Source of the DNA: a virus
Virus record (IMG/VR): IMGVR_UViG_3300046507_000639
Coordinates: 64,001-128,000 of that record
Length of the DNA stretch: 64,000 nt
Strand: one strand, 5' to 3'
Made by a program: the position numbers and the translations under genes. The notes below the pieces were generated by a model, which did not search any database, was not told the origin of the DNA, and saw only the letters and a program-made list of their open reading frames with translations. Of this stretch, positions 1-64,000 are shown piece after piece (within the stretch, counting starts at the first letter, position 1; every line of letters begins with the position of its first letter).

Positions 1-166
1 GGCCCACCAGCTTGCAGACCTCGACCTGGACGTGCGGCTTGTCGAACTTGAGCGACTGCAGCAGGCCCTCGAGCGAAGAGCACTCCACCCCGTCGAACAC
101 GAAGGGGTGGGGCGCGAAGTTTGAGAGTGCTGAAGACGGGTAGCCCGACTTGGAGCCGATGTTCAT
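1..166 (-). CDS. NADAR-family N-glycosidase (C-terminus outside window)
   Basis: The first 55 residues are visible; the rest lies beyond base 1. The N-terminus MNIGSKSGYPSSALSNF, followed by HPFVFDGVEC, SLEGLLQSLKF and VEVCKLVG, is the opening of the YbiA/NADAR (DUF1768) fold. Members cleave N-glycosidic bonds to ADP-ribose-type sugars, including removal of ADP-ribose from nucleic-acid guanine. The ATG at 166 overlaps the TGA of the upstream dCMP-hydroxymethylase-like gene, so it is co-translated with the base-modification operon. A role in NAD or ADP-ribose metabolism, or in countering host ADP-ribosylation defence, is inferred. Family assignment is fairly secure; substrate is unknown. Confidence 0.8.
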   Translation of the reverse strand, partial: MNIGSKSGYPSSALSNFAPHPFVFDGVECSSLEGLLQSLKFDKPHVQVEVCKLVG

Positions 167-849
167 CCCGTGTAGTCCTCGATGAGGTGGAAGTGCCTCT
201 CGTATATGTGCAAATTCTGGACCTGCCAGGTGATAGTGCCTGGATCGATCCAGAGGCCTCCCTCGACTTCACGGTCAGACAGGTCACGCGCGAGCAGTTC
301 GAGCACGTGCTTCTGCCACGCGTAGTCGTTCTTGTAGCCGAAGACGACGTCGTTGGAGCGCATCTGGACTACCGCGTGCAGCAGGTCGTCACGGACGTAG
401 TACGTCACGGCATTCGTGCAGATGAAGTCGTTCTTGCCGTTCTCGTCGTACTCGACCCAGATGGACGGCCGGTTGTAGACCATCGTGGCTCGGCGTGAGT
501 CTGGATTGTTACGCAGTTCTCGTGACACGTTGACGTACTGCCTGTGGTACTTCGGCGAGTAGATCAGGTGTCCGTAGTTTGAGTTGATCTCGCCGTGCTC
601 ATTGGCCGTCGACTGCCAGGCCGCCGGGACTTTCTCGCCGATGTCGTTCACGTTGGTCGACATAGACTCGTACCACGTGATCTCTGCGTCGACGTAGTCC
701 TGGTTGACCGTGCCGAAGATGGCCGGCTCGTCGGCCAGGAACGAGGCGCCGATGATCTCAATCATCTTGTGACCGCCGCGACCTGTAGTGAAGTCACTGT
801 ACTGGTACTTGCTGATGAACTCTCGGCGCACGTCGCGGACGTTGGTCAT
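163..849 (-). CDS. 42: dCMP hydroxymethylase-like enzyme of the thymidylate synthase family (T4 gp42-like)
   Basis: 228 aa. The thymidylate synthase core is visible: paired arginines in DSRR (119-120), nucleophile Cys144 in FICTNAVTYYV, and the phosphate/base-binding segment MRSNDVVFGYKNDYAWQ (163-179). In thymidylate synthase the base-recognition residue of this segment is Asn (LPFNIA). Here the aligned residue is Asp175, as in T4 gp42, which converts dCMP to 5-hydroxymethyl-dCMP with methylene-tetrahydrofolate. A dCMP rather than dUMP substrate is therefore inferred, and modified cytosine in virion DNA would follow. It sits between DUF1599/Nmad1 (3 bp upstream) and NADAR (overlap). A plain dCMP methylase cannot be excluded. 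Confidence 0.8.
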   Translation of the reverse strand: MTNVRDVRREFISKYQYSDFTTGRGGHKMIEIIGASFLADEPAIFGTVNQDYVDAEITWYESMSTNVNDIGEKVPAAWQSTANEHGEINSNYGHLIYSPKYHRQYVNVSRELRNNPDSRRATMVYNRPSIWVEYDENGKNDFICTNAVTYYVRDDLLHAVVQMRSNDVVFGYKNDYAWQKHVLELLARDLSDREVEGGLWIDPGTITWQVQNLHIYERHFHLIEDYTG

Positions 850-851
850 GA

Positions 852-1391
852 TCAGGCTCCCATCGATTCTTCGAAGTCACGGTAGACGACGTTGCCGTAC
901 TTGTCGTAACAGAAAGCGTTCCCCATCGCGTCACGCAGCGGCCAAGCGTCACTGAGCGCGTTGGCGTCCATCACGCTCGTGCCGCCGTAGAATTCCCCCG
1001 TGTAGGCAGGAGTGTTTGGCGGCCTCAGGTTGTAGTCCTGCTTCTCGGTGACCTTATCAAACGGTCTGTTGAACACGTCTCGGTCCGGGCGCTGGCCGTC
1101 GATGCCGTGCCGTGAGTAAGACACGAAGAAGCTCGCGTAGTTGATGAGGTCCTTCGCGGTGTCCTCGAGTGACTCGAAGTTCGGCTCTCCGCCGGCGTCC
1201 ATGAGGCTGCGGATGCGGAGCATCTTGGTGTTCAGCATGTCGTAGATCGACTCGAGCCCTCGCGGGTAGTAGTCGGCCTGGCGCACCGTCGACTTGTCGT
1301 TCTGGTAGTCGCGAGCCTTCCTGTTCTGGAGCTCGATGCACTGACGGAGAACCTTTACGGACTCGCGCTCATCAGGAGTATGACCTTCCAT
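852..1391 (-). CDS. DUF1599 / nucleotide-modification-associated domain 1 protein
   Basis: 179 aa from the ATG at 1391, which has AAAGGAT upstream; an in-frame GTG/ATG extension to 1427 would run through the promoter region and is not preferred. The sequence CIELQNRKARDYQN, QADYYPRGLESIYDML and TKMLRIRSLMD is the conserved core of DUF1599 (Nmad1). That family is found next to genes for modified nucleotides in phages, but its reaction is not established. It is the first gene of an operon continuing into the dCMP-hydroxymethylase-like and NADAR genes, served by the sigma70-like promoter at 1418-1446. A role in pyrimidine-base modification is inferred from context only. Confidence 0.75.
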   Translation of the reverse strand: MEGHTPDERESVKVLRQCIELQNRKARDYQNDKSTVRQADYYPRGLESIYDMLNTKMLRIRSLMDAGGEPNFESLEDTAKDLINYASFFVSYSRHGIDGQRPDRDVFNRPFDKVTEKQDYNLRPPNTPAYTGEFYGGTSVMDANALSDAWPLRDAMGNAFCYDKYGNVVYRDFEESMGA

Positions 1392-1403
1392 AGGTATCCT
1401 TTC

Positions 1404-1411
1404 TATAAATA
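1404..1411 (+). promoter_or_regulatory. T4-type late promoter
   Basis: Exact TATAAATA, about 50 bp before the small virion-type gene at 1460. It lies inside the divergent early promoter region of the minus-strand operon, so late initiation here would run against that operon's leader. Confidence 0.7.
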
Positions 1412-1417
1412 TGAGAA

Positions 1418-1446
1418 ACAGTAACACATTTCTGCAATTTTGTCAA
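1418..1446 (-). promoter_or_regulatory. sigma70-like early promoter
   Basis: On the minus strand: TTGACA, 17-bp spacer, TACTGT, reading toward the DUF1599, dCMP-hydroxymethylase-like and NADAR genes. It has the same layout as the other early promoters in the window. Confidence 0.6.
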
Positions 1447-1459
1447 CCAGGAGAGACAC

Positions 1460-1738
1460 GTGTCTACAGCCCTAGTAATCTTTGGAAAAAACAAGCGCGG
1501 GCCTGTGCTTGACTCGACGTTCACGTCGCAGTCAGTGGGCAACGCCGTGTCAAACGCGTGCCCTGCGTCGTTCAACTACGTGTCGGTGACGGCCGTGACC
1601 GGCAACGTCTACGTCGCGTTCGGTAACACTACCGTGACGGCTAACGCGTCGACCGACCCGCGGGCGTGGATACCCTCGGGGTCGACCCTCTCGTTCAGCT
1701 GCAACGTCGGCACCACGGTGTCGGTCACTGACGGTTAA
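1460..1738 (+). CDS. small beta-rich probable virion protein
   Basis: 92 aa, rich in Val, Thr, Ser and Asn with alternating hydrophobic residues (VSVTAVTGNVYVAFGN), which suggests a small beta-structured domain. There are no catalytic motifs. The ATG follows AGGAGAG, a strong ribosome site, and a perfect late promoter stands upstream, so it is expected to be expressed with virion proteins. It converges with the DexA-like gene, overlapping it by 4 bp. A decoration or fibre-associated role is possible but unproven. Confidence 0.6.
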   Translation: MSTALVIFGKNKRGPVLDSTFTSQSVGNAVSNACPASFNYVSVTAVTGNVYVAFGNTTVTANASTDPRAWIPSGSTLSFSCNVGTTVSVTDG

Positions 1739-2370
1739 TCGTTGATGTGGTCGAGGTCCGCCTCGGCCCTTATGATAGCCTGAAGCCTCATGACCTCGGC
1801 GGCGACGTCGTGCGTCGAGTCGTGGGGCACGAAGACCTCGTTCCACTTGGCCTCGTCCGTGAACGGGCAGAAGCTGTTCTTCACCTTGAAGTCGAACTTC
1901 GCGTCGATGAAAGTGCGGGTGTCTCGGACGGCCCAGTACTTCAGCAGGTCCTGTACCCTCGCCAGGTTACCCGTGTCGCGAGCGGTCCTCCACAGGATGA
2001 TCGGGTCGAACGTGTTGGACCTGCTCCACCAGTAGCTGATCTTCTTCGCGCCGGCGACGTAGTCGAGGTGCTGCTCGACCGCGTGTGCCAGCTTCTGGTC
2101 AGACGTGCTAGGCTTGAGGATGGACCGGGCCTTGGCGCCCTGCTGGCTCCACCACTCGAGGGTGGACTGCTCGATCTTGTACCCGTAGGTCTTGACCTGG
2201 TCCTCGACCTCGAACTTGACGCTCTTCACGTCCTTGATCAGCTCGCTGAAGCGGTACGGCTCCATGACGGAGGTGAACCGCGCCCGGTCGAAGTTGTAGA
2301 AAGAGACGTTCAGCACCGGACAGGTGTACACGTCCTGGCCTAGGGTCTCGTAGTCAAAGATATGGTCCAT
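1735..2370 (-). CDS. dexA: DexA-like DEDD 3'-5' exonuclease
   Basis: 211 aa from the ATG at 2370, which is preceded by GGAGAAACT; the longer frame to 2751 is an overlap with the fibre gene and is rejected. FDYETLG gives the first DEDD motif (Asp6, Glu8), as in T4 exonuclease A, followed by CPVLNVSFYNFD. The AHAVEQHLDYV, ISYWWSRSNTFDPIIL and WAVRDTRTFID segments supply later conserved blocks of the DnaQ-like fold. T4 DexA degrades DNA 3' to 5' and is non-essential. The gene lies just downstream of the tail-fibre gene ending at 2391. Family call is good; orthology to dexA is moderately sure. Confidence 0.7.
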   Translation of the reverse strand: MDHIFDYETLGQDVYTCPVLNVSFYNFDRARFTSVMEPYRFSELIKDVKSVKFEVEDQVKTYGYKIEQSTLEWWSQQGAKARSILKPSTSDQKLAHAVEQHLDYVAGAKKISYWWSRSNTFDPIILWRTARDTGNLARVQDLLKYWAVRDTRTFIDAKFDFKVKNSFCPFTDEAKWNEVFVPHDSTHDVAAEVMRLQAIIRAEADLDHIND

Positions 2371-2390
2371 AGTTTCTCCATTGTGAAGCG

Positions 2391-3986
2391 TTAGAGTGCG
2401 GCGGCCTTGAAGTCTTCCACGTGGATGCCGGTCGTGGTGCTCTGGGCGTTGCCCGCCCGGATGCCGGGTGAACCAGCCGCGGTGATGGCGGTGTCGGTCA
2501 CGGATATGATCTGAGTGCCGTTGACGCTGACGGATATAGTGCTGCCCACCATGCTGAGCCTCAGCACCTTGGTGCCGCTCGTGAAGGTGTCCGCGACGTT
2601 CGATCCGAGCTGAGTGGACGTGCCGGCGACGGTCTTGAACAGCTGCCACGAGTTGACAGACCCGCTCCACCGCGCGAAGTACAGGGTGTTGGCAGCAGCG
2701 GCCATTCGTCCTGCCACGCCGATGTTCTCCAGAGAAACGGTCGACACCCACGTGAGGGTCGCCTCGACGTAGTAGTCAGCCGTCGGCGGCGTGCCCGATG
2801 CGTGGTAGACGCCAGAGCCCGTAGGCGAGTACAGGCGGTTGTTCTGGATGGCAGACGGCGTTCCCGGCACGTACCCGCTCTGGACCACCCAGGGTCCGCC
2901 CTGCTCGGCGGTGTGCGAGGTGATGGCCACGCCGTTGGTGTCAGTGAAGGTGTCGTTGACGAAGGTAGACTGGGCGACAGTCACCGTAACCGTGATCGTC
3001 TGGTTGGTGGCGTTGCCCGCGGTGTCCGTCGCAGTCACTTGGACCACGTAGGTGTTGTTGGCGTCGCTGTCGACCGGAGAAGCGAAGGTCTTCGCGGTCA
3101 TCGACAACGTAGAACCAGTGAGGGTAAACAGTGACGCGTCTGCTCCACCGGTCTTCGTCCACGTCACGGTCTCGTTCGCCGTCAGGTTCATTGAGAAGGC
3201 GTTGGCTTCCACGACCGACTGCGTGGCGCTGCTGGTGATGGTCGGCGGGGTCGTGTCGGCGGGGAGAGCAGTCGGTACGCGAGTGGCCGCGAGCACGGCC
3301 GCGGCGATGACCGCGTGTCCGTTGTCGAGTGGGTGGATGTTGTCGGCGGGGTCGATCAGTGACGAGCCGCCGTTGTCCCTCATGGCGGAGTAGCTGTCAG
3401 CGTAATAGACGCCGAACTCCTGTGCCAATGCCTTGACGCCGGCCACGCCGGCTTCGAAGCCCGCTCGCGTCTGACCGGTGAAGCCGGCTGAGCCAGAGTT
3501 CAGTCCGACGTCGCTGATCCAGTGCGGTGAGACCATGCATATGTCTGCCTGCGTGTACCCCAAGGTAAGCAGACCGTTCAGCACTTCGCGGTAGTCGTTG
3601 AGGAGGTTGGCAGTGTTGAACGTCGCCGGAGCACCGGTGTACCGCAGGTCGTTGAAGCCATAGGCGATGATGCAGAACGCCCTCTTGTTCGTGCCCGTGA
3701 TGTCAGTCACGTAGCGGTCGCGACCGTTGCTGGCGCGAGGCTGCCCGGTAGAGTCTGGGCTGTTCTGCATGACGGTGCCGGGGATGCCCTGGTTGAGCAG
3801 CGTAGCGCTCTTAGCCGTGGCCACCAGGTTCGCCCAGCGGTTGGCCGTGACTGACGCGTTCACACCTGCCGTGATGCTGTCACCGAAGGCGACTATCGAG
3901 GCGAAGGTGGCGGGGAGGGGCAGAGCCGGGCTCTTCCTCCTGTGCGGGTGTAGTCCAAAGCCGAAGCCTGTGTCAAATCCTGGCAT
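2391..3986 (-). CDS. tail-fibre/host-recognition protein with SGNH hydrolase, cadherin-like and LamG-like domains
   Basis: 531 aa. The N-terminus MPGFDTGFGFGLHPHR closely matches that of the next fibre gene (4994-5009), suggesting a shared virion-attachment tag. Residues 30-220 form an SGNH/GDSL hydrolase: GDS (Ser37), a block II Gly near 67-70, GFND (Asn112) and DNIH (Asp215, His218). This is followed by a cadherin/Ig-like segment (about 240-330, TDTAGNATNQTITVTVT) and a C-terminal LamG-like beta sandwich. SGNH esterases on tail fibres commonly deacylate surface polysaccharide; that role is inferred. It begins 13 bp after the neighbouring fibre gene. Confidence 0.8.
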   Translation of the reverse strand: MPGFDTGFGFGLHPHRRKSPALPLPATFASIVAFGDSITAGVNASVTANRWANLVATAKSATLLNQGIPGTVMQNSPDSTGQPRASNGRDRYVTDITGTNKRAFCIIAYGFNDLRYTGAPATFNTANLLNDYREVLNGLLTLGYTQADICMVSPHWISDVGLNSGSAGFTGQTRAGFEAGVAGVKALAQEFGVYYADSYSAMRDNGGSSLIDPADNIHPLDNGHAVIAAAVLAATRVPTALPADTTPPTITSSATQSVVEANAFSMNLTANETVTWTKTGGADASLFTLTGSTLSMTAKTFASPVDSDANNTYVVQVTATDTAGNATNQTITVTVTVAQSTFVNDTFTDTNGVAITSHTAEQGGPWVVQSGYVPGTPSAIQNNRLYSPTGSGVYHASGTPPTADYYVEATLTWVSTVSLENIGVAGRMAAAANTLYFARWSGSVNSWQLFKTVAGTSTQLGSNVADTFTSGTKVLRLSMVGSTISVSVNGTQIISVTDTAITAAGSPGIRAGNAQSTTTGIHVEDFKAAAL

Positions 3987-3998
3987 GCGATGTTCCTG

Positions 3999-5009
3999 TT
4001 AGGCCTTTATGGCCATGTAGACGTAGTCACTGACTGACGCGTTCACGGTGACGCTCGTGCTGGTTATGGTGAAGCCGGTCGCGTTGACGTCGAGAGTATC
4101 GGACGACACTTCAGCGGTGGCTGCGTTGGGGTTGATGGCCATGTCGCCCGGGCCGGTCGGTATCCCTCGCGCGGTGTCGAGGATGAGCCAGTTGCCCGTT
4201 CCTCCCGAGATGCGCCGGATGAACAAGAACTGTGGCTGCCACCCCAGAGAGACGGACGGACCGGCCACGAGGCCGTTGCCGGTGTACTTGCCGCACTGGA
4301 TAATGCCCGTGGGGTCGTGGGCGAACACCCACATGACGTACGTGCCGCCGAGCGCGTTAACGATGGCGTTGTTACCCAGGTAGACGTTGGTGGCGTCGGA
4401 AGGCTGACCGCCGAAGGTGACGTCGTTGACGGTCGGCAGCGCGCTGTCGTTGAGCAGGTTGTACTGGTGCCCGGGGTTGCTCTGTATGTGGCTGACCGCG
4501 GGAGAACCTGCGCTGTCACGTCTCTTGACGATGATCAGTCCAGGCGTCACTCCGAGGGAGTGGGGGACGGCCTTGAGAGCGTTACCGTCACCGGTGTAGG
4601 CGATGACGTCGAAGAACCGAGCAGCCTTCTTGAACGTCCACCCGACGTAGGTAGAGGCGGCGGTGTTGACGCCTGTGGACGCGCCGAGGGAGAAGCCGTT
4701 GTTGTTGTAAGTATTCATGCTGTCGGGCAGCGACTGGGATGAGCCAGTGCTGATCGGCAGGTAGACGTTCGCCCCGCGCACGGTGTCAAAGAACTTCCAG
4801 CTTCCTGCGCCGTTTCGGTCCTTCGTGAGGACCATGCCGCCGGCCGTGAGGTCGACGCCGTTGACGACGTTCTGTGCTACGCCCGTGCCCGTCCACAACG
4901 AGGCCGAGAACACAGACGAAGGCGTCGGAGCCGGTGGGCCCGACGGTGTCGCGGGTGCTGCCCTCTTGGGGTGGTGGCCGAAGCCGAAACTTAGTTCGAA
5001 ACCTGGCAT
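3999..5009 (-). CDS. tail-fibre/virion surface protein of the T4-like and cyanophage fibre type
   Basis: 336 aa. The N-terminus MPGFELSFGFGHHPKR is shared with the SGNH fibre protein, followed by a Pro/Ala-rich hinge (about 17-32). The body carries the repeated pattern of phage fibre head domains: NGVDLTAGGMVLTKDRNG, FDTVRGANVYL, YVGWTFKKAARFFDVIAYTGDG, HSLGVTPGLIIVKRR and WLILDTARG. These occur in tail fibres of T4-like marine phages, where the region is expected to bind the host surface. No enzyme motif is seen. It precedes the SGNH fibre gene in the same orientation; no exact late promoter lies immediately upstream, though a CATAAATA variant occurs near 5344-5351. Confidence 0.7.
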   Translation of the reverse strand: MPGFELSFGFGHHPKRAAPATPSGPPAPTPSSVFSASLWTGTGVAQNVVNGVDLTAGGMVLTKDRNGAGSWKFFDTVRGANVYLPISTGSSQSLPDSMNTYNNNGFSLGASTGVNTAASTYVGWTFKKAARFFDVIAYTGDGNALKAVPHSLGVTPGLIIVKRRDSAGSPAVSHIQSNPGHQYNLLNDSALPTVNDVTFGGQPSDATNVYLGNNAIVNALGGTYVMWVFAHDPTGIIQCGKYTGNGLVAGPSVSLGWQPQFLFIRRISGGTGNWLILDTARGIPTGPGDMAINPNAATAEVSSDTLDVNATGFTITSTSVTVNASVSDYVYMAIKA

Positions 5010-5010
5010 G

Positions 5011-5241
5011 TCAAAGTACTTTCTCCATTAGGACTCCCAGCCCGTGAAGCAGGGTAAAGATGAACGACACGGCGCCGATGACTATGAGCACTATGAAGAA
5101 GTTGTAGTAGATCGCCGCGATGACTACCGCGGCGAGGATCAGCGTACATACTGCTAGGAAGGCTACTGCAAGCGCCGATGAAAATCTGCTGAGCAGGCTC
5201 AGACTTCTCCACCGACCGCAGATCTCTCCCAGGTACCCCAC
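5011..5241 (-). CDS. small membrane protein, two transmembrane helices
   Basis: 76 aa from a GTG start overlapping the preceding gene by 43 bp; a later start is possible. Residues 21-46 and 50-70 form two hydrophobic helices (LAVAFLAVCTLILAAVVIAAIYY and FFIVLIVIGAVSFIFTLL). There is no recognisable family. It lies between early genes and the fibre genes, so a host-membrane or lysis-related role is conceivable, but nothing in the sequence decides it. Confidence 0.5.
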   Translation of the reverse strand: MGYLGEICGRWRSLSLLSRFSSALAVAFLAVCTLILAAVVIAAIYYNFFIVLIVIGAVSFIFTLLHGLGVLMEKVL

Positions 5242-5792
5242 TTGTCGCTGTTACACCTCTTGATGACGGTGCTCTCGTGGCACCCCATCGCCTTCGCGGC
5301 TTCGGTAGCGCTGTTGAATTCTCGGCCGTCGATCCGATAGACGTATTTATGCGACGTCTTATCCCACTTCGTGAGCTTGATGCCCGCGGCGGCGTACTGC
5401 TGCTTCCAGTGGGTGAGGTTCGGGTCTGACTGGTACTTGATGAGCTGAGAGTTCTCTTTGCTCGTCACGAAGTGCACTCGCGCGCGTGACTGCATGAACT
5501 TCTCAAAGCGGTCGATCCGGTCAGCGGACAGTATGCCCTTCTGCATGAGGTCGACCATCTTCTTGGCGCTCTGGGTGCGTGAGAAGTAGTGCTCGCGGCA
5601 CACGTCTTTCGACAGGAGACCGGATGCGGCCTCGCTCACCCAGCCGGTGTGGTTCTTCGGGCACTGGTAGATGACGTCCGAGATGGTGGTGACCATCCGC
5701 TTGTAGTAGTCGGGATCGTACCCGAACTTCTGCCAGCCCTCAAACAGGGCGATGCTGATCTTCGTTGCTGTCTTGTATTTCGATTCGTTCAT
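5199..5792 (-). CDS. hypothetical protein with NUMOD1-like DNA-binding C-terminus
   Basis: 197 aa from the ATG at 5792; the frame upstream of it overlaps the 71-aa gene in another phase and looks non-coding. The C-terminal 40 residues (YRIDGREFNSATEAAKAMGC then HESTVIKRC) match the NUMOD1 pattern of homing-endonuclease-associated helix-turn-helix domains, in which a short aromatic-basic strand precedes a helix for DNA reading. No GIY-YIG or HNH catalytic motif is visible in the N-terminal part, although Cys and His are present around CPKNH and CREHYF. It may be a regulator or a decayed mobile-endonuclease derivative. Confidence 0.55.
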   Translation of the reverse strand: MNESKYKTATKISIALFEGWQKFGYDPDYYKRMVTTISDVIYQCPKNHTGWVSEAASGLLSKDVCREHYFSRTQSAKKMVDLMQKGILSADRIDRFEKFMQSRARVHFVTSKENSQLIKYQSDPNLTHWKQQYAAAGIKLTKWDKTSHKYVYRIDGREFNSATEAAKAMGCHESTVIKRCNSDKWGTWERSAVGGEV

Positions 5793-5955
5793 ATTGAATA
5801 AGTAATTTGAGAAAATTGTAGTGCTCCCCCGAGACGAGTATCTTAAACCGAGGGGAGTCAACCTCCCGCACGTCCACGAAGTCCAGGTCACAGGACTTCA
5901 CCATGCGGGAGAGTTCGAGTATCGGGAAGGATGCCTTGACTTCAAGTGTGTACAT
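5740..5955 (-). CDS. small hypothetical early protein
   Basis: 71 aa; the ATG at 5955 follows GAGGAG, a clear ribosome site, and the promoter at 5979-6007 reads directly into it. No domain is recognised; the composition is mixed alpha/beta with acidic stretches. Its last 53 bp overlap the start of the NUMOD1-like gene in another frame. Confidence 0.55.
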   Translation of the reverse strand: MYTLEVKASFPILELSRMVKSCDLDFVDVREVDSPRFKILVSGEHYNFLKLLIQYERIEIQDSNEDQHRPV

Positions 5956-5978
5956 GACGAAACTCCTCGGTCATTCTC

Positions 5979-6007
5979 ATAATAAACCGAGGAGCTCAAG
6001 ATGTAAA
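5979..6007 (-). promoter_or_regulatory. sigma70-like early promoter
   Basis: Minus strand TTTACA, 17-bp spacer, TATTAT. The spacer side contains CTCCTCGGTTTA, and the inverted partner ACCGAGGAG lies just downstream in the leader (about 5962-5995), so the transcript start may fold into a hairpin next to the ribosome site. Confidence 0.65.
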
Positions 6008-6017
6008 CGATTAAATT

Positions 6018-6578
6018 TCAGAAACCCGGTTCACTCTCGAGGTAGTCCTCGGCGTTGAGTCTCCTGCCGCACTTCGCGCAGTTCACGTCGTAGATGTAAG
6101 CTGAGCGGTGGCTCACGGTGAAGCCGTGATGATCACTTCGATGCTGGTACCCGCGCTCGGTCTCAGTGACGCAGTCACAGACGAAGACCGTCAGCTTGCC
6201 GTGGTTTCCCTCGTGGGAAGGCGGAGTCCAGCCCTCGGGCTTGATGAGGTCGGGCAGACCCAGCGGGTTCGGCCGGCTCTCTTTGACTCCGACGGCCTTG
6301 AGCATGTTCTTCTGGAGGACTCGGTCCCAGGCTTCTTGGCCGTCGACGCCGTAGAGGTCGAGCGTGCCGATGGCGACGACACAAATGTCGATGAGCGCGT
6401 CGACGACTTCTTCGGGGTTCTTCAGGTTGCCCTGGAGCTCTTTGTACTCCTCACCAATGAAGTTCGCACGGAACTTCAGGTACTTGCGCAGCTTGTCGAC
6501 CGACAGGGAGTCTACGGCCTCATGGAAGCCGTAGTGTACGTGCATGTCGTGTATGTCTTTGAACCAGTTAGATGACAA
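6018..6578 (-). CDS. MazG-like nucleotide pyrophosphohydrolase with C-terminal zinc-ribbon-like segment
   Basis: 186 aa from a TTG start at 6578, preceded by AAGAGA and placed right after the deformylase stop. The all-alpha NTP pyrophosphohydrolase signature is visible: GEEYKELQ (metal-binding Glu residues) and EEVVDALIDICVVAIGTLDL, then the phage-typical tail KNMLKAVGVKESRPN followed by LGLPDLIKPEGWTPPSHEGN. The last 60 residues carry CDC and CAKC pairs that could bind zinc. MazG-type enzymes hydrolyse (d)NTPs to monophosphates; in phages they are proposed to shape nucleotide pools or ppGpp levels. Substrate is not known. Confidence 0.75.
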   Translation of the reverse strand: MSSNWFKDIHDMHVHYGFHEAVDSLSVDKLRKYLKFRANFIGEEYKELQGNLKNPEEVVDALIDICVVAIGTLDLYGVDGQEAWDRVLQKNMLKAVGVKESRPNPLGLPDLIKPEGWTPPSHEGNHGKLTVFVCDCVTETERGYQHRSDHHGFTVSHRSAYIYDVNCAKCGRRLNAEDYLESEPGF

Positions 6579-6579
6579 A

Positions 6580-7050
6580 TTATCTCTTTCTCTTCTTCAT
6601 TCGCTTGAACGCGAGCTCTCGGTGGTAGCGAGTGGCCTTCTCGTAGAAAACTTCTCCCGCCAGGTGGTCGAGCTCGTGCAGCACTACTCGGGCCGTGAGG
6701 CCGTGGAACTCTCGGGTGATGGTCTCACCGTTGGGCATGGTGAAGCGGAGTCGGACTCCCTCGGGGCGCTTGATCTTGACGATCAGGTTCGGCCAGCTGA
6801 GGCACCCCTCGTCGAGGTAGACCTCTTCGCCCAGGTAGTCGACCACTCGCGGGTTGAACGCCGCGATGATCGGGTCGCTCTTGATCACGAAGACGCTGTA
6901 CGGGAAGCCGACCTGGTTGGCCGCCAGGCCTGCGCCGTTCTCGCGCAGCATGGTCTCGGTGAGGATCGTCGCGAGCTCGACGGGATCGATCGGAGGGTCG
7001 GCAAAGTCGAACCGCTCCGTCTTGGCTCGGAGGTACTCGTCACTCAGCAA
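6580..7050 (-). CDS. def: peptide deformylase
   Basis: 156 aa from a TTG start at 7050 overlapping the previous gene by 7 bp. All three deformylase motifs are intact: GAGLAANQ (39-46), EGCLSWP with metal ligand Cys83, and HELDH (His125, Glu126, His129). The enzyme removes the N-formyl group from nascent proteins. Phage-encoded deformylases are known from marine T4-like phages, where they are thought to sustain turnover of rapidly made proteins. The Lys/Arg-rich C-terminus (KRMKKRKR) is shorter than in bacterial enzymes. Confidence 0.9.
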   Translation of the reverse strand: MLSDEYLRAKTERFDFADPPIDPVELATILTETMLRENGAGLAANQVGFPYSVFVIKSDPIIAAFNPRVVDYLGEEVYLDEGCLSWPNLIVKIKRPEGVRLRFTMPNGETITREFHGLTARVVLHELDHLAGEVFYEKATRYHRELAFKRMKKRKR

Positions 7051-7475
7051 GTGGCGAACTCCAGGAGGTTGTTCACGTGGAGAGAGTACAGCTTGAAGTA
7101 CGCGTCACCGTCGACCACTCCGTCGTTGATGAGCCACTCGAGGCCGTTCACCGGGATGGCGGACACGTCGTTGGCGTCGTCAGCCGAGAGTACCAGCACG
7201 TTGTCGAAAGACACGCCGCCGGTAAGCTGGGAGAGCGCCGATGCAGTCGGGTTCGTGAGGAACGACTGGATGTAGTTCCGCTGCATACGGTTCTGCACCA
7301 GGACGACGATCTTGGCGTCGGTGCCGGCGTAGATGACCGAGAACTCGCGGGCCAGTCGGAGAACGAAGGTCGTTACGCCCGAGCCGCGCGGCAGCGTGAA
7401 GGCCTTAGAGTAGTCGCCCTTGGACGAGAGTACGTCCGAGAAGAGGCGTTCCTGCCAGAACTGCTTGTCAGTCAT
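7044..7475 (-). CDS. hypothetical protein with a degenerate P-loop
   Basis: 143 aa from the ATG at 7475. The segment FTLPRGSGVTTFVLRLA (27-43) looks like a Walker A strand-loop-helix in which the essential Lys of GKT is replaced by Val, and IVVLVQNRMQRNYIQSFL then DNVLVLSADDAND follow like later strands of a P-loop NTPase. If the fold is right it is probably catalytically inactive. It overlaps the 59-aa gene upstream and the deformylase downstream, in the operon read from the 7915-7943 promoter. Confidence 0.5.
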   Translation of the reverse strand: MTDKQFWQERLFSDVLSSKGDYSKAFTLPRGSGVTTFVLRLAREFSVIYAGTDAKIVVLVQNRMQRNYIQSFLTNPTASALSQLTGGVSFDNVLVLSADDANDVSAIPVNGLEWLINDGVVDGDAYFKLYSLHVNNLLEFATC

Positions 7476-7647
7476 TGATCGGCTCCACCGTGTAGTTCTT
7501 GAGGCGCATGTTTTCTGCGGCGTCACGGGCCTCGTTGAGGCTGTTGTACGTCGCCGGCTTCGGGTCACCCGAAGAAGTGTACTCCGAGAAAGACATCATC
7601 CACGTCGTCGTGCCGTCTTCCCACTGAACCTTTATTCCGTGCTTCAT
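7468..7647 (-). CDS. small hypothetical protein (59 aa)
   Basis: The frame starts at the ATG at 7647, with AGAGGGAAAAG upstream, and encodes MKHGIKVQWEDGTTTWMMSF and onward, ending VEPIND. It fills the otherwise empty gap between the 87-aa gene and the degenerate P-loop gene, overlapping both by a few bases. Residues 4-20 look like a beta hairpin and 35-50 like a helix, a layout common in small phage proteins with no known role. Confidence 0.6.
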   Translation of the reverse strand: MKHGIKVQWEDGTTTWMMSFSEYTSSGDPKPATYNSLNEARDAAENMRLKNYTVEPIND

Positions 7648-7904
7648 TTCTTTTCCCTCTTGTCGACGACCGTCGCCCTCACCTGGTAGTTAGGTTGGAA
7701 CGAGTCGAGTGATCTGTTTAGGTAGGCTTGGACCATGACCTCAATGTTTGCACCGAGCTTCTCGACAGTGATATCGACTGTCGCCTCGGCTTCTCTCATG
7801 AGGTTAGCCTTGAGGTCTCGCATGAACATTTCTGTCACAGCGCGGCTGAGGACCGAGTCATCGAGGATTGGATGACCGTCGTATGTTTCTAGTTGAATTG
7901 CCAT
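7644..7904 (-). CDS. small hypothetical early protein
   Basis: 86 aa from the ATG at 7904, which has GGAGACATCA upstream; a second ATG 12 bp earlier has a poorer site. It is mostly helical and acidic in the middle (AEATVDITVEKLGANIEVMV). It is the first gene after the 7915-7943 promoter and overlaps the 59-aa gene. No family recognised. Confidence 0.6.
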   Translation of the reverse strand: MAIQLETYDGHPILDDSVLSRAVTEMFMRDLKANLMREAEATVDITVEKLGANIEVMVQAYLNRSLDSFQPNYQVRATVVDKREKK

Positions 7905-7914
7905 TGATGTCTCC

Positions 7915-7943
7915 ATACTATACTGTGATTAAAGAAATGTCAA
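7915..7943 (-). promoter_or_regulatory. sigma70-like early promoter
   Basis: Minus strand TTGACA followed by TATAGT at 15 bp or TAGTAT at 17 bp; the overlapping hexamers make the exact -10 uncertain. It reads into the 86-aa gene and the operon down to the MazG-like gene. Confidence 0.6.
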
Positions 7944-7944
7944 C

Positions 7945-9666
7945 TCAATCTGAGCTGATCTGTGAGAAATTTTTCACTTTCTCAAACTTAATCGCGCGGT
8001 CGAACCGATCGAGCATCGCGTCGGTCTTGTGGCTGATGACGATCACGTTAGCCTCGGGAGCCGCGAGGCTGAGTATCTTCATGAACTCCTCGGTGCCGTC
8101 GCCGTCGAGCGAGCCGTCGAAGATCTCGTCGAAGATGAGCAGGTTCGTCGAGGCGCTGTTCCGCAGCTTCGCGATAGACCTCCAGGTGAACAGCATCGCG
8201 AGGTTGATCCTCGACTTCTCGCCCTCGCTGAACGAGGTGTATGAGAAGTCGTCGCGGTGGCGAGACTTGATGGTCTCGTTGAAGTTCTCGTCGAGCTCGA
8301 ATGAGACGAAGAAGTCCATCGCGGTCAGGTACTTATTTATGTACTTGTTGATGAGCGGCACGTACTTCTTGATGATCTTGGCCTTGATGCCAGAGTCCTT
8401 GAGCATTATCGCAGCGGCGCCGTAGAGGTCTTTCTCGCCGAGCAGCTTGGACTTCTTCTTCTCGAGGGACTTCTTCTCTCGTTCGAGTTTCTTGACGTCG
8501 TTCTCGTCGCCGTGGAAGGACGACTTCTTGTCCTGCAGCTCCCGTATCTCACGCTGGTGCTGCCTGATCTGGTTCTCGAGGGACTGTATCGTGGACAGAG
8601 CCACGGTGTTCTCGAGGTTGATCTGGCTGCACGCGTCGTGGACTTCTACCACGAACTTCAGCTTCTCTTTCGTGAGGTTGATCTCGTCCTCGAGCTTGTC
8701 CAGGCCCTCGCGAGTCTCACGGAGCACTTGCTCCTTGGAGTGCACGTGCTCGTGCTTGAAGTCGTGCGATATGTCCTGGTGACACGTCGGGCAGACGTCG
8801 TTGTCCTCGTAGAACTTGATGTCTTCCCTCACAGAGTCTATCTTTGAGGTGATCTGACTCGAGAGAGCGTTCAGCTTGGCGAGGCGGTTCCTGACCCTAG
8901 AGGGGTCGTCCTGGACAGACTCGAGCAGCTCGTCCCTCTTCGCGGAGTTGGCCCGGACCTTCACGTCATGCTCGGTGATCGACTCGAGGGCTGACTTGAT
9001 CTTGTCGTTGAGGACCGAGATCAGCGACTCGGCGTCCCGCACCATCGCGTCGACGTGCTTCTTCTGAAGTTCTATCTTCTGCTCGATCAGCTTCAGCTCG
9101 TACGTGAGCTCCTTGACCGAGGAGACGTTGCTGCCCGCGCGCTCCTTGAGGATGTTGTTCATCATCGAGAAGACCTGGAGGTCGAGGATGTCCTCGATGA
9201 TCTCGCGTCGGGCGCCGGTCGGCAGGTCCATGAACGGCACGAACGAGGTGGAGCCGAGGACGACCACCTGGCGGAACGTCTTGTAGTTCAGCTTGAGGAT
9301 CTGCTTCTCGAGCACCTCCTGGTAGTCGCGGTTCGCGGCGTCCTGGTTGAGCATGACTCCGTTGTGCCATATCTCGAAGACGTTCGGTATCTGGCCGCGG
9401 ACTACCCGATAGTACGACGATCCGATCGTGAACTCGAGCTCGACCAGCAGCTCCTTCTTGTTGATGGAGTTCTTCAGCTGTGGCTTGCGGATGTTCCTGA
9501 ACGGTCGGGCGAACAGCGCGTACGAGATGGCGTCGAGCATCGTGGACTTGCCGGCGCCGTTCTTGCCGACGACCAGAGTCGTCTTGTGGCTGTCGAGGGT
9601 GATCTCAGTGAAGACGTTGCCGGTAGACAAGAAGTTCTTGTACCGGACCAATTTGAAAGTGATCAA
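7945..9666 (-). CDS. 46: gp46 recombination endonuclease subunit (Rad50/SbcC-like ATPase)
   Basis: 573 aa from a TTG start directly after the gene 47 stop. Walker A GKNGAGKS (34-41), a long coiled coil (about 180-430) with a zinc-hook CPTC (Cys292, Cys295) at its apex, then the ABC signature SFSEGEKSRINLAM and Walker B LLIFDEIFDG. With gp47 it forms the Mre11-Rad50-type complex that resects DNA ends for recombination-dependent replication and host DNA breakdown in T4. Length is close to T4 gp46 (560). Confidence 0.95.
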   Translation of the reverse strand: MITFKLVRYKNFLSTGNVFTEITLDSHKTTLVVGKNGAGKSTMLDAISYALFARPFRNIRKPQLKNSINKKELLVELEFTIGSSYYRVVRGQIPNVFEIWHNGVMLNQDAANRDYQEVLEKQILKLNYKTFRQVVVLGSTSFVPFMDLPTGARREIIEDILDLQVFSMMNNILKERAGSNVSSVKELTYELKLIEQKIELQKKHVDAMVRDAESLISVLNDKIKSALESITEHDVKVRANSAKRDELLESVQDDPSRVRNRLAKLNALSSQITSKIDSVREDIKFYEDNDVCPTCHQDISHDFKHEHVHSKEQVLRETREGLDKLEDEINLTKEKLKFVVEVHDACSQINLENTVALSTIQSLENQIRQHQREIRELQDKKSSFHGDENDVKKLEREKKSLEKKKSKLLGEKDLYGAAAIMLKDSGIKAKIIKKYVPLINKYINKYLTAMDFFVSFELDENFNETIKSRHRDDFSYTSFSEGEKSRINLAMLFTWRSIAKLRNSASTNLLIFDEIFDGSLDGDGTEEFMKILSLAAPEANVIVISHKTDAMLDRFDRAIKFEKVKNFSQISSD

Positions 9667-10740
9667 TTAACTTACCGTGAGTGCCTCGTTGTAGAGCTCA
9701 GTCATGAAGGACTCCAGGCGGGGAGCGTCCTCATAGTTCATCGAGGCGACGTACTTTCTGAGGATGGTGAGCGTGTCTTCTGCCTCGTCGGGGAGTTCGT
9801 CCTCCCCTTCTTCTGCGAGCAGTTGACCGCGGTCTTCTATGACTTGCAGGCTGATAATATCATGTTTCTCGAATTTGTCAACTACTTTCTCGAGCAGGTA
9901 GGGGTCATTCTTGCACTTCACGATGACCTTGACGTACGTGTCACGGTACTTCTCGGCGTCGAACGACATCATCTGCTCGGCGGTCTTCTTCGAGTCATCG
10001 TAATAGAACTTGTTGAACATGTGGAACGGGTTCGCCACGAACGTCAGCTCTCGGGTGGCAGTGTCGAGGACGTGGAAGCCGCGTGCGTCGCCGTAGTCAG
10101 ACCACGTGTACTGGCCGGTCGAACCGAGGTAGTTGATGCTCCCCACGGTGGACTTGTGATGGTAGTGGCCCGAGCAGACGACGTCGAAGTTCTTCAGGAC
10201 GTCCTTGTCCATTCCGTGCTCGGCGACGGCGCCTCGGTACATCTCAAAGCCGGCCAGCTCGAGGTGTCCCATCAGCACGGTGGCCTTCGACGTCGAGAGC
10301 ATCTTGTAGGACGCGTCCTTGTTCGACGTGGTGATCCACGGCAGCAGCAGGATGTCGAGGCCGTCCACGTTGATCTCCGCGGGGTCCTCGTAGATGCTCA
10401 TCTTCTCGAGGTACTTCGAGCTGCCGTAGAGCGCCTGGAGCGCGTTCAGCTCGTTGGTGTCCTTGAACGCCACGTCGTGGTTCCCGAGGATGAAGTGCGA
10501 CTCGATGCCGCGCTCGTAGAGCGGCTCCATGAGGGTCGCAGTGAGCGATCGGGACGTGTTGAAGTTGATGTACTTCCTCCGGTCGACGGTGTCTCCGAGG
10601 TTGATCACGTGCCGGATGTCGTGGGCGTCGAGGTACGGGAAGAAGACCTCGAGGAAGAACTTCTCCTGGTTGGCGAGGAGAGCCTTGTTGTCTCCTCGGA
10701 CGCCGAAGTGCAGGTCAGTTATCAGTGCTATCTTTGTCAT
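9667..10740 (-). CDS. 47: gp47 recombination endonuclease subunit (Mre11/SbcD-like nuclease)
   Basis: 357 aa. Calcineurin-like phosphoesterase motifs are in order: TDLHFG (Asp8, His10) at the N-terminus, NLGDTVDRR, GNHD, GHLE and SGHYHHKS, giving the two-metal site of Mre11/SbcD. It acts with gp46. It abuts gene 46 with no gap and overlaps the 66-aa gene upstream by 26 bp, as in the T4 arrangement 55-47-46. Confidence 0.95.
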   Translation of the reverse strand: MTKIALITDLHFGVRGDNKALLANQEKFFLEVFFPYLDAHDIRHVINLGDTVDRRKYINFNTSRSLTATLMEPLYERGIESHFILGNHDVAFKDTNELNALQALYGSSKYLEKMSIYEDPAEINVDGLDILLLPWITTSNKDASYKMLSTSKATVLMGHLELAGFEMYRGAVAEHGMDKDVLKNFDVVCSGHYHHKSTVGSINYLGSTGQYTWSDYGDARGFHVLDTATRELTFVANPFHMFNKFYYDDSKKTAEQMMSFDAEKYRDTYVKVIVKCKNDPYLLEKVVDKFEKHDIISLQVIEDRGQLLAEEGEDELPDEAEDTLTILRKYVASMNYEDAPRLESFMTELYNEALTVS

Positions 10741-10915
10741 GGGCCTCTAGCTTCTCTCTCATGAACGCGTCGTACACTTTCTTCGCGAGCTCGTCCCTGT
10801 CGGCGTCTGTCACGTAGCCTCTCTCGATGAGGTAGTCTGCGCGTGAGTAGAACTTCCGACGGTACTCCTGGCCGAGCTCATCGAACTCAATCTTTCGAGA
10901 CACCTTTGTCGACAA
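10715..10915 (-). CDS. small conserved-position protein between genes 55 and 47
   Basis: 66 aa from a TTG start overlapping the end of gene 55 by 29 bp; a GTG at 10903 is an alternative start. It is highly charged and helical (DELGQEYRRKFYSRADYLIE then DRDELAKKVYDAFMREKL). No family recognised. T4 also has small open frames between 55 and 47. Confidence 0.55.
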   Translation of the reverse strand: MSTKVSRKIEFDELGQEYRRKFYSRADYLIERGYVTDADRDELAKKVYDAFMREKLEAHDKDSTDN

Positions 10916-11420
10916 ACTTCTCTACTCCCTTGGGTTTCTTGGGCGGCGACTTCTTCTTCTCGAACTTCGCCACGTAGGACGCAGCCTTCTCGTCGTCGAT
11001 CGTGACGGTCTCACCAGTGCCGCCGAGGCTCATCTCGATGGACATGTTGACGAGCGACATGTGCTTGATGTACGACTGCTTCTTCTCTTTCTCGATGCGA
11101 CGGAGGAAGGCGAACCAGACGATCTGCGTGAAGTACGCGAAGGGGTTGCTGAACCTGTCGGGGTCGAACGAGTGGTAGCCGATGATGCAGTTCTCGATGC
11201 CGTCGCCGACCATCTCTGCCCGGAAGGAGTAGCCTGAGAAGTTTGGTCGGCTCGCCAGTCTCTCGGCTATCTTCATGAAGCACTCGCCGACGTAGTCAGG
11301 TATCCTCGGAGGCTCTGAGTTCCGCTTCTCTTCGGTGTGTTTCTTCACGGCCTCCCTGTGCTTTACGATGGCCGCGTAGAAGTCCTTGTTGTTGACGTAA
11401 TATTTTTTCTTAATTGCCAC
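10887..11420 (-). CDS. 55: gp55 late-promoter sigma factor
   Basis: 177 aa from the GTG at 11420; another GTG at 11435 lacks a ribosome site. It matches T4 gp55 in YVNNKDFYAAI, NFSGYSFRAEMVGDGIENCI and HSFDPDRFSNPFAYFTQIVW followed by FAFLRRIEKEKKQ, the sigma region 2-like core. gp55 directs host RNA polymerase to the TATAAATA promoters, which are abundant here. It heads the 55-47-46 operon, transcribed from the 11675-11703 promoter through an untranslated leader of about 250 nt. Confidence 0.92.
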   Translation of the reverse strand: MAIKKKYYVNNKDFYAAIVKHREAVKKHTEEKRNSEPPRIPDYVGECFMKIAERLASRPNFSGYSFRAEMVGDGIENCIIGYHSFDPDRFSNPFAYFTQIVWFAFLRRIEKEKKQSYIKHMSLVNMSIEMSLGGTGETVTIDDEKAASYVAKFEKKKSPPKKPKGVEKFVDKGVSKD

Positions 11421-11468
11421 TGATCTTGAAACCACGTATTAAAAATTTCGGGGAATGCACTTTATGGG

Positions 11469-11497
11469 TTGACAACATTTCTCAACTTTGGTATAAT
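11469..11497 (+). promoter_or_regulatory. consensus sigma70 promoter
   Basis: TTGACA, 17-bp spacer, TATAAT: both hexamers are perfect matches, making it the strongest early-type promoter in the window. No protein-coding gene lies downstream on the plus strand; transcription would enter antisense to uvsW. Confidence 0.75.
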
Positions 11498-11503
11498 AGC
11501 TCT

Positions 11504-11672
11504 AGCTGCTCTACTAGATAACAATCAGTGACTCGAAGCTTGCTTCGACATGAGCTTGCTCATGGAGTTGATGGATACTGATAAAGAATGAAGCAGTCGA
11601 GAACGATTGAGAATGCTGAATAATCCATCAATGACTAGATGCGTCCGGGTGGACCCTGGACCAAAATAATTA
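11504..11672 (+). ncRNA. candidate structured non-coding RNA
   Basis: Predicted from the perfect promoter just upstream, the absence of an open reading frame, and three strong hairpins in succession, the last (about 11643-11661) being the most GC-rich. No U-tract terminator follows the last hairpin, so the 3' end is a guess. The same hairpins would also form in the minus-strand leader of gene 55, so they may act there instead. Confidence 0.3.
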
Positions 11673-11674
11673 CG

Positions 11675-11703
11675 ATCATATACTGTTTCTAGATGAATGT
11701 AAA
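11675..11703 (-). promoter_or_regulatory. sigma70-like promoter for the 55-47-46 operon
   Basis: Minus strand TTTACA, 17-bp spacer, TATGAT. The block TTTACATTCATCTAGAAA is nearly identical to the plus-strand promoter at 14169-14197 (TTTACATTCATCCAGAAA), so these are copies of one promoter type. Confidence 0.7.
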
Positions 11704-11737
11704 CGACAGATTGCGTGCTACGCACGGTTCGCTACGC

Positions 11738-13201
11738 TCACAGCTCGTAGACGAAGGTCTTGTAGTTAAACTTCTCAGCGTCGTACATCTTTACCCTCTC
11801 CATGAAGTGCTTCAGTGCGAAGTTGACGAAAGACCCGATGCGGAAGTCGTCTGCCACGTCGTAGAGAGTCACCTTGTTCGTCACTCCGTCCAGTCGCAGT
11901 CCACGACCTACTGACTGCAGGGTCGCAATTCGAGACTTAGACGGCGACACGAACACCAGGTTGTAGAGCTTCTTCATGTTCGTACCGGTGCTGATCGTGC
12001 CCATGGAGCCGACGATGACGATCCTCTTGCCTGACTTAGACTCGTCGATGAGCTTCCTTATCCGCTCTCGGTCCTCAGAGTCAGTCTTTCCCGCGATGAA
12101 GTACACCTCGGCAGAGTCGCCGAGCGCCTCCTTGATCATCTTGAAGAGGACCTCACCGTGCGTCTCTACCCGCTTGTAGAGCACGAGGGTGTTCCCCTCG
12201 AGGTTCTTCACGAGGTTCACGATGAAGGCGTTACGCTTCGAGTGGGAGTTGATGAACTTGACCTCGTCGTTGTATGTCTTGTTCGCCCTCACCGTCTTGC
12301 AGTCCTCCTTGTCGTACTTGAGCACGATCGCTCGTATCGACAGCTCGGACACGTGTCCGTCCTTCATGAGCTGCTCGGTGGAGGTGACCTTCCTGAAGCG
12401 TCCGAACAGTCCCTCGATCTGTACTTTGCTGACCGTGCTGCCGTCGAGCGTCCCCGTGAACGCGAAGCGGTCTGCCGTGGCGGCGCAGTTGGACATGATC
12501 GTGACGAGCGACTGGGCCTTGAACAGGTGAGCCTCGTCTCCTATGACGCAGTCGAACCGCGTGAACCACGACTTGGGCATCTTGTACAGGCTCTGCCAGG
12601 TGCTGATCGTGACCGGCTTCTCGACCGTCTTGTCTACGCCTCCGGTTATCTTCAGAGCGTCGAGCGGCGTCCCGCGGTTGTAGTCCGCGAAGTCTGAGTA
12701 CATCTGGTGCACCAGCTGAGTGGTGGGGACGATGATCAGCACTTCCTTGCCGGCCGCAAGCATGAACTGAGTGATGATGTAGATGATCAGGGACTTGCCT
12801 GATGAAGTCGGAGACAGGAAGCCTGCGCGTCGAGCGTTGACTGCGTCAAGAGCTGCGTCGAACTGGTAGTCTCGGGGGAGCATCGGCAGGTCGAGGTACC
12901 CGACGAACTTGGCGAAGTCAGCCCGAGACACGTTCCTCTTCGACTCGATGCCGGGACCCACCTCGAGCTCGTAGTCTTCTTCCTGGGCGAAGTCTCGCAG
13001 GTCGTCGAGCAGACCCGTGTACAGGAGCTGCTTCTTGGTGTCGAAGACGCGGATCGTCCCGTCCCAGATGCCGGCCTTGTACTTGGGCATGAACTTGTAG
13101 CCCGGCACTTTGAACGAGAACCGGTCGGATATCTCCATGAGAGTGCCGCGGTCGGCGTCGACGTGGAAGAACGCCTCGTCGACTTTGGTCAGTCTGATCA
13201 C
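11738..13201 (-). CDS. uvsW: UvsW-type RNA-DNA/DNA helicase
   Basis: 487 aa from a GTG overlapping the uvsY stop. Superfamily 2 motifs: Walker A SPTSSGKS (130-137), DEAH (222-225), motif III FTGTLDG, motif V GSMGTISTG and motif VI QSVGRGLR. The N-terminal 100 residues match the UvsW nucleic-acid-binding domain. In T4, UvsW unwinds R-loops and branched DNA, shutting off origin-initiated replication late in infection. Slightly shorter than T4 UvsW (503). Confidence 0.93.
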   Translation of the reverse strand: MIRLTKVDEAFFHVDADRGTLMEISDRFSFKVPGYKFMPKYKAGIWDGTIRVFDTKKQLLYTGLLDDLRDFAQEEDYELEVGPGIESKRNVSRADFAKFVGYLDLPMLPRDYQFDAALDAVNARRAGFLSPTSSGKSLIIYIITQFMLAAGKEVLIIVPTTQLVHQMYSDFADYNRGTPLDALKITGGVDKTVEKPVTISTWQSLYKMPKSWFTRFDCVIGDEAHLFKAQSLVTIMSNCAATADRFAFTGTLDGSTVSKVQIEGLFGRFRKVTSTEQLMKDGHVSELSIRAIVLKYDKEDCKTVRANKTYNDEVKFINSHSKRNAFIVNLVKNLEGNTLVLYKRVETHGEVLFKMIKEALGDSAEVYFIAGKTDSEDRERIRKLIDESKSGKRIVIVGSMGTISTGTNMKKLYNLVFVSPSKSRIATLQSVGRGLRLDGVTNKVTLYDVADDFRIGSFVNFALKHFMERVKMYDAEKFNYKTFVYEL

Positions 13202-13638
13202 GACATGTCTCCGTTCTTGAACTTCAGGTAAGAAATAGCGTTGTTGATGTGGAAGCTGCGGTTGCCGATGACCCGGATGATGGAGTCGATGACGTCGACC
13301 TTCTCTTTCATGAGGGCCATACGAAGGCCGTGCTGGATGATCTCCTCGTCGGACTCAAGGTAGGTCGCCATGTCGGCCCGGAGGACTTTCAGCCGGAAGG
13401 GAGTGTAGCCGCGTTCACGCATGGTCTCGACGTCGAGGGTGCCCGAGTAGTAGTCGGTCTTGATCCTCTTGAGGACGGCGTGGTCTGCCTCGGCCTTCTT
13501 GAGTCGCATCCTCTCGTCGGACAGCATGCGGTAGTACTTGTTGTGGAGCCTCGATATCTTGAGGGAGGCGCCGTCGAGGTCGTTGGGAGAGATCACGGAG
13601 TCGACCTCCCACTCGGCGAATATCTCGTCGATTGTCAT
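13198..13638 (-). CDS. uvsY: UvsY recombination mediator
   Basis: 146 aa, helical and charged; T4 UvsY is 137 aa. The pattern around RLKKAEADHAVLKRIKTDYY then SGTLDVETM matches the conserved UvsY core, as does the gene's position next to uvsW. UvsY loads UvsX recombinase onto gp32-coated single-stranded DNA. Overlaps the uvsW start by 4 bp, indicating translational coupling. Confidence 0.85.
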   Translation of the reverse strand: MTIDEIFAEWEVDSVISPNDLDGASLKISRLHNKYYRMLSDERMRLKKAEADHAVLKRIKTDYYSGTLDVETMRERGYTPFRLKVLRADMATYLESDEEIIQHGLRMALMKEKVDVIDSIIRVIGNRSFHINNAISYLKFKNGDMS

Positions 13639-13658
13639 GGTGTAGTTCCTCGCGAAGT

Positions 13659-14165
13659 TCAGACGAAGTCGAAGGTGTCGTAGTTGAACAGAACCGTCGT
13701 GGTCGCGTAGTTCGAGTCAGGGTTCTGGAAAGTGAAGTCGATCGCGCCGATAGAGATCGGGAACGCGTTCGTGTACTGGATGGTCTTCACGGGCTTATCG
13801 CTCGAGTCGAGCAGCGCGACGGTGAGGTCTGTGTAGAGGCCCTCTTTCGCTGCCGGTCCACCCGAGTTCTTCAGGGCAGCGTACTGAGAGTAGCTGTTCG
13901 GGAAGCCGAGTCCCTGCCACCACTTGAAGAGCTCGGTGTAGGACTGCATGGCCTCGTCGATGAAGAACGTCACGCGCAGCGGTTCGAACTGCGGCTGGTC
14001 GCCCGAGAACCGGATAGGTGAGAACGGGTTGTTCACTGTGGCCGGCGCGAACGATACGCCGGGCAGCGTCAGGCTCTGGACGAAGAAGCTCACGGTGGGC
14101 AGGCGCGCGACGTCAAACTGGAAGGAGTTGACGCTCAGGTAGTTTGTGTTGAGAATCTCGCTCAC
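13659..14165 (-). CDS. tail-tube-fold virion protein (gp19/gp54-like)
   Basis: 168 aa from the GTG at 14165. The ATG at 14204 lies inside the late promoter box and cannot be on the late transcript, so it is rejected. The pattern SFFVQSLTLPGVSF, NPFSPIRFSGDQPQFEPLRV, TFFIDEAMQSYTELFKWWQG and AFPISIGAIDF is that of gp19/gp54-related tube-fold proteins, which occur in several copies in T4-like phages. An exact TATAAATA stands 39 bp upstream. It may be a tail terminator or a baseplate/tube component; which one is not clear. Confidence 0.65.
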   Translation of the reverse strand: MSEILNTNYLSVNSFQFDVARLPTVSFFVQSLTLPGVSFAPATVNNPFSPIRFSGDQPQFEPLRVTFFIDEAMQSYTELFKWWQGLGFPNSYSQYAALKNSGGPAAKEGLYTDLTVALLDSSDKPVKTIQYTNAFPISIGAIDFTFQNPDSNYATTTVLFNYDTFDFV

Positions 14166-14168
14166 GTG

Positions 14169-14197
14169 TTTACATTCATCCAGAAATGGTTTATGTT
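14169..14197 (+). promoter_or_regulatory. sigma70-like promoter for the plus-strand accessory cassette
   Basis: TTTACA, 17-bp spacer, TATGTT, 33 bp before the GTG of the first cassette gene. Near-identical upstream half to the gene 55 promoter. Confidence 0.65.
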
Positions 14198-14203
14198 CGT
14201 ACA

Positions 14204-14211
14204 TATTTATA
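14204..14211 (-). promoter_or_regulatory. T4-type late promoter
   Basis: Exact TATAAATA on the minus strand, before the tail-tube-fold gene. It overlaps the start region of the divergent early cassette. Confidence 0.75.
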
Positions 14212-14229
14212 GGAAACGGGAGAACCGAC

Positions 14230-14439
14230 GTGTACCGTATTCAAGTCGTAGAGTCAGAGCGAGGCTGGGGCCAGAGGTACGAGTACTGGGACGGCTACGA
14301 GACGCTCGAGAAAGCCATAGAGGCCTACGCTCGCGTCAACGCCGAGAACACCTCCCCCGTCGCTCCTGACTGGTACATGAAGGCGCTGTCCATCGAGAAG
14401 CACGACGAGGAGACGAACGTATGGTTCAGAGTAAGGTGA
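14230..14439 (+). CDS. small hypothetical protein, first gene of the accessory cassette
   Basis: 69 aa from the GTG at 14230, preceded by GGAAACGGGAGA. Begins MYRIQVVESERGWGQRYEYW; a compact alpha/beta pattern with two strands and a helix (YETLEKAIEAYARVN). No family recognised. The upstream frame to 14146 would cross the promoter and is rejected. Confidence 0.6.
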   Translation: MYRIQVVESERGWGQRYEYWDGYETLEKAIEAYARVNAENTSPVAPDWYMKALSIEKHDEETNVWFRVR

Positions 14440-14618
14440 GCGGCACGCGGTACGAGCCCATCTTCTACAGCGGAGAAGACGTTGGTGAAGGGTGGGTGAA
14501 CGTGTACCGTGACGCCCTGGCAGAGCGGTGGTACTCTATCAACTATCGGTTTCGGTCCCGGGCCGTGGAGTGCGCGGGTGCTGGCGTCCTCTATCGCATC
14601 CGCGTGAAGCTAAAATAG
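14421..14618 (+). CDS. small hypothetical protein
   Basis: 65 aa; overlaps the previous gene by 19 bp. Basic and aromatic (RYEPIFYSGEDVGEGWVNVY), likely beta-rich. No family recognised. It ends just before the second promoter of the cassette. Confidence 0.5.
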   Translation: MVQSKVSGTRYEPIFYSGEDVGEGWVNVYRDALAERWYSINYRFRSRAVECAGAGVLYRIRVKLK

Positions 14619-14621
14619 TGG

Positions 14622-14650
14622 TTGACAATTCTTTAAGATGGTGATATCCT
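14622..14650 (+). promoter_or_regulatory. sigma70-like promoter inside the accessory cassette
   Basis: TTGACA, 17-bp spacer, TATCCT. The spacer segment AAGATGGTGATA recurs in the minus promoter at 59003-59031, so the two belong to one promoter subfamily. Confidence 0.7.
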
Positions 14651-14681
14651 GACTATACCAAATCGGAAAGGGAGTCTTACG

Positions 14682-14882
14682 ATGAGCCAGAAATTGAAGT
14701 TCTACGTGCGCCGCGAGTGGGGTTTCACCTTCGTCAAGGAAGCCAAGACCACTGTCAACCTCAACGGTGAGTGGGTGGTCCGCGACGAGGACGGAGACGT
14801 CGTCGACGTGTCGAAGGGCCTCGCGCACATCAAGTTTCGCTACGCGAACCACGACCTCGTGATCTTCGGAGAAGAAGAGTGA
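14682..14882 (+). CDS. small hypothetical protein
   Basis: 66 aa; the ATG follows AAAGGGAG, a strong ribosome site. Beta-rich with two similar halves ending in strands (KTTVNLNGEWVVRDEDGDVV and HIKFRYANHDLVIFGEEE). First gene after the 14622 promoter. No family recognised. Confidence 0.6.
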   Translation: MSQKLKFYVRREWGFTFVKEAKTTVNLNGEWVVRDEDGDVVDVSKGLAHIKFRYANHDLVIFGEEE

Positions 14883-15142
14883 AGCGGTTCCGGATGGAAG
14901 GCTACGAGGTCACGTTCTATGAGGACGGCCACACGCAGCATGACGGTTACGGCGTGCACGCGGTCGAAGACCCGGAAGGCGAGTGGGTCGAGGTCGAAGC
15001 GGCTCGCGCTGAAGCGAAATCGGCCAGAGCCGCGGGATGTGACTACGCGTACGAAGAGTGCGCTGAGGCTGTAGAGCTCTATTTTGGTGAGGCCGGCAAG
15101 TGGCTGGCCGATCACATTCGCACGAGGAAGTCGAAGAAATGA
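14879..15142 (+). CDS. small hypothetical protein
   Basis: 87 aa from a GTG overlapping the preceding TGA (GTGA). N-terminal beta segment, acidic centre, then an Ala/Glu-rich helical region (ARAEAKSARAAGCDYAYEEC) and a basic end (RTRKSKK). No family recognised. Confidence 0.55.
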   Translation: MKRFRMEGYEVTFYEDGHTQHDGYGVHAVEDPEGEWVEVEAARAEAKSARAAGCDYAYEECAEAVELYFGEAGKWLADHIRTRKSKK

Positions 15143-15327
15143 ACCTAATGCAACGCGTGAATTACTTCTTCGATTTGCTCAGCACCATTCGCTTCAGGTT
15201 CTTCACGATGGGCTTCATGCTGCATGTGGGACTGTTTGAGCATAGCTGGGTCCCGTTCATATTCGTAACTGTTGGGTCTCTGTTGATAGAGATCGGCCTC
15301 CTGATGGAGAGAAAGGAAAAGTCATGA
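15139..15327 (+). CDS. small two-helix membrane protein of the channel module
   Basis: 62 aa from the ATG overlapping the previous stop (ATGA); an earlier ATG at 15100 lies inside the upstream gene. Residues 10-28 and 33-55 are hydrophobic (FRFFTMGFMLHVGLF and WVPFIFVTVGSLLIEIGLLM), then a charged end MERKEKS. It is the first of four consecutive membrane-protein genes joined by 4-bp overlaps. Function unknown. Confidence 0.6.
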   Translation: MNLMQRVNYFFDLLSTIRFRFFTMGFMLHVGLFEHSWVPFIFVTVGSLLIEIGLLMERKEKS

Positions 15328-15731
15328 ACATCCGATACGTCGTGTTCAATTCCGCATGCGCATTCGCGGTGGCGTACTTCGCGTACTTCCACGGGGCGTT
15401 CTCCCTGCTCATGCAGTACGAGAAGACCCACGTCTCCCTGCTTATCCTGGCGATCTACGTGGCGTGTACGCTCTACCTGGGCGTCAAGGGCCAGGCCGCG
15501 AACTTCGCGGCGATCAACTTTCAGCGACTCGAGATGACGGCGCTAGGACTGCTCGGCACGATCGTCGGCTTCATCCTCATGTTCTCCCACGCGGGAGACC
15601 TGGCGACCTTCAAGGCGAACATGCTCATGGAGCTCGCGCCGGTCTTCCTCACGGGCGCCTTCGGCGTCGGACTCTCGTGGCTACTGGGCCAGCAAGTGAG
15701 CCTGTGCTACGGGAGGTACGAGGATGCCTAG
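15324..15731 (+). CDS. MotA/TolQ/ExbB-like membrane channel subunit
   Basis: 135 aa with four predicted membrane helices (about 8-30, 38-56, 70-88, 101-124). Helix 3, MTALGLLGTIVGFILMF, carries the GLLGT-xxG-F pattern of the MotA/TolQ/ExbB family, and helix 4, ELAPVFLTGAFGVGLSWLLG, resembles the L-x-T-G/A-x-G-x-G helix that lines the family's ion path. It is far shorter than MotA or ExbB: the cytoplasmic loops are nearly absent. The next gene supplies a MotB/TolR-like partner, which supports the call. A proton- or sodium-driven pair is inferred. Confidence 0.65.
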   Translation: MNIRYVVFNSACAFAVAYFAYFHGAFSLLMQYEKTHVSLLILAIYVACTLYLGVKGQAANFAAINFQRLEMTALGLLGTIVGFILMFSHAGDLATFKANMLMELAPVFLTGAFGVGLSWLLGQQVSLCYGRYEDA

Positions 15732-16272
15732 ACACGTAGCGCTGGCATACATCGACCTGCTCACGTGTCTGCTTGCCGTCTTCTTCTGTTTCTTCATCAT
15801 CCTCGACGACAGCAAGACGAAGGGTAACGACACCAACGTCTCTCGCTTCCTAGCAGAAGTGACGTGGTCCAAGGACAGTCGCTCAGACGTGGACTTGTGG
15901 ATGAAGGCTCCCGACGGCTCGCTGACTTTCTACAAGCAGAAGCAGAACGGAAGCGTGAGCCTGGACGTGGACGACCGCGGCATGTTCAGCGTAGACGTGG
16001 TGCGCCGCGAGGTGATCAGCGTCAAGTCTCTCGTCCCGGGACACTACGTCGTCAACGTGATGCTCTACTCTAACGCCGAGGTTAAGTCAGACCTCAAGGT
16101 GAGGGCGACTGTGACATGTCTGATCCCGTTCTCAGTCATAGCTGAGAAAGACTTCGAGCTGAACAACACTGGTCAGGAAATGACGGTCGCGTCGTTCGAC
16201 GTTATGCCAGACGGCTCGGTTCAGAACATCGACAAGGACACACAAGTCATCCTCGGAAAGGTAGTCGAATGA
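15724..16272 (+). CDS. MotB/TolR/ExbD-like subunit with DUF2135-like extracytoplasmic domain
   Basis: 182 aa. A single N-terminal membrane helix, HVALAYIDLLTCLLAVFFC (4-22), places Asp11 where MotB/ExbD-type subunits keep their ion-carrying Asp (compare VAYADFVTAMMAFF in MotB). The rest is a soluble beta-rich domain beginning SDVDLWMKAPDGS (54-66), then DVDDRG and GHYVVNVMLYSN, which resembles DUF2135 rather than the OmpA-like peptidoglycan-binding domain of MotB. It overlaps the MotA-like gene by 8 bp and the next gene by 4 bp. Confidence 0.65.
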   Translation: MPRHVALAYIDLLTCLLAVFFCFFIILDDSKTKGNDTNVSRFLAEVTWSKDSRSDVDLWMKAPDGSLTFYKQKQNGSVSLDVDDRGMFSVDVVRREVISVKSLVPGHYVVNVMLYSNAEVKSDLKVRATVTCLIPFSVIAEKDFELNNTGQEMTVASFDVMPDGSVQNIDKDTQVILGKVVE

Positions 16273-16721
16273 CCCTACTTATCTTCGCTTTCACGGGCGT
16301 GCTGGCCGTGATCTTCGGCGTCGTGTCCATACTGAGGCCGAAGTGGATGATATTCGCCATCCCGTTCTCGTTCGCCTTCGCCTTCTTCGTGCAGACGCAG
16401 GTGGTCAACTACGTCGGTTACGCGCTTGACTCTTCTCTCGTGGAGGAAGGGAGAGAAGCAGCGGTGCTGTCGTCAGTCGAGGGCCGGGACTGGATCTACT
16501 ACATGGTCAAGTTCAGCGATGAGAGCGTCCCGCGCCTCGTGAAGTTCCCCGCCACAAAGGCGAACGACGAAGAGTCGAAGAAAAAGAGCGACGGGAAGGT
16601 CATCAAGTTCACGAAGAAAAAGACTGCCGGGAACGGAGCAGCTGGTGCAGGCGAGCCCTCAGACGGCCCGTCGTTCCAGATTATAGACCCGCAGCAGTCT
16701 GAGACCATGGGGAAGGAATGA
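16269..16721 (+). CDS. membrane protein with charged cytoplasmic tail, channel-module partner
   Basis: 150 aa. Two N-terminal helices (2-20 LLIFAFTGVLAVIFGVVSI; 26-46 WMIFAIPFSFAFAFFVQTQVV), then a folded segment GRDWIYYMVKFSDESVPRLV and a Lys/Gly-rich disordered tail (KKKSDGKVIKFTKKKTAG). Overlaps the MotB-like gene by 4 bp. Not a known family; its fixed place behind the A/B pair suggests an accessory subunit. Confidence 0.55.
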   Translation: MTLLIFAFTGVLAVIFGVVSILRPKWMIFAIPFSFAFAFFVQTQVVNYVGYALDSSLVEEGREAAVLSSVEGRDWIYYMVKFSDESVPRLVKFPATKANDEESKKKSDGKVIKFTKKKTAGNGAAGAGEPSDGPSFQIIDPQQSETMGKE

Positions 16722-17071
16722 ACGTGAAGACAGAGAACAAGAAGACGGTGCACGTGGCCGTCTACAAGGCCAACGACGCGTCTGCTGCGACTGTAGAGAA
16801 ACCTGAGGGCTGTGAGGTCGAAGTGGTGCTCACTTTCGACAACTCCGATTGGAGCCCCCGTTACGGTCTCAAGAAGTGGACGGGTGACCCGCGCGCGGTT
16901 TACTACTGTGGTGATCTGAGCGAAGTTGGGCTAAAGAAATTCGTGGGCGACGACGCCCCGTGGGTGAATATGATCATCGTGCCCTGGTGGGTGCGAGACA
17001 TCAACTTCGCGAGCGGAAGGATCTTGACGGTCGAGGTCACCGAGACGTTTGAGGCCGTCGTACGCGAGTAG
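16718..17071 (+). CDS. hypothetical soluble protein of the accessory cassette
   Basis: 117 aa; ATGA overlap with the membrane-protein gene. Beta-rich with aromatic residues (EVVLTFDNSDWSPRYGLKKW and VNMIIVPWWVRDIN). No signal peptide or membrane helix. No family recognised. Confidence 0.55.
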   Translation: MNVKTENKKTVHVAVYKANDASAATVEKPEGCEVEVVLTFDNSDWSPRYGLKKWTGDPRAVYYCGDLSEVGLKKFVGDDAPWVNMIIVPWWVRDINFASGRILTVEVTETFEAVVRE

Positions 17072-17096
17072 GTACGAGAAAGTGAACGGAGAAGAA

Positions 17097-17312
17097 ATGA
17101 GAGATCCATATCGTGCAATTATGATTGCAGCTGCTAAGGGAAAGGGTCTTCACTTGACTCCTGAGGAAGTGCACGATCTCGCCACCGACAGCGCTATTGA
17201 ACAGGTTGCCAATAGTTCGGTCACACCCGAAGAGATGGACGGTGTGGGAAACCACTGGGCATTCTGGCGCACGCAGAAGCCTGATCGACGAAAGAACTCT
17301 TTCGAACACTGA
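17097..17312 (+). CDS. small hypothetical protein, last gene of the cassette
   Basis: 71 aa from the ATG at 17097 after CGGAGAAGAA. Two helices (PYRAIMIAAAKGKGL and TPEEVHDLATDSAIEQV) and a basic end. No family recognised. It is followed by the bidirectional terminator. Confidence 0.6.
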   Translation: MRDPYRAIMIAAAKGKGLHLTPEEVHDLATDSAIEQVANSSVTPEEMDGVGNHWAFWRTQKPDRRKNSFEH

Positions 17313-17321
17313 GATACAAGA

Positions 17322-17393
17322 AAGGGAGCCGTGAAGCTCCCTTGATTTCCTGTGGCCCTTAAGGGCTTCTTGTGAGAGGGGCCGTTAGGTCCC
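17322..17393. terminator. terminator region between cassette and gene 23
   Basis: First hairpin 17322-17343: AAGGGAGC, loop CGTGAA, GCTCCCTT. A second hairpin at about 17374-17394 (AGAGGG ... CCCTCT) is followed by TTTAT on the plus strand. The arms of the first read the same on both strands, so it can stop the plus cassette and also gene 23 transcription from the right. Confidence 0.7.
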
Positions 17394-17399
17394 TCTTTA

Positions 17400-18668
17400 T
17401 TACATGAGGTTCGCGACGAACGAACGGCGGTAGTAGACGTTCGTGTTTGCCGTGACGGCGCCGTTGCCCTTGGTTGCGCCCTGGGCGTACGGGTTGGCGA
17501 CCACACCGTAGCGGGTCTTGAAGCCGATCTTCGGCTGGAAGGAGTTCTCGCCGACGGCGCGGACCATCTGCAGGGGAACGTACGGGCAGTAGAAGAGGCC
17601 GGCGTCAAAGGTGTTGGAGCCCTTGTAACCGACGATCATGTAGTTGCCGCCAGCGTACGGGTCGATGTAGACCTTGAAGCGGCCGTTGAGGACGCCCACG
17701 AAGGTGTTGCCGGTGTCGTCAACCTGGAGGTTGTTGCTGTTCAGGGCCGGGGTGTAGTCGAGGACGCCTGCCATCTGGAGGGCGGAAGCCACGTCCGAGG
17801 AGCAGAGGACGATGTTGCCCTTGCCGCGACGGGTGTCTTTCGCGATCTGGTTGGCTTCGCGTTCGATCTGGAACATCAGGCCCTTGAACTTCTCAACCGA
17901 CCAGCGGCCGTTGGAGTCCGTGTCGAGGTTGAACGTGCCGGCTGCGGCGACGTCGACCTGAGAACCGGTGACGGCAGTCGAGTACAGGGTGCGGATCATC
18001 TCGCGGTTGATTTCAGCGAGGATTTCCGAGCTGAGGATGTTCGACAGCTCAGACTCAGCGTCCAGGCCGTGGATTGCCTTCAGGTCCTGTGCGAGTTCCA
18101 TCGAGTACTCTGCCTTCAGCGCGCGGCTCTTTGCCGTGACCGAGACCTGCTCGATGGTGAACGACATTTCAGCGAACGCGGTGTTCACTTCCATGTTGGC
18201 CGTCGTGACGCCGCCGCCTGCGTTAGCGGTGTTCGCGGTACCGGTCGTGCCGGCGTGGGTGCCGGTGCCAGAGTACGCGGTGTTGGCTTCGGTGTAGAAG
18301 GCCTCAGCGATAGCTGCGTTCGTGGTGTTCGCGTAGTTGGAGCGCATTGCGAAGACCAGGCCGGTCGGGCCGGTCATCGGCTGAACGCCCATGATGTCGT
18401 ACGCGATCAGGTTCGGCATCGCGCGGCGGACCAGCGAGATGAGGACCGGGTCGTAGTTGGAGACGTTGCCGGTCACGTTGACCGGGGTAGCTTCCATCAG
18501 GGACTGCGGAGACCAACCGCCGGACTCCTTGAGGGAGATCTCGGTGTTCTCGAGCAGGGCTGCGAGGGTGTTGCGACGGTGAATGTCAGCGATCTTCGGG
18601 AGCTCGGCGTGCTCGAGGAGCGGCTTCCACTTCTCGATCAGGCGCTGAGAGTTAGAGAGTTCGGTCAT
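17400..18668 (-). CDS. 23: gp23 major capsid protein
   Basis: 422 aa, shorter than T4 gp23 (521). Matches the family in the N-terminal scaffold-side region, the VRRAMPNLIAYDIMGVQPMT block, VFAMRS, the E-loop and P-domain regions and the C-terminal RYGVVANPY. As in T4, removal of the N-terminal piece by the gp21 protease is expected; a plausible cleavage zone lies near residues 50-60. Late promoter and ribosome site (AAAGGAGA) are upstream. Most abundant virion protein. Confidence 0.97.
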   Translation of the reverse strand: MTELSNSQRLIEKWKPLLEHAELPKIADIHRRNTLAALLENTEISLKESGGWSPQSLMEATPVNVTGNVSNYDPVLISLVRRAMPNLIAYDIMGVQPMTGPTGLVFAMRSNYANTTNAAIAEAFYTEANTAYSGTGTHAGTTGTANTANAGGGVTTANMEVNTAFAEMSFTIEQVSVTAKSRALKAEYSMELAQDLKAIHGLDAESELSNILSSEILAEINREMIRTLYSTAVTGSQVDVAAAGTFNLDTDSNGRWSVEKFKGLMFQIEREANQIAKDTRRGKGNIVLCSSDVASALQMAGVLDYTPALNSNNLQVDDTGNTFVGVLNGRFKVYIDPYAGGNYMIVGYKGSNTFDAGLFYCPYVPLQMVRAVGENSFQPKIGFKTRYGVVANPYAQGATKGNGAVTANTNVYYRRSFVANLM

Positions 18669-18696
18669 GAGAGGGTTCTCCTTTAATTCTTTGTGA

Positions 18697-18704
18697 TATT
18701 TATA
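18697..18704 (-). promoter_or_regulatory. T4-type late promoter for gene 23
   Basis: Exact TATAAATA on the minus strand, 29 bp before the gene 23 start. Confidence 0.85.
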
Positions 18705-18708
18705 ATTC

Positions 18709-19644
18709 TTACTTCTTCAAGGTCCGCGAGAGGGCGTCGACGTACTTGGCCATCATCGGGTCGATCTTGGAAGAAGTTTCAACAGTCTCAGCGACGAACT
18801 CTTCGTTCAGTGCCTGCTCGCCTTCGACCTTCTTCTTAGAGATGAGGCCTTCCTTGATGGCTACCAGCTTGGTGCGGAACTCGTCGTCGTTGGAGTACTC
18901 GAGGGACTCTGCGAGGTTGGCGAGGCGGTCCTTCTGGGTCTCAGTGAGACCTTCCGAGACTTCTGCCACGACGTCAGACGCCTTGGACTCGTCGATCTGC
19001 TTCGCGAGCTCGATCTTCGCTGCCTCAGACTCGTTGAGGGCTGCTTCGAGCTCGGCGATCTTGGACTCGAGGCCTTCGACCACGTCCAGGCCCTCTTCCG
19101 GGAGGACGACGTTGTGCGTGCTGAAGAGTTCCTTGAGGCCTTCCATGAACGACTCGGCGACGGCGACCTTGGTGTTGGTCTCGATAGCGACTTCGTTCTC
19201 GTTCAGCCACTCTTCTACGACGTAGTCGAGGTACTTGTCAACCTGCTCAGAGATAGAAGCGACTTCTTCCTCGAGCTTGGTAGCGTACTCGGCTTCCAGT
19301 CCCTCGCGGAGCTCTTCGACGCGCTCGATGAGAGCGGCCTCGAACACTGCGGCGACCTTGGTCTTGAACTCTTCCGTGAGGTCTTCCTCGTTGAACAGCT
19401 CGTCGGTGTGCTCCTTGACGGTGCGCTTGTCGGCGAGTCGGGCCGGGGCCTGGCTCATCGTCTTGCCGCTGTCGAGGAGGGACTCACCCTTGTTGATGCC
19501 GATCAGGTCCACGACGGAGTCAGCGGTCGGGTTGGCCTTCTTCTTGAGGTCGGCCTTGCGGTCGTTGGCACCAGTAGCGATCGGGTCAGCGATCGAAGAG
19601 TCTTCTCCGTCCGCCTTGAACTCCTTAAGTTCCTTGTTAGCCAT
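18709..19644 (-). CDS. 22: gp22 prohead core scaffold protein
   Basis: 311 aa, very rich in Glu, Ala, Lys and Leu with long coiled-coil helices (about 95-260), the composition of T4 gp22. It sits between 23 and 21 as in T4. It forms the inner core on which gp23 assembles and is then degraded by the gp21 protease. The end YVDALSRTLKK resembles the conserved C-terminus of the family. Confidence 0.92.
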   Translation of the reverse strand: MANKELKEFKADGEDSSIADPIATGANDRKADLKKKANPTADSVVDLIGINKGESLLDSGKTMSQAPARLADKRTVKEHTDELFNEEDLTEEFKTKVAAVFEAALIERVEELREGLEAEYATKLEEEVASISEQVDKYLDYVVEEWLNENEVAIETNTKVAVAESFMEGLKELFSTHNVVLPEEGLDVVEGLESKIAELEAALNESEAAKIELAKQIDESKASDVVAEVSEGLTETQKDRLANLAESLEYSNDDEFRTKLVAIKEGLISKKKVEGEQALNEEFVAETVETSSKIDPMMAKYVDALSRTLKK

Positions 19645-19674
19645 CGGCTAGCTCCTTTATCTTCAATTCTAGAA

Positions 19675-19682
19675 TATTTATA
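19675..19682 (-). promoter_or_regulatory. T4-type late promoter for gene 22
   Basis: Exact TATAAATA on the minus strand, 31 bp before the gene 22 start. Confidence 0.8.
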
Positions 19683-20352
19683 TCTCGAGGTTTTTGAGGA
19701 ATTTCGAGAACAGATTGATCTTCTGGCCCTCGGTGAGGGCCTTGTATGACTCGTGGACTATGCGCTTGGTCTCTTCTGCGACCTCGAGGGCCTTCCACCC
19801 GTTACGCTCGTCGTAGACCCACTCGACGTTTTCCATGACGCCGTTGAGGTACGCCGCGGGCGCAGACGGGTCGATGACCACGTCGCCGGCAGTGGCGAGG
19901 TGGAAGTCGCTCTGGACGTACATGCCCTTGCCGCCGACGCCGTCAGACTCGCGGAGCGAGCCCATGCCGCGGGAAGAGATGCCCAGTCGTCCGCCGTCTT
20001 CGATCAGTCCGCGGACGATGTCGCCCATCGGAGTGGAGGAGACGCGAGCCTTGCCGATGAAGTTCGTGCCCTCACGCTGCAGCGACACGATGCGGTGGCT
20101 GATGCGGTCGGGGTTGATCGTCGGTCCAGAGGGGTGTCCGAGCTCACCGTACGCGGTGTTGTTCTTGATCTTCTCCTGGGAGTAACGGTTGACTTCGTTC
20201 TCCATGATGCCGATCGGGTAGACGCGGCCGTTCCTGTTACGGATGTCGGCCTGCAGGAAGATGCCCTCGATGTAGAGGTTCTTCTTGCCAGACTTCTCGT
20301 CGGCTTCAGTGACGAACGAGAAGTCCTCGGTCAGTTCAGTGATTAGCTTCAC
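19678..20352 (-). CDS. 21: gp21 prohead core protease
   Basis: 224 aa, close to T4 gp21 (212). The serine protease motifs are YGELGHPSGP (His73) and RLGISSRGMGS (Ser126 or Ser127), preceded by NRNGRVYP typical of the family. It cleaves scaffold, capsid and core proteins during head maturation. The stop overlaps the late promoter of gene 22; the start overlaps the repeat-protein gene by 4 bp. Confidence 0.95.
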   Translation of the reverse strand: MKLITELTEDFSFVTEADEKSGKKNLYIEGIFLQADIRNRNGRVYPIGIMENEVNRYSQEKIKNNTAYGELGHPSGPTINPDRISHRIVSLQREGTNFIGKARVSSTPMGDIVRGLIEDGGRLGISSRGMGSLRESDGVGGKGMYVQSDFHLATAGDVVIDPSAPAAYLNGVMENVEWVYDERNGWKALEVAEETKRIVHESYKALTEGQKINLFSKFLKNLEI

Positions 20353-21257
20353 TTGCCGTCCCTCTCTTCAGGCGCGGGCTTAGTCTCGCGCGGGTGCTTC
20401 TTTTCGACTCGGTCGCGGAACGACTCCCGGAACTCGCCGGCGGTCTTCACCTTGATCTTGTCCTTGTTCTTCTTGATCATCGAGCGTCCCGAGGACGAGC
20501 CGCCCTCAGGCTTGGACTTGGTGATCGTGCTGCAGTCGTCACCGACTGCTACTTCTTCCTTGGTCAGCTTCTGAACTGCGTGACCGATGCCGCCCGAACG
20601 CTTGCTGTGCTGCTTGTTGTGGTAGTCGCGGTGTGCGCGGTCTGCAGCGGTCGTGCCGTCAGTGGCAGCGATCTGGTTGACCTTGCCGATCTCGTGAGCG
20701 TGGTGAGACTTGTCACTCGACGCCGCGTTGATGTAGTCGCCGAGCCTCTTCTTCGAGATCTCGTCGAGCTGGTCGAGGACGTCCGAGATGTCGTCGATCT
20801 CGACTTCTTCCTTGACACGCTTGAGCTTCGGGTTCTTCCTCTTGGCAGCGGCCGACGCGTGACGAGAAGCGTTCGCGAGGATCGCTCCCGCGTTCTTCAT
20901 CGGTATGTGCTCAGACGAGGAGATCTTCTTCTGGACGGATGCGAAGGACTCTTCGACCGACTCCGGCTTGAAGTACTGCATGATCTGCTGCTTGGAGTAA
21001 GCGCGGCCTGACTGGAAGATCGGGACTTCGCTCATCGGGTCGGTCTTGACGCCGTTGTCGGCAGCGTACGCCGCGACGTCCTTACCGCCCTGCTGGTCAG
21101 CGGAGCGGCTCTTGTCTTTCTTGGTCTTGACGTCCCGCTCGCCGGCGTTGGCGACCGGGTAGTCCTTGACCTGGACCGGGTGCTCCTTGAAGGCGAGCTT
21201 GTCGAGCTCAGACCGAGGTCCCTCGACTTCCGTTACGTATTCTCGAAAGCTCTTCAT
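20349..21257 (-). CDS. head-region protein with one 'LDEISKKRL' repeat
   Basis: 302 aa, basic, rich in Lys, Ser and Ala. Residues 153-179 (IDDISDVLDQLDEISKKRLG) are one copy of a repeat found four more times in the neighbouring 469-aa protein, followed by a His/Lys-rich linker and GGIGHAVQKLTKEE. Its place between 21 and 20 is where T4 encodes the prohead core proteins gp67 and gp68, so an internal head or core role is inferred. Gly/Ser/Lys-rich low-complexity C-terminus. Confidence 0.6.
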   Translation of the reverse strand: MKSFREYVTEVEGPRSELDKLAFKEHPVQVKDYPVANAGERDVKTKKDKSRSADQQGGKDVAAYAADNGVKTDPMSEVPIFQSGRAYSKQQIMQYFKPESVEESFASVQKKISSSEHIPMKNAGAILANASRHASAAAKRKNPKLKRVKEEVEIDDISDVLDQLDEISKKRLGDYINAASSDKSHHAHEIGKVNQIAATDGTTAADRAHRDYHNKQHSKRSGGIGHAVQKLTKEEVAVGDDCSTITKSKPEGGSSSGRSMIKKNKDKIKVKTAGEFRESFRDRVEKKHPRETKPAPEERDGK

Positions 21258-21260
21258 CGA

Positions 21261-22670
21261 TTACTTCTTTCCGCCTGGGACCTTGACGTTACCGTCGGTG
21301 GCTTTGTGGATGGCAGTGTTCATGCCGACCCAGCGCTTAGCATACTTCTTTGAAGATGCCTGGCCCTTAGCGTCGTCAACGTGGTTACCGGCATACGCCT
21401 TGTGGGTGTCGACCTGTGCAGCAGCCATGGAGTCCTTGGCCTTCAGCATGTAGTTACGGAGGCGGGTCTGAGATACCTCGTCGAGCTGGTCGAGGATGTC
21501 GTCGATCTCTTCAGACTCAGAGGCGTTGACTTTGGCCCGGCCGCCGAGCTTAGAGAGAGCCAGGGAAGCTCCTTTGTCTCGATTGTCGGCTTTCTTCGCA
21601 TGCTGAGACCTGACGATCTTATCTTTGTGGCTGCGTGCAATCGACGCGTGGTGTGCCTGAGAATTGCCACCGTTCCATGCGCGGTCAACGTAGCTGCGGA
21701 GTCTGTCGTTCGAGACCTCTGCGATCTCTTCCTCGGTCAGGCCGTCGGTGTCGATCGACTTCAGGTCCTCGAGGATGGCGTTCAGTTCTTCTTCCGAGAG
21801 GGACTCCAGGAAGTCCTCGAGGTCGAACTCTTCGGTCTCTTCCTTCGTCAGCTTGTTAACTGCACGATTGATACCAGCCTTACGCTTCTGGTACTTACCA
21901 ACTGCGGCATAAGTTTTGGGGTCATCGTGACCGCCCTTAGAGGCAGCTGCCATTGCTCCACCCATGCTGCTAGCAGCTCGGTTGATGTATGCTCCGAGAC
22001 GTTCTTTCGAGACCTCGTCGAGCTGGTCCAGGATGTCAGAGATGTCTTCAGAGCCCTCCGTAGCGAGCTTGCGGGCCGCAGTATTGATACCATTCTGACG
22101 CTTGTGCATCTTGGTGATCAGGTTAGACTGGTGCTGGTAGCTCTTGCCCGAGCCGTCGCTCTTGGCGCGTGCCTGGCCTAGTTCAGTGCCGCGGTATGCG
22201 TTGTCAGAAGAAGCCTTTGCGACGTACTTCGCGAGTCGTCCCTTCGAGACTTCCTCGAGCTCAGCGTATTCCATGCCCTCGAGGTCGTCGAACTCTTCGC
22301 CCTCGCGGACGTCGGTGTCGTAGCGCTTGCCGACCTTGTGCTTGACGTACGCCTTGTGGGCGGGGTCGTTGCTGTGGACGTGCACGGTGTGCGTGTGCCA
22401 GCCAGTGCGTTCAGTCGTGGCGCTGATGCCGCGCTTCTTCAAGTGTGCCGCGAGCTTCTTGGCGTTGCTCTTGTTGTCGGCGTCGTCGGCACGGAAGTGG
22501 ACCTTGAACTCGTCGAGCTGTGCGTCCGACATCACGTTCTCAGTGACGTCGTCGATGTACGCGTCGATAGCAGAGTCGATCTTGGACTCCAGCATCTCGC
22601 CGACGAGTTCTTTGAAGTCAACGGGCTTGCGGGCGACGGCGGACTCGATGAGGTTTTTGATTTCTGCCAT
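21261..22670 (-). CDS. repeat-containing prohead/internal head protein candidate
   Basis: 469 aa with four units whose cores are EEVSKGRLAKYVAKA (139-153), DEVSKERLGAYINRA (218-232), AEVSNDRLRSYVDRA (317-331) and DEVSQTRLRNYMLKA (398-412); each is followed by a polar linker and a basic GIN-x-A-x-KL segment. The first 115 residues contain an acidic helix and HTHTVHVHSND. The same repeat is known from structural proteins of large myophages, with no defined role. A variant late promoter precedes it. DNA-binding or core function is inferred. Confidence 0.65.
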   Translation of the reverse strand: MAEIKNLIESAVARKPVDFKELVGEMLESKIDSAIDAYIDDVTENVMSDAQLDEFKVHFRADDADNKSNAKKLAAHLKKRGISATTERTGWHTHTVHVHSNDPAHKAYVKHKVGKRYDTDVREGEEFDDLEGMEYAELEEVSKGRLAKYVAKASSDNAYRGTELGQARAKSDGSGKSYQHQSNLITKMHKRQNGINTAARKLATEGSEDISDILDQLDEVSKERLGAYINRAASSMGGAMAAASKGGHDDPKTYAAVGKYQKRKAGINRAVNKLTKEETEEFDLEDFLESLSEEELNAILEDLKSIDTDGLTEEEIAEVSNDRLRSYVDRAWNGGNSQAHHASIARSHKDKIVRSQHAKKADNRDKGASLALSKLGGRAKVNASESEEIDDILDQLDEVSQTRLRNYMLKAKDSMAAAQVDTHKAYAGNHVDDAKGQASSKKYAKRWVGMNTAIHKATDGNVKVPGGKK

Positions 22671-22695
22671 ACGAATGTCTCCTAATTCTTTTCTT

Positions 22696-22703
22696 TATTT
22701 ATT
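22696..22703 (-). promoter_or_regulatory. variant T4-type late promoter
   Basis: AATAAATA on the minus strand, 26 bp before the 469-aa repeat-protein gene. Confidence 0.6.
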
Positions 22704-24252
22704 CTTTAGAGGCTTCGGGTTCTTCAGGCGGCGCTATACCTGGCGGCAGCAGCGGCTCGTCCTTAGCCTTAGCGATCTGTTTCTCCATCTCTTCGATGTC
22801 CTCGTCGGTCTGCTTGAGGATTTCCTTCTTGATCCACTCAGAAGAGAAGAAGATGCCGATGTACTGTGCGGTCCTGTCGAGCAGGTCTATCCGCGACGTC
22901 ATGATCTCCTGGTTCTTCATCTCAGTGAAGTGGTCGTCGACCGCGAACTCGAAGAAGATGTTGTTCTTGATGCCCTGCCACTCGTCCTCGCTGATGATGT
23001 TCTTCAGCACCAACTGCTTCTCGAGGGCGGCGTAGAGGAGCATCGAGAACCGCTTGCGCAGTCGGGCGATGAACTTCTGGAACTTCAGCTCGTCTCGGCT
23101 GATCTCGCTCGGTCGGCCGATGGTGAACCCTTCCGAGGGGTTGAGCCGGCTCGTCGGGATGCCGAGCGACTTGTACATCTTCTGGAGGAAGTAGTCAAGG
23201 TCGGCCAGGTCGCCGAGGTTCTGACCGCCCGGGAGCGTCTCGACTTCCGTGCTCTTGCCGTCGCGGCGAGGGAACCAGTAGTCCTCGAGCATGGTCATGT
23301 GCTTGCGGTCGTCGCGGACCTCGCCGGTGCCGGCGTCGTACACGAGCCTGTTCTTGTGCTTCACCATCATGTCGCGGAGGTACTGCTCGGCTCGCGCCGG
23401 CTGCAGCTGACCTACGTCGATGTAGAAGATGCGTCGCTCGGGGGCTCGCACCAGTCGGTAGATGATGAGGGAGTTCTCGAGGGAGCGGAGCTGGTTGAAC
23501 GGTCGCAGCGCCTTGTGGAGGTACGACAGGACGAACTTGTTGTTCTCGTCCATGAGGCCTGAGTTCGAGAAGATGATCGAGTCCTTCGAGATCTTCAGGC
23601 CCTTCTGGTTGTACGTAGAAGAGGGCTCAGACGCACGAGACCCGTCGTTCTTGCCGCCGAAGCCGCGCTCACTGAAGAGGTAGTACTCGTTCTTCGTGAA
23701 CTTCATGGGCACGTCGGTGCCGTTGGAGGGGTCCTTCTTGATCTCACGGATCTTCGTGATCTTGCGAGGATCGATGTACCGGAGCTCCTGGATGCCCTTC
23801 GAGGGGTCCTTCTCGTCGATGACGACGTGGTAGTAGATCTGACCGTCGATGTACCAGCGACGGAAGATCTCGTAGGAGATGTTGTTGATGTCGAGGAGCT
23901 CTTTGACGTTGTCGAGCTCGTCGCGGATCATCTTCTTGATGTTCTCGGAGTAGCCCTCGAGGTTGTCGGTGTTCACCGTGACGACGTCGTTCTCGTCGGA
24001 GGCTATGGCCTCGTTGACGATCTCGTCGATGGCGTACTCGACCTCGGCCTCCTTGGCCAGTTCACGGTACTTCGTGATGAGCTCCGCCTCGGTCTTGGCA
24101 GAGCCCTCAATGTCGACGTACTGCCCGTAGGCGCCGCCGGTTGAGAGTAGGGTAGCCCCCTCGTCGTCTTGACGTTCAACGAACGACGGGAGCTCTTTGT
24201 CTTCGTTCCTCTTGATAGAGAAGCCGAAGAGCGACAGGTTCTTCATTGCCAT
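22699..24252 (-). CDS. 20: gp20 portal protein
   Basis: 517 aa (T4 gp20: 524). Family blocks are clear: EYAIDEIVNEAI, GYSENIKKMIRDELD, the stem/wing region IEQ-to-IDPRKI, RAPERRIFYIDVGQL, KHMTMLEDYWFPRR and LGIPTSRLNP. It forms the 12-mer vertex channel for DNA entry and tail attachment and starts head assembly. C-terminus is Pro/Glu-rich. Confidence 0.96.
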   Translation of the reverse strand: MAMKNLSLFGFSIKRNEDKELPSFVERQDDEGATLLSTGGAYGQYVDIEGSAKTEAELITKYRELAKEAEVEYAIDEIVNEAIASDENDVVTVNTDNLEGYSENIKKMIRDELDNVKELLDINNISYEIFRRWYIDGQIYYHVVIDEKDPSKGIQELRYIDPRKITKIREIKKDPSNGTDVPMKFTKNEYYLFSERGFGGKNDGSRASEPSSTYNQKGLKISKDSIIFSNSGLMDENNKFVLSYLHKALRPFNQLRSLENSLIIYRLVRAPERRIFYIDVGQLQPARAEQYLRDMMVKHKNRLVYDAGTGEVRDDRKHMTMLEDYWFPRRDGKSTEVETLPGGQNLGDLADLDYFLQKMYKSLGIPTSRLNPSEGFTIGRPSEISRDELKFQKFIARLRKRFSMLLYAALEKQLVLKNIISEDEWQGIKNNIFFEFAVDDHFTEMKNQEIMTSRIDLLDRTAQYIGIFFSSEWIKKEILKQTDEDIEEMEKQIAKAKDEPLLPPGIAPPEEPEASKE

Positions 24253-24281
24253 CTTGTAGTCTCCTCAGGAGCCGTGATGGC

Positions 24282-24827
24282 TTATACGCCACCGCCGTCG
24301 CCGGTATTGCCGCCCACGATGCTCCAGGAGTCGTACTGCCAGACCACCTGGAAGGTCTCGACGGTGTCACGGGTGTCCCAGTCGAGGTCGATCACGCCGA
24401 CCTCCGAGGGCCAGATGCCGTTGAACTGGTAGATGCGGAGCTCAGAGCCGTCCTTGCCGTACTGGGTGACGATCGCCTGAGACTTGTAGTTGCCGGGAGC
24501 AGAGCCGAGGGCAGCGATGTTAGTCTCGCGTCCGTTGATGGCGTTAGACCAGGTCTCGATGGCGTCGCGGATCGCGAAGTCTTCGTCGTTGTAGACGGTC
24601 GTCGTCCAGGCCTGGAACTCACGGTCGCCCGGGACCTTGATGGTGCGGCCGAAGTAAGACACGTTGATGATGCCGATGGTGTCTCCCGGGAGAGAAGCAG
24701 CGCGGCAGTGGAACGGGAGCTTGATGTCTGCGACTGCGTTGACCGGGTTAGTGATCTGGACGCTGAACTGGCTCGGTCGGGCGCCGCCGAACTGGAGCTG
24801 AGAGCGAATCTCATTGATGTTGAACAT
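24282..24827 (-). CDS. 19: gp19 tail tube protein
   Basis: 181 aa (T4 gp19: 163). RPSQFSVQITNPVN, FHCRAASLPGDTIG, YFGRTIKVPGDREF and WSNAINGRETN are typical of contractile-tail tube subunits. It polymerises inside the sheath into the DNA conduit. A late promoter is 34 bp upstream of the start. Confidence 0.93.
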   Translation of the reverse strand: MFNINEIRSQLQFGGARPSQFSVQITNPVNAVADIKLPFHCRAASLPGDTIGIINVSYFGRTIKVPGDREFQAWTTTVYNDEDFAIRDAIETWSNAINGRETNIAALGSAPGNYKSQAIVTQYGKDGSELRIYQFNGIWPSEVGVIDLDWDTRDTVETFQVVWQYDSWSIVGGNTGDGGGV

Positions 24828-24860
24828 GTTGTCCTCTCGATTTACGATAGATCTTTGGGA

Positions 24861-24868
24861 TATTTATA
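24861..24868 (-). promoter_or_regulatory. T4-type late promoter for gene 19
   Basis: Exact TATAAATA on the minus strand, only 10 bp from the divergent early promoter at 24879-24907. Confidence 0.8.
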
Positions 24869-24878
24869 AAAGAGCCTA

Positions 24879-24907
24879 TTTACATCCTTCGGAAGGTGTG
24901 GTATAGT
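24879..24907 (+). promoter_or_regulatory. sigma70-like promoter of the small plus-strand cassette
   Basis: TTTACA, 17-bp spacer, TATAGT, 37 bp before the ATG at 24944. The spacer contains the inverted repeat CCTTCGGAAGG. Confidence 0.7.
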
Positions 24908-24943
24908 ACGAACCATGAACCACCTAATAGAAGGACTCTCGTA

Positions 24944-25231
24944 ATGCCTGCCGAAGCAGTGAAATCAGTGGTAGCCTTAGTGTTCCACTTGTACAGCTCA
25001 CCAGTACCCGTCCAACACTTCTTCATACACGAGACGGAGGCCCAGTGCCGCCAGGACATCTTCGTGCTGCAGCACAATAAGACGCCCACTCAGGTCATGC
25101 TGGAGGCCCAGATCATCCCTGAGCCCGTGCAGTCCATCGAGTACTCGTGCATCACGTTCGACGAGGCCTGGGACCGTCAGACCGGTGGTGGGACGAAGGC
25201 GCCCTCCGACGCGGAGCCTAACGAGCAATGA
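24944..25231 (+). CDS. hypothetical accessory protein between genes 19 and 18
   Basis: 95 aa from the ATG at 24944 after GAAGGACT; the longer frame to 24896 crosses the -10 box and is rejected. A beta-alpha pattern (VKSVVALVFHLYSS, QHFFIHETEAQCRQDIFVLQ) with a polar end. No family recognised. It is opposite in orientation to the surrounding late genes and has its own promoter. Confidence 0.6.
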   Translation: MPAEAVKSVVALVFHLYSSPVPVQHFFIHETEAQCRQDIFVLQHNKTPTQVMLEAQIIPEPVQSIEYSCITFDEAWDRQTGGGTKAPSDAEPNEQ

Positions 25232-25422
25232 TCCGCTTCCTGGGAAAGACTTTCTTATTTTTCGTGGGGCTGTACGTGATCGTGCTGATCACCGCTACGG
25301 TGAACGCCGACCCCGAGTGTGTAGTCCGCGCTCAGCAGACCGGAAGCAGCAAGCAGTCGTCCGTGATGTTCTGCGCCCTCTTCGGCAAGTTCGAGCAGGT
25401 GGGGAACGACTGGTCTAAGTGA
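25228..25422 (+). CDS. small exported or membrane-anchored two-cysteine protein
   Basis: 64 aa; ATGA overlap with the previous gene. An N-terminal hydrophobic stretch (FLGKTFLFFVGLYVIVLITA) is followed by NADPECVV, a possible signal-peptidase site after Ala, and a short outer part with two Cys that could form a disulfide. Similar in build to the 53-aa gene at 58797-58958. Periplasmic localisation is inferred; function unknown. Confidence 0.55.
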   Translation: MIRFLGKTFLFFVGLYVIVLITATVNADPECVVRAQQTGSSKQSSVMFCALFGKFEQVGNDWSK

Positions 25423-25443
25423 GAAGTGCATACCGCGAAAAGC

Positions 25444-25471
25444 AAAAGGGGAGCCGTGAGCTCCCCCTTTT
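25444..25471. terminator. bidirectional intrinsic terminator
   Basis: GGGGAGC, loop CGTGA, GCTCCCC, flanked by AAAA on the left and CTTTT on the right. It can end the plus cassette and, read the other way, gene 18. Confidence 0.8.
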
Positions 25472-25491
25472 CGTTTCTATGTCCAGTCCGA

Positions 25492-27483
25492 TCAGAACTG
25501 TCCGACCACTTCTGCGAAGTCGACTCCGGTCCTGACGGCCACGAAGTTGAGCTGGATGAAGTTGATCGAGCGCGCCGGAGCGATGTAGATATCGCCGACG
25601 AACTGGTTGTTGTCGATGACGTCCGGCGTGTTGTTGGTCTCGTCGCAGACGATCTTGTACGAAGACAGACCGCGGCGGCCCTGCACGTCACGGAGGTACG
25701 GCTCGACCATGTTGCGGAACTGAGCACGGGTGAACGAGTCGTTGAACTCGAACAGCGTGTACTTAGCAGCCGTGGCGATGGCCTTCTCGAGGACGATGAA
25801 GAGGCGGCGGACGTTGATGCGGTCGAAGGCCGACGCCTTGGTCTGCAGCGTCTTGTCACCGTAGAGGATCGTGCCCTCGCCTGTGAAGTTGACGACCGGG
25901 TTGATGTTGCTGCTGTAGAGCAGGTCGCGGTCGCCCATGTCCGGGTTGTACGCGAGCTTCGTGACGTTCTTGATGGCGCCGCGGTTGAAGCCAGCGGGAG
26001 ACCACCACGGGTCACGGGTGACGTCGGTGCGGACCACGAGGCCGGCGACGTCGCCGTTCAGCGGCACCCAGCGGTAGGTGTCGTTGTACTTGTCGTACTG
26101 GTACTTGTAGCCGCTGTCCATCACGCCGTAGGAAGACGAGCCGAGGACTTCACGCGTGAGGATGACCGACTCTGCTTCCTGGAACGGGTTGTTGACGACG
26201 TCGCTGATCTGCGGCGAGACGAGCGCGATGCAGTCCTTGCGGTACTCCGCGATGTTCTCGATGATGTACTGTGCGAGGCCCATGCCGCGGACGCCGTGGG
26301 AAGCCACTGCCTTGCCGTTCATGACCAGCGAGATGTCGACCTGAGTCGCGTCGCGGAACTGGTTGTAGGCGCGGATCATGTCGCCGAGGCCGATGGTGCT
26401 CTCGGTAGCACCCGCGTTGCCGCCGCCGAAGGAAGCGGTGTATGCGCGGTCGGTGGTAGCAGCCGTCGCGGTCGACGCGTCGCTGATGACGTCGGCGCCT
26501 ACGCGAGAGTTAGCGTACCAGACCCAGTTGGAAGACTGGTTGAGTACGTCCTTGTAGAAGATGGAGCCGCCCTGCTCTCCCTTGGCGTTCGAGACGCGAG
26601 AGAGACCCTGCCAGACTTCGAGGACCTGGTCGGGGGTGCCGGTGATCTTGCCGTCTTCGTCGACGATGACGATGTGGAGCTCGTCGCCCGTGCCGCCGCG
26701 GTTGTCCGTGTAGGTCGTCGTGGTCGGGGCGCCGTTCACCGAGTTGAAGAACTCCCAGTAGCGCTTGATCGAAGCGGTCTCGGTGAAGTCCGACGTGAGG
26801 TAGTAACGCTCGTAGAACGTCACGTTCGCGGTGGAGTTACCGTTAGCCGTAGCGGTGTTGCTGACCGATGCGATCTGGAGGTACTGCGTGCCGATGGTGG
26901 TGTTGCCGACGTTCACCCAGTCGTTGACCGCGAGGTCGTTGAGCAGCGGGATGTTGTTGCCGGTGGAGGTCACGACCGCGGTGTTCGAGCCGACGCTGAA
27001 TGCGACGGTCGTGTTGGAGATCGAGATGGTCTTCGAGTAGGCGTTGGCAGAGTCGCAGACGCTGATCTTCAGCGAGTTGCCGGGAGTGCCGGGCCACTTA
27101 GCGAAGTACTGCTGCTGGGTGTTCGCGAACGTGAGCGTGTCGTAGTGCGTCGCGTTCTTGATCTGAGTGTTGGACGTGGCCAGGTCTGCAGTGTTCGAGA
27201 TGGCTACCGCGTTGAAGGTGTTGATCGTCGCAGCGCGCGAGACCCACAGCTTGTTGCCGTAGTCGAGGAAGTTAGAGCCCGTGAACCACGTCTCAAAGTT
27301 ATCGTCGTTAGGCTTGCCGAAGCGGGTCGCGAGCTCGTCCTGAGAGCTGATGAGGTCGCGGTCTTCTACCGGTCCCCATGCAAAAACGCCACCCAGCGCT
27401 CCTTCCGTCGTGGAGACGGCCGGGACGATGGTCGTCAGGTCGATTTCGCTGACGCTGACTCCCGGGCTTACAGTGAACGCCAT
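25492..27483 (-). CDS. 18: gp18 tail sheath protein
   Basis: 663 aa (T4 gp18: 659). It starts MAFTVSPGVSVSEIDLTTIV, the sheath N-terminus, then GALGGVFAWGPVEDRD, and ends with the conserved C-terminal core (FRNMVEPYLRDVQGRRGLSS, YIAPARSINFIQLNFVAVRTG). It contracts around the gp19 tube during injection. The middle is rich in Asn/Thr (about 130-260) and probably forms the surface-exposed variable domains. Confidence 0.96.
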   Translation of the reverse strand: MAFTVSPGVSVSEIDLTTIVPAVSTTEGALGGVFAWGPVEDRDLISSQDELATRFGKPNDDNFETWFTGSNFLDYGNKLWVSRAATINTFNAVAISNTADLATSNTQIKNATHYDTLTFANTQQQYFAKWPGTPGNSLKISVCDSANAYSKTISISNTTVAFSVGSNTAVVTSTGNNIPLLNDLAVNDWVNVGNTTIGTQYLQIASVSNTATANGNSTANVTFYERYYLTSDFTETASIKRYWEFFNSVNGAPTTTTYTDNRGGTGDELHIVIVDEDGKITGTPDQVLEVWQGLSRVSNAKGEQGGSIFYKDVLNQSSNWVWYANSRVGADVISDASTATAATTDRAYTASFGGGNAGATESTIGLGDMIRAYNQFRDATQVDISLVMNGKAVASHGVRGMGLAQYIIENIAEYRKDCIALVSPQISDVVNNPFQEAESVILTREVLGSSSYGVMDSGYKYQYDKYNDTYRWVPLNGDVAGLVVRTDVTRDPWWSPAGFNRGAIKNVTKLAYNPDMGDRDLLYSSNINPVVNFTGEGTILYGDKTLQTKASAFDRINVRRLFIVLEKAIATAAKYTLFEFNDSFTRAQFRNMVEPYLRDVQGRRGLSSYKIVCDETNNTPDVIDNNQFVGDIYIAPARSINFIQLNFVAVRTGVDFAEVVGQF

Positions 27484-27520
27484 ATGAGTTCTCCTTGTGA
27501 AATGTGAATGTTCTTTGGGA

Positions 27521-27528
27521 TATTTATT
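27521..27528 (-). promoter_or_regulatory. variant T4-type late promoter for gene 18
   Basis: AATAAATA on the minus strand, 38 bp before the gene 18 start. Confidence 0.7.
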
Positions 27529-27562
27529 CTTTTGGGTATTTACATTCCCAGAGAAAGGAGAC

Positions 27563-29584
<2,022 letters not shown>

Positions 29585-29592
<8 letters not shown>

Positions 29593-30400
29593 CGTCTATG
29601 ATGTCGCTCCTCACGACTATGTACGCCCAGTCGTCGTCTTCCTCGACCTGCTGGTACGGGATGGCGGTCGCGGGGTCGGTCGTCGGCTCACCGTTTGCAG
29701 TCAGACCCGGCCAGGTCTCGGTCTTCGAGTAGACCGGAGTCTGCACGAGGTCGGGGTAGAGGTCTACCGTGGCGAACTTGATCACCTTCGCGAGGCCGCC
29801 GGTGTTGGTGAAGTACCAGCCCTTGAGCGTGAAGTTAAGCGTCCAGACGATCCGTCGGCCGTCAAGGAAGCTGCCCTCGTAGGTGTCCTCGTGCGTGACG
29901 GTGTTCAGGACGATCGATATGTCTTTCTTGTACTCAGGCACGCTGTCGAGCAGGTGTGCCGACAGCGTGATGTCCGGGCGGAAGAACGGGAGGATCTGCT
30001 CGACGATCTTGAAGCCGTCCTCGAGTGTCTTCGTGATGATCGAGAGCTCGTAGCTGAGGTTCCACGGCACCGGGTTGAGGACCGCGTGAGACGACCCGCC
30101 TGAGATGACTCGGTTGACGCCGGCCGGGTTCAGGGCGCGGGACGCATCGTATGACATGTCCTTGAGCTCGTAGGATATGCGCGGCAGGATGATCGCGCGG
30201 TCGCGGTCGAGGTTGGGGTCCTCCACCACGCGGGCGAGCCACTTCTCACGCGGGCCGTAGCCGAGCGGGACCTTCCAGTCGTCGACCTTCGGGTTCGTCC
30301 CGTCGCTTCGGGATATCCATATGTCGTTGAAGAGAGTGCCGAACAGGGCCGTGTACTTCTTCGTGAGCGCGTCGTAGAACTCTCCGGACTGGCCTAGCAT
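29585..30400 (-). CDS. 15: gp15 tail sheath stabiliser / tail terminator
   Basis: 271 aa (T4: 272). YDALTKKYTALFGTLFNDI, WKVPLGYGPREKWLAR, PRISYELKDMSYDASR and GVNRV match gp15. It caps the tail and joins it to the gp13/gp14 neck. Overlaps gene 14 by 1 bp and gene 16 by 8 bp. Confidence 0.95.
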
Positions 30401-31035
30401 CAGAACTCTCCGAACGGTGTGTTAGCGCTCCAGTCGAGGACCGTGTTGGCCTCCACCTGGATCGGGTCGTTCTGGTTGAACGCATCGTGGTCGATGTCGG
30501 TGACCGTGTCGTACTTGGCCGCGATGCCGTCGATGGAGCCGTTGCCCGTCGCGAATATCTCGTTGGAGTACTCGAACAGGTCGCACTTGAGCTCGTAGGA
30601 CTGGATCTTGCCGAGCTGGTAGAAGATGGCGGCGTTCTCGACGTACGATATCTGGTAGCAGGCCTTCGTCATCGGGATGAAGATGAGGTCTCCCTCGTCA
30701 GGACGCGTCTTGCCAGAGACCGGCGCCACGAACTGGTTGAATGATCTGATGGACATCTGCAGTGTCATAGAGTCACGCACTTCCATGCCGAACTTCGACA
30801 GGAAGACGTTCTCACCGCCGAAGGACGAGAAGTTCTTGATGTAGACCTCGACGTTGGCGGTGTTAGAGAACGACGAGTACTCCATCTCGTTGAAGATGGT
30901 GTCGGGGTTCACGCCGTGTCGCGGGATGTAGACAACGTCGTGCGCGTAGAACTTGATGGCCTCGACCACCAGGTTCTCGACGAGGTTCTGCTCGTTGTTC
31001 GCATTGAAGTTGTTCAGGTACGGGTTACTGGCCAT
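30400..31035 (-). CDS. 14: gp14 neck protein
   Basis: 211 aa (T4: 256). NPYLNNF at the N-terminus, VEAIKFYAHDVVYIPR, DTIFNE, EVYIKNFSSFGG, VFLSKFGMEV and PDEGDLIFIP are gp14 signatures. Joins the filled head to the tail with gp13. Confidence 0.94.
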   Translation of the reverse strand: MASNPYLNNFNANNEQNLVENLVVEAIKFYAHDVVYIPRHGVNPDTIFNEMEYSSFSNTANVEVYIKNFSSFGGENVFLSKFGMEVRDSMTLQMSIRSFNQFVAPVSGKTRPDEGDLIFIPMTKACYQISYVENAAIFYQLGKIQSYELKCDLFEYSNEIFATGNGSIDGIAAKYDTVTDIDHDAFNQNDPIQVEANTVLDWSANTPFGEF

Positions 31036-31042
31036 GTATATT

Positions 31043-31783
31043 CTAGCCGATCATAAAGGCAGTGACCATCGAGTTCTGGATGAGGTTCTCTTCCAGCTCG
31101 TTCACTTCTTCGTCTGCCTCGTCGAAGATCTGCTGACCGTTGAAGGTCACGCCGCCTGGCATGTTGATGCCGCTGAACTTCTTGAGGTTGTTGCCCCACT
31201 GCCTCTTGATGAGCGCGGTCGCGTACTTCAGGAGCCAGCGGTCTTTCCACACGTCGGGGTAGATCTCGGGGTCTACGATCTGGTATGCCTCGGCGATGAC
31301 GTACTCGCCCGCCGCGATCTTGTTCTTGTCCATGTCGATGTACAGCTTGTTCACGTTACGGTTGTAGCGGATGGGCTGCTGGCCGACGAGGATCTGTTCG
31401 ATGAACTGCAGGTTCTCGAAGGTCATCCAGAACGGGATGAGGTCGACGCCCGAGAAGGCGTAGAGGTCGTTCAGGGCGATCTGGTACTGGATAGAGAACA
31501 TGCCGCCCGAAGCCGAGATAGCAGTGCCGATGTTGAAGATGGACACCACGCCGATGTAGTCCTCAGGCATCGTGATGTAGCCGTTGTCGAGGTCTGTCTG
31601 GGTCATCTGGTGGGCGTAGTACATCTTACTCGTGCCGTCCCAGTGGTAGTCGTAGTACATCTTCAGGGCGTCGTCGACGCGGTCGTCCAGCTGGGTCGGG
31701 TCGACGTCAATGTTGATGACGGGGGAGCCGAGCCTGCGCAGGCAGTTGTCGATGAACTCTTGACGCGTAGTGGGTATGGCCAT
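31043..31783 (-). CDS. 13: gp13 neck protein
   Basis: 246 aa (T4: 309). TRQEFIDNCLRRLGSPVINI, DDRVDDALKMYYDYHWDG, YAHQMTQTDL and ITMPEDYIGVV match gp13. Neck component acting with gp14; four bases separate it from the collar-domain gene upstream. Confidence 0.94.
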   Translation of the reverse strand: MAIPTTRQEFIDNCLRRLGSPVINIDVDPTQLDDRVDDALKMYYDYHWDGTSKMYYAHQMTQTDLDNGYITMPEDYIGVVSIFNIGTAISASGGMFSIQYQIALNDLYAFSGVDLIPFWMTFENLQFIEQILVGQQPIRYNRNVNKLYIDMDKNKIAAGEYVIAEAYQIVDPEIYPDVWKDRWLLKYATALIKRQWGNNLKKFSGINMPGGVTFNGQQIFDEADEEVNELEENLIQNSMVTAFMIG

Positions 31784-31786
31784 TCG

Positions 31787-32983
31787 TCACGCCTTTATGA
31801 TGTACATCATCGAGACGTTGCGAGGGCGTGTCTCACTGCCCGATCCAGCACCGGTGTCGGTGGTGAAGGTGTGGCTGTGTGCGCCGCCTGCGACGACTGA
31901 GATGTTGTGGCTGTGTGCGCCGGCGGCCTGTATGCTGATGTTGGTCAGAGCGCCGAAGATGCCGATGCCGGTGAAGGCGCCGTTGATGCCGATGCCCGTG
32001 CCGTTGACGCTCGTGGCGCGGCCGAGGTCGGTAGACTGTCCAGAAGCAGCGCCTGTGCCCGAGCCGTTGTTGCCGACGGTGCCGTTGAACGTACGGTCGG
32101 CGTACGAGTGCGCGTGGCCTGGGTCAGATATCGAGTGAGCGTGTCCGGGGTCCGAGACAGAGTGCGCGTGGCCTGGGTCGTTGACACCGTGAGCGTGGTT
32201 GCCCTGGACGTCAGCGGTCGCGGTGTGGGTGTGTGATCCCGCCGAGCTCGTCGTGCCCGAGTGCGTGTGGGCCTTGAACGACTCGTCCTGGAAGCTGCCG
32301 AGCGTTCGTCCCGAGTCTACGCCGCGTCCGTGGTCCCAGCCTCGGATGAACTCGCCGCGGAGGTCGGGCAGGTTGAACGTCGTGCTGCCGTCACCGGCGC
32401 CGTAGAGCGTTCCGATGACCGCGAAGAGCGTGGAGTACGTCGACCTGGACTTGGCAGAGCCGTCGCACTCGAACCAGGAGTTCGGCGCAGTGTTGCCCGC
32501 GAAGGCCGTGATGGAGCCTGACGGCAGCACCTGGTTCGCGTAAGAGACCGCGTTGGAGTAGGCCGTATTGGCGGCTGATGAGATCGCGTTCGTGAGGGAG
32601 TTCGAGACGGCGTTGACGTCAGCCGTAGTGGCGAGGCGCGTCCCGGCAGCGGTGACCGCGCCGTTGGAGTAGAGCCTGAGGGTGTTGTTCGCGTCGGAAG
32701 ATGCGATGACTATAGAGTCGGAAGTGGCGTCGTGAGTGATCGAGCCGACGAGCAGGTTGGCGTCGTTGTAGAAGCGGTACGACGCGGTGTTGCCCGTGAC
32801 GGTGATCTTCTGAGCGTAGATGTCGCCCGTGATGGCCACGTTCGCTCCCGCGTCAGTCGGCATGCCGTTCGCGTAGACCGCCTTGTTGGCGAGCGATACG
32901 AGGTTGTTGGTCAGGTTCAGGAAGTACTGGAACGTGTCACCGTTCGCGGCAGTGTTTCCCGGTATGAGGTTGGGCGATGCCAT
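31787..32983 (-). CDS. short-tail-fibre-like protein with phage tail collar domain and His-X-His repeats
   Basis: 398 aa. A tail collar domain is clear at about 152-220 (LPSGSITAFAGNTAPNSWFE, STTFNLPDLRGEFIRGWDHG). The C-terminal part carries many HxH pairs (AHTHS, SHTHT, NHAHG and three GHAHS repeats, then SHSH-type pairs), comparable with the metal-binding tip of T4 gp12. It ends SETRPRNVSMMYIIKA, the usual collar C-terminus. Receptor binding is inferred. The three near-identical DPGHAHS units are a short tandem repeat at about 32100-32190. Confidence 0.82.
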   Translation of the reverse strand: MASPNLIPGNTAANGDTFQYFLNLTNNLVSLANKAVYANGMPTDAGANVAITGDIYAQKITVTGNTASYRFYNDANLLVGSITHDATSDSIVIASSDANNTLRLYSNGAVTAAGTRLATTADVNAVSNSLTNAISSAANTAYSNAVSYANQVLPSGSITAFAGNTAPNSWFECDGSAKSRSTYSTLFAVIGTLYGAGDGSTTFNLPDLRGEFIRGWDHGRGVDSGRTLGSFQDESFKAHTHSGTTSSAGSHTHTATADVQGNHAHGVNDPGHAHSVSDPGHAHSISDPGHAHSYADRTFNGTVGNNGSGTGAASGQSTDLGRATSVNGTGIGINGAFTGIGIFGALTNISIQAAGAHSHNISVVAGGAHSHTFTTDTGAGSGSETRPRNVSMMYIIKA

Positions 32984-33174
32984 CAGCGTCCTTCGTTGAG
33001 TTTAGCGAGTATGGCCGTCAGCAGCTCTTCTACTCGCGACACTTTATCTTCAAGCTTATTTATCCTCTCGGACTGCAGCTTGCGAGTCTTGTACGCGTCG
33101 GCCGCGGCGCGGTCGGTGTTGACCACCGCGCCCGGGTTGCTGCCTAGCCTCTTGAACTTGTGGTCCATGCTCAC
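32983..33174 (-). CDS. small coiled-coil protein next to the collar gene
   Basis: 63 aa; TGA overlaps the collar gene ATG. The second half is a regular heptad coiled coil (INKLEDKVSRVEELLTAILA). Small proteins of this type beside fibre genes may help fibre trimerisation or attach it to the baseplate; this is inference. Confidence 0.5.
   Translation of the reverse strand: MSMDHKFKRLGSNPGAVVNTDRAAADAYKTRKLQSERINKLEDKVSRVEELLTAILAKLNEGR
33057..33064 (-). promoter_or_regulatory. variant T4-type late promoter
   Basis: GATAAATA on the minus strand inside the 63-aa gene, 74 bp before the collar-domain gene. Confidence 0.45.
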
Positions 33175-33175
33175 C

Positions 33176-36100
33176 TCACTTCTGCAGCGCGATGGCGCGG
33201 ATGTCAGACATCCGAGGTACCTTCGCGGTGCTGTCCGAGAGCAGGACGACCTTGAAGCAGAACGTCTTGTAGCCGACGATGAGTGCGCCGTCAGAGCGGG
33301 CGTACTGTACGATGCCGTTGTTGAGGTACGCCGTCGTCTTCGAGCCGACCGATGCCAGGACAGAGGTCGGGAGACCGTACTGGAACTCTCGGTAGTCGGT
33401 CACGTCGATGGGAGATGAGTACAGCTTGGAGCTGCCGTCAGTCATCTGCATCTGGGTCCAGAGCTTGTCGTCGAACGCCTCGCCGTCTTCTGCTCCGAGG
33501 AGCTTGACGTAGACCTGAATGTCGGTTCCGACCGGGCGGTACGCGCCGATGTAGACCAGTGCGTCCTCAGCCACTCCGACCGAGTCGTCAAGCACGATGT
33601 TCTTCGAGACGTACTTCGTCACGGCATTGCCGTAGCGGGTGTACTCGTTGGTCGAGTCGTCGTTGATCACGTTCTCGATCATCAGGCCGGCCTTGCGGCG
33701 GAGGTCGATGACGGGCGAGATGTACATGTTAGAGGTCGTCAGCGTGATCGAGAACGTCGCGCTCTTGGCTCCCGCCAGGCTGTCCATCTCGTTAGAGCGG
33801 GAAGCCACGACTCGAGGATAGTCGAGCAGCTCGGTCTCTACCTCAGGAGTCAGGGTGACCTGAGCGGAGTCAGGTGAGTAGGTCTCGTCCACGCCCGCGA
33901 ACTTGTAGGTCAGTGAGGTCAGGGCCGGGTTGATTGCCGCGAACCTCGGGACCACCGCGTTGTAGAGCGGGTCGTCGACGGTGACGATAGTGGTGTTGGC
34001 GATCAAGGTGTTCGCGTTGAACGATGCCGACACGGAGTTCGCTGATCGGTGGAACTCGATGACGTCGCCTGGCTCCAGGTTTCCGTTCGAGGTGTCGATC
34101 TGAATGAAGTCAGAGGCCTCGTCGACCGTCTGGACTCGTCCGGACGCGTAGTTCGTGTTGGCGGTGTTGGATATCCTCACTCCACCCACGACCTTGATGA
34201 TGTAGTCGCCCGGCTCGACGTCGAAGGAGTTGTTGGCCTTCGTGAGTCCGTTGATCGTGAGGAAGTCGTCGTCCTCGTTGGTGAACACCGCGGTGCCCGA
34301 GCCGACAGTAAAGTTGGCACGGTACAGGCGGAACTTCATGTCCTCGGTCTGGTTCGCAGTCCACGTGGTCATGTTGGCCGAGACGAACAGTACGCCCGAG
34401 TACGGGTTCGAGTAGACCTGTTCACCCGTGATGACGTCGTAGTTACCGATCTCGGAGATCCACAGGTTGTAGTCGGGAGAGTTGCCGTCAGGCTTCACGA
34501 GGAACGCGTAGTCTTTGCCGTTCTCGAGGTAGACTGGGTTCACGAAGGTGAACTGCGTCTCCGCGGTGGCGTCGGCCGAAACGTTGATCTGCGAGGAGGT
34601 CAGGTACGCGCGGCCGAAGAACTTCGAGGAGTCTGGCAGGCCGAGGGTGGTCTCGACGACGAAGACGGAGCAGCCGAGGGCAGCGTCCTTCGAGCTGAAG
34701 TACAGGCCGACCTTGGTGAGGAAGAGTCCGGAGGCGTTCGACGGGACCGTAGCAGTGAAGCTCTGTGCGATCGGGTCGTCGTGTCCGCCGTGGTTGCCCG
34801 AGTGACCTCCGCCGCCCTCGATGGAGGGACCCTGTGGGTTGATCGTGGTGGTCTGGGTGCTGCTGCGGGTCTGGGTCGAAGACGACGAGTTGATCTCGGT
34901 CGTCAGGGTCGTCAGGGTCGTCGTGCCGCTCGTCACGGAGATGGACGAAGCGGTGTAGAGCGCGGTCGCCTCGGTGAGGATGCTGCCCGCCTGGACGACG
35001 AGGTCGGTCACGTTAGTGACGATGAGCTCGCGGTCTCCGTTCAGGAACGTGCTGTCAGGTATCTTGAACATACCGTAGACGTTACCCGAGCCGTCAGACT
35101 TGATGGCGGTGCCGTAGTTCGCGGTCCTGTTGAGGATCTTGTTCTCGGAGCCGGCCTCGAAGTTCGTGAGGCCCGACGGCGTCGCGGGAGCGCAGAAGGA
35201 GTCGACCAGCTTGTTGTCGAAGAAGATGTGCATGCTGGTGTTCGGCTTCATGCCGGTCGCGATGAACGCCACCTCACGAGAGCGAATGTAGGTGTTCTGC
35301 GTGACGTCCGTGACGTACTTGCCGGTCGTGATAGTGTTCGCGACGGTCGCGGCAGTAGTCGTGGTGATGATCTGCTCGGAGGTCGTCGTGGTGGAAGACG
35401 ACGAGCTGTTGGCGGACGTGTTGGTGGCGACCGTCCTCCAGTCACCGTAGGTCGTGCCGGTCGTGACGGGAGTCGTCAGGTCCTGCGTGACGTTGAGGGT
35501 GGCGCCCGAGTCGATCTCCTGGGTGAAGTAGTCGTAGGTCGGGTAGAGGTTGAGCTTGCCGTTCCACGCCCAGTACGCGCCGGTGGCGTTGCGGGTGTTG
35601 GTGGCGTAGCGCTGGTCGACGAACAGCTCGTGGGTGTACGGCGCCGTGATGAGGTGGCCGGTCTTGGTCACGCTCGAGGACAGGTCGGCCCTGTAGGCGA
35701 AGTCGATGTTGTGCTGCTTGAAGTTCGGGCGGGCGATGCCCTTGTCGGGGTCGATAGCGATCGAGTACTCGATGTCGGTGGTCTTGCCGTTGTCGTCGTT
35801 GTCGAACGAGTCGGCGAAGATGCCGTTCTTGAAGCGGTCGAGGCCGTTCGCGTCGGTGACCGAGGTGTCCTTGGCCTTCTGCTCGAGGAGGTTCAGGGCG
35901 GCGTAGTACTCGAGGCGCGTGATGCGGGTGTCGAGCGTGCCGATGTCCTTCTCGGTGTAGACGCGGTTCGTCTTGATGTCGATGTCGATCTCGAGGTCAG
36001 AACGGTTGAACGAGATGGCTTCCTTGGAGGACAGCGACGGGTACGGCGTGATGTAGGTCTCGGCGATCACCGCCGTGTCGACTTCGTTGACCGGAGCGAG

Positions 36101-38935
36101 CGGGTTCTCACCGGGCTCGCCCTGGCGGGAAGTGATCTCACCGAGCTTGTTGATGACGACCAGGTCGCGCCTCGGGAGGTAGTACTCCATGTCGGCGGTG
36201 AAGTTCGTGTCGGCGTCGAGGACGTACACGCCCGTGGCCGGCGCGTTGAACGAGCTGTTCGAGACGGGCGGGTTGATCGTCGCCGCAGAGGAGTTCGCCA
36301 CGTTGGCGGTGTTGAACTTACGCGGGCGGAAGTCGATCGCGTTCCTCAGGTCCACGAAGGAGTTGAAGGAAGACGAGAAGTACTGTGGTATCTCCGCGGT
36401 CTGGATGGCCGTCGCGTTAGCGGTGTTCGCGTCGTCGATCGGGTAGGAGTCCACGCTGAAGAAGCCCACGCCCGTGGTCGTGTTCGCCGAGAACGCGTCG
36501 AGCTCGATGAGGAACTTCGTGTTCGAGGTGATGTTCGACTTGTAGGCCGTCTTGATGATCAGCTTGCCGTGGTCGTAGAAGTTGTCCCTCTGACCGTTGT
36601 CGTACGTGAACCAGGAGGAGCGCTCGGGGTTGGTGGTGCTGTAGGTGTTACCGACGTAGACGTTGCGGACCTTAGCGACGTCGACGAAGCCGAGGTCCCA
36701 CGGGCCGGCGGTCAGGGCAGCGTTGTTCGAGCAGTCTATCTTGACGAATGTGCTCTTCGTGATCGCCTTGCCCGTCGCGACCGCGCTGCTGCGCAGGACC
36801 GGGTACTGCGCGTAGAGCGTCATGGTGCCGGAGTCCATCGTGCCCGTGCCGACCGGGAGGCCGGTGTTGACCGTGAACTGCGTGTTCGAGAGGATCATGA
36901 TGGAGCCGCCGAAGTCGTTGAGGTTCACGACGGTGCCGGCCGGGTAGTACTTCTGGATCTTGGCAGCGGTGTTCGCGGCGGCTGTGACGACGGTGTCGAT
37001 CTGCAGCGACGTGGCGTTGGTGATGGCCGTGACGCTTCGGATCTGGAAGGCCGCGCCGGTCGTGTTGATGCGGATCATGTCGCCGACGTTGAGCAGGGTG
37101 TTGAAGCTCGTTCCGGTGCCGGTGATGACGTTCGAGGTGTTGGCGTAGTTGATCGTACCTGCGAGGTTGGCCGAGTACGCGTTGTTCGACGTGATGATGT
37201 TGAAGCTGTCTGCGAGGGACGAGGACAGAGTGCCGACCGAGGCGTTGAGCCGCTCGACGCCGCCGTTAGCGGGCGAGTTGATCGTGAAGGTCACGAAGCC
37301 GTTGGCGGCCATGGTAGCCGAAGCAGCGTCGCGGAACACGAAGCTGGTCTCGTTGCCGCCCGAAGAGTTGCGGAGACGCTTGACTGCGTTGACGCCGAAC
37401 GGGAACACGAGCGAGTTGCTCGCGGCGTCCTGGATGACCGCGGTGTTGGAAGACGAGAGGACCACGTCAGCCTTGGCCGGTCCGAATGCGGTGGTGCCGT
37501 AGAAGGACTTGACGTCGTTCGCGAAGCTCTTGCCGCTGTTCATCCTCACGTTGAAGAGGTACATGCGGTACTGCGTGAAGGGCGTGCCCTTGTCGTTAGT
37601 GGAGTACTGCAGGCCTAGGACGTTGGCCTTGCCGACGACGTTGCCGGTCGGCGCGGTGCCGCTGCCCTCGTACTCCGAGACGGAGTTCTGGGGGGTGTCG
37701 TACAGGCTCACTTCAGTCGCGTGGTCGAAGTCGAAGGAGCCGACGAGCTCGTCCACGAGGACGTAGTTGCCGTAGTTGCCCGTGACGATCTGGGTCAGCG
37801 CTTCCTTGACGGTCGTCGCCTTGTTGGCCACGAGGTTGAAGGCGTTCAGCTTCTCGATGCGGTAACCCTTGACGTACATGATGCCCGTCGAGATGTTGTA
37901 CTGGAACTGCTGGTTGTTCGCGGTGTACACGTCGGTGTCGATCGTGAACGGCTTGACGGTGTAGTCTCCCGACTCCTCGTTGGTTCGAGAAGCGAGGACG
38001 TCGAGTATCTGGGAGAGGCCGGACTGGTCGGTGTTGGTCTGGGTCGGCGAGTCAGAGTCGAACTCTACGATCGCGAAGAAGTTGGTGCTGTTCGCGGTCT
38101 CGGACTTCGGCTTCGAGACGAGCGTCGCGTTGAGCTGCAGTCGGTCTGCGCCGGGAGCGTTGAAGTTGAAGAAGCCCTGGGCGTTGCTGAGGAGCGACGG
38201 GTCCTGGTTGGAGTTGACGATGACTTCTTCGGTGTTGAAGCCGACGACGTAGTTGTTCACCGACGTGTCGTGGTCGCGCACGGGGATCGTGTGCTGGTCG
38301 ACGTTGATGAAGAAGCCCTTCTGGAAGACGATGCCGTCCGAGACCTGCACGCCGTAAGCGGTGCCGGTGGCGTTGGCGGTGCCGTTCGAGGTGATGATGC
38401 TGATGGTGTCGACGAGGTTGTTCGCGTCGAGCACGCCGAACTTGTTCTGGGCGTCAGTGTAGACGTAGAGCTTCTCACCCGAGGCGAACGAGGTGACGTC
38501 GTTGTTCGAGCCGTCGGTTCCGGTGTAGATGTAGTTGACGTAGAAGCGGTTGGTCTCGGGGTACGTCAGCTCGAAGCCAGACTTGGTCGTGGACACGGCA
38601 GCGCGCACGCCGCTGTTCGACACGAGCAGGTAGTTCTGGGGTATCTCGAGGATGGACAGCTCGTTGTTGGAGTCGAACTGGTTCTTGACGTAGACGACGG
38701 GGTACTGTGGGATGTACGTGATCGCGCAGCGGTCGACGATCGATCCGTCCTTGAAGACGTACGAGCCGAACCGTGCGACCTGCTCCTGCAGGATGCTCTG
38801 GAGCTGCGTGAGCTCACGGGCCTGGACCGCGATCGAGGGCTTGAAGAGTATCCGGTGGTAGTTCTTACCCTCGGCGTCGTCGAAGTCGTCGAAGTACGGT
38901 GATACGTTGAAGTCGGTGTCGAGTCTAGAAGTCAT
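33176..38935 (-). CDS. very large virion structural protein with DUF4815-type N-terminus
   Basis: 1919 aa, the largest gene in the window. The first 150 residues (YFDDFDDAEGKNYHRILFKP, AVQARELTQLQSILQEQVAR, FGSYVFKDGSIVDR) match the DUF4815 family of baseplate/fibre proteins in marine T4-like phages. The rest is Asn/Thr/Ser-rich beta structure, with a coiled region near 1030-1070 (DTRITRLEYYAALNLLEQKA) and a low-complexity Ser/Thr segment near 1230-1250. It follows gp8 and is likely baseplate-attached, in the place of T4 gp7/gp10 or a fibre base. Exact role unknown. Confidence 0.7.
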   Translation of the reverse strand: MTSRLDTDFNVSPYFDDFDDAEGKNYHRILFKPSIAVQARELTQLQSILQEQVARFGSYVFKDGSIVDRCAITYIPQYPVVYVKNQFDSNNELSILEIPQNYLLVSNSGVRAAVSTTKSGFELTYPETNRFYVNYIYTGTDGSNNDVTSFASGEKLYVYTDAQNKFGVLDANNLVDTISIITSNGTANATGTAYGVQVSDGIVFQKGFFINVDQHTIPVRDHDTSVNNYVVGFNTEEVIVNSNQDPSLLSNAQGFFNFNAPGADRLQLNATLVSKPKSETANSTNFFAIVEFDSDSPTQTNTDQSGLSQILDVLASRTNEESGDYTVKPFTIDTDVYTANNQQFQYNISTGIMYVKGYRIEKLNAFNLVANKATTVKEALTQIVTGNYGNYVLVDELVGSFDFDHATEVSLYDTPQNSVSEYEGSGTAPTGNVVGKANVLGLQYSTNDKGTPFTQYRMYLFNVRMNSGKSFANDVKSFYGTTAFGPAKADVVLSSSNTAVIQDAASNSLVFPFGVNAVKRLRNSSGGNETSFVFRDAASATMAANGFVTFTINSPANGGVERLNASVGTLSSSLADSFNIITSNNAYSANLAGTINYANTSNVITGTGTSFNTLLNVGDMIRINTTGAAFQIRSVTAITNATSLQIDTVVTAAANTAAKIQKYYPAGTVVNLNDFGGSIMILSNTQFTVNTGLPVGTGTMDSGTMTLYAQYPVLRSSAVATGKAITKSTFVKIDCSNNAALTAGPWDLGFVDVAKVRNVYVGNTYSTTNPERSSWFTYDNGQRDNFYDHGKLIIKTAYKSNITSNTKFLIELDAFSANTTTGVGFFSVDSYPIDDANTANATAIQTAEIPQYFSSSFNSFVDLRNAIDFRPRKFNTANVANSSAATINPPVSNSSFNAPATGVYVLDADTNFTADMEYYLPRRDLVVINKLGEITSRQGEPGENPLAPVNEVDTAVIAETYITPYPSLSSKEAISFNRSDLEIDIDIKTNRVYTEKDIGTLDTRITRLEYYAALNLLEQKAKDTSVTDANGLDRFKNGIFADSFDNDDNGKTTDIEYSIAIDPDKGIARPNFKQHNIDFAYRADLSSSVTKTGHLITAPYTHELFVDQRYATNTRNATGAYWAWNGKLNLYPTYDYFTQEIDSGATLNVTQDLTTPVTTGTTYGDWRTVATNTSANSSSSSTTTTSEQIITTTTAATVANTITTGKYVTDVTQNTYIRSREVAFIATGMKPNTSMHIFFDNKLVDSFCAPATPSGLTNFEAGSENKILNRTANYGTAIKSDGSGNVYGMFKIPDSTFLNGDRELIVTNVTDLVVQAGSILTEATALYTASSISVTSGTTTLTTLTTEINSSSSTQTRSSTQTTTINPQGPSIEGGGGHSGNHGGHDDPIAQSFTATVPSNASGLFLTKVGLYFSSKDAALGCSVFVVETTLGLPDSSKFFGRAYLTSSQINVSADATAETQFTFVNPVYLENGKDYAFLVKPDGNSPDYNLWISEIGNYDVITGEQVYSNPYSGVLFVSANMTTWTANQTEDMKFRLYRANFTVGSGTAVFTNEDDDFLTINGLTKANNSFDVEPGDYIIKVVGGVRISNTANTNYASGRVQTVDEASDFIQIDTSNGNLEPGDVIEFHRSANSVSASFNANTLIANTTIVTVDDPLYNAVVPRFAAINPALTSLTYKFAGVDETYSPDSAQVTLTPEVETELLDYPRVVASRSNEMDSLAGAKSATFSITLTTSNMYISPVIDLRRKAGLMIENVINDDSTNEYTRYGNAVTKYVSKNIVLDDSVGVAEDALVYIGAYRPVGTDIQVYVKLLGAEDGEAFDDKLWTQMQMTDGSSKLYSSPIDVTDYREFQYGLPTSVLASVGSKTTAYLNNGIVQYARSDGALIVGYKTFCFKVVLLSDSTAKVPRMSDIRAIALQK

Positions 38936-40429
38936 TTAGTTTCCCGAGAGGTTCGACAGGATGAAGCCCACGTCTTCGAGTGAGCTGTTCGACCGATCGA
39001 CTGAGACCGCGGTGTCGTAGAATAGGACGTCGCCGCTGTACACGTTTATCTGTGGGTTATTTATAGCGAGAATCTGAGCCACGATCTCTGAGTTTGAAGT
39101 CACGATCGTCTCACCGTTCGCGAAGGAGCCCTTGTAGACGGTACCCTTCGCGTTGGTGTTGTTCGCGAAGCCGAGGATGCCGATCGCGCCCGAAGTCTGA
39201 CCCGTGAAGGTCTCGCCGATCACGTAGCTGCTGGAGGAGGAGAGGACGTTCAGGGTGAGGCTGACCGTGGAGTCGATGAACGACGAGGTGTAGATGTGGC
39301 CGTTGGCGTACTCCGGGTCCTTGATCATGCCGTACTCCCGGAAGGAGAGCTCGACTGGGATGGCGCCGGACTCGTCGCCGTCGAACGTCGTGATCACCAT
39401 GAACTTGCTCGAGCCGAGCTCAGAGACGGCGTCGGAGCCGTGGCCCTTGACCGGTGAGATGACCGCGCGCAGGGTGGAGTCAGCGTTGGCGGTGTTAGCG
39501 TACACGTTCACAGAGGTGTAGCCCGCGCCGGGGTCGATGACGTTGACTGAAGCGATGGACTTCGAGACTGTGTTGACCGTGCAGTACGCCTTGGCGCCGT
39601 CGCCGTTCCCGTCGATGACGATCTCGGGGTAGATGATGTACTGCGAGGTGTAGTCGAGGGTGAGCGGCGTGGTCGTGACGACGAAGATGCCCGAGGTGTT
39701 GCTGAAGTGCTGGGCGATGCGCGTCATGGAGCCGTCGCCGGTTCCGGACGAGACGTACATCATCAGGTTGTTGTAGAAGTTGTTCACGCCCGAGTTGTTG
39801 TCAGCTATCCTGAAGAGGTTGCTGTTGTTGGCAGTGCTGAGGACGGTGCCCGTCGCGAACGCCGGGAAGTTCGCGCCTCCCGAGACCACGACGATGTTGT
39901 CGATGGTGCCGGGGATCGCCGCGGCCTCGACGGTCGTGTTGGCGTCGATGGGGATGAAGGTCGACGTGCCGAACTTGGTGTTGTTGGCCGACGAGAGGGT
40001 GTACATGTACTTCCACTTGTAGCCGTCGCTCAGCTCGAAGATGTCAGTGGTCTTAGACGTAGGCTCCTCAGTAGAGAGCGCGCCGCCGCCGTTGCTGATG
40101 CACTTGAACACGTCGTCGTTACTGTTGATGACGTAGTATGGCTTGTCGTAGAGCTCGGGGTCGTCGTCGTCGTACTGTGCGTAGGCCGTGTCGATCGTCC
40201 AGACGTACTTGCCGACCAGGAACGAGACGTCGCCCGGCTGGAGCTTCTTGCCGAAGATCATCTCCTTGCGGAAGTCGAAGTCGCCCTGCTTGTAGGTGCC
40301 GTCCTCGGGGTCGGGGTTGACCTCGTCCGGCCACGGGGTGAACTTGGACACCACCATGTAGTAGGCGCTGTTAGCGGAGCCGAGGTCGTCCTGCAGCAAC
40401 TCGCATATCGTGTTGAATATGTTCGACAC
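38936..40429 (-). CDS. 8: gp8 baseplate wedge subunit
   Basis: 497 aa from a GTG, longer than T4 gp8 (334). The N-terminal 150 residues match: YYMVVSKFTPWPDE, RKEMIFGKKLQPGDVSFLV, WTIDTAYAQYDD, PYYVINSNDDVFKCISNGGG and TDIFELSDGYKWKYMYTLSS. The C-terminal extension is beta-rich and Asn/Thr-rich. gp8 dimers link the wedge arms of the baseplate. Confidence 0.85.
   Translation of the reverse strand: MSNIFNTICELLQDDLGSANSAYYMVVSKFTPWPDEVNPDPEDGTYKQGDFDFRKEMIFGKKLQPGDVSFLVGKYVWTIDTAYAQYDDDDPELYDKPYYVINSNDDVFKCISNGGGALSTEEPTSKTTDIFELSDGYKWKYMYTLSSANNTKFGTSTFIPIDANTTVEAAAIPGTIDNIVVVSGGANFPAFATGTVLSTANNSNLFRIADNNSGVNNFYNNLMMYVSSGTGDGSMTRIAQHFSNTSGIFVVTTTPLTLDYTSQYIIYPEIVIDGNGDGAKAYCTVNTVSKSIASVNVIDPGAGYTSVNVYANTANADSTLRAVISPVKGHGSDAVSELGSSKFMVITTFDGDESGAIPVELSFREYGMIKDPEYANGHIYTSSFIDSTVSLTLNVLSSSSSYVIGETFTGQTSGAIGILGFANNTNAKGTVYKGSFANGETIVTSNSEIVAQILAINNPQINVYSGDVLFYDTAVSVDRSNSSLEDVGFILSNLSGN
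39058..39065 (-). promoter_or_regulatory. T4-type late promoter inside gene 8
   Basis: Exact TATAAATA on the minus strand, about 120 bp upstream of the 1919-aa gene, which it would transcribe. Confidence 0.6.
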
Positions 40430-40434
40430 TTATT

Positions 40435-41958
40435 TTAGCTCTCTGTGACTAGTCGGACCTTGCCGAACATCTTGTTGCCCGACGGGTGGACGGTCCTCTT
40501 CAGGACGTCGTAGTACTCCGAGAGCTTCTTTTTGAGGATGAGCTCGTAAGAGTACTCCTGGTAATAGTCGTCGTCTTGCAGGTATTTATCGCTGTCCACG
40601 AAGCTGGTTGAGTCCCTCCAGTATCCCTCGACCTTGCCGACCGCGCCTATCACTAGGGTGGCGTCGACCACGTGGAGCGCGTTCGTGGTGGAGGTGAGGG
40701 TGGCGTGGATGGTGTTGCCGCGGTAGGCGAAGCCCGAGGACACCACGGTGATGCTCGAGGGGACGCCGTTGCCGTAGAATGCCGACGTCGCGATGACCGC
40801 GTCGTTCCCCCAGTAGCCGCCCGAGCCGTCCTGGATGTGGAGCTTGTTCGTGACGGGCTCGAACACCTTGACGGTGACGTTGCCGTCGTAGTCGTGGCCC
40901 GGGTTGGTGGTGACGATCTTAGAGATAGTGCCGACAGTGTACGTGTTCATCGCGAGCGCGGAGTGCACCTTCGACGTGATGTTGGCGGTCGACATCGCGG
41001 AGCCGTCGCCGACGTTGTAGGTGTTGGCGCCGACCTTCACTGCGAGGTAGCCGTTCACGTATATGTTGGAAACGTCGATGTTGGACGTGTTGGACAACGA
41101 CAGTATCGCCATGTTGGCGTCGGAACCCATGGTGTTGCTGCCCGACGTGATGGTGATCGTGGAGTCTAGCTTGTAGCCGAAGCCGCCGTTGACGAGGTTG
41201 AAGTTGATGATGCCGTCGCCGCTGTTCTCGACCGCGCTGACGATGCCCCGGAAGTTGAGCCCGTCGGTGTTGGAAGTAGCAGTGACGAAGTCGCCGACCG
41301 TGAAGCCGGGCGTGGCGGAGTTCACGATGACGGAGGTGATGGACCCGAGGACGGTAGGCTCGATCGCCGTGATGCCCTCGTAGGTGATCGTCTCGCCGGG
41401 CGTGAAGTCGCCGCGGATGTTCGAGATGAACAGCAGGTCGATCAGTCGCCCGTTGACGTTGCGGCGCTCGTAGTTCTCGACGATCGCCTTCGCCCCGCTG
41501 ACCTTGCCCACGATGTTCTGGTTCTCGAACTGGTAGTTCGTGTCGTGCTTCGATATCTCAAAGTACCTAGGCTCGAACCACTCGCTGTTGTCGGGCTTGA
41601 AGATGTCCTCTGCCGGGATGTAGTACTCTATCTCGGTGTTGAAGAGCAGGCGGAACACAAGGCGGATGCCCTCGATGGAGCCCTTCGAGTTGTAGAGGTC
41701 GAGGATGTGCTTCTGGAGCATCCTCTTGTCGCCGAGGATCTGCTTCGGAACGCCCGACATGTACTCGTCCTTGAAGTAGTCAAGGAACTCGTCGGGGGTG
41801 GTGTCGATGTCTCGTATGTCGAGGAGCTTGCGCGTCTCGGACCGCTGCTCATCCCACTCGTAGTACGCCTTGACGAACTGGACGAAGTTCGTCCCGTCCT
41901 TCTTATAGAAGTCGGGGAACTGGTGCTGTACGAAGTTTGAGATGAAGTCTACGGTCAT
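40435..41958 (-). CDS. baseplate wedge-region virion protein between gp6 and gp8
   Basis: 507 aa. The N-terminal 160 residues (FISNFVQHQFPDFYKKDGTN, FVQFVKAYYEWDEQ, RDIDTTPDEFLDYFKDEYMS, DKRMLQKHILDLYNSKGSIE) are strongly conserved in T4-like marine phages, where it is a virion protein. The C-terminal part is beta-rich. The place between 6 and 8 is that of gp7 in T4, but sequence similarity to T4 gp7 is not evident, so no symbol is given. Confidence 0.7.
   Translation of the reverse strand: MTVDFISNFVQHQFPDFYKKDGTNFVQFVKAYYEWDEQRSETRKLLDIRDIDTTPDEFLDYFKDEYMSGVPKQILGDKRMLQKHILDLYNSKGSIEGIRLVFRLLFNTEIEYYIPAEDIFKPDNSEWFEPRYFEISKHDTNYQFENQNIVGKVSGAKAIVENYERRNVNGRLIDLLFISNIRGDFTPGETITYEGITAIEPTVLGSITSVIVNSATPGFTVGDFVTATSNTDGLNFRGIVSAVENSGDGIINFNLVNGGFGYKLDSTITITSGSNTMGSDANMAILSLSNTSNIDVSNIYVNGYLAVKVGANTYNVGDGSAMSTANITSKVHSALAMNTYTVGTISKIVTTNPGHDYDGNVTVKVFEPVTNKLHIQDGSGGYWGNDAVIATSAFYGNGVPSSITVVSSGFAYRGNTIHATLTSTTNALHVVDATLVIGAVGKVEGYWRDSTSFVDSDKYLQDDDYYQEYSYELILKKKLSEYYDVLKRTVHPSGNKMFGKVRLVTES
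40583..40590 (-). promoter_or_regulatory. variant T4-type late promoter
   Basis: GATAAATA on the minus strand within the 507-aa gene, about 155 bp before gene 8. Confidence 0.35.
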
Positions 41959-43748
41959 TCTGCCACCATCGTGACGGTCACGTCGGCCACGTCGAGGATG
42001 AGGAACCTGTTCTCAGCGACGGTCACGTCCCTCTCTGCGCCGGTGGCGTAGATCGAGATGAACCCGCTGTAGGACGACACGTTGAGGAGTATCTCCATGT
42101 TGCCCGTAGCGTAGTCGACCGAGCCGACCGACGAGTTGAGCACGTTCTTGGCGGCGTTGTTGGCGACGACCTTGAGGACGCCGAGTCCGTTGTCTTCGAT
42201 CTTGGCCGAGTACGAGATGCCGTTGACGACGTACGAGAAGATGGAGGAGGTGATCGTGGGCGCTATCGCCTTGTCGAGCTCCGACGAGACGTCGTAGTCG
42301 AGAAGCGGCGTGCCGAACGAGAACTTGAAGCTCGCGGGAGAGCCGGTGGTCGGGCTCCACCTCTTGATGATGGAGAGCGTGGTGTCGTTCGAGACTATCG
42401 CGGGGTCCACGTCGTCGATCGCGTTGACGAACTTCGAGTATCGCAGGTCGGAGTCGAAGTCAGTGAGGTTCGCTGCAGCGAAGTCCTCGATGGCGTCGAT
42501 CACGTTCACCCGCAGCTGCTCGAGCGGCGTGCTGATGAGCGCGGAGTCGTACGTCACGGTCGAGTTGACCTTCACGTAGAAGTACTCTGGGTCTACCACG
42601 AAGGCCTTCGTCGTGATGGACTTGCCCTCGAGGTAGTTGACGATCTTGCGCTTCACGTTGTCCGAGATGATGCCCTCGGTGCCGAAGGGCTTGATGAAGA
42701 GCGCGACGCGTCCGAACTGTGGGGGATTGAGCAGCTCACCGCCGTAGGCCAGCACTGACTGGACGATCGGGAACTTCTCGCGGACGAGGTTCTCGAAGTC
42801 TCCGTCGATGACGGCCCGCTCCTGGGTGGTGAAGTGACGCGGCCCGTGGAACTTGATGGACGCCAGGTCCTCACGCTCGGCCCCGCCTGAAGCGGGAGCG
42901 TCAGAGACGATGGATGAGACCCGGTAGCCGTCGACCGCGACAGAGGGCGAGAACGTCGTGAGGCCGTTTCCGTCTTCGCCGTCGGTGGCCACGTAGGCGA
43001 TGTTGATGATGTTGCCGTTCGAGACCGCGCGGCCGATGACGCCGTTGCCGAAGACCACCTCGTACCGGTCGTCGCTGTAGCCCTGGACGAAGAACACGTT
43101 GGACGTGGAGGTCAGACCGTAGATGTCGAGGGTGCGAGACCAGGTCACGGTCGTGTTGTCGGTGTTGGACGTCGTGACCTTCACCTCGATGGTGTCGACG
43201 TCGACGTTGTTGGCCTGGAGGGCGTACCGGACCGTCGAGTTGGCGACGAACGCCTCGCGGACGACGTTGCCCTGGAAGAGGTCGACCTCGGAGGCCGAGT
43301 AGTTGCCGAAGGAGTCGGCCTGGACGACGACGGCCGTGTTGGTCACGAGGGTGAAGACCTTCGAGTCGTTGTTGGCGTCGAAGCCGGCCGAGGACACCGA
43401 GTAGTACTTCGGGATGGTGACGCTCGAGGGCAGGTCGCCCCCGGTGTCGATCGTGAACGTCGCGGTGGTCCGTGCCGACGAGCGGGAGCGAGGAGTGTAG
43501 TTGAGCTCCTTCGACCTGGATATGACGGAGTCCTTGAGCACCGCGGTGTCGAGGAACATCTCGGAGCCGATCATGTTCTCGTAGTACGCGTTGAGCGTGG
43601 TGTTCAGCGCGAGCACGTCGAGCAGGACGGCGAAGTTTGAGCCCTCGAAGTCGTAGTCCTTGAACCGGGCCTGGCTCGCGAGGTACGTCTTCAGGCTCTC
43701 TCGGTAGTTGAGGAAGTCGAGCTCACTCGTCGGTATGAACTGAGTCAT
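41955..43748 (-). CDS. 6: gp6 baseplate wedge subunit
   Basis: 597 aa (T4 gp6: 660). Baseplate J-like family: FIPTSELDFLNYRESLKTYL, YDFEGSNFAVLLDVLALNT, SVISRSKELNYTPRSRSSA, GYSDDRYEVVFGNGVIGRAV. gp6 forms the ring that ties wedges together and to gp25/gp53. Overlaps gene 25 by 4 bp. Confidence 0.94.
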   Translation of the reverse strand: MTQFIPTSELDFLNYRESLKTYLASQARFKDYDFEGSNFAVLLDVLALNTTLNAYYENMIGSEMFLDTAVLKDSVISRSKELNYTPRSRSSARTTATFTIDTGGDLPSSVTIPKYYSVSSAGFDANNDSKVFTLVTNTAVVVQADSFGNYSASEVDLFQGNVVREAFVANSTVRYALQANNVDVDTIEVKVTTSNTDNTTVTWSRTLDIYGLTSTSNVFFVQGYSDDRYEVVFGNGVIGRAVSNGNIINIAYVATDGEDGNGLTTFSPSVAVDGYRVSSIVSDAPASGGAEREDLASIKFHGPRHFTTQERAVIDGDFENLVREKFPIVQSVLAYGGELLNPPQFGRVALFIKPFGTEGIISDNVKRKIVNYLEGKSITTKAFVVDPEYFYVKVNSTVTYDSALISTPLEQLRVNVIDAIEDFAAANLTDFDSDLRYSKFVNAIDDVDPAIVSNDTTLSIIKRWSPTTGSPASFKFSFGTPLLDYDVSSELDKAIAPTITSSIFSYVVNGISYSAKIEDNGLGVLKVVANNAAKNVLNSSVGSVDYATGNMEILLNVSSYSGFISIYATGAERDVTVAENRFLILDVADVTVTMVAE

Positions 43749-44155
43749 CTTATCCGTTCTAGGATCGTGGAGAAAGTTATGGGGTCTATCTTATTTATTA
43801 CGCGGAAAGTAATGGTCGCGCTGTACGCGTTCTGGTCCGGGCTGATCTGTACGTTCACGTCGAGCAGCTCGGCCCTCTTCTCGTAGGTCTGGATGCAGCG
43901 TACGATCGAGGATCGAATGAGAGTGGCGGTCACGGGAGTGACGTTCTCGAAGAGGTACTTCTGCAGGCCTGAGCCGATGCCGGGCCGGAAGCGTCGCTCG
44001 TAGGGTCCCGTGAACATCAGGTTCTTGATGGAGTTCTTCACGGCGTCCTCGTCCTTGAGCAACACGAGGTCGTGCTTCACGGGGTGAGCCGCGAAGTCGT
44101 TGCGGAAGTCAGAGTACTTGTTCTCGATCTTGGTGTTGGGTGTCTCTAGGGGCAT
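43745..44155 (-). CDS. 25: gp25 baseplate wedge subunit
   Basis: 136 aa (T4: 132), gp25/GpW-lysozyme-like family: YSDFRNDFAAHPVKHDLVLL, DAVKNSIKNLMFTGPYERRF, PGIGSGLQKYLFENVTP. It connects wedges to the sheath. Overlaps both neighbours. Confidence 0.94.
   Translation of the reverse strand: MPLETPNTKIENKYSDFRNDFAAHPVKHDLVLLKDEDAVKNSIKNLMFTGPYERRFRPGIGSGLQKYLFENVTPVTATLIRSSIVRCIQTYEKRAELLDVNVQISPDQNAYSATITFRVINKIDPITFSTILERIR
43792..43799 (-). promoter_or_regulatory. variant T4-type late promoter for gene 6
   Basis: AATAAATA on the minus strand inside gene 25, 44 bp before the gene 6 start. Confidence 0.55.
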
Positions 44156-46365
44156 CAGAATATCTTGTCCTTCTGTCCGAGGAGCGTCGAAACTATGTAC
44201 GCTCCCATCTGGTCCATCCTGTCGGCATGGTCGGAGCCGACGTCGAACTTGGTGTACGTGTCAGGCGCGTCGTCCTGCCGCTTGTTCTTGGTCTCTACGT
44301 CGGCGCCTGCCCCGTCCACGATGAGGGCCTGGACCCCGTTGATCGCGGTGTTGGCCATCTGCATCGGCGTGGAGTTCGCGGTGTTCTCGATCTTCGTCAC
44401 GGACGTCACGGCCTCCGTGGAGGGGTCTCGCGTCGTGCCCACGTCGGAGCCGTCGACTGTCTTGGAGACCGTGGAGGTGTCTCCCTTGACGTGCGACAGC
44501 GCCACGTTGATCTCCTCGTAGGTGAACGGAGACTTGCGGGAGCCGGTGAAGCCTGCCAGCATCATGGCGATGAGCACGATGTTGTCGTTTGAGTTACCTG
44601 ACGTGAGGTCTACCTGGGCGCAGTTGAGCATCGTTCCGGTCGGGTCCACGACGTTGAAGATGGCGTCGGTCAGGCCCGCGATCACCTTCGGGAGCAGTCC
44701 TGCCGGGACCATCGATGAGGCGGCCGAGAGCAGTGTCTTGCCGTCGGGCGACGTCGACTGCATCTGCCGGAGGCCCGCGATCAGTCCTCCGATGCGGTTC
44801 GAGTACGCTGCCTTGCCGGCGACCTGTCCGATGTATCCGTCCTCAAGCTTGTTAGTGACCCCGTCCACCACTCCCACGAGGAACGGGTTGTTGAACCGGA
44901 CTGACTGTGGGATGCCGTACTCGCCCGACGTGTTGGACGGGTTGTTCAGCATCGAGACGTCGGTGAGGGACCTGTAGCCCACGTCGCTCATCATCGGGAA
45001 GATGTCCTGTCGCGGCTGTCCCGATACGTTTCCGTTAGAGACCGTAGGGCACTTCACGAGGGCGGGGAGCAGCGTCGCGAGCGTCGAGTTGAGCGCGTCG
45101 GACGAGGAGTCGGGTGGGTCGTAGTCGGTGGTGTAGTCGACCGGCGTGTCGTAGAAGTTCGGCTTGATCACCTCAGTGGAGGCGTCCACCTCGGGCAGCA
45201 CGGACGTAGTCACGTCAGATATGTTCAGGTTCGCGGCGTAAGCGAGCTTGATCGCGTTGTCCTCCGACTGCAGGTAGCCGAGGTCGAGTGAGGTCTTGAT
45301 GAAGTCCTGCAGGACGTTCGTGTCTCGAGAGACAGAGACCGGGTTGGACGTCACGTTCAAGTTGAGAGAGCCGTCAGACTGCACGACGGAGTCGTCGGCG
45401 GAGGTCGAGAAGTCCTTGTCGACGTTCACGAGCCTGGACGGGTGGATCAGGGAGTTCTCAAAGCGGGTGCCGAAGACGTAGTTCTGGCTGGAGCCGTTGA
45501 GGATCACCGTCACCCGCGGCGCGTCGGTCAGGAAGTAGTCGAGGTAGAGCTCGTTGAAGTACAGGCTGTTGAGCATGTCCTTGGCTATGAGGTACACCGA
45601 GGACGGCGTGAAGCCTGGGAAGGAGAACGTGATGGCCTCGCCCATGTACGCCTCGGCGTCGGGCGCGAAGTAGACCTGCTCCGTGAATGCGCTGAAGACC
45701 TGTGCGGAAGCCGCGACACCGTCGAGGAGGTCTCGCACGACCGGCTCGTAGACGTTCACCGCGAGGTTCATGAGGTTCTTGACGATGATCTTCGTGGACA
45801 GCCCGGCCTGGGCGGTGAGGGTCTGCGGGCGGAGGCGGTACACGAGCAGGTCTCGGAGGTCGAGGTTCTCGCTCAACGGGTAGTCGAGGGAGGTGTAGTC
45901 GTCGCTCGGCTGGATCGTGACGATAGTGTAGTCGATGAGGTTCGAGGTGCGCACCGAGGCGTAGCCCACGTCCTGCTCAAACGCCACGAGGTTCTTCTGC
46001 TGCTCCTTGATGGAGGACACCGTCGCCTTCACGTTCGTGATCAGCTGCGATATGTTGATGTACCCGTCGAAGTTGAACTTGACGAGCGCGTCGACCTCCG
46101 AGGTGCTGAGCGAAGCTATGTTCTTCCGGTTGGGAGGAGACGTGACGTTGCGAACTTTCTTTGAGAAAGTAAAGCTGTTCGTCTTGGTGTCGTAGTAGAC
46201 CGGGTTCGTCTGCACGTTGCTGAGCAGGTCGGAGTTGGACGCGCCCTTGAGGCCGACGATCGGCACCGCGATGAACGCGTAGCGAGGGAACGAGAGGCCG
46301 TTCTCGAGGACGACCGTGTCCCCCACTTCTCTCGCTCCGGTCGGCAGAAACAGTTTGTAGTTCAC
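44155..46365 (-). CDS. large virion structural protein between gp5 and gp25
   Basis: 736 aa from a GTG. No enzymatic motif. The N-terminal part is beta-rich, there is a possible coiled segment (about 105-130) and an Ala/Gly-rich region near 530-600 (LLPKVIAGLTDAIFNVVDPT). Its position inside the baseplate operon implies a baseplate protein; it may occupy the space of a T4 wedge protein not otherwise found here. Family not recognised. Confidence 0.6.
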   Translation of the reverse strand: MNYKLFLPTGAREVGDTVVLENGLSFPRYAFIAVPIVGLKGASNSDLLSNVQTNPVYYDTKTNSFTFSKKVRNVTSPPNRKNIASLSTSEVDALVKFNFDGYINISQLITNVKATVSSIKEQQKNLVAFEQDVGYASVRTSNLIDYTIVTIQPSDDYTSLDYPLSENLDLRDLLVYRLRPQTLTAQAGLSTKIIVKNLMNLAVNVYEPVVRDLLDGVAASAQVFSAFTEQVYFAPDAEAYMGEAITFSFPGFTPSSVYLIAKDMLNSLYFNELYLDYFLTDAPRVTVILNGSSQNYVFGTRFENSLIHPSRLVNVDKDFSTSADDSVVQSDGSLNLNVTSNPVSVSRDTNVLQDFIKTSLDLGYLQSEDNAIKLAYAANLNISDVTTSVLPEVDASTEVIKPNFYDTPVDYTTDYDPPDSSSDALNSTLATLLPALVKCPTVSNGNVSGQPRQDIFPMMSDVGYRSLTDVSMLNNPSNTSGEYGIPQSVRFNNPFLVGVVDGVTNKLEDGYIGQVAGKAAYSNRIGGLIAGLRQMQSTSPDGKTLLSAASSMVPAGLLPKVIAGLTDAIFNVVDPTGTMLNCAQVDLTSGNSNDNIVLIAMMLAGFTGSRKSPFTYEEINVALSHVKGDTSTVSKTVDGSDVGTTRDPSTEAVTSVTKIENTANSTPMQMANTAINGVQALIVDGAGADVETKNKRQDDAPDTYTKFDVGSDHADRMDQMGAYIVSTLLGQKDKIF

Positions 46366-46366
46366 G

Positions 46367-49300
46367 TTAGCCGCTCCATGTCGCGCGGCTGCCCGGTCTC
46401 ACGTCGACGTGGGTGAACGTCGGGTAGCGACCGATGCCGTGCGCTGCTGGTATGTTGTTGATGATGTAGTCGTGGACCTGCGCCGGCGTGTAGCCCGCGA
46501 TGACGATGTCGGAGGCTCGACCGTACATGTGCTGTGAGTTCTTGGCGCCGCCGATCCTCGCGTTGTACCAGGGCGGGCGGAGGCCCGAGTGGATCGTGAC
46601 CTTGCCCAGGCGACGCGTGAGGACGTCGAGGACGTTCACGGCCAGCTTGGACATGTTCGCCACGATCTCGTCGCAGGACACTCGCCCCGACGGGAGGTCG
46701 AGGTAGGCCGGCATGTCAAACTTGTTGCCGCCCGACTGGAGCATGTCCGCGAGGGTGAAGAACTCGCTGATCTTCTGGTTCCTGTCGGTGTACTTCGTGG
46801 CCTGCGGCGGGAGCGACACGTCGGACTCAGAGCCGCGGGTGGCCGGGCCCGAGCCCACGCCGGTGTTCGGGCTGGTGCCGTTCGCGGGGGTGCTGTTGAG
46901 TCCCGCGTTAGCGTCGAAGTTCGGCGCCGGGTTGAAGATGCCGGGGTCCTTGCTGAAGCAGTCCTTGTAGATAGAAGCAGCGTAGCCCGCACGGTTGCCC
47001 CACTCGTTGCCCGCGAAGACGCCGTTGGTGGCAGACTCGAAGCCGTTGAACCGCTCGTAGAGCGCGGCGGACTTGACGGCGTCGGAGAGGTTGTTCGTCT
47101 TGTACGTGGTGGCCGCGCCGCCCGCGACTCCGTTCGGGTTGTTCTGGAGCTCGTACATCACGTAGTCGAGCTGTCCGTCGACGGTAGTGGACCGGTCTCC
47201 GAGGTAGGACTGCATCATGCTCTTGCGGTTGCCCGAGTCAGTCCACTGCGCGATGCCGGTGGCTCCGATGGAGTTCGTGGAGGTCGGGTTGAAGCGAGAC
47301 TCCTGCATGAAGCCGCCCGCGTACGCCGCCGCTGCCTCCTGGGTCATGCCGCGCTGGACGAGTCCGTTCGCTACCTCGCAGCCGTTGGACGACGATGAGC
47401 CGAGCGACACGGTGTCGAAGTTGGAGCGAGCGAAGTTCGATGGGTTTGCGGGTGAGTTGCTGTTCTGGGTGGCGCCCGAGTTGAAGGCCGAGCGCGTGGG
47501 TGAGGTGCCGACGTTGTTGCCCATCTCGTCGTGGGCCTCCATCTCCTGACGCTTTCCGAAGGTCATGTCGACCGCGGAGGGGTTGGACTCAGGGCTGGAG
47601 ACGACTGACACCGGCTGGAACTTGGCGGGGAAGTCGAACGTCGTGATGGACGGGGCGTCGGTGTGGTCGGCGATCGTGCCCTCGTCGAACGAGTAGTGCC
47701 CGCCGTCGAAGGTGATGTTGCCGCCGCTCGCGTTGACGCCCACTCCGCCGGAAGCGTTGAGGGACATCTTGCCGCCCGTGGTGTTCTCGATGGAGGAGCC
47801 GAACGTCTTGAGCGCTCCGGTGGCCGCGATCGTGCCTGCGCCCGCGGTCGTCGCCAGGAGGTCTCCCTTCGAGAAGATGGAGGTCTGGCCGTTGGAAGCC
47901 ATCGCGAGGTTGCCCTTCGTCATCACGGTCCTGTTGCCGAGCGTCATGTCCACGCTGTAGTTGGACTTGATCGTGTGCGAGCCGGTGGTGACGGTGGTGC
48001 GCGACAGCCCGGCCTGGTCTACCATGGAGCCGGCCGTGAGGTCCTGTCGGTTGCCGCCGACCTCGAGGTTGTAGTCCTTGCCGACCTCGACGAAGTGTCC
48101 CGCCTTGGACTGCTGCTTGAAGACGCCCTCGACCATCGCGGTCTTGTTGCCCGAGACGAACTCGTCGGTCGCGGCGGACACGATGGCGAAGCGACCGCCG
48201 ACCTCGAGGATGAAGTCGCCCGCGATCTTTATCTTCTTGTTGCCGTTTATCGTCTCAGTAGCGTCACCGTTAGATACGATATTATGAGAACCTTGAGCAA
48301 GACTGTACATGTCGCCCTGCGCCATGTGGACGATAGAGCCGTCCGGTCTGATCTCGTGAGCAGACCCCGTAGGAGATACAGTGACAAGTCTCTGCTTACC
48401 CGGAGTATCATCAGCGTAGATAGCGTGGCCACCAGGAGTTTCTCGTATAACGTGAGTGAAGCCATACTCTCCTCCCCAGCCGACCGTCGGCACCTGGACG
48501 GAGTCGATGACGCCCACGGCGGTGCGGTTCGAGGCGTTCCTCGGGTCCTGCGTGTAGAACTTGGTGAGGTTGCCCTTGATCGCCTGGATAGCGGGAGGCA
48601 GCCTGTTGGCGGTCGAAGTGCCGTTGTAGCGTGCGACGACCGGGTAGTCCTGGCCGTAGTTGATCGCGGGGTACGTGCCGCGCGGGTCGTGGAACGCCGT
48701 GGGCGAGGGAGTGACCCCGTCGAACTGGGTCTTGACCGGTATGTTGTCCGTGCCGAGCACCTTGGGCGAGCCGTCGGCGGCGACGTTCACGTTGTTCGGG
48801 AAGACGTCCTTCAGCGACTCCGAGACGTTGAAGTTCGGCTTGACGCCCGAGCCGTCTTTCGTCAGGTTGTTGGCGCCGTCGATCACGGCCTTGGGGTACT
48901 TCTTCAGCAGCACCGTCAGGAGTCGCTTGAGGGCGTTCATCTGTGGGACGGTGAACCTGTCTCCCATCGACGCCGTGTAGTCCCTCTTCGGGTCGTCGGG
49001 CAGGCCGCCCACGAGGCAGACTCGGACCGTGTTGGAGGTGGTGCCTCGCGAGACGATGTTCTCGAGGTCGTCGCCCGAGTCGATGGACTTAGACAGCTGA
49101 TTCTGCGGGAAGACCTGTCCCTGCGCGCTGATCACGAAGTGGTACTGGTCGAGTCCCGTGAACGACTTCAGGGGGAGCGACGCGTTGGACTTGCGGGTGG
49201 AGTTGTGCTCCACGAGGATGAGGCCGGCCTGGTCAGGCGAGTTGTCGAGGGCCTTCTCGTAGTTCGTGCCGACGTCGACCGTGCCCGTGTTGGCGTTGAT

Positions 49301-50059
49301 GTTCACGCCGTCCAGCGAGGACACGCCGAGCATCTGGGCCAGGGAGGTGTTCGAGTACTTGTCGATGTACGAGACGATGTTGTAGCCCTCGGTGGGGTTA
49401 GAACGGATCTTCTCGCTGTTAGAGATAACGTCGTAGATCTGGGTGGCGCGGAGGTCGTTAGTGGAGGACACCACTGAGAGGATGGAGTTGGCCTGGACGG
49501 TGGAGCCCGGCACGATCGGTCCCGTCAGCCCCGAGCTGATGACGTTGGCGTACGACGAGAGGTCGACCGCGTCGGAGGCGTCAGAGACGGTCGGGCCGTA
49601 CGAACCTGGCGCTGCCGACGAGACCTGGCCGAGCGAGACGGACTGGGTGAGTCCCGCGATGCCGTCAGAGCCAGTCGTCGAGATAGACTGGCCGGCGTCC
49701 ACGAGGGTCTGCTGCACCCGCGAGGGCTTGGGGTTGCCCGGGATGGTGCCGATGACGATGGGCTGCTGGGCGTCGCGGCCGTCCGAGAAGAAGCCGATGA
49801 CCCAGGAGCCCTCGACGAGCCCGTGCGTGGCGCCGATGCCCGACATGCCCGCCGAGGTAGTGGGCAGCATCACGTGCGCCCAGGGCAGGTCGGTCGTCGG
49901 GACGAGTGACTTGTCGTCGGGGTGGTAGCCGAGGCAGCGGGCCTGGACCCGGCCCTGCATGAGCGGGTCCTGTATGGACTCGACGACGCCCGCGAACCAG
50001 AAGCTGGTGTCGAACGTGCTGAACGTCATGTCGGTCGTGGTCGGGACGTGTCTCTTCAT
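46367..50059 (-). CDS. 5: gp5-type baseplate hub spike with amidase-like, tail-lysozyme and M15 peptidase domains
   Basis: 1230 aa, more than twice T4 gp5 (575). Order: OB-fold hub domain (about 20-110, FWFAGVVESIQDPLMQGRVQ, WVIGFFSDGRDAQQPIVIGT); an N-acetylmuramoyl-alanine-amidase-like domain (about 275-415) similar to T7 lysozyme (His285, QYHFVISAQGQVF, VCLVGGLPDD, ALKRLLTVLLKKYP) but lacking the later His and Cys zinc ligands; a gp5 C-terminal-type beta-helix (about 555-800) with repeated short strands; a phage tail lysozyme domain (about 890-1035, GGFMQESRFNP with Glu920, GIAQWTDSGNR); and an M15-type D,D-peptidase domain (about 1095-1230, SQHMYGRASD with His1177 and Asp1184, FTHVDVRPG with His1217). 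It punctures the envelope and digests peptidoglycan. The stop of gp27 overlaps its ATG. Confidence 0.9.
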   Translation of the reverse strand: MKRHVPTTTDMTFSTFDTSFWFAGVVESIQDPLMQGRVQARCLGYHPDDKSLVPTTDLPWAHVMLPTTSAGMSGIGATHGLVEGSWVIGFFSDGRDAQQPIVIGTIPGNPKPSRVQQTLVDAGQSISTTGSDGIAGLTQSVSLGQVSSAAPGSYGPTVSDASDAVDLSSYANVISSGLTGPIVPGSTVQANSILSVVSSTNDLRATQIYDVISNSEKIRSNPTEGYNIVSYIDKYSNTSLAQMLGVSSLDGVNINANTGTVDVGTNYEKALDNSPDQAGLILVEHNSTRKSNASLPLKSFTGLDQYHFVISAQGQVFPQNQLSKSIDSGDDLENIVSRGTTSNTVRVCLVGGLPDDPKRDYTASMGDRFTVPQMNALKRLLTVLLKKYPKAVIDGANNLTKDGSGVKPNFNVSESLKDVFPNNVNVAADGSPKVLGTDNIPVKTQFDGVTPSPTAFHDPRGTYPAINYGQDYPVVARYNGTSTANRLPPAIQAIKGNLTKFYTQDPRNASNRTAVGVIDSVQVPTVGWGGEYGFTHVIRETPGGHAIYADDTPGKQRLVTVSPTGSAHEIRPDGSIVHMAQGDMYSLAQGSHNIVSNGDATETINGNKKIKIAGDFILEVGGRFAIVSAATDEFVSGNKTAMVEGVFKQQSKAGHFVEVGKDYNLEVGGNRQDLTAGSMVDQAGLSRTTVTTGSHTIKSNYSVDMTLGNRTVMTKGNLAMASNGQTSIFSKGDLLATTAGAGTIAATGALKTFGSSIENTTGGKMSLNASGGVGVNASGGNITFDGGHYSFDEGTIADHTDAPSITTFDFPAKFQPVSVVSSPESNPSAVDMTFGKRQEMEAHDEMGNNVGTSPTRSAFNSGATQNSNSPANPSNFARSNFDTVSLGSSSSNGCEVANGLVQRGMTQEAAAAYAGGFMQESRFNPTSTNSIGATGIAQWTDSGNRKSMMQSYLGDRSTTVDGQLDYVMYELQNNPNGVAGGAATTYKTNNLSDAVKSAALYERFNGFESATNGVFAGNEWGNRAGYAASIYKDCFSKDPGIFNPAPNFDANAGLNSTPANGTSPNTGVGSGPATRGSESDVSLPPQATKYTDRNQKISEFFTLADMLQSGGNKFDMPAYLDLPSGRVSCDEIVANMSKLAVNVLDVLTRRLGKVTIHSGLRPPWYNARIGGAKNSQHMYGRASDIVIAGYTPAQVHDYIINNIPAAHGIGRYPTFTHVDVRPGSRATWSG

Positions 50060-51381
50060 CAGTTGATCTGTGCCTTCAGTCGAGAGTCCATGTTAGTGAT
50101 GGCAGCGTCGAAGCCGTCCTTGTAGAGGTCGAGCTGCATCGAGTGCTTGTCGGGCGCGAGGAAGATGTTTCGTGCCGAGCCGATGATGTACCGGCCTGAG
50201 AGGTGCGGGTCGTCGGAGACCTCGTCGTCGGCAGTGAACTCGGGTATCTTCAGGGTGATCAGGTCTCCCACGTCTACTGTGGAGTCTCCCGGCACCGTGA
50301 TCGTGAGCGACAGCTGGTTCAGCGCGAGTCGGTTGACGAGGTTCTTGCCGGCGGGCTTCATGAAGTTGAAGTTCTGGTCTACCCGACGCTCCTTCCACGA
50401 GGTGATGTTGCCTGACAGACCCATCGCGTCGGCGCGGACGTACTTCTCGATGAAGGCCGGCGTGTTCATCTTCTCGTTCGCGATGTAGGGGTTCACGTCC
50501 TTGTACGAGGTGACGTTCGAGTAGATCATCTTGTCGTCGAAGGAGTACTCGAGGGCCTCGTTGTTGAGCATGCCCTGAGACACGCGCTCGATGGTGTCGA
50601 ACGTCGAGTTCACCTTGAGCGAGAGTATGCGCCGCGGGTCCATGCCCGAGTCGCGCTGGTTGCCGAACTTGTCAGAGATGTACACGTAGTAGTTCTGGGA
50701 CTTGTTCAGCGGGCTGGAGACGATGCCTGCGAGGGTCTTGAAGTACACTCCGTCGAACCGCTCGAAGAACAGGAAGAAGTCCTCCTCGCTGTCCTTGGAC
50801 TTGACGCGGGACGAGAGGAACTCTATGGCGTCGTACGGGCGCAGGTACGGGATGCAGAGCACCTTGTTCGGGTCTATGCACGGGTCCACGAAGAGGGTCT
50901 TGTCGGTCTGCAGGTACGTCTTCAGCACGTCCTTGACGATCTCGTCGGCCGTGAGGGTGTTCCTGTAGGACTTCGCGACGAACGTGGACGCGTTGGCGAG
51001 CGCCTCCTCGGAGCAGAACTCCAGGACGTACGAGGACTTGGCTCCCTTGGAGTCGGGCAGTATGTCTCGGACGCGGTAGATGACTCCCTTGAAGTCCTTC
51101 GCGGCGTTGCCGGGCGTGTTGAACCTGATCTCGATCGTCTCCTCGCCGATGATGGGCATGCGCGTGAGGAGCGCGTGGGTGTCGACGACGAGGACGTGGC
51201 CGAAGATGCAGTTCTCAAAGATGGAGTTGGTGATGTTCATCTCCGTGAAGATCTCGCGCACGTCGACCGTCTGGCCGGCGTGGTTTGTAATCTTAACGAA
51301 AGATACCTCGACGTTGTGGGCGAGGCCGAGGTCGTACGAGGAGGTGTACTCGTCGACCTGCACCGTGTTGGAGTCAGCCAT
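50059..51381 (-). CDS. 27: gp27 baseplate hub
   Basis: 440 aa (T4: 391). Gene order 53-27-5 and features such as VEVSFVKITNHAGQTVDVRE, IFTEMNITNSIFENCIFGHV and LRPYDAIEFLSSRVKSKD identify the hub that forms the trimeric base around the gp5 spike. Ends on the gp5 start codon (1-bp overlap). Confidence 0.88.
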   Translation of the reverse strand: MADSNTVQVDEYTSSYDLGLAHNVEVSFVKITNHAGQTVDVREIFTEMNITNSIFENCIFGHVLVVDTHALLTRMPIIGEETIEIRFNTPGNAAKDFKGVIYRVRDILPDSKGAKSSYVLEFCSEEALANASTFVAKSYRNTLTADEIVKDVLKTYLQTDKTLFVDPCIDPNKVLCIPYLRPYDAIEFLSSRVKSKDSEEDFFLFFERFDGVYFKTLAGIVSSPLNKSQNYYVYISDKFGNQRDSGMDPRRILSLKVNSTFDTIERVSQGMLNNEALEYSFDDKMIYSNVTSYKDVNPYIANEKMNTPAFIEKYVRADAMGLSGNITSWKERRVDQNFNFMKPAGKNLVNRLALNQLSLTITVPGDSTVDVGDLITLKIPEFTADDEVSDDPHLSGRYIIGSARNIFLAPDKHSMQLDLYKDGFDAAITNMDSRLKAQIN

Positions 51382-51895
51382 AGATCTTACCGATCTCCGA
51401 TACTATCTGGGTGGCGTACGAGACGTCGATGAGTCGGATGTTCCTCTTGTTCTCGTTGAGCATGTCCTCGTAGTCGTAGGCGTAGACGGGGGTGTCCCAG
51501 CCCGTGAGGAAATTGACGTCGAGCAGCGACTTCGTGTCGGGCGTCATGTAGTAGTCGAAGTTCGGGTTGGACCAGTAGAGTATCGTGGACAGGGCCGTCT
51601 GCGCGTCACCGTACTTCTTGACGATGTAGCTCTTGAACTCAGACTGGTTCATCGGCCAGTCGTAGTACGGGTCCACGATGTCGTTAGCCATGTACACGAG
51701 CCAGTAGAGCTCGGAGTTGCCGTAGTAGTCGTATGCGATCGTGTCGGCCCGTTCGCCGTCGCGTATCACGAACGGGTGGAAGACCTGGACGGTGTCGAGG
51801 ACGCTCTTGATGATGTCCGACTTGAGCGTGAGGTTGCGGAGGGAGACTCCGCCGTAGTTTATCGTCGGGAAGTTCTCGAAGAATTTAGCTGCCAC
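51374..51895 (-). CDS. 53: gp53 baseplate wedge protein
   Basis: 173 aa (T4: 196). FFENFPTINYGG, DTIAYDYYGNSELYWLVYMA and NDIVDPYYDWPMNQSEFKSY match the LysM-like gp53 core. It completes the wedge and binds gp6/gp25. GTG start overlapping gene 48 by 11 bp. Confidence 0.92.
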   Translation of the reverse strand: MAAKFFENFPTINYGGVSLRNLTLKSDIIKSVLDTVQVFHPFVIRDGERADTIAYDYYGNSELYWLVYMANDIVDPYYDWPMNQSEFKSYIVKKYGDAQTALSTILYWSNPNFDYYMTPDTKSLLDVNFLTGWDTPVYAYDYEDMLNENKRNIRLIDVSYATQIVSEIGKIYG

Positions 51896-52721
51896 TTCCT
51901 ACTCCCGTCGTCTGGTTTCCAGTGGTCGTCGCCTGCTCTCCGTCGAAGTCCTCGCGGGTCAGCGCCTCGACCTCCTGCAGGGTGATCGACAGCGTGATCG
52001 TGACCGGGCTGCCGTCGATGAAGAAGGCGTTCGGTCGCCCGTCGGTGTAGTCGACCTGCACGTCCTGCACGACTGACTTGAAGACCGGGTAGAGGAAGGA
52101 CGAGCCGTAGAAGGTGACGTACACCTCGTCGGGGAAGCCCAGGATGAAGCTGCTCTTGCGCGTCGGGTGCATCCTCAGGCGGAGCTGCTTGACGATGTTC
52201 TGGAGGGCGATCGCCTCGCTCTGGCTGGTAGGCGAGAGCTGCCACGTGAAGTTGTGCGTGCGCAGGTTGGTGTTCTGGAAGAGGTTCACGAGGTGCGGGT
52301 TGGTCACCGTGCCCGAGAGGTAGTCGAGCACTTGGACCGGCTTGGTGTCCGCGAAGGTCGACCTCACGAAGCCCTGCAGCGCCTGCTCTCCGACCGTGCG
52401 GTCGATGTCGTTGGTGCCCGCGATGGAGCCGGCCTTCGACATTATCTTGTCGTACGCCTCGATGCCGCCCGCGATCCAGCTCAGCTCGGCGCCCGAGTAG
52501 TTGATCGAGTACTGCTCCTTGAGGTTGAACGGGAGCGGCAGGACGATGTCGGCGGTGGACGCGACGGCGGTGGTCTGCACCTTGGGGTTGGCCCGCGCGT
52601 ACTTCACGAAGTTGAAGCGCGAGAAGTAAGCCCCCTGAGTCGCGGGGAACTGCAGGAGGTTGGCAGAAGTGAGGTTAGCTTGACTTGCGTCGATCGCGGC
52701 GCGCGGGTCTGATGTGGCCAC
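51885..52721 (-). CDS. 48: gp48 baseplate tail-tube cap
   Basis: 278 aa (T4: 364) from the GTG at 52721 with GAGGG upstream. LQFPATQGAYFSRFNFVKYA, TADIVLPLPFNLKEQYSINY and NFTWQLSPTSQSEAIALQNI are conserved. gp48 and gp54 form the platform that starts tube growth. Confidence 0.9.
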   Translation of the reverse strand: MATSDPRAAIDASQANLTSANLLQFPATQGAYFSRFNFVKYARANPKVQTTAVASTADIVLPLPFNLKEQYSINYSGAELSWIAGGIEAYDKIMSKAGSIAGTNDIDRTVGEQALQGFVRSTFADTKPVQVLDYLSGTVTNPHLVNLFQNTNLRTHNFTWQLSPTSQSEAIALQNIVKQLRLRMHPTRKSSFILGFPDEVYVTFYGSSFLYPVFKSVVQDVQVDYTDGRPNAFFIDGSPVTITLSITLQEVEALTREDFDGEQATTTGNQTTGVGSGS

Positions 52722-52730
52722 TTGGCCCTC

Positions 52731-52738
52731 TATAAATA
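52731..52738 (+). promoter_or_regulatory. T4-type late promoter for gene 4
   Basis: Exact TATAAATA on the plus strand, 45 bp before gene 4. Confidence 0.75.
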
Positions 52739-52769
52739 GGTGAGATCTAGCTCAATACTCGTTCAAGGC

Positions 52770-52777
52770 TATTTATC
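52770..52777 (-). promoter_or_regulatory. variant T4-type late promoter for gene 48
   Basis: GATAAATA on the minus strand, 48 bp before gene 48. It faces the plus promoter at 52731-52738, so the two transcripts overlap by about 20-25 nt at their 5' ends. Confidence 0.6.
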
Positions 52778-52783
52778 AGGAAG

Positions 52784-53218
52784 ATGGCGGCGTACCGGCA
52801 GGGCTTCTTCAAGCCACGCAACCCAAAGAAGTACAGGGGCGACCCGACCCGGATCGTGTACCGGTCCTCGTGGGAGCTCAAGTGCATGCAGAAGTTCGAC
52901 GAGCACCCCGACGTCGTCGAGTGGTCCTCGGAGGAGCTGATCGTGCCGTACATGGACGTGAGCTCGGGCAAGCAGCGCCGGTACTTCCCTGACTTCATCG
53001 TCAAGAAGGCCGACGGCACCACCTTCATGGTGGAGGTGAAGCCCGAGAAGGAGACACACCCTCCCGCGCTGAGCAAGAAGAAGACGACGAAGTACCTGCG
53101 CGAGGTGCTCACGTGGGGCACGAACTCCAGCAAGTGGAGCGCGGCAGAGGCCTACTGTAAGAGACGCGGGTGGATCTTTATGGTCATGACTGAGAAGGAC
53201 ATATTCGGTGCCAAGTAG
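52784..53218 (+). CDS. 4: gp4 head completion protein
   Basis: 144 aa (T4 gp4/gp50: 150). YRSSWELKCMQKFDEHPDVV, EWSSEELIVPY, RYFPDFIVKK and FMVEVKPEKET have the layout of a restriction-endonuclease-like fold (E-x-n-PD-x-n-ExK), known for gp4. It is needed for heads to become competent for tail joining. First gene of the plus-strand late operon. Confidence 0.9.
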   Translation: MAAYRQGFFKPRNPKKYRGDPTRIVYRSSWELKCMQKFDEHPDVVEWSSEELIVPYMDVSSGKQRRYFPDFIVKKADGTTFMVEVKPEKETHPPALSKKKTTKYLREVLTWGTNSSKWSAAEAYCKRRGWIFMVMTEKDIFGAK

Positions 53219-53807
53219 CATTTTCACGAACATACTCCAGGACGCCGCGCGCAGCAACGTCAGCGCCGCCTCGAAGGGCGAGGAAGCGCGCAAGTGGTTC
53301 CGCAACAAGGCGATGGAGATCAAGAAGGCCGACACCAAGCGCATCCTCGCGAACTCGCAGGACCGCTACCGTCAGTCGATGGTGCCCGGCACGATGTACA
53401 TGTTCTACTACGACCCGAAGTACAAGAACGAGCTGCCGTTCTACGACCAGTTTCCTCTCATCTTCCCGCTCTCGGTCGAGAAGGACTCCATCCTGGGCAT
53501 CAACTTCCACTACCTCCAGCCGGTGCTCCGTGCTAAGCTCATGGACGCGCTGTACACCCACGTGACTAACGAGAAGCTGACCGACACCGCGAAGATGCAG
53601 ATATCGTACAAGATCCTCAAGGGCGCGAGCAACTTCAACCTCGTGAAGCCGACGATCAAGAGGTACCTGAAGACCCACGTGCGTTCTCGCTTCGTGAAAG
53701 TGTACCCCAACGAGTGGGACGTAGCAATAATGCTTCCGCTGCAGTCGTTCGTCAAGGCGACTCCGAACAAAGTGTGGGCCGAGTCACGCAAGATAGCAGG
53801 AGTCTGA
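53208..53807 (+). CDS. conserved T4-superfamily protein, probably virion assembly
   Basis: 199 aa; overlaps gene 4 by 11 bp. The centre (MYMFYYDPKYKNELPFYDQF, PLIFPLSVEKDSILGINFHY, LQPVLRAKLMDALY) and the end (FVKVYPNEWDVAIMLPLQSF) are a pattern I recognise from T4-like and other large myophages, without an assigned function. Between genes 4 and 54, so expressed late with head-completion and tail genes. A DNA-end protection role like T4 gp2 has been the usual guess for this locus but is not shown by sequence. Confidence 0.6.
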   Translation: MPSSIFTNILQDAARSNVSAASKGEEARKWFRNKAMEIKKADTKRILANSQDRYRQSMVPGTMYMFYYDPKYKNELPFYDQFPLIFPLSVEKDSILGINFHYLQPVLRAKLMDALYTHVTNEKLTDTAKMQISYKILKGASNFNLVKPTIKRYLKTHVRSRFVKVYPNEWDVAIMLPLQSFVKATPNKVWAESRKIAGV

Positions 53808-53808
53808 C

Positions 53809-54576
53809 GTGCCCTTCGACATCAACGAGCTGAGCTCAAACGTTAACCGGTACGGCGGACTCGCCCGACCCAACAGGTTCTCCCTGTTCATAGCCACGCC
53901 GCCCTGGTCTAACTCCCAGGACGAGAGCCGGCTGATCGAGGTCTTCTGTGACTCGGCGTCGCTGCCGGGCATCACGTTCGCGACGAACGAGGTGAAGAAC
54001 CTCGGCTACGGCCCGACCTTCAAGCTGCCCCACACTCCCATCTACACCGACATCGACGCCACCATCATGCTCGACAACGACGGCGTCATCCTGGGCTTCT
54101 TCCAGAAGTGGGTGCAGAACGTGATGAACGTGAACCCTGACGGCGCTCCCTCGACGTCAGGCTACAACGGCGCGAGGATGTACGCCGTGCAGTACCCGTC
54201 GAACTACGTCACGAACGTCTCGATCATCCTGTACGACGGCGAGGCTAACACCATCGTCATCTACACGCTCAACGAGGCCTACCCTCTGCGCATCGGTCAG
54301 CCGACCCTGGACTGGGCCGCGAACAACCAGGTGCTCAAGCTTCCCGTGACGTTCACGTACAGGACCTGGACCTCGACGCTCTTCGCGGCCAACGACCAGA
54401 CGCTCGAGGAGAGCCTGGCGACGTTCGACCCGTTCGCCTCCACGCTCTCGGGGTCGCTGTTCAACACGACGACTTACTCGTACATGTCGCTGGGACAGGC
54501 CCTCGCGTCCACCGCGATATCACTGATAAATAATGACGGCAACTACAGTCAGAACCTACTGAACATATTTAATTGA
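53809..54576 (+). CDS. 54: gp54 baseplate tail-tube initiator
   Basis: 255 aa (T4: 320). RPNRFSLFIATPPWS, EVFCDSASLPGITF, DIDATIMLDNDGVILGFFQK and AYPLRIGQPTLDWAANNQVL are typical of gp54, itself a tube-fold relative of gp19. It sits on gp48 and nucleates gp19 polymerisation. Confidence 0.9.
   Translation: MPFDINELSSNVNRYGGLARPNRFSLFIATPPWSNSQDESRLIEVFCDSASLPGITFATNEVKNLGYGPTFKLPHTPIYTDIDATIMLDNDGVILGFFQKWVQNVMNVNPDGAPSTSGYNGARMYAVQYPSNYVTNVSIILYDGEANTIVIYTLNEAYPLRIGQPTLDWAANNQVLKLPVTFTYRTWTSTLFAANDQTLEESLATFDPFASTLSGSLFNTTTYSYMSLGQALASTAISLINNDGNYSQNLLNIFN
54525..54532 (+). promoter_or_regulatory. variant T4-type late promoter for gene 26
   Basis: GATAAATA on the plus strand at the end of gene 54, 52 bp before gene 26. 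Confidence 0.55.
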
Positions 54577-54584
54577 GGACGTGA

Positions 54585-55295
54585 ATGACACTCCCTAAGA
54601 TACAGTCTCCCACCTTCCGGCTCAAGCTGGCGTCCGACGGCACCGAGGTCAAGTACCGCGGCTTCCTCGTGAAGGAGGAGAAGATGCTCCTCGTGGCGAA
54701 GGAGTCTGACGAGAAGAAAGACCTGATCGACGCTTTCAAGCAGATCGTCTCTAACTGCGTGGTGGGCGACATCAACGTGGACTCGCTCCCGCTGTTCGAC
54801 CTCGAGTACCTCTTCCTGATGATCAGGTCGAAGTCCCAGCAGAACATCGCCAAGGTGAAGTTCCGCGACGAGGAGGACGCCAAGGAGTACGACGCGATCT
54901 TCAACTTCGACAAGGTCGAGGTGAGGAGAGACCCGGAGCACGACAAGACGATCGACCTCGACGGCCGAGTCGGAGTCGTCATGAGGTACCCCACGATACG
55001 GGACCTCGAGGCGCTCAACCTGTTCGACGAGGCGACCGCGCTGAAGGGCGAGTCGGTCATCGAGCTGATCAAAAAGTGCATCGACGCGGTATACGACGAG
55101 GACTCGGTGCACCCGATGTCAGAGGCGACCGACGCCGAGAAGGACGAGTTCTTCGACTCGCTGTCGGGACACTACATCGAGAAGCTGCAGAAGTTCTTCT
55201 CGACGTTCCCGGTCGTGGTCGGCTACGTCGAGTACAAGAAGGGTAACAAGATCATCAGCCGAGAGATCAGGGGTGCCGCTAATTTTTTAGCGTGA
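54585..55295 (+). CDS. 26: gp26 baseplate hub assembly protein
   Basis: 236 aa (T4: 208). T4 baseplate hub family: SPTFRLKLASDGTEVKYRGF, VKEEKMLLVAKES, ILVS-type DAFKQIVSNCVVGDINVDSL, LFDLEYLFLMIRSKS and RYPTIRDLEAL. In T4 it chaperones or joins the central hub. Ends with GTGA overlap to the next small gene. Confidence 0.9.
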   Translation: MTLPKIQSPTFRLKLASDGTEVKYRGFLVKEEKMLLVAKESDEKKDLIDAFKQIVSNCVVGDINVDSLPLFDLEYLFLMIRSKSQQNIAKVKFRDEEDAKEYDAIFNFDKVEVRRDPEHDKTIDLDGRVGVVMRYPTIRDLEALNLFDEATALKGESVIELIKKCIDAVYDEDSVHPMSEATDAEKDEFFDSLSGHYIEKLQKFFSTFPVVVGYVEYKKGNKIISREIRGAANFLA

Positions 55296-55468
55296 GCCTC
55301 GCGCACATAAGCCTGCCGAGCTACTACCAACTGAACTTCGTGCTGCACCGACACGACTACTCGACCGAGGAGGTCGAGAACTGGCTGCCCTACGAGAGAG
55401 ACATCTACGTGGGGCTGCTGCTACAACACCTAGAGAAGACGAAGAATGCTTCCAACGCCGGCGCCTAG
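55292..55468 (+). CDS. small baseplate hub-associated protein (58 aa)
   Basis: GTG start overlapping the gp26 stop; encodes MSLAHISLPSYYQLNFVLHR, then HDYSTEEVENWLPYERDIYV and GLLLQHLEKTKN. The FVLHRHDY...E.....PYERDIYV pattern is conserved after gp26 in T4-like phages, where T4 has gp51; function is taken to be hub assembly. The gp26-small protein-tape measure order resembles the chaperone pair before tape measures in other tailed phages. It overlaps the tape measure by 23 bp. Confidence 0.7.
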   Translation: MSLAHISLPSYYQLNFVLHRHDYSTEEVENWLPYERDIYVGLLLQHLEKTKNASNAGA

Positions 55469-57179
55469 GCCGCCTGAGACCAGCGGTAAACAAGACGGCA
55501 CTGCCTCGTCGGCGACGGGCGGGGTGTTCGACTACATCTCGGTCATCACGTTCCAGGGCTACCTGACGCAGAGGCAGATCCTGCTCAACACCAACACCAT
55601 GGTGAAGCAGCTCGGGTCGCTCATCAACTTCTTTAAAGACAGCAGCGTGCGGGCGTCCCAGGACCAGGAGGAGCAGAACCTCGACAAGCCGAAGCCGACG
55701 TCGTCCAACAACGGTGACGGCCTCGTGGGCGCGATCAAGGACGGCATCGGGTTCATAACGGTCAAGGCCGCGGTGCTCGCGATCGCGACTGCCATCACCC
55801 TCCTCTCTGACGAGATACAGCACACCGTCCGCGAGACTGTGGCGTACCTCACGCTCGCACGTAAGCAGACCTTTGACGCCGTGAAGGCTCTCCCCGAGGT
55901 CATCGTCAGCACGGTAGAGTTCGCGGCCCTCACGGTCGGAAAGGTCATCGGCCTCGCGCTGAGGACCTTCGGCGTCACGACCGAAGGCTTCATCAAGGGC
56001 ATCGACTTCCTGCTCCACTCGGCCGTCACCGAGCCGTTCATCAAGGCCTTCACCACGATGTTCGAGATAGTCGGCGGCATAGCCAAGGCTGTGTTCAGCG
56101 TCGTGGACGTGTTCCTCCGGCCGATGCTGTCCCTCTTTGAGGGCATAGGTAAGCTCGGCCTCTCGGCCCTCGAGCTCGTGGCCAAGGGCGCCGGCAAGAT
56201 CTTCCTGCCTCTCCAGATCTTGCTCAGCGCCATCGACTTCATCAGCGGCTTCATCGAGGGCTACGAGCGCTCGGGCGTAGAAGAGGGCATCAAGACCGGC
56301 CTGGTCAAGGTGTTCGACGGCCTGTTCATCGCGGTCATCGACATCGCGAAGAAGTTCGTGGCGTGGGTGCTCGACTACATCGGCCTCGACAACCTCGCGA
56401 AGTCCCTCACGCGTGACGTAGACCTCATCATCGAGGACCTGCGCGGAGTATTCAAGTCCATCATCGAGGTGTTCGCGGGACTCGTGAAGTTCGACGGCAA
56501 GCAGGTCTGGGACGGCCTGAAGACCGGCTTCACCGACCTGCTCTCGCTCATAGTCCACAGCGTGACCGGCTCTATCAACCTCGTCGTCAACTTCTTCAAG
56601 GACGTGTTCGACCTCGGCGACGAGCCGTTCGACATCCTCAAGTCTGACTTCGTCAACTCCATCCTCGAGACCCTCAAGGAGTTCGCTAAGGGCGTCGTCG
56701 AGTGGCTGAAGGACTCCCTGCGCAGCGCCCTGACGAGCGTCGCGGGCGAGGGCATCGCCAACAAGGTCCTCGGCGCCAAGGAGGTGTCAGAAGAAGACGT
56801 CAACAAGAAGGCCGACCAGGTGGCGCGCGACCGCGTCACGTCGAGCATGAGCAACGTCGAGAAGTTCGCGGCCCAGCAGGACGACTACAAGCACCTCAAG
56901 TACGAGGTGACTCCCGACGACGTGGCCCAGGCTCGGAAGCAGCTCCAGGACTCGGGCTTCAAGGTCGACGACAACGTCAAGATCGACGACCAGCAGTTCT
57001 CAAAGATAGAGAAGATCCTGAACGACGCCAGCAAGGCCCCGCAGACCAGGGGCGGCGACGTGAACATCAGCAACACCCGCATAACGAACGGGGGCGGTGG
57101 TAGCCGCCCCGTGATAGTTCCGATACCGATGCAGGAGAAGGCGTCGCAGTCGAACCCGACCCGACGCAGCGGCAACTGA
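55446..57179 (+). CDS. 29: tape measure / hub protein (gp29-like)
   Basis: 577 aa (T4 gp29: 590). A long helical protein with several amphipathic hydrophobic segments (about 95-300: AAVLAIATAITLLSDEI, VIVSTVEFAALTVGKVIGLA, VFDGLFIAVIDIAKKFVAWV) and a polar coiled C-terminus. Position after gp26 and length suit the tape measure that sets tail length and passes into the cell membrane. Similarity to T4 gp29 at residue level is weak, so the symbol rests on position and form. Confidence 0.8.
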   Translation: MLPTPAPRPPETSGKQDGTASSATGGVFDYISVITFQGYLTQRQILLNTNTMVKQLGSLINFFKDSSVRASQDQEEQNLDKPKPTSSNNGDGLVGAIKDGIGFITVKAAVLAIATAITLLSDEIQHTVRETVAYLTLARKQTFDAVKALPEVIVSTVEFAALTVGKVIGLALRTFGVTTEGFIKGIDFLLHSAVTEPFIKAFTTMFEIVGGIAKAVFSVVDVFLRPMLSLFEGIGKLGLSALELVAKGAGKIFLPLQILLSAIDFISGFIEGYERSGVEEGIKTGLVKVFDGLFIAVIDIAKKFVAWVLDYIGLDNLAKSLTRDVDLIIEDLRGVFKSIIEVFAGLVKFDGKQVWDGLKTGFTDLLSLIVHSVTGSINLVVNFFKDVFDLGDEPFDILKSDFVNSILETLKEFAKGVVEWLKDSLRSALTSVAGEGIANKVLGAKEVSEEDVNKKADQVARDRVTSSMSNVEKFAAQQDDYKHLKYEVTPDDVAQARKQLQDSGFKVDDNVKIDDQQFSKIEKILNDASKAPQTRGGDVNISNTRITNGGGGSRPVIVPIPMQEKASQSNPTRRSGN

Positions 57180-57368
57180 TCAGAGCTGCTTGACCCAGAC
57201 GCTGTCGCTTTCTTCTAGGACAGTGACGCCGTTGAGCTTGACCTTCGCCTCGACTCTCACGTAGCCGCCGTCTTCATATTTGTACTGCTCGGTGTCTGTC
57301 TTCAAGTCAAGGATCAAGTTCTCCTTGACCCACAGGAGGAGGCGAGCCTCGTCTTCAAACTGTATCAT
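57180..57368 (-). CDS. small hypothetical early protein
   Basis: 62 aa, MIQFEDEARLLLWVKENLIL onward; acidic, alpha then beta strands. It directly abuts the tape-measure stop on the opposite strand with no visible terminator. No family recognised. Confidence 0.55.
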   Translation of the reverse strand: MIQFEDEARLLLWVKENLILDLKTDTEQYKYEDGGYVRVEAKVKLNGVTVLEESDSVWVKQL

Positions 57369-57377
57369 TTCTCGTCC

Positions 57378-57614
57378 TCACTTAACGATCGTTACGACCG
57401 GTTCAGGCGTTTCTACCGTGAAGGAAGCCACGTGGACGTGGGTCTCACCGTTGACGTCGTACAGGTCGAAGTTGAAGTAGCCGGCCTTCGAGAGCGTCGC
57501 GGCCACCTTCGCAGCCTCGCTCTTGGCCCTGTCGAGGTCGTCCTGGAAGACGACGTGGTTGATGCGAGTTGTGATGACCGAGCCAGAAGCTACTAAGACG
57601 TACCCGATTTGCAT
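57378..57614 (-). CDS. small hypothetical early protein
   Basis: 78 aa; ATG after GGAAAGGAACCAC. Beta-alpha-beta pattern (IGYVLVASGSVITTRINHVV, DDLDRAKSEAAKVAATLSKA, HVHVASFTVETP). First gene after the promoter at 57645-57673. No family recognised. Confidence 0.6.
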   Translation of the reverse strand: MQIGYVLVASGSVITTRINHVVFQDDLDRAKSEAAKVAATLSKAGYFNFDLYDVNGETHVHVASFTVETPEPVVTIVK

Positions 57615-57644
57615 GATGTGGTTCCTTTCCGATTTGATAATTTA

Positions 57645-57673
57645 AAGATATACCATCTCGGAGCAGATGTAAA
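57645..57673 (-). promoter_or_regulatory. sigma70-like early promoter
   Basis: Minus strand TTTACA, 17-bp spacer, TATCTT (or TATATC at 15 bp). It serves the two small genes to the left. Confidence 0.6.
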
Positions 57674-57676
57674 CCA

Positions 57677-58105
57677 CTATTTTAGAGAAAGTGCATCCCA
57701 CAGCAACTTTCCGGTCTCGAGCCGGAACTGCGGGTCGTTGTAGTCCCTCGTGAGACCAGAGGGGTGGGGCAGCGTCGTGAAAGTGAAGTAGCCCATCGCC
57801 GACTTCCACTCACCGTCGGCGCGAGGGACTCCGAGGGCAGACGCGGTCTGTCGCCCGAAGATGATCACGCGTTTCCCGAACAGGGTCTCCCACACAGACA
57901 GACGGTTGGCCCGTGCTGCCTTGGCGTCCCAGTCCTTTCCGTAGTGCATGTTGTGTCGCTCGAACGCGTCGAGGAACTCCTCGCACGATATCTCCTCCAC
58001 CAGGTTCATCATCGAGAGGATGCGGCCGCCCGAGCAGGCGGCGTTGTCGGGATAGAACACCCGGTCGGGGTGCTCGTTGTTCATGCCGAGGAGGACGGGC
58101 TTCAT
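57677..58105 (-). CDS. uracil-DNA-glycosylase-superfamily-like protein
   Basis: 142 aa. LLGMNNEHPDRVFYPDNAAC starts like the UDG first motif region, SGGRILSMM follows, RVIIFGRQTASALGVP is the central strand-helix, and TTLPHPSGLTRDYNDPQ carries the HPSG motif of the second active-site loop. UDG enzymes excise uracil or damaged bases; here the substrate may relate to modified pyrimidines made by this phage. The catalytic first-motif residue is unclear, so activity is uncertain. Confidence 0.55.
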   Translation of the reverse strand: MKPVLLGMNNEHPDRVFYPDNAACSGGRILSMMNLVEEISCEEFLDAFERHNMHYGKDWDAKAARANRLSVWETLFGKRVIIFGRQTASALGVPRADGEWKSAMGYFTFTTLPHPSGLTRDYNDPQFRLETGKLLWDALSLK

Positions 58106-58299
58106 TCGTCACGGTACTCCCTTGCGCCGAGTATACGCGTCTTCGTGTGGTCGACGTCAAGCTCAGACCAGTCATACGCCTCGCCGTCCCTTGCTCGGGC
58201 GACGGCGTCCTTCTTAGAAGTAGCCATAACGAACGCGTCACGCACAATGTGAAGTTTTTCCTTGACGATGAAGACTCGCTGTTTCTTTTCCTGGCTCAT
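58102..58299 (-). CDS. small hypothetical early protein
   Basis: 65 aa, 4-bp overlaps with both neighbours. VFIVKEKLHIVRDAFVMATS and KKDAVARARDGEAYDWSELD give a beta-alpha-beta layout common in small phage proteins. No family recognised. Confidence 0.55.
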   Translation of the reverse strand: MSQEKKQRVFIVKEKLHIVRDAFVMATSKKDAVARARDGEAYDWSELDVDHTKTRILGAREYRDE

Positions 58300-58793
58300 G
58301 GCGTGTCCACCTCTATCTCCGTCACTCGGTACACGTCCGGCTCACCACGCCAGTTCTTGACCTCGTGACGCTTTTCTTCAGGCATGTCGTCGATGACGCT
58401 CACCGCGTAGACCGCTGCGGGCTCCTCGATCTTCTCGACCGTGAACGCCGCGAAGACCCGCCTCACGTCCTCGACCGCATCGCTCCACTTCCTCTTCTCT
58501 TCGTGGAACGCCGCGAGGGCTGCCCTGTCTCTCTGGTCGCCGCGGTACTTTGGCTTCTCGTGGTTCAGCTCGACGTAGGCGGACCAGAGTCGATCGTACT
58601 CTTCGGCGTTCTCTTCCTTGAGCCGCTGGGCCTCGTGGAACGTCGCGTATCCACGCCAGTTCTCTCGCAGGGCCTCTCGGCTCACCCGTTCCACGTACTC
58701 ATCGGCCTTCTCTCGGGTCGAGTAGACGCCCACGAACTCGTACGTCTGGTAGTAGTCTTCGATGCAGTTTTCTCTCTCTAGCAGGTACATCAT
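58296..58793 (-). CDS. hypothetical charged helical protein
   Basis: 165 aa. N-terminal YEFVGVYSTREKADEYVER resembles the start of small phage proteins that pair a beta strand with a helix; the middle is a long Glu/Arg/Lys-rich helix (about 45-120) and the end is beta-rich (AAVYAVSVIDD, YRVTEIEV). No family recognised. Confidence 0.55.
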   Translation of the reverse strand: MMYLLERENCIEDYYQTYEFVGVYSTREKADEYVERVSREALRENWRGYATFHEAQRLKEENAEEYDRLWSAYVELNHEKPKYRGDQRDRAALAAFHEEKRKWSDAVEDVRRVFAAFTVEKIEEPAAVYAVSVIDDMPEEKRHEVKNWRGEPDVYRVTEIEVDTP

Positions 58794-58796
58794 CGC

Positions 58797-58958
58797 TCAC
58801 CAACCGTTCTTCATAGCGCACTCGGAGTAGTGTGCGTTGATCGGTCCGTCGATCGCCGCCCAGAAGCACTCGTCTGAAGCGAACGTCACGAACACCGCGG
58901 CCCAAAGGAGGCCCGCCGCGACGAACATGATGAACAGAAAGAGTCGGCTATAGATCAT
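58797..58958 (-). CDS. tiny exported or membrane-anchored two-cysteine protein (53 aa)
   Basis: ATG at 58958 after GAGGATT; encodes MIYSRLFLFIMFVAAGLLWA, then AVFVTFASDECFWAAIDGPI and NAHYSECAMKNGW. A signal-like hydrophobic N-terminus with a possible cleavage after FAS, and two Cys in a short outer part. It is the first gene after the 59003-59031 promoter. Function unknown. Confidence 0.6.
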   Translation of the reverse strand: MIYSRLFLFIMFVAAGLLWAAVFVTFASDECFWAAIDGPINAHYSECAMKNGW

Positions 58959-59002
58959 GATTTGTAATCCTCACCATATTCGTTGATTCCTTCAATAGAG
59001 AC

Positions 59003-59031
59003 AAGGTATCACCATCTTGAAGTTTTGTCAA
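59003..59031 (-). promoter_or_regulatory. sigma70-like early promoter
   Basis: Minus strand TTGACA, 17-bp spacer, TACCTT. Spacer block AAGATGGTGATA equals that of the plus promoter at 14622-14650. Confidence 0.65.
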
Positions 59032-59036
59032 CGCGT

Positions 59037-59342
59037 TTATGCGTCCTCGAGCACTTTCGTCTTCAGCAGCTTCGTGAACGCCGACGTGTCTAGCTTCTGG
59101 ACCTTCTTGAAGCGCGCCCAGTGGTAGCCTCCAGTCCGAACCGGCACTTCCTGTAACACTACCACGACGTGCTCTTCGGTGCGGCCGATGCGGTGGTAGA
59201 ACGCGGTCTTCGTGAAGACGTGCGACACCGTGTAGATACGACCGAGGGTGAGCATGCTGTCGAACACCACTCCGTCGGCGCCTTCCATGTAAGAGTCGAT
59301 GCAGACGACTTCGTCACCTACTACGAACGGGCACTCTATCAC
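59037..59342 (-). CDS. small hypothetical SH3-like protein
   Basis: 101 aa. PFVVGDEVVCIDSYMEG, TLGRIYTVSHVF and VVVVLQEVPVRTGGYHWARF have the strand order of small SH3-like phage proteins often found in early regions. Function unknown. 4-bp overlap with the nucleotidase gene. Confidence 0.55.
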   Translation of the reverse strand: MIECPFVVGDEVVCIDSYMEGADGVVFDSMLTLGRIYTVSHVFTKTAFYHRIGRTEEHVVVVLQEVPVRTGGYHWARFKKVQKLDTSAFTKLLKTKVLEDA

Positions 59343-59815
59343 CAGAAGACCTCCTTCAGTTTAGCCAGCGTGTCCTCGAACGAGGTGTGGACGATGCCGA
59401 CGCCGCCCATCTCTCGCCACGGGACGATGTTCTTCTCGAAGTCGTCGATCAGCACGTCGCCTCGCTGCTTCATGAAGAGGCACTTGTTCTTGCCTCCCAT
59501 GACGGGCAGCACGTGGAGCCGCTTCGAGATGTGGTTGTGCACCCAGTCACGCTTCTGGATAGCAGCCTTGAAGTAGTTCGTTCGCGGGCACGCCGTGAGG
59601 ATGATCGGCAGGCCTCCCCACGAGTCGTACAGCGTGTCGCAGAAGGTGAGCGCTCCGGGCAGAGGCGGGAGCGAGCCGAAGAAGTTCTCGTGGGCATCGA
59701 TCAGCCTCCACATCTCCTTGTCGGAGACGGAGTCGTGACGGAAGCCGAAGTGGCTCTCGAAGTAGCCCTCAAAGTCGGCCATGACACCGTCGAGGTCCAG
59801 GAATACGATGGGCAT
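59339..59815 (-). CDS. HAD-superfamily 5'(3')-deoxyribonucleotidase-like phosphatase
   Basis: 158 aa. Motif I FLDLDGVMADF (Asp7 nucleophile, Asp9), motif II in PIILTACPR, and a C-terminal VLIDDFEKN (paired Asp) define the HAD fold; length and motif spacing fit the phage deoxyribonucleotidase group (NT5C type). It dephosphorylates deoxynucleoside monophosphates, probably tuning pools during DNA synthesis. Confidence 0.75.
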   Translation of the reverse strand: MPIVFLDLDGVMADFEGYFESHFGFRHDSVSDKEMWRLIDAHENFFGSLPPLPGALTFCDTLYDSWGGLPIILTACPRTNYFKAAIQKRDWVHNHISKRLHVLPVMGGKNKCLFMKQRGDVLIDDFEKNIVPWREMGGVGIVHTSFEDTLAKLKEVFW

Positions 59816-59817
59816 AG

Positions 59818-60606
59818 TTATACTTTCATGTTCTCAATGGCTCCTACGAGCCGGTTCAGGTCTGCCGCGTAGAGTCCCGCGGCGTTGATGCAGTTGGTCT
59901 CGAGCAGGTGGAGGCCGAAGTCAGTGCGGCACACGTCGAGCACGTAGGCGGGCGAGTAGTAGGGGTTCACCTCGATCACGTGTCTCGCGAACTCCAGCGC
60001 GTCGTCGTCGATGTACGGCAGGTACATGACCTTCCCGCCCTGCTTGTAGAGTGAATAAGTAACGACTCGGTCTTCGACGACCCAGAGCCTCCACTCCTGA
60101 CGGACGTCAGAGACGGTCGAGAGGATCATCTCGGTGTCGTGACCGAGCGAACCGCGTATGAGCTCGTGTTCCTCGAGGGCCATCACGTTCTGGCACATCT
60201 CGACCACGTCGTTGTAAGTCATGACCGCTCCCGCGATCTCCTTGCTGTCCTGCAGGGGACGGATGAACATCGTGTGCGTGCCCACGCCAGGCTTCAGGCC
60301 GGCGAGTCTGCGGACCGTCATGACCGTAGAGTTGTGCGGCCCGTTGAGCAGCAGGTTGTCCCACACCTTCTCGTCGTAGAAAGGACGCAGCTCGAAGACA
60401 CCCGGTGTCAGGCCGTGCTTCCGCGCGTAGTAACGCAGGCTGTACGAGCCGAACATGACGACCTTCGACGGGTCTTCGATCACGGGCTCGGGGAGGAGCT
60501 CTCCCACGAACGGTATCACCTTATGGAAGGAGTGTAGGACGTCCTGACGCGTCAGCGTTTCGGCGAGCATCGAGGTGTCTTCGTAGTTCTGGAGTATCCA
60601 CTGCAT
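59818..60606 (-). CDS. ATP-grasp (R2K-clade, DUF4343-like) protein
   Basis: 262 aa from the ATG at 60606 with AAAGGGAATT upstream; the longer frame crosses the promoter. VVMFGSYSLRYYARKHGLTP, THTMFIRPLQDSKEIAGAVM, QEWRLWVVEDRVVTYSLY and YVLDVCRTDFGLHLLETNCI then NAAGLY give the order of an R2K ATP-grasp ligase (Arg/Lys-rich nucleotide site, acidic metal site near LLETN). Such phage proteins may ligate or modify peptides or amines; substrate unknown. Confidence 0.65.
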   Translation of the reverse strand: MQWILQNYEDTSMLAETLTRQDVLHSFHKVIPFVGELLPEPVIEDPSKVVMFGSYSLRYYARKHGLTPGVFELRPFYDEKVWDNLLLNGPHNSTVMTVRRLAGLKPGVGTHTMFIRPLQDSKEIAGAVMTYNDVVEMCQNVMALEEHELIRGSLGHDTEMILSTVSDVRQEWRLWVVEDRVVTYSLYKQGGKVMYLPYIDDDALEFARHVIEVNPYYSPAYVLDVCRTDFGLHLLETNCINAAGLYAADLNRLVGAIENMKV

Positions 60607-60629
60607 TTTCAATTCCCTTTGATGGGTCC

Positions 60630-60657
60630 ATTCTATATCAGAGTCGAGAAATGTCAA
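60630..60657 (-). promoter_or_regulatory. sigma70-like early promoter
   Basis: Minus strand TTGACA, 16-bp spacer, TAGAAT, reading into the ATP-grasp gene. It lies immediately beyond the gene 32 terminator. Confidence 0.55.
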
Positions 60658-60661
60658 CCAA

Positions 60662-60685
60662 AGAAAAAGGGAGCCGAAGCTCCCT
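60662..60685 (-). terminator. intrinsic terminator after gene 32
   Basis: Minus strand GGGAGC, loop TTCG, GCTCCC, then TTTTTCTTT: a textbook tetraloop terminator a few bases after the gene 32 stop. Confidence 0.9.
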
Positions 60686-60689
60686 AATC

Positions 60690-61604
60690 TCAGTCGTCTG
60701 CCGCGAGTCGTTTGAAGAACTCGAGGTCTTCGTCGTCCCCGCCGCTGTTCCACGGCGCGTCGTCGGCCTTGGCAGCGGGTGCCGGCTTGGACTTGGACTC
60801 GGACCGCTCTTCGCGGGCCTGCTCGAACTTCTGCTCCTCGCGAGATGCCGCCGGCGCGTCGTTCAGTCCGAGGACCTTGTTGAGGCGCTTCTGCAGCTCG
60901 TCGTAGGACTTGAAGTTGGACGCGTCAAGGAACGCCTTGAGCGAGTGCTCCTGCTTCCAGATCGCCTCGAGCTTCTCGTCGTCGAACTTGCCGAGGACGC
61001 CCTTGGTGGCGAACTCAGACTTGTCGTAGTTCCGGTAGCCCTCGACCTGACGGATCTTGAGCTTGAAGTCGGCGCCTTCCCAGAGGTCGAACGGGTTGAT
61101 CGGGTCCTCGTCCTCGAACTTCGGGTTCATCACGTCCGTGACTTTCTCGAAGATCTTCTTGCCGTACTTCCACAGGAACACCTTGCCCTCGTTGGCGGGG
61201 TTGCCGGAGTCCTTCACGATGTACACGTTCGAGATGAAGTGCAGCCGGCGCTTCTGCTTGCGGGCGACGTCTTTGTTCGCCTCGACGCCGCTCTGCCACA
61301 GCTCGGAGTTGTACTTCGAGACGGGGTCGTCCTGGCCGATGGTGGTCAGCGAGTTCTCGATGTACCAGCCGCCCGGGCCCTGGAAGCCGTGGTCCCACGT
61401 GCGAATGAACGGCTCGTCTTCAGCGCCCGGTGCCGGCAGGAAGCGGAGCACAGCGTAGCCGTTGCCCTGTTCATCGACGGTCGGGGTCCAAAAGCGGTCG
61501 TCTTTTCGGGAGTTGTCGTTTCCGTTGGAGATCGAGGCGACCTTCGCGTTGAGGGCCTCGAGAGAAGAAGTGCGCGACTTCTTGAGTTGACTAAAGTCTA
61601 CCAT
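60690..61604 (-). CDS. 32: gp32 single-stranded DNA-binding protein
   Basis: 304 aa (T4: 301). The N-terminal basic LAST-type motif is LKKSRTSSL; the core has AVLRFLPAPG, IENSLTTIGQDDPVSKYNSE and LHFISNVYIVKD; the acidic C-terminus is DDEDLEFFKRLAADD. T4 gp32 binds zinc through Cys residues in the core; this protein has no cysteine at all, so that site is absent. It coats ssDNA in replication, recombination and repair and regulates its own synthesis in T4. Confidence 0.95.
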   Translation of the reverse strand: MVDFSQLKKSRTSSLEALNAKVASISNGNDNSRKDDRFWTPTVDEQGNGYAVLRFLPAPGAEDEPFIRTWDHGFQGPGGWYIENSLTTIGQDDPVSKYNSELWQSGVEANKDVARKQKRRLHFISNVYIVKDSGNPANEGKVFLWKYGKKIFEKVTDVMNPKFEDEDPINPFDLWEGADFKLKIRQVEGYRNYDKSEFATKGVLGKFDDEKLEAIWKQEHSLKAFLDASNFKSYDELQKRLNKVLGLNDAPAASREEQKFEQAREERSESKSKPAPAAKADDAPWNSGGDDEDLEFFKRLAADD

Positions 61605-61635
61605 TTGTATGCTCCGTGTAAATGTGTCTTGTGTA

Positions 61636-62205
61636 TCAGTGTATGTCGAGCGCCCCGCGTAGGGCGTCTCTGTATTTATACAAATCGACTTCGAGGAATG
61701 ACGAATATTTTTTCAAATTGAAGTAGACTTGCGGCCACACCACGGCGTCCTCTATCTTCGCGTTCCAGTGCGGTGCGAACTTGAGTATGCCGTTGAGTAG
61801 TATGACCGTCTCTCGGTGGACCTCGCCGCGCAGCATCGCCTTGAGCAGGGGAGGGTGCTCCCCTCGCTTGACAGTGAAGTTTGAGTCGAAGTCCGGGTCG
61901 AGCTTCTTGACGTCCTCGGTGAAGACGTAGTTCAGGGAGGTGACGACCTTCTTCCACTCCTTGTAGACGGAGTCGTCGGAGGTCACGTCACCGATCCACG
62001 CGTTGGGGTTCTTCGACAGGTGGGCCACTAGGACCGCGTGCGGGTCCCTCTGCTTGGCGAGCTTCTCGAACTGGAAGCGGTCGCCCCTCTTCTCGTAGGA
62101 AGAGTACTTGGCGTTCACCTTTCCGCTGTAGCGGAAGTAGTCGTAGTCAGAAGTGAAGTGGCGTTTGAGCGCCAGATAATCAATGTATACTTCGAACGGG
62201 GAGAT
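61636..62205 (-). CDS. 59: gp59 helicase loader (unconventional start)
   Basis: Conserved protein sequence continues upstream of the first conventional start (GTG at 62118): the codons read VYIDYLALKRHFTSDYDYFR then YSGKVNAKYSSYEKRGDRFQ, matching gp59 N-termini. No ATG, GTG or TTG exists in frame before the stop of gene 33. The best candidate is the ATC at 62205-62203, five bases after GAGGTG, giving 189 aa (T4: 217). NPNAWIGDV and the helical C-terminus also match. gp59 loads the gp41 helicase on gp32-coated forks. Confidence 0.8.
   Translation of the reverse strand: MSPFEVYIDYLALKRHFTSDYDYFRYSGKVNAKYSSYEKRGDRFQFEKLAKQRDPHAVLVAHLSKNPNAWIGDVTSDDSVYKEWKKVVTSLNYVFTEDVKKLDPDFDSNFTVKRGEHPPLLKAMLRGEVHRETVILLNGILKFAPHWNAKIEDAVVWPQVYFNLKKYSSFLEVDLYKYRDALRGALDIH
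61673..61680 (-). promoter_or_regulatory. T4-type late promoter for gene 32
   Basis: Exact TATAAATA on the minus strand within gene 59, about 70 bp before gene 32. Confidence 0.65.
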
Positions 62206-62214
62206 GTCAACACC

Positions 62215-62439
62215 TCAGAGACCGGGGATCGTCCTGATCTTCTCGACCAGGTTCAGCTTCATGCAGTCTTCCTGCAGCTTACCCTTGAGGTTGGGGTTCT
62301 TCTTGACGATGGACGCGATGAGCTCAGGGTCCACTTCATGCACGTCGACGTAGTACATGATGGCGTCGAGGTAGTTCATGTTCTTGCCCTTGACCAGCTT
62401 CTCGATCTCGAGCACGAACTCTTGAGAGTTTCGTATCAA
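62215..62439 (-). CDS. 33: gp33 late transcription co-activator
   Basis: 74 aa from the TTG at 62439; longer frames run into the tRNA-Cys gene and are rejected. EFVLEIEKLVKGKNMNYLDA, IMYYVDVHEVDPELIASIV and KLQEDCMKLNLV match the gp33 core, which is short in marine T4-like phages. Gene order 33-59-32 equals T4. gp33 bridges the sliding clamp and RNA polymerase to activate late promoters with gp55. A GTG at EFV or an internal ATG are alternative starts. Confidence 0.8.
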   Translation of the reverse strand: MIRNSQEFVLEIEKLVKGKNMNYLDAIMYYVDVHEVDPELIASIVKKNPNLKGKLQEDCMKLNLVEKIRTIPGL

Positions 62440-62462
62440 TGTGATGCTTTCATTTGAGAAGA

Positions 62463-62546
62463 TGGAGGCCTGCCCAGGGATCGAACCTGGTCTCTTTCGA
62501 GGCATCTCCTTTGCAGGGAGTCGCGTTACCGTCCCGCCCGCAGGCC
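62463..62546 (-). tRNA. tRNA-Cys (GCA) with enlarged variable region
   Basis: 84 nt including encoded CCA. Acceptor GGCCTGC/GCAGGCC, D-stem GCG/CGC, anticodon arm ACTCC-CTGCAAA-GGAGA (one A-A mismatch), T-arm CCAGG-TTCGATC-CCTGG, discriminator U73, which is a Cys identity element. Unusually, 14 nt lie between anticodon and T stems and can form CTC-GAAA-GAG, a short extra arm; tRNA-Cys normally has 4-5 nt there. Confidence 0.85.
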
Positions 62547-62650
62547 ACTTGCCGAGGACCTCTACGAGGTCGTAACGCTGTCTCGGCACTCTACGGGCAG
62601 TTAGGTGTCTGCCGACCTTTCACTCACCGTGCATGCCGGAGAGTTATTTC
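62547..62650 (-). other. structured spacer between tRNA genes
   Basis: 104 bp with no gene. On the minus strand TGCCGAG pairs with CTCGGCA around an inner perfect hairpin GACCTC-GTA-GAGGTC, and upstream CGGCAG-ACACCTAA-CTGCC forms another. It has no anticodon-type loop or CCA, so not a recognisable tRNA; it may aid processing or be a decayed tRNA. Confidence 0.4.
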
Positions 62651-62728
62651 TGGTGCCCGGCGTGGGGCTCGAACCCACGACATTCCCATTTTAAGTGGGA
62701 CGACTCTAACCAACTGGCCTAGCCGGGC
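62651..62728 (-). tRNA. tRNA-Leu-type (UAA anticodon) with short variable loop
   Basis: 78 nt with CCA. Acceptor GCCCGGC/GCCGGGC, D-stem GGC/GTC with a long D-loop, anticodon arm TCCCA-CTTAAAA-TGGGA, 5-nt variable loop ATGTC, T-arm GTGGG-TTCGAGC-CCCAC, A73. The anticodon reads UUA (Leu), and a 3-bp D-stem and A73 suit Leu, but bacterial tRNA-Leu should carry a long variable arm, which is missing. Confidence 0.8.
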
Positions 62729-62734
62729 GCATTC

Positions 62735-62742
62735 TATTTATT
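62735..62742 (-). promoter_or_regulatory. possible variant late promoter at tRNA-Leu
   Basis: AATAAATA on the minus strand, 6 bp before the mature 5' end of tRNA-Leu(UAA). A late transcript would start at about the tRNA's first base. Confidence 0.3.
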
Positions 62743-63118
62743 CTTCGTGGTGCGGGGCGTGGCTCCAGTCGACTTCACCGGTCTCGACGAGCTTGCGAAG
62801 AGTGAGCGCAGCGTCTTCCGGAGTCACGGCGCCAAAGTCGATGCCTTGACCGAAGGGGTAGAAGAGCTTACCGCCGATGTCTTCACTGATGCCGAGGTAT
62901 TTCCGGGCGTCTTCCAAGAACGTATCGTCGAATCTTATCGTCTCGGGGTGCCCGCGCTGTTCCCAGGCCGACCATCCCGCGAGGCATGCCGGCGCGCCGC
63001 ACTCGAAGGTCTCGTAGTTCAGGTTGAACCCGTGAATCTTGCCGTGCGAGTTGTCTACGCGAGGCAGAGTCTCGATGAGGTCGGCGAGCGCGAGGGCGTG
63101 TTCCCTGTTGACTGTCAT
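62738..63118 (-). CDS. conserved hypothetical phage protein
   Basis: 126 aa from the ATG at 63118 with GGAAGGGAC upstream. The segment FECGAPACLAGWSAW, then DARKYLGISEDIGGKLFYPF and TPEDAALTLRKLVETGEVDW, is a pattern I know from small proteins of many phages and bacteria (Cys-Gly-x-x-x-Cys-x-x-Gly-Trp core, LF-P block, terminal TG-VDW). No function is known. Confidence 0.65.
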   Translation of the reverse strand: MTVNREHALALADLIETLPRVDNSHGKIHGFNLNYETFECGAPACLAGWSAWEQRGHPETIRFDDTFLEDARKYLGISEDIGGKLFYPFGQGIDFGAVTPEDAALTLRKLVETGEVDWSHAPHHEE

Positions 63119-63147
63119 GATGTAGTCCCTTCCGTTGATCGTGAAGA

Positions 63148-63176
63148 AATATACCACGACCGGAGCCAAATGTCAA
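63148..63176 (-). promoter_or_regulatory. sigma70-like early promoter
   Basis: Minus strand TTGACA, 17-bp spacer, TATATT, reading into the 126-aa gene and the tRNA/gene 33-59-32 region beyond. Confidence 0.7.
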
Positions 63177-63189
63177 CTGATTTGAGAAA

Positions 63190-63411
63190 TCACTTCGTCG
63201 GGGGAGTAGTCGAAGTGTCCTTCGCGGCGAGCTGCTGGACGCTCGAGACCAGCGTCTTGATGACGAGGTTGAGCAGGTTGAGCGAACCGACGATCTTCAG
63301 GGCCACGACGGCCGAGACGATGGTGGTCCAGTCGAAACCGATCAGCGCAGAGATCAAGGTCGCGAGCAGCGTCGCGACTACTGCGATGAGGTTGAGTGTA
63401 TTGGTGTTCAT
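63190..63411 (-). CDS. small two-helix membrane protein (holin-like)
   Basis: 73 aa from the ATG at 63411 with GGAG 5 nt upstream; starts further upstream would overlap the tRNA-Leu(CAA). Helices at about 5-24 (LNLIAVVATLLATLISALIG) and 27-46 (WTTIVSAVVALKIVGSLNLL), an amphipathic stretch, then a polar tail KDTSTTPPTK. Size and layout resemble class II holins but nothing proves a lysis role. Confidence 0.5.
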   Translation of the reverse strand: MNTNTLNLIAVVATLLATLISALIGFDWTTIVSAVVALKIVGSLNLLNLVIKTLVSSVQQLAAKDTSTTPPTK

Positions 63412-63430
63412 CATGGCTCCGTTACAGTTC

Positions 63431-63509
63431 TGGTACCCGACCACGGAGTCGAACCGTGATGCACCTCGCTTTGAGGGAGGCGGCTTTACCGAGGTTTGCC
63501 TAGTCGGGC
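63431..63509 (-). tRNA. tRNA-Leu-type (CAA anticodon) with short variable loop
   Basis: 79 nt with CCA. Acceptor GCCCGAC/GTCGGGT (G-U at the end), D-stem GGC/GCC with a 13-nt loop, anticodon arm CCTCC-CTCAAAG-CGAGG (one C-C mismatch), variable loop TGCAT, T-arm CACGG-TTCGACT-CCGTG, A73. The anticodon decodes UUG (Leu) yet the long Leu variable arm is absent. Confidence 0.78.
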
Positions 63510-63514
63510 AAATT

Positions 63515-63592
63515 TGGCAGGGAAGGAGGGATTCGAACCCCCGATCGCGGTTTTGGAGACCGCAGCTTTAGGCCAGGCTAAGCTACATCCCT
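63515..63592 (-). tRNA. tRNA-Trp (CCA)
   Basis: 78 nt with CCA. Acceptor AGGGATG/CTTCCCT (one T-T mismatch), D-stem GCTT/AAGC, anticodon arm GCGGT-CTCCAAA-ACCGC, T-arm GGGGG-TTCGAAT-CCCTC, G73, a Trp identity element. It lies 5 bp from tRNA-Leu(CAA) and is probably co-transcribed. Confidence 0.92.
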
Positions 63593-63595
63593 GTA

Positions 63596-63877
63596 TTACT
63601 TCGAGTTGAACTCGACGACCTCGTCGATCGCGTCCCGAAGTTTCTTGAGAGTCTCGACGTCGGATACCATGATGTCGGTGTAGTCCACCCGATCAGCGTC
63701 GCTCTTGGTCACGTATTTATACGCGATCCACAGTCTCTTGAGGAACCGTGCGTAGTGGCTCATCTTGTAGTAGATGAACAGCTCTTTCTGATCCTCGTCC
63801 CAGTGGCACACCTCGAAGACCATGAGGTGGTCGGGTGAGCTGCAGTTACAGAACGCTACGTGACGTTTTTCCATCAT
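63596..63877 (-). CDS. conserved hypothetical early protein
   Basis: 93 aa from the ATG at 63877 (or 63874, adjacent). HVAFCNCSSPDHLMVFEVCH, ELFIYYKMSHYARFLKRLWI and DVETLKKLRDAIDEVVEF: a beta core with three Cys near the N-terminus, then helices. The pattern is known from other T4-like phages without function. The 63884-63912 promoter is directly upstream; the stop lies 4 bp from tRNA-Trp. Confidence 0.6.
   Translation of the reverse strand: MMEKRHVAFCNCSSPDHLMVFEVCHWDEDQKELFIYYKMSHYARFLKRLWIAYKYVTKSDADRVDYTDIMVSDVETLKKLRDAIDEVVEFNSK
63714..63721 (-). promoter_or_regulatory. T4-type late promoter sequence inside the 93-aa gene
   Basis: Exact TATAAATA on the minus strand, about 120 bp before tRNA-Trp; it could drive late tRNA expression. 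Being inside a gene, chance occurrence is possible. Confidence 0.35.
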
Positions 63878-63883
63878 GCTCTC

Positions 63884-63912
63884 ACTATACCACACTTTCG
63901 AGAATTTGTCAA
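63884..63912 (-). promoter_or_regulatory. sigma70-like early promoter
   Basis: Minus strand TTGACA, 17-bp spacer, TATAGT, 7 bp before the ATG at 63877, giving a very short or absent leader. Confidence 0.7.
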
Positions 63913-63921
63913 CTGAAAAGT

Positions 63922-64000
63922 TCAGCGGATCCAATTCTTTACGCAGTTGAAGTGTTCTCGCACTCCTCGAGAGACGAGCCACCGGGCCTGCTTGTAGTCG
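63922..64000 (-). CDS. C-terminal end of an unidentified gene (starts outside window)
   Basis: An open frame from the window edge ends at TGA 63924-63922 and encodes DYKQARWLVSRGVREHFNCV then KNWIR. Codon use is like the neighbours and the stop lies just before the 63884-63912 promoter, as expected for a gene end. Too short to identify. Confidence 0.45.
   Translation of the reverse strand, partial: DYKQARWLVSRGVREHFNCVKNWIR

Follow-up and report, generated by a model that had tools for sequence, protein, structure and literature searches.

What is transcribed from a consensus promoter that has no gene after it? The question is raised by a non-coding island of a T4-like phage, situated between gene 55 and uvsW. 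The window, the stretch of 64,000 bases analysed here, represents bases 64001-128000 of its source record (G000, 135,816 bases). The original prediction had offered three answers for the island: a phage small RNA, an antisense regulator of gene 55 or uvsW, or a regulatory leader that times late transcription. Judging from the sequence, the island belongs to a strongly promoted RNA element that had not been described before and is present three times; it probably encodes a genuine phage noncoding RNA. The features of the locus are summarized in Table 1.

Table 1. Features of the gene 55-uvsW intergenic region (window coordinates)
Feature	Position	Strand	Description
Gene 55, late sigma factor	10887..11435	minus	PHROG phrog_234, 9.1e-54
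Non-coding island	11430-11737		flanked by gene 55 (late sigma) and uvsW
Promoter of candidate RNA	11469..11497	plus	sigma70-type, TTGACA-17-TATAAT, extended -10
Inferred noncoding RNA, about 160 nt	11504..11662	plus	3' limit set at the end of the terminal hairpin
P2, weak tentative hairpin	11513..11529	plus	3 bp ACU/AGU, 11-nt loop; permutation
P3, first twin hairpin	11533..11548	plus	UCGAAG-CUUG-CUUCGA, 6-bp perfect stem
P4, second twin hairpin	11549..11564	plus	CAUGAG-CUUG-CUCAUG, 6-bp perfect stem, abuts P3
P5, variable arm	11567..11632	plus	closed by GUUGAUGGAU/AUCCAUCAAU (11567-11576 with 11623-11632)
UCAAUGAC	11628..11635	plus	invariant in 7/7 copies
P6, terminal hairpin	11643..11661	plus	GUCCGGG/CCUGGAC, 7-bp stem
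Gene 55 promoter, facing	11675..11703	minus	TTTACA-17-TATGAT, 10/12
GC hairpin, UAC triloop, plus TTCGCTAC	11706..11735		between uvsW stop and minus promoter; read by eye
uvsW helicase	11738..13201	minus	Pfam UvsW_N, 3.6e-16

The island is AT-rich, as had been claimed, with 39% GC compared with about 59%; the GC content is 0.387 in the bin 11401-11700 and roughly 0.5-0.69 in the remaining bins. The plus-strand promoter matches the consensus exactly, TTGACA (11469-11474) and TATAAT (11492-11497) being separated by 17 nt with TGG immediately 5' of the -10 hexamer. Only three perfect (12/12) sites exist in the entire source record, one of them the island's and another the promoter of an element copy at G000:30360(-), while sites of at least 10/12 number 33, against 6.3 in mononucleotide shuffles. 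No gene follows the promoter, the open reading frames on either strand being short and unconserved. The facing promoter for gene 55 was also found where predicted, and its transcript would start near 11668; the true start of gene 55 itself is probably the GTG near 11420. A second promoter sequence of the TTTACA class lies on the plus strand at window 14168-14208; its identity to that of gene 55 is 83%.

When the island was used to search the record it comes from, an 86% identical copy of 116 bases was detected on the opposite strand (30256-30371), whose promoter is identical and whose hairpin pair is the same. With a DNA pattern of the twin hairpins, more copies were detected in IMG/VR, in the related phage G001 (126,343 bases) and in two other contigs. 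A covariance model including both promoter and hairpins gave exactly seven distinct strong places in these records (87-104 bits) and nothing further above about 16 bits; an eighth row, on contig G004, repeats copy B from another record and was not counted. Copies A, B and F belong to the phage of the window, C, D and E to G001, and H to G003. They occupy three loci, the uvsW/55 spacer (locus 1; A, C and H), the region upstream of primase gene 61 (locus 2; B and D) and that upstream of a macro-domain gene (locus 3; E and F). Two related phages thus share all three positions, and in G003 the copy at uvsW/55, at least, is present. The relatives are all contigs from metagenomes. Contig G002 (IMGVR_UViG_3300046660_000452) overlaps G000 127193-135816 over 8,624 bases at 99.94% identity, indicating that it continues the phage of the window. 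Joined together, G000 and G002 give a minimum genome size of about 160 kb. The macro-domain protein behind the third locus is encoded in both phages, at L097:1053-1547 for copy E (by Pfam) and by a gene of G002 for copy F (from its sequence).

Since UvsW is 70-74% identical across the three phages and the primases are 71% identical, the element has been kept over real divergence. The independent observations are fewer than seven because copies within a genome share segments: A and B are alike in promoter and start (86% over 116 bases), and the tails of D and E are identical. Outside these records, looser twin-hairpin and promoter patterns gave only unrelated matches in viral contigs. At 63 distant uvsW or primase loci of T4-like relatives no element was detected (best E 1.2), many of these loci having other sequence or just a short uvsW-55 gap. 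One exact pattern gave 0 matches in GTDB genomes, and isolate phages gave nothing under E 0.2 for the island. The UvsW proteins of the nearest isolates are about 45% identical, and no isolate of the clade was found. From its absence in the isolate phages, the GTDB pattern scan and the distant loci, the element looks restricted to one unsampled clade.

The three strong hairpins that had been predicted are all present as P3, P4 and P6. Across the copies, the twin hairpins P3 and P4 have stems of 5-6 bp, G(CUUG)C loops in 14 of 14 cases and zero spacing, the outermost pair of P3 being A-A in B, E and F. In a MAFFT alignment, 96.4% of the twin-hairpin cells are paired, and both sides have changed in 4 of the 12 pairs. 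The covariation score is 0.230, compared with 0.048 after shuffling; none of 500 shuffles scored as high and slid controls stayed at or below 0.052, indicating compensating base changes in excess of both controls. Comparison with relatives hence revealed a conserved structure whose twin stems covary. Six copies are 91-100% identical in this module and H is 75-78% identical to them, while the values are 46-71% for the middle arm and 53-100% for the tail; the difference from the middle arm places selection on the twin hairpins. The folding energy of 11503-11740 is unremarkable by itself (z -1.4), that of the 165-nt core moderate (z -3.3), and it is weak in E (z +0.5) and F (z -0.3). It is by conservation and covariation among relatives, rather than by folding energy, that the element exceeds chance.

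The whole element is arranged 5' to 3' as promoter, start, P2, P3, P4, variable arm, UCAAUGAC and P6. Transcription would start 7 nt after the -10 hexamer, where A is present in 6 of the 7 copies. The arm sequence of P5 is unconserved among the copies and almost free to vary, and its closing helix differs from copy to copy. When the partners of each helix, with arms picked by eye, were swapped among the copies, pairing was as good as with the own partners in 7 (P2), 5 (P5) and 132 (P6) of 5000 swaps, which is suggestive of pairing in all three. RNAalifold predicted no pairs for P6 on the MAFFT alignment, probably due to differing arm lengths, and this hand-set swap comparison is the one line of evidence for P6. 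P5, P6 and the middle arm contain several G-U pairs, which on the opposite strand would turn into A-C mismatches, and the plus strand is thus favoured as the folded strand. Occurrences of UCAAUGAC in excess elsewhere in the genomes were found mostly in ordinary coding sequence, and were set aside. A small inverted repeat in the promoter discriminator (P1, window 11498-11510), AGC...GCT or, in C and E, AGAC...GTCT, keeps its pairing across the copies; as an RNA helix it was dropped, since it lies largely 5' of the predicted transcript start.

Close to the uvsW stop, the hairpin at 11706..11735 shows, by eye, changed stem letters with pairing kept in C (CGGUGC/GCACCG) and H (AAUUUCCC/GGGAAAUU), and is possibly a uvsW 3'-end element. 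Its GCGTAGCGA motif (window 11729-11737, minus) recurs as ACGCGTAGCGA within the variable arm in copies D, E, F and H, and in copy F an inverted version located downstream could pair with the motif over 11 bp.

Several other identities were set aside. In Rfam no match reached the gathering threshold, the island giving only sub-threshold snoRNA matches and the paralogs none. The reading frames MSLLME... and MT[KR]C... start in conserved parts, yet their lengths range between 2 and 52 codons, with stops in B and H; the short frames are without an evident ribosome-binding site, no frame is common to the copies, and peptide coding was rejected. Nor is the element a clear terminator: no U-tract follows the twin hairpins, and no U-tract terminator follows any copy, although the phage owns U-tract terminators directly before promoters. 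A terminator scan gave a single match near an RNA end, the weak P6 of H, all others being far downstream. As no U-tract terminator follows the copies, a discrete RNA would need another way to end, and transcription of B and F could continue into the following gene.

Stem-loops of the terminator type were observed at window 60657-60685 (G000 124657-124685) and at G000 35785-35806, 36228-36249 and 132220-132237. Those at window 60657-60685 and G000 35785 directly precede a sigma70-like promoter, forming PeSL-like units, and G000 35775-35829 and 36218-36272 constitute a near-identical repeat of 55 bases.

The small-RNA option of the original prediction is the favoured one, given six further copies, a promoter and a structure that are both conserved, and a constant set of three loci. 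Most likely the element specifies a structured phage RNA of about 160-185 nt that is made early and from several copies. The account of its action that we prefer, though tentatively, is a three-copy family of structured noncoding RNAs that act early and in trans via a protein on the twin hairpins. Each RNA would be made early by host RNA polymerase from its near-ideal sigma70 promoter, and the three copies with top-strength promoters would provide a high dosage early in infection. The twin hairpins would provide two docking sites for a single RNA-binding protein, from either the host or the phage, and the RNA would act in trans by occupying or recruiting the bound protein. A trans-acting RNA with two sites fits the varied neighbourhoods and orientations, the top-strength early promoters and the single strongly constrained module; a search for a common target of the copies gave none.

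The main rival is a transcription element acting in cis, in which the nascent twin hairpins would affect the same RNA polymerase by antitermination or pausing, as with the put RNA of HK022. The distance from TATAAT to the first GCTTGC, always 40-44 nt, and the adjacency of the two hairpins agree with such a role, and at loci 2 and 3 it fits the location of B and F directly upstream of the co-directional primase and macro-domain genes. At locus 1, however, the transcripts of A, C and H would cross uvsW in antisense direction and lead to no gene that could profit, and D is separated from the primase gene by a second promoter. The cis element also leaves the conserved UCAAUGAC and the terminal hairpin unexplained, and a one-way search of the HK022 genome (NC_002166) with model R1 gave no match. 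The presence of the element in three unrelated gene contexts, in differing orientation to the neighbours, argues against a purely local cis role, and we regard this explanation as unlikely, if the best of the competitors.

Somewhat less probable is an antisense or promoter-interference switch, in which the strong early plus promoter, facing the weaker one of gene 55, or its antisense RNA would delay the late sigma factor until early transcription ends. In T4 biology the timing of gene 55 is a sensible regulatory target. With a start near 11668, the leader of the gene 55 transcript would be complementary to the entire candidate RNA, and the facing promoter pair is kept in A, C and H, the minus promoter of C being retained and that of H reading TTTACT...TATAAT. 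All seven copies have the same promoter class with a 16-17-nt spacer and extended -10. Four of them (B, D, E and F) are co-directional with the next gene, without a facing promoter and antisense to no gene. Moreover, conservation is focused on the twin hairpins instead of being spread across the overlap, and antisense pairing does not require conserved stems. The predicted antisense relation to gene 55 or uvsW therefore holds as geometry at A, C and H, but is ruled out as the common function because it applies at one of the three loci. The predicted timing of late transcription through the gene 55 leader may be a local add-on at locus 1, as the geometry there suggests.

We consider it improbable that the copies are mobile regulatory cassettes of the PeSL type, repeats of promoter and stem-loop spread by recombination with no RNA function. 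Multiple copies of promoter plus stem-loops would be expected of such cassettes, and paralogs do sometimes share more than orthologs, as seen for A/B and for the D/E tails. Against this, the element has no hairpin with a U-tract, its hairpins are downstream of the promoter, and the phage has separate true terminator-then-promoter units; the same three loci are occupied in two phages of about 70-80% identical DNA, with the compensating stems kept.

A replication origin, at which the transcript from the strong promoter would form an R-loop to prime replication as at T4 oriF beside uvsY, has very little probability. The location next to uvsW/uvsY and the three promoters per genome agree with it, and in T4 the origin oriF has been annotated at uvsY, the uvsY transcript serving as primer; but the skew is without inflection at 11.4 kb, an R-loop primer requires no conserved hairpins, and locus 3 is in a region of non-core genes. 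An ordinary promoter with chance hairpins in an AT-rich spacer, to which the insignificant folding of the single sequence 11503-11740 might point, is refuted almost beyond doubt by seven copies of the same anatomy with compensating changes.

The family offers a compact multi-copy candidate of conserved position, with a sharply defined module of two 16-nt hairpins. This module may be used immediately as bait in the search for a partner, and allows a clear test by compensatory mutation.

The core of P3, GAAGCUUGCUUC, occurs in helix 6 (V1, the spur hairpin) of 16S rRNA of many phyla, as does the longer P3 of copy H, AAGAAGCUUGCUUCUU. For the core hairpin this is a true resemblance, but being so widespread it does not discriminate and was discarded as a clue. 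Its simplest reading is likely convergence on a stable CUUG loop; mimicry of helix 6 by P3, for which no evidence was found, is highly doubtful.

Protein-sequestering RNAs of the CsrB/RsmZ type carry repeated identical hairpins as multivalent protein sites. The present element resembles them in its repeated hairpins with identical loops, but the loops are CUUG, without GGA. The put RNA of HK022 has a pair of stem-loops next to each other near the beginning of an early phage transcript. The element likewise has two stem-loops shortly after an early promoter, but for three of the seven copies there is no gene into which transcription could read. PeSL are repeated units of a sigma70 promoter and stem-loop in T4-type genomes, with exchange between copies, and their stem-loops are reportedly terminators. 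The strong sigma70-like promoter and the genomic repetition with exchange between copies are also present here, but the defining feature of PeSL, an intrinsic-terminator stem-loop, is absent, with no U-tract after the twin hairpins. Unlike PeSL, the element has its stem-loops downstream of the promoter and is held at fixed loci; in RB49, model R1 gave chance-level scores only. For the PeSL cassettes of RB49/phi1, which are mobile and regulatory, Arbiol 2010 is listed in PMC4177764.

Among T4 RNAs, RNAC and RNAD are small RNAs from the tRNA region with unknown function (PMC3014915), and both are classed as late (PMC9697503). The window holds four tRNA genes on the minus strand at 62463-63592, for Cys, Leu(taa), Leu(caa) and Trp. 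Like RNAC and RNAD, the present element is a candidate small noncoding RNA of a T4-type phage to which no role has been assigned. In contrast to these RNAs of the tRNA region, it is present as three dispersed copies, each with a consensus sigma70 promoter and the twin CUUG hairpins.

Follow-up and report, generated by a model that had tools for sequence, protein, structure and literature searches.

A gp5-type phage spike with a probably inactive T7-lysozyme-type amidase domain and an apparently working lysozyme-peptidase pair

The spike gene and its neighbourhood

The 64,000-base window, i.e., the whole stretch of DNA analysed here (GC content 59%), belongs to a viral record of 135,816 bases. 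A gp5-type central spike protein of 1230 amino acids is encoded at 46367..50059 on the minus strand, which also carries every spike domain and baseplate gene located below. The assignment relies on the open reading frame, Pfam, PHROGs, and a PDB search (best match 3e-34), in which gp5-type central spikes, including T4 gp5, are matched over the OB and needle segments; the second, or needle, segment spans residues 523-704. PHROGs profiles describe the protein as baseplate hub and tail lysozyme (2.6e-63) and as amidase (1.5e-12). The order of domains is Gp5_OB, T7-lysozyme-type amidase, gp5 β-helix, Phage_lysozyme2, and Peptidase_M15_3; in Pfam, Gp5_OB, Phage_lysozyme2 and Peptidase_M15_3 pass the cut-off, whereas Gp5_trimer_C and Amidase_2 fall short of it. 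The OB domain (residues ~17-115, 49715..50011) is defined by Gp5_OB (PF06714, residues 49-111, 1.6e-14) and by alignment to gp5 structures in PDB, and the β-helix (residues ~523-800, 47660..48493) by a weak match to Gp5_trimer_C (PF22178, residues 584-670, 0.011), by the PDB gp5 structures, and by blastp alignments to gp5 of phages Cr30 and phiM12.

The genes around the spike encode a gp48-like tail tube cap (51885..52721; T4_tail_cap in Pfam, phrog_230), a gp53-like baseplate wedge protein (51374..51895; Phage_gp53, 3.2e-12), a tail protein that by gene order is the gp27-like hub partner (50059..51381; phrog_350, 3.5e-64; its counterpart in phiM12 is annotated as gp27-like), a protein of 736 amino acids (44155..46365) that adjoins gp5, a gp25-like wedge protein (43745..44155; GPW_gp25, 2.8e-14), and a gp6-like wedge protein (41955..43748; phrog_219, 2.2e-142). 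The resulting order, gp48, gp53, gp27-like, gp5, 736-residue protein, gp25, gp6, matches that of Sinorhizobium phage phiM12. The nearest annotated relatives of gp6 are found in Stenotrophomonas phage DLP6 (39%), Rhizobium phage RHph_I1_18, and Caulobacter phage Cr30. Pfam profiles detected no PAAR tip protein in the viral record, and a search of the record for Amidase_2, Phage_lysozyme2 and M15_3 found no further copies of these three families. Judged by its predicted OB domain, its needle and its place among the baseplate genes, all three of which are present, the product of 46367-50059 is a T4-like gp5 central spike.

Elsewhere in the window, the gp4-like head closure protein (52784-53218) has a match to the N-terminal domain of the TnsA endonuclease (4e-21), and four clustered genes for tRNAs (Cys, Leu, Leu, Trp) lie at 62463-63592.

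The unusual layout of the spike is real and is not an artefact of assembly; a chimera is ruled out because two independent contigs, L001 (85% identical) and L003 (71%), carry the same architecture. A further contig, L002, holds a partial copy that is 100% identical, so that the fused form is known from three distinct sequences, those of the window, L001, and L003. The 736-residue protein is found next to gp5 in L001 and L003 as well.

Two enzyme domains follow the needle. In the Phage_lysozyme2 domain (residues 895-1032, 46964..47377; Pfam 1.9e-16), the putative catalytic Glu is E920, which in an alignment with phi29 gp13, albeit a weak match (E 0.02), falls on the catalytic Glu45. In the Peptidase_M15_3 domain (residues ~1091-1225, 46385..46789; Pfam residues 1137-1219, 5e-14), the alignment with the Streptomyces albus carboxypeptidase (1lbu, 4.5e-5) places the zinc motif of the latter over H1177 and D1184, and H1217, invariant in the three relatives, belongs to an FTHVDVR segment in the last part of the M15_3 match. 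The initial annotation had listed Glu920 and His1177, Asp1184, His1217 as the retained motifs of the two domains, and these comparisons bear it out; at the sequence level, the matches to both families speak against the possibility that residues 890-1230 have neither a lysozyme nor an M15 fold. The intact motifs suggest that the C-terminal lysozyme and M15 peptidase are apparently working enzymes.

Active-site residues of the central amidase domain and of the neighbouring protein

T7 lysozyme, or gp3.5, is an N-acetylmuramoyl-L-alanine amidase. Similarity to this protein is found in the central part of the spike (residues ~275-425, 48785..49237), which was delimited by profile and residue comparison. 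The Amidase_2 match in Pfam (residues 295-388) is weak (0.017), and in PDB the T7 lysozyme is matched by residues 335-396; a profile built from the three sequences of the domain finds T7 lysozyme (1lba) at 1.7e-7, and hhalign of the domain against T7-type amidases gives 99% probability and 2e-18. On these last two profile comparisons and the PHROGs amidase match, the assignment of the domain to the Amidase_2 / T7 lysozyme family is firm. Two runs of AlphaFold2 gave models of low confidence (pLDDT 65 and 67); Foldseek with the second of these ranked Amidase_2 proteins first, with none at E < 0.001, and even this support is partly circular, since the alignments behind the models included real amidases. 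Our conclusions on the domain rest on sequence, and the models carry no claim.

In T4 gp5, the OB domain occupies residues 1-129, the lysozyme 174-339, and the needle 389-575 (PMC7650644). With the OB domain at ~17-115, the amidase at ~275-425 and the needle from ~523, the amidase of the window protein takes the position of the T4 lysozyme. The T7-lysozyme type proposed in the initial annotation is thus borne out by the profiles, and the location that it gave, N-terminal, is better described as internal.

To examine the active site, we aligned the domain from the three spikes with 39 proteins of the T7 type encoded on viral contigs and read the columns at the known zinc ligands (His17, His122, and Cys130) and catalytic residues (Tyr46 and Lys128) of T7 lysozyme. 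All five residues are present in each of the 34 ordinary T7-type amidases. The three spikes have, in the order His17, Tyr46, His122, Lys128, Cys130, the residues H, Y, A, G, and K/A/G. In the window protein, His17 corresponds to H285 and Tyr46 to Y306, His122 is replaced by A396, Lys128 by G405, and Cys130 by K407, the alignment at the last two positions being less certain because the loop in gp5 is three residues longer. His17 is thus the sole zinc ligand left, and of the catalytic pair Tyr46 is kept and Lys128 is gone.

The residue account given at first, i.e., that the first zinc His is kept, that GANNL stands where the second should be, and that no Cys follows, agrees with the alignment: H285 is His17, GANNL is present with A396 at the place of His122, and there is no Cys between C348 and C894. 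To this has to be added the loss of the catalytic Lys and the retention of the catalytic Tyr. Residues 263-440 of the window protein contain H285, H307, and C348 as their only His and Cys residues, and H307 and C348 align with residues that are invariant in active enzymes and are not ligands. A site with three His/Cys ligands is therefore impossible, and its rebuilding elsewhere in the domain is excluded for the window protein by the residue count and the alignment; the structure models are too weak to add more. We conclude from these replacements that the amidase domain is, by prediction, no longer able to bind catalytic zinc. Family profiles, the 34 intact T7-type amidases and the persistence of the loss in relatives together support the original description, in which three peptidoglycan-enzyme domains, one of them probably dead, are joined to a gp5 hub.

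Loss of these residues was also seen in another group. In T7-lysozyme homologues of pelagiphage HTVC109P and related phages (L089, L093, L098, L099, L102, L103), Tyr46 is replaced by F and Lys128 by V or S; most of them also have S for Cys130, and L093 has Y for His122. These proteins are possibly kept for control of RNA polymerase rather than as amidases.

The ligand loss is fixed in both related viruses, L001 and L003. Between the window and L001, dN/dS of the amidase domain is 0.13, with 0.08-0.17 in the other parts of the spike, which indicates that the domain is under purifying selection. Its longest invariant run in the three viruses, residues 384-403 (LLKKYPKAVIDGANNLTKDG, 48851..48910), is the former zinc loop (shuffle p 0.0018), and the codons of this run differ synonymously between the viruses, which speaks against drift and for constraint where the active site used to be; with three sequences, the evidence for such constraint is suggestive. 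When intermediates with the zinc site kept were sought on viral contigs by means of the amidase, the neighbouring protein and gp6, the same three contigs alone came up. Several relatives have gp5 with no recognised enzyme at the central position, so that a domain there is optional and is not required by assembly of the spike alone, and in gp5 of other relatives the position is filled by unrelated folds.

The 736-residue neighbour has no family match in Pfam, PHROGs or NCBIfam. A tblastn search tied it to the end of gp5 of Synechococcus phage BUCT-ZZ01, and a profile of five M15-type domains, all terminal domains of phage proteins, matches it with 46-50 bits in all three viruses (blastp 3e-12). 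The zinc His, Asp and His of M15 are all replaced in the three viruses, and residues 150-310 of the 736-residue protein of the window contain a single His, H308. The domain (residues ~156-304, 45454..45900), which we call pseudo-M15, has a dN/dS of 0.22. In a tree rooted at midpoint, it groups with the M15-type domains of Cr30, pf16, Melnitz, BUCT-ZZ01, and Vibrio 1.244 (support 99/97), apart from the M15 domain of the window gp5; the tree lends no support to its origin as a recent copy of the latter. The replaced ligands make the 736-residue protein, which receives its first assignment here, in all appearance a second dead enzyme, with an M15-type domain that has no zinc ligands. The initial annotation had missed this enzyme in the next gene, as well as the T4-lysozyme position of the amidase and the fact that its loss is common to relatives and the domain constrained.

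Possible roles of the inactive domains

On balance, we lean towards the central spike of a T4-like phage with a live C-terminal pair, in which the two dead domains are selected for a non-catalytic job, most likely that of gripping peptidoglycan. The starting points are the domain architecture, the loss of zinc-binding and catalytic residues, and its conservation in three viruses, all read from sequence, and from these we infer C-terminal activity, binding to the wall and an order of events. The spike would cross the outer membrane; the gp13-type lysozyme at its end would cut the glycan chain, and the M15 peptidase, also at the end, the peptide stems. The dead amidase and the dead M15 domain of the neighbour would meanwhile grip peptidoglycan near the puncture, keeping the live enzymes there.

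A fuller and more tentative account holds that two older enzymes, an amidase and an M15 peptidase, have been retired as peptidoglycan-gripping parts, and that a new lysozyme-peptidase pair has been added at the needle end, so that two dead and two live enzymes of the baseplate cluster would divide binding and cutting between them. Retirement of the older enzymes after the arrival of the new pair would be compatible with both the tree and the gene order.

The dead amidase might instead serve as a structural collar only, packing on the OB domain and the needle or holding the linkers, with no contact with the wall. It does lie between two long linkers, as the T4 lysozyme domain does (T4 layout in PMC7650644), and its conservation resembles that of the adjoining regions. 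However, relatives have no recognised domain or have unrelated folds at the central position, and the strongest constraint inside the domain falls on the old zinc loop. For these two reasons we prefer binding to the wall to a role in structure alone, which we see as possible, if rather doubtful.

An amidase that is still active, either with a metal site rebuilt from Asp or Glu or by zinc-free action, is improbable. The domain retains H285 and its catalytic Tyr, and acidic residues, e.g., E284 and D402, are conserved, but His122, Cys130, and Lys128 are gone in three viruses and there is no spare His or Cys in the window domain. Decay of the dead domains into leftovers with no function would account for the catalytic residues lost in both, and is made highly improbable by the dN/dS of ~0.13 and 0.22 and by the invariant loop of 20 residues, which together disfavour neutral decay. 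Docking of a phage-encoded spike inhibitor to the dead central domain, after the manner of T4 Spackle (gp61.3), which binds the gp5 lysozyme domain at the same position (PMC7650644), is speculative and very unlikely.

Comparison with known systems

T4 gp5 resembles the window protein in its OB domain, in the enzyme-type domain between OB and needle, in the β-helix needle, and in the baseplate genes around it; it differs in having one live lysozyme centrally and nothing past the needle, where the window protein has a probably dead T7-type amidase centrally and two enzymes after the needle. T7 lysozyme shares with the central domain its fold or family, as judged by sequence, and His17 and Tyr46, whereas in the window His122, Lys128 and Cys130 are replaced and the domain is fused into the spike.

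The contrast drawn initially with T4 gp5, which has a single lysozyme domain, is correct; it overstates the novelty, since multi-enzyme spikes are already known from Cr30, BUCT-ZZ01, and the hub of A-1(L). In gp5 of Caulobacter phage Cr30 (L109) there is a central enzyme, Phage_lysozyme2, and a C-terminal M15-type domain, and in that of BUCT-ZZ01 (L113) a central GH19 enzyme and, again, a C-terminal M15-type domain. Unlike the window protein, these spikes have two enzyme domains with their motifs present, and lack both the amidase and the C-terminal lysozyme. The terminal M15-type domain of Cr30 gp5 (L109, 10512-12614) is named neither by the annotation nor by Pfam. Hub gp15 of Anabaena myophage A-1(L) is described as having three wall-enzyme domains, two of them, an endoglucanase and a peptidase, shown to be active (PMC10966104). 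In contrast to the window protein, it is a hub barrel rather than a gp5-type spike and has different folds, and its description mentions no lost active site (PMC10966104).

In phiM12 (L110), gp5 is followed by an M15 gene and then by gp25, as in the window; there, however, it is the M15 gene that keeps the zinc motif, gp5 being without an M15 match, whereas in the window the intact M15 domain is in gp5 and the M15-type neighbour is apparently dead. A further 63 gp5 proteins encoded on viral contigs were compared, picked by similarity and thus not representative; none of them matches Amidase_2 or Phage_lysozyme2, seven have M15_3, and two end in a VgrG3-like C-terminal domain of type VI secretion systems (PF21277; L029 5974-8166, 1e-36; L035 230-2503, 2e-30). 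Other arrangements were noted in Vibrio phage 1.244.A (L114, 4340-5326), where a PAAR tip is fused to an M15-type domain, and in Methylophilales phage Melnitz-2 (L112, 2959-6002), where gp5 is split, with OB in one gene and the needle and an M15-type domain in the next.

A literature search of partial coverage found no dead wall enzymes in phage baseplates, which is weak evidence. Phage spikes are usually labelled "tail lysozyme" from one domain; automatic annotation would mislead here, because the domain at the lysozyme position probably cannot act in the manner of its family, and cleavage of the wall seems to be carried out elsewhere. Dead wall enzymes that are retained within a single baseplate cluster would provide a testable case of enzyme folds put to a different use in a virus particle. 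Relative to the known multi-enzyme spikes, what is new is, by the residues kept and lost, the presence of two dead domains beside two apparently live ones.
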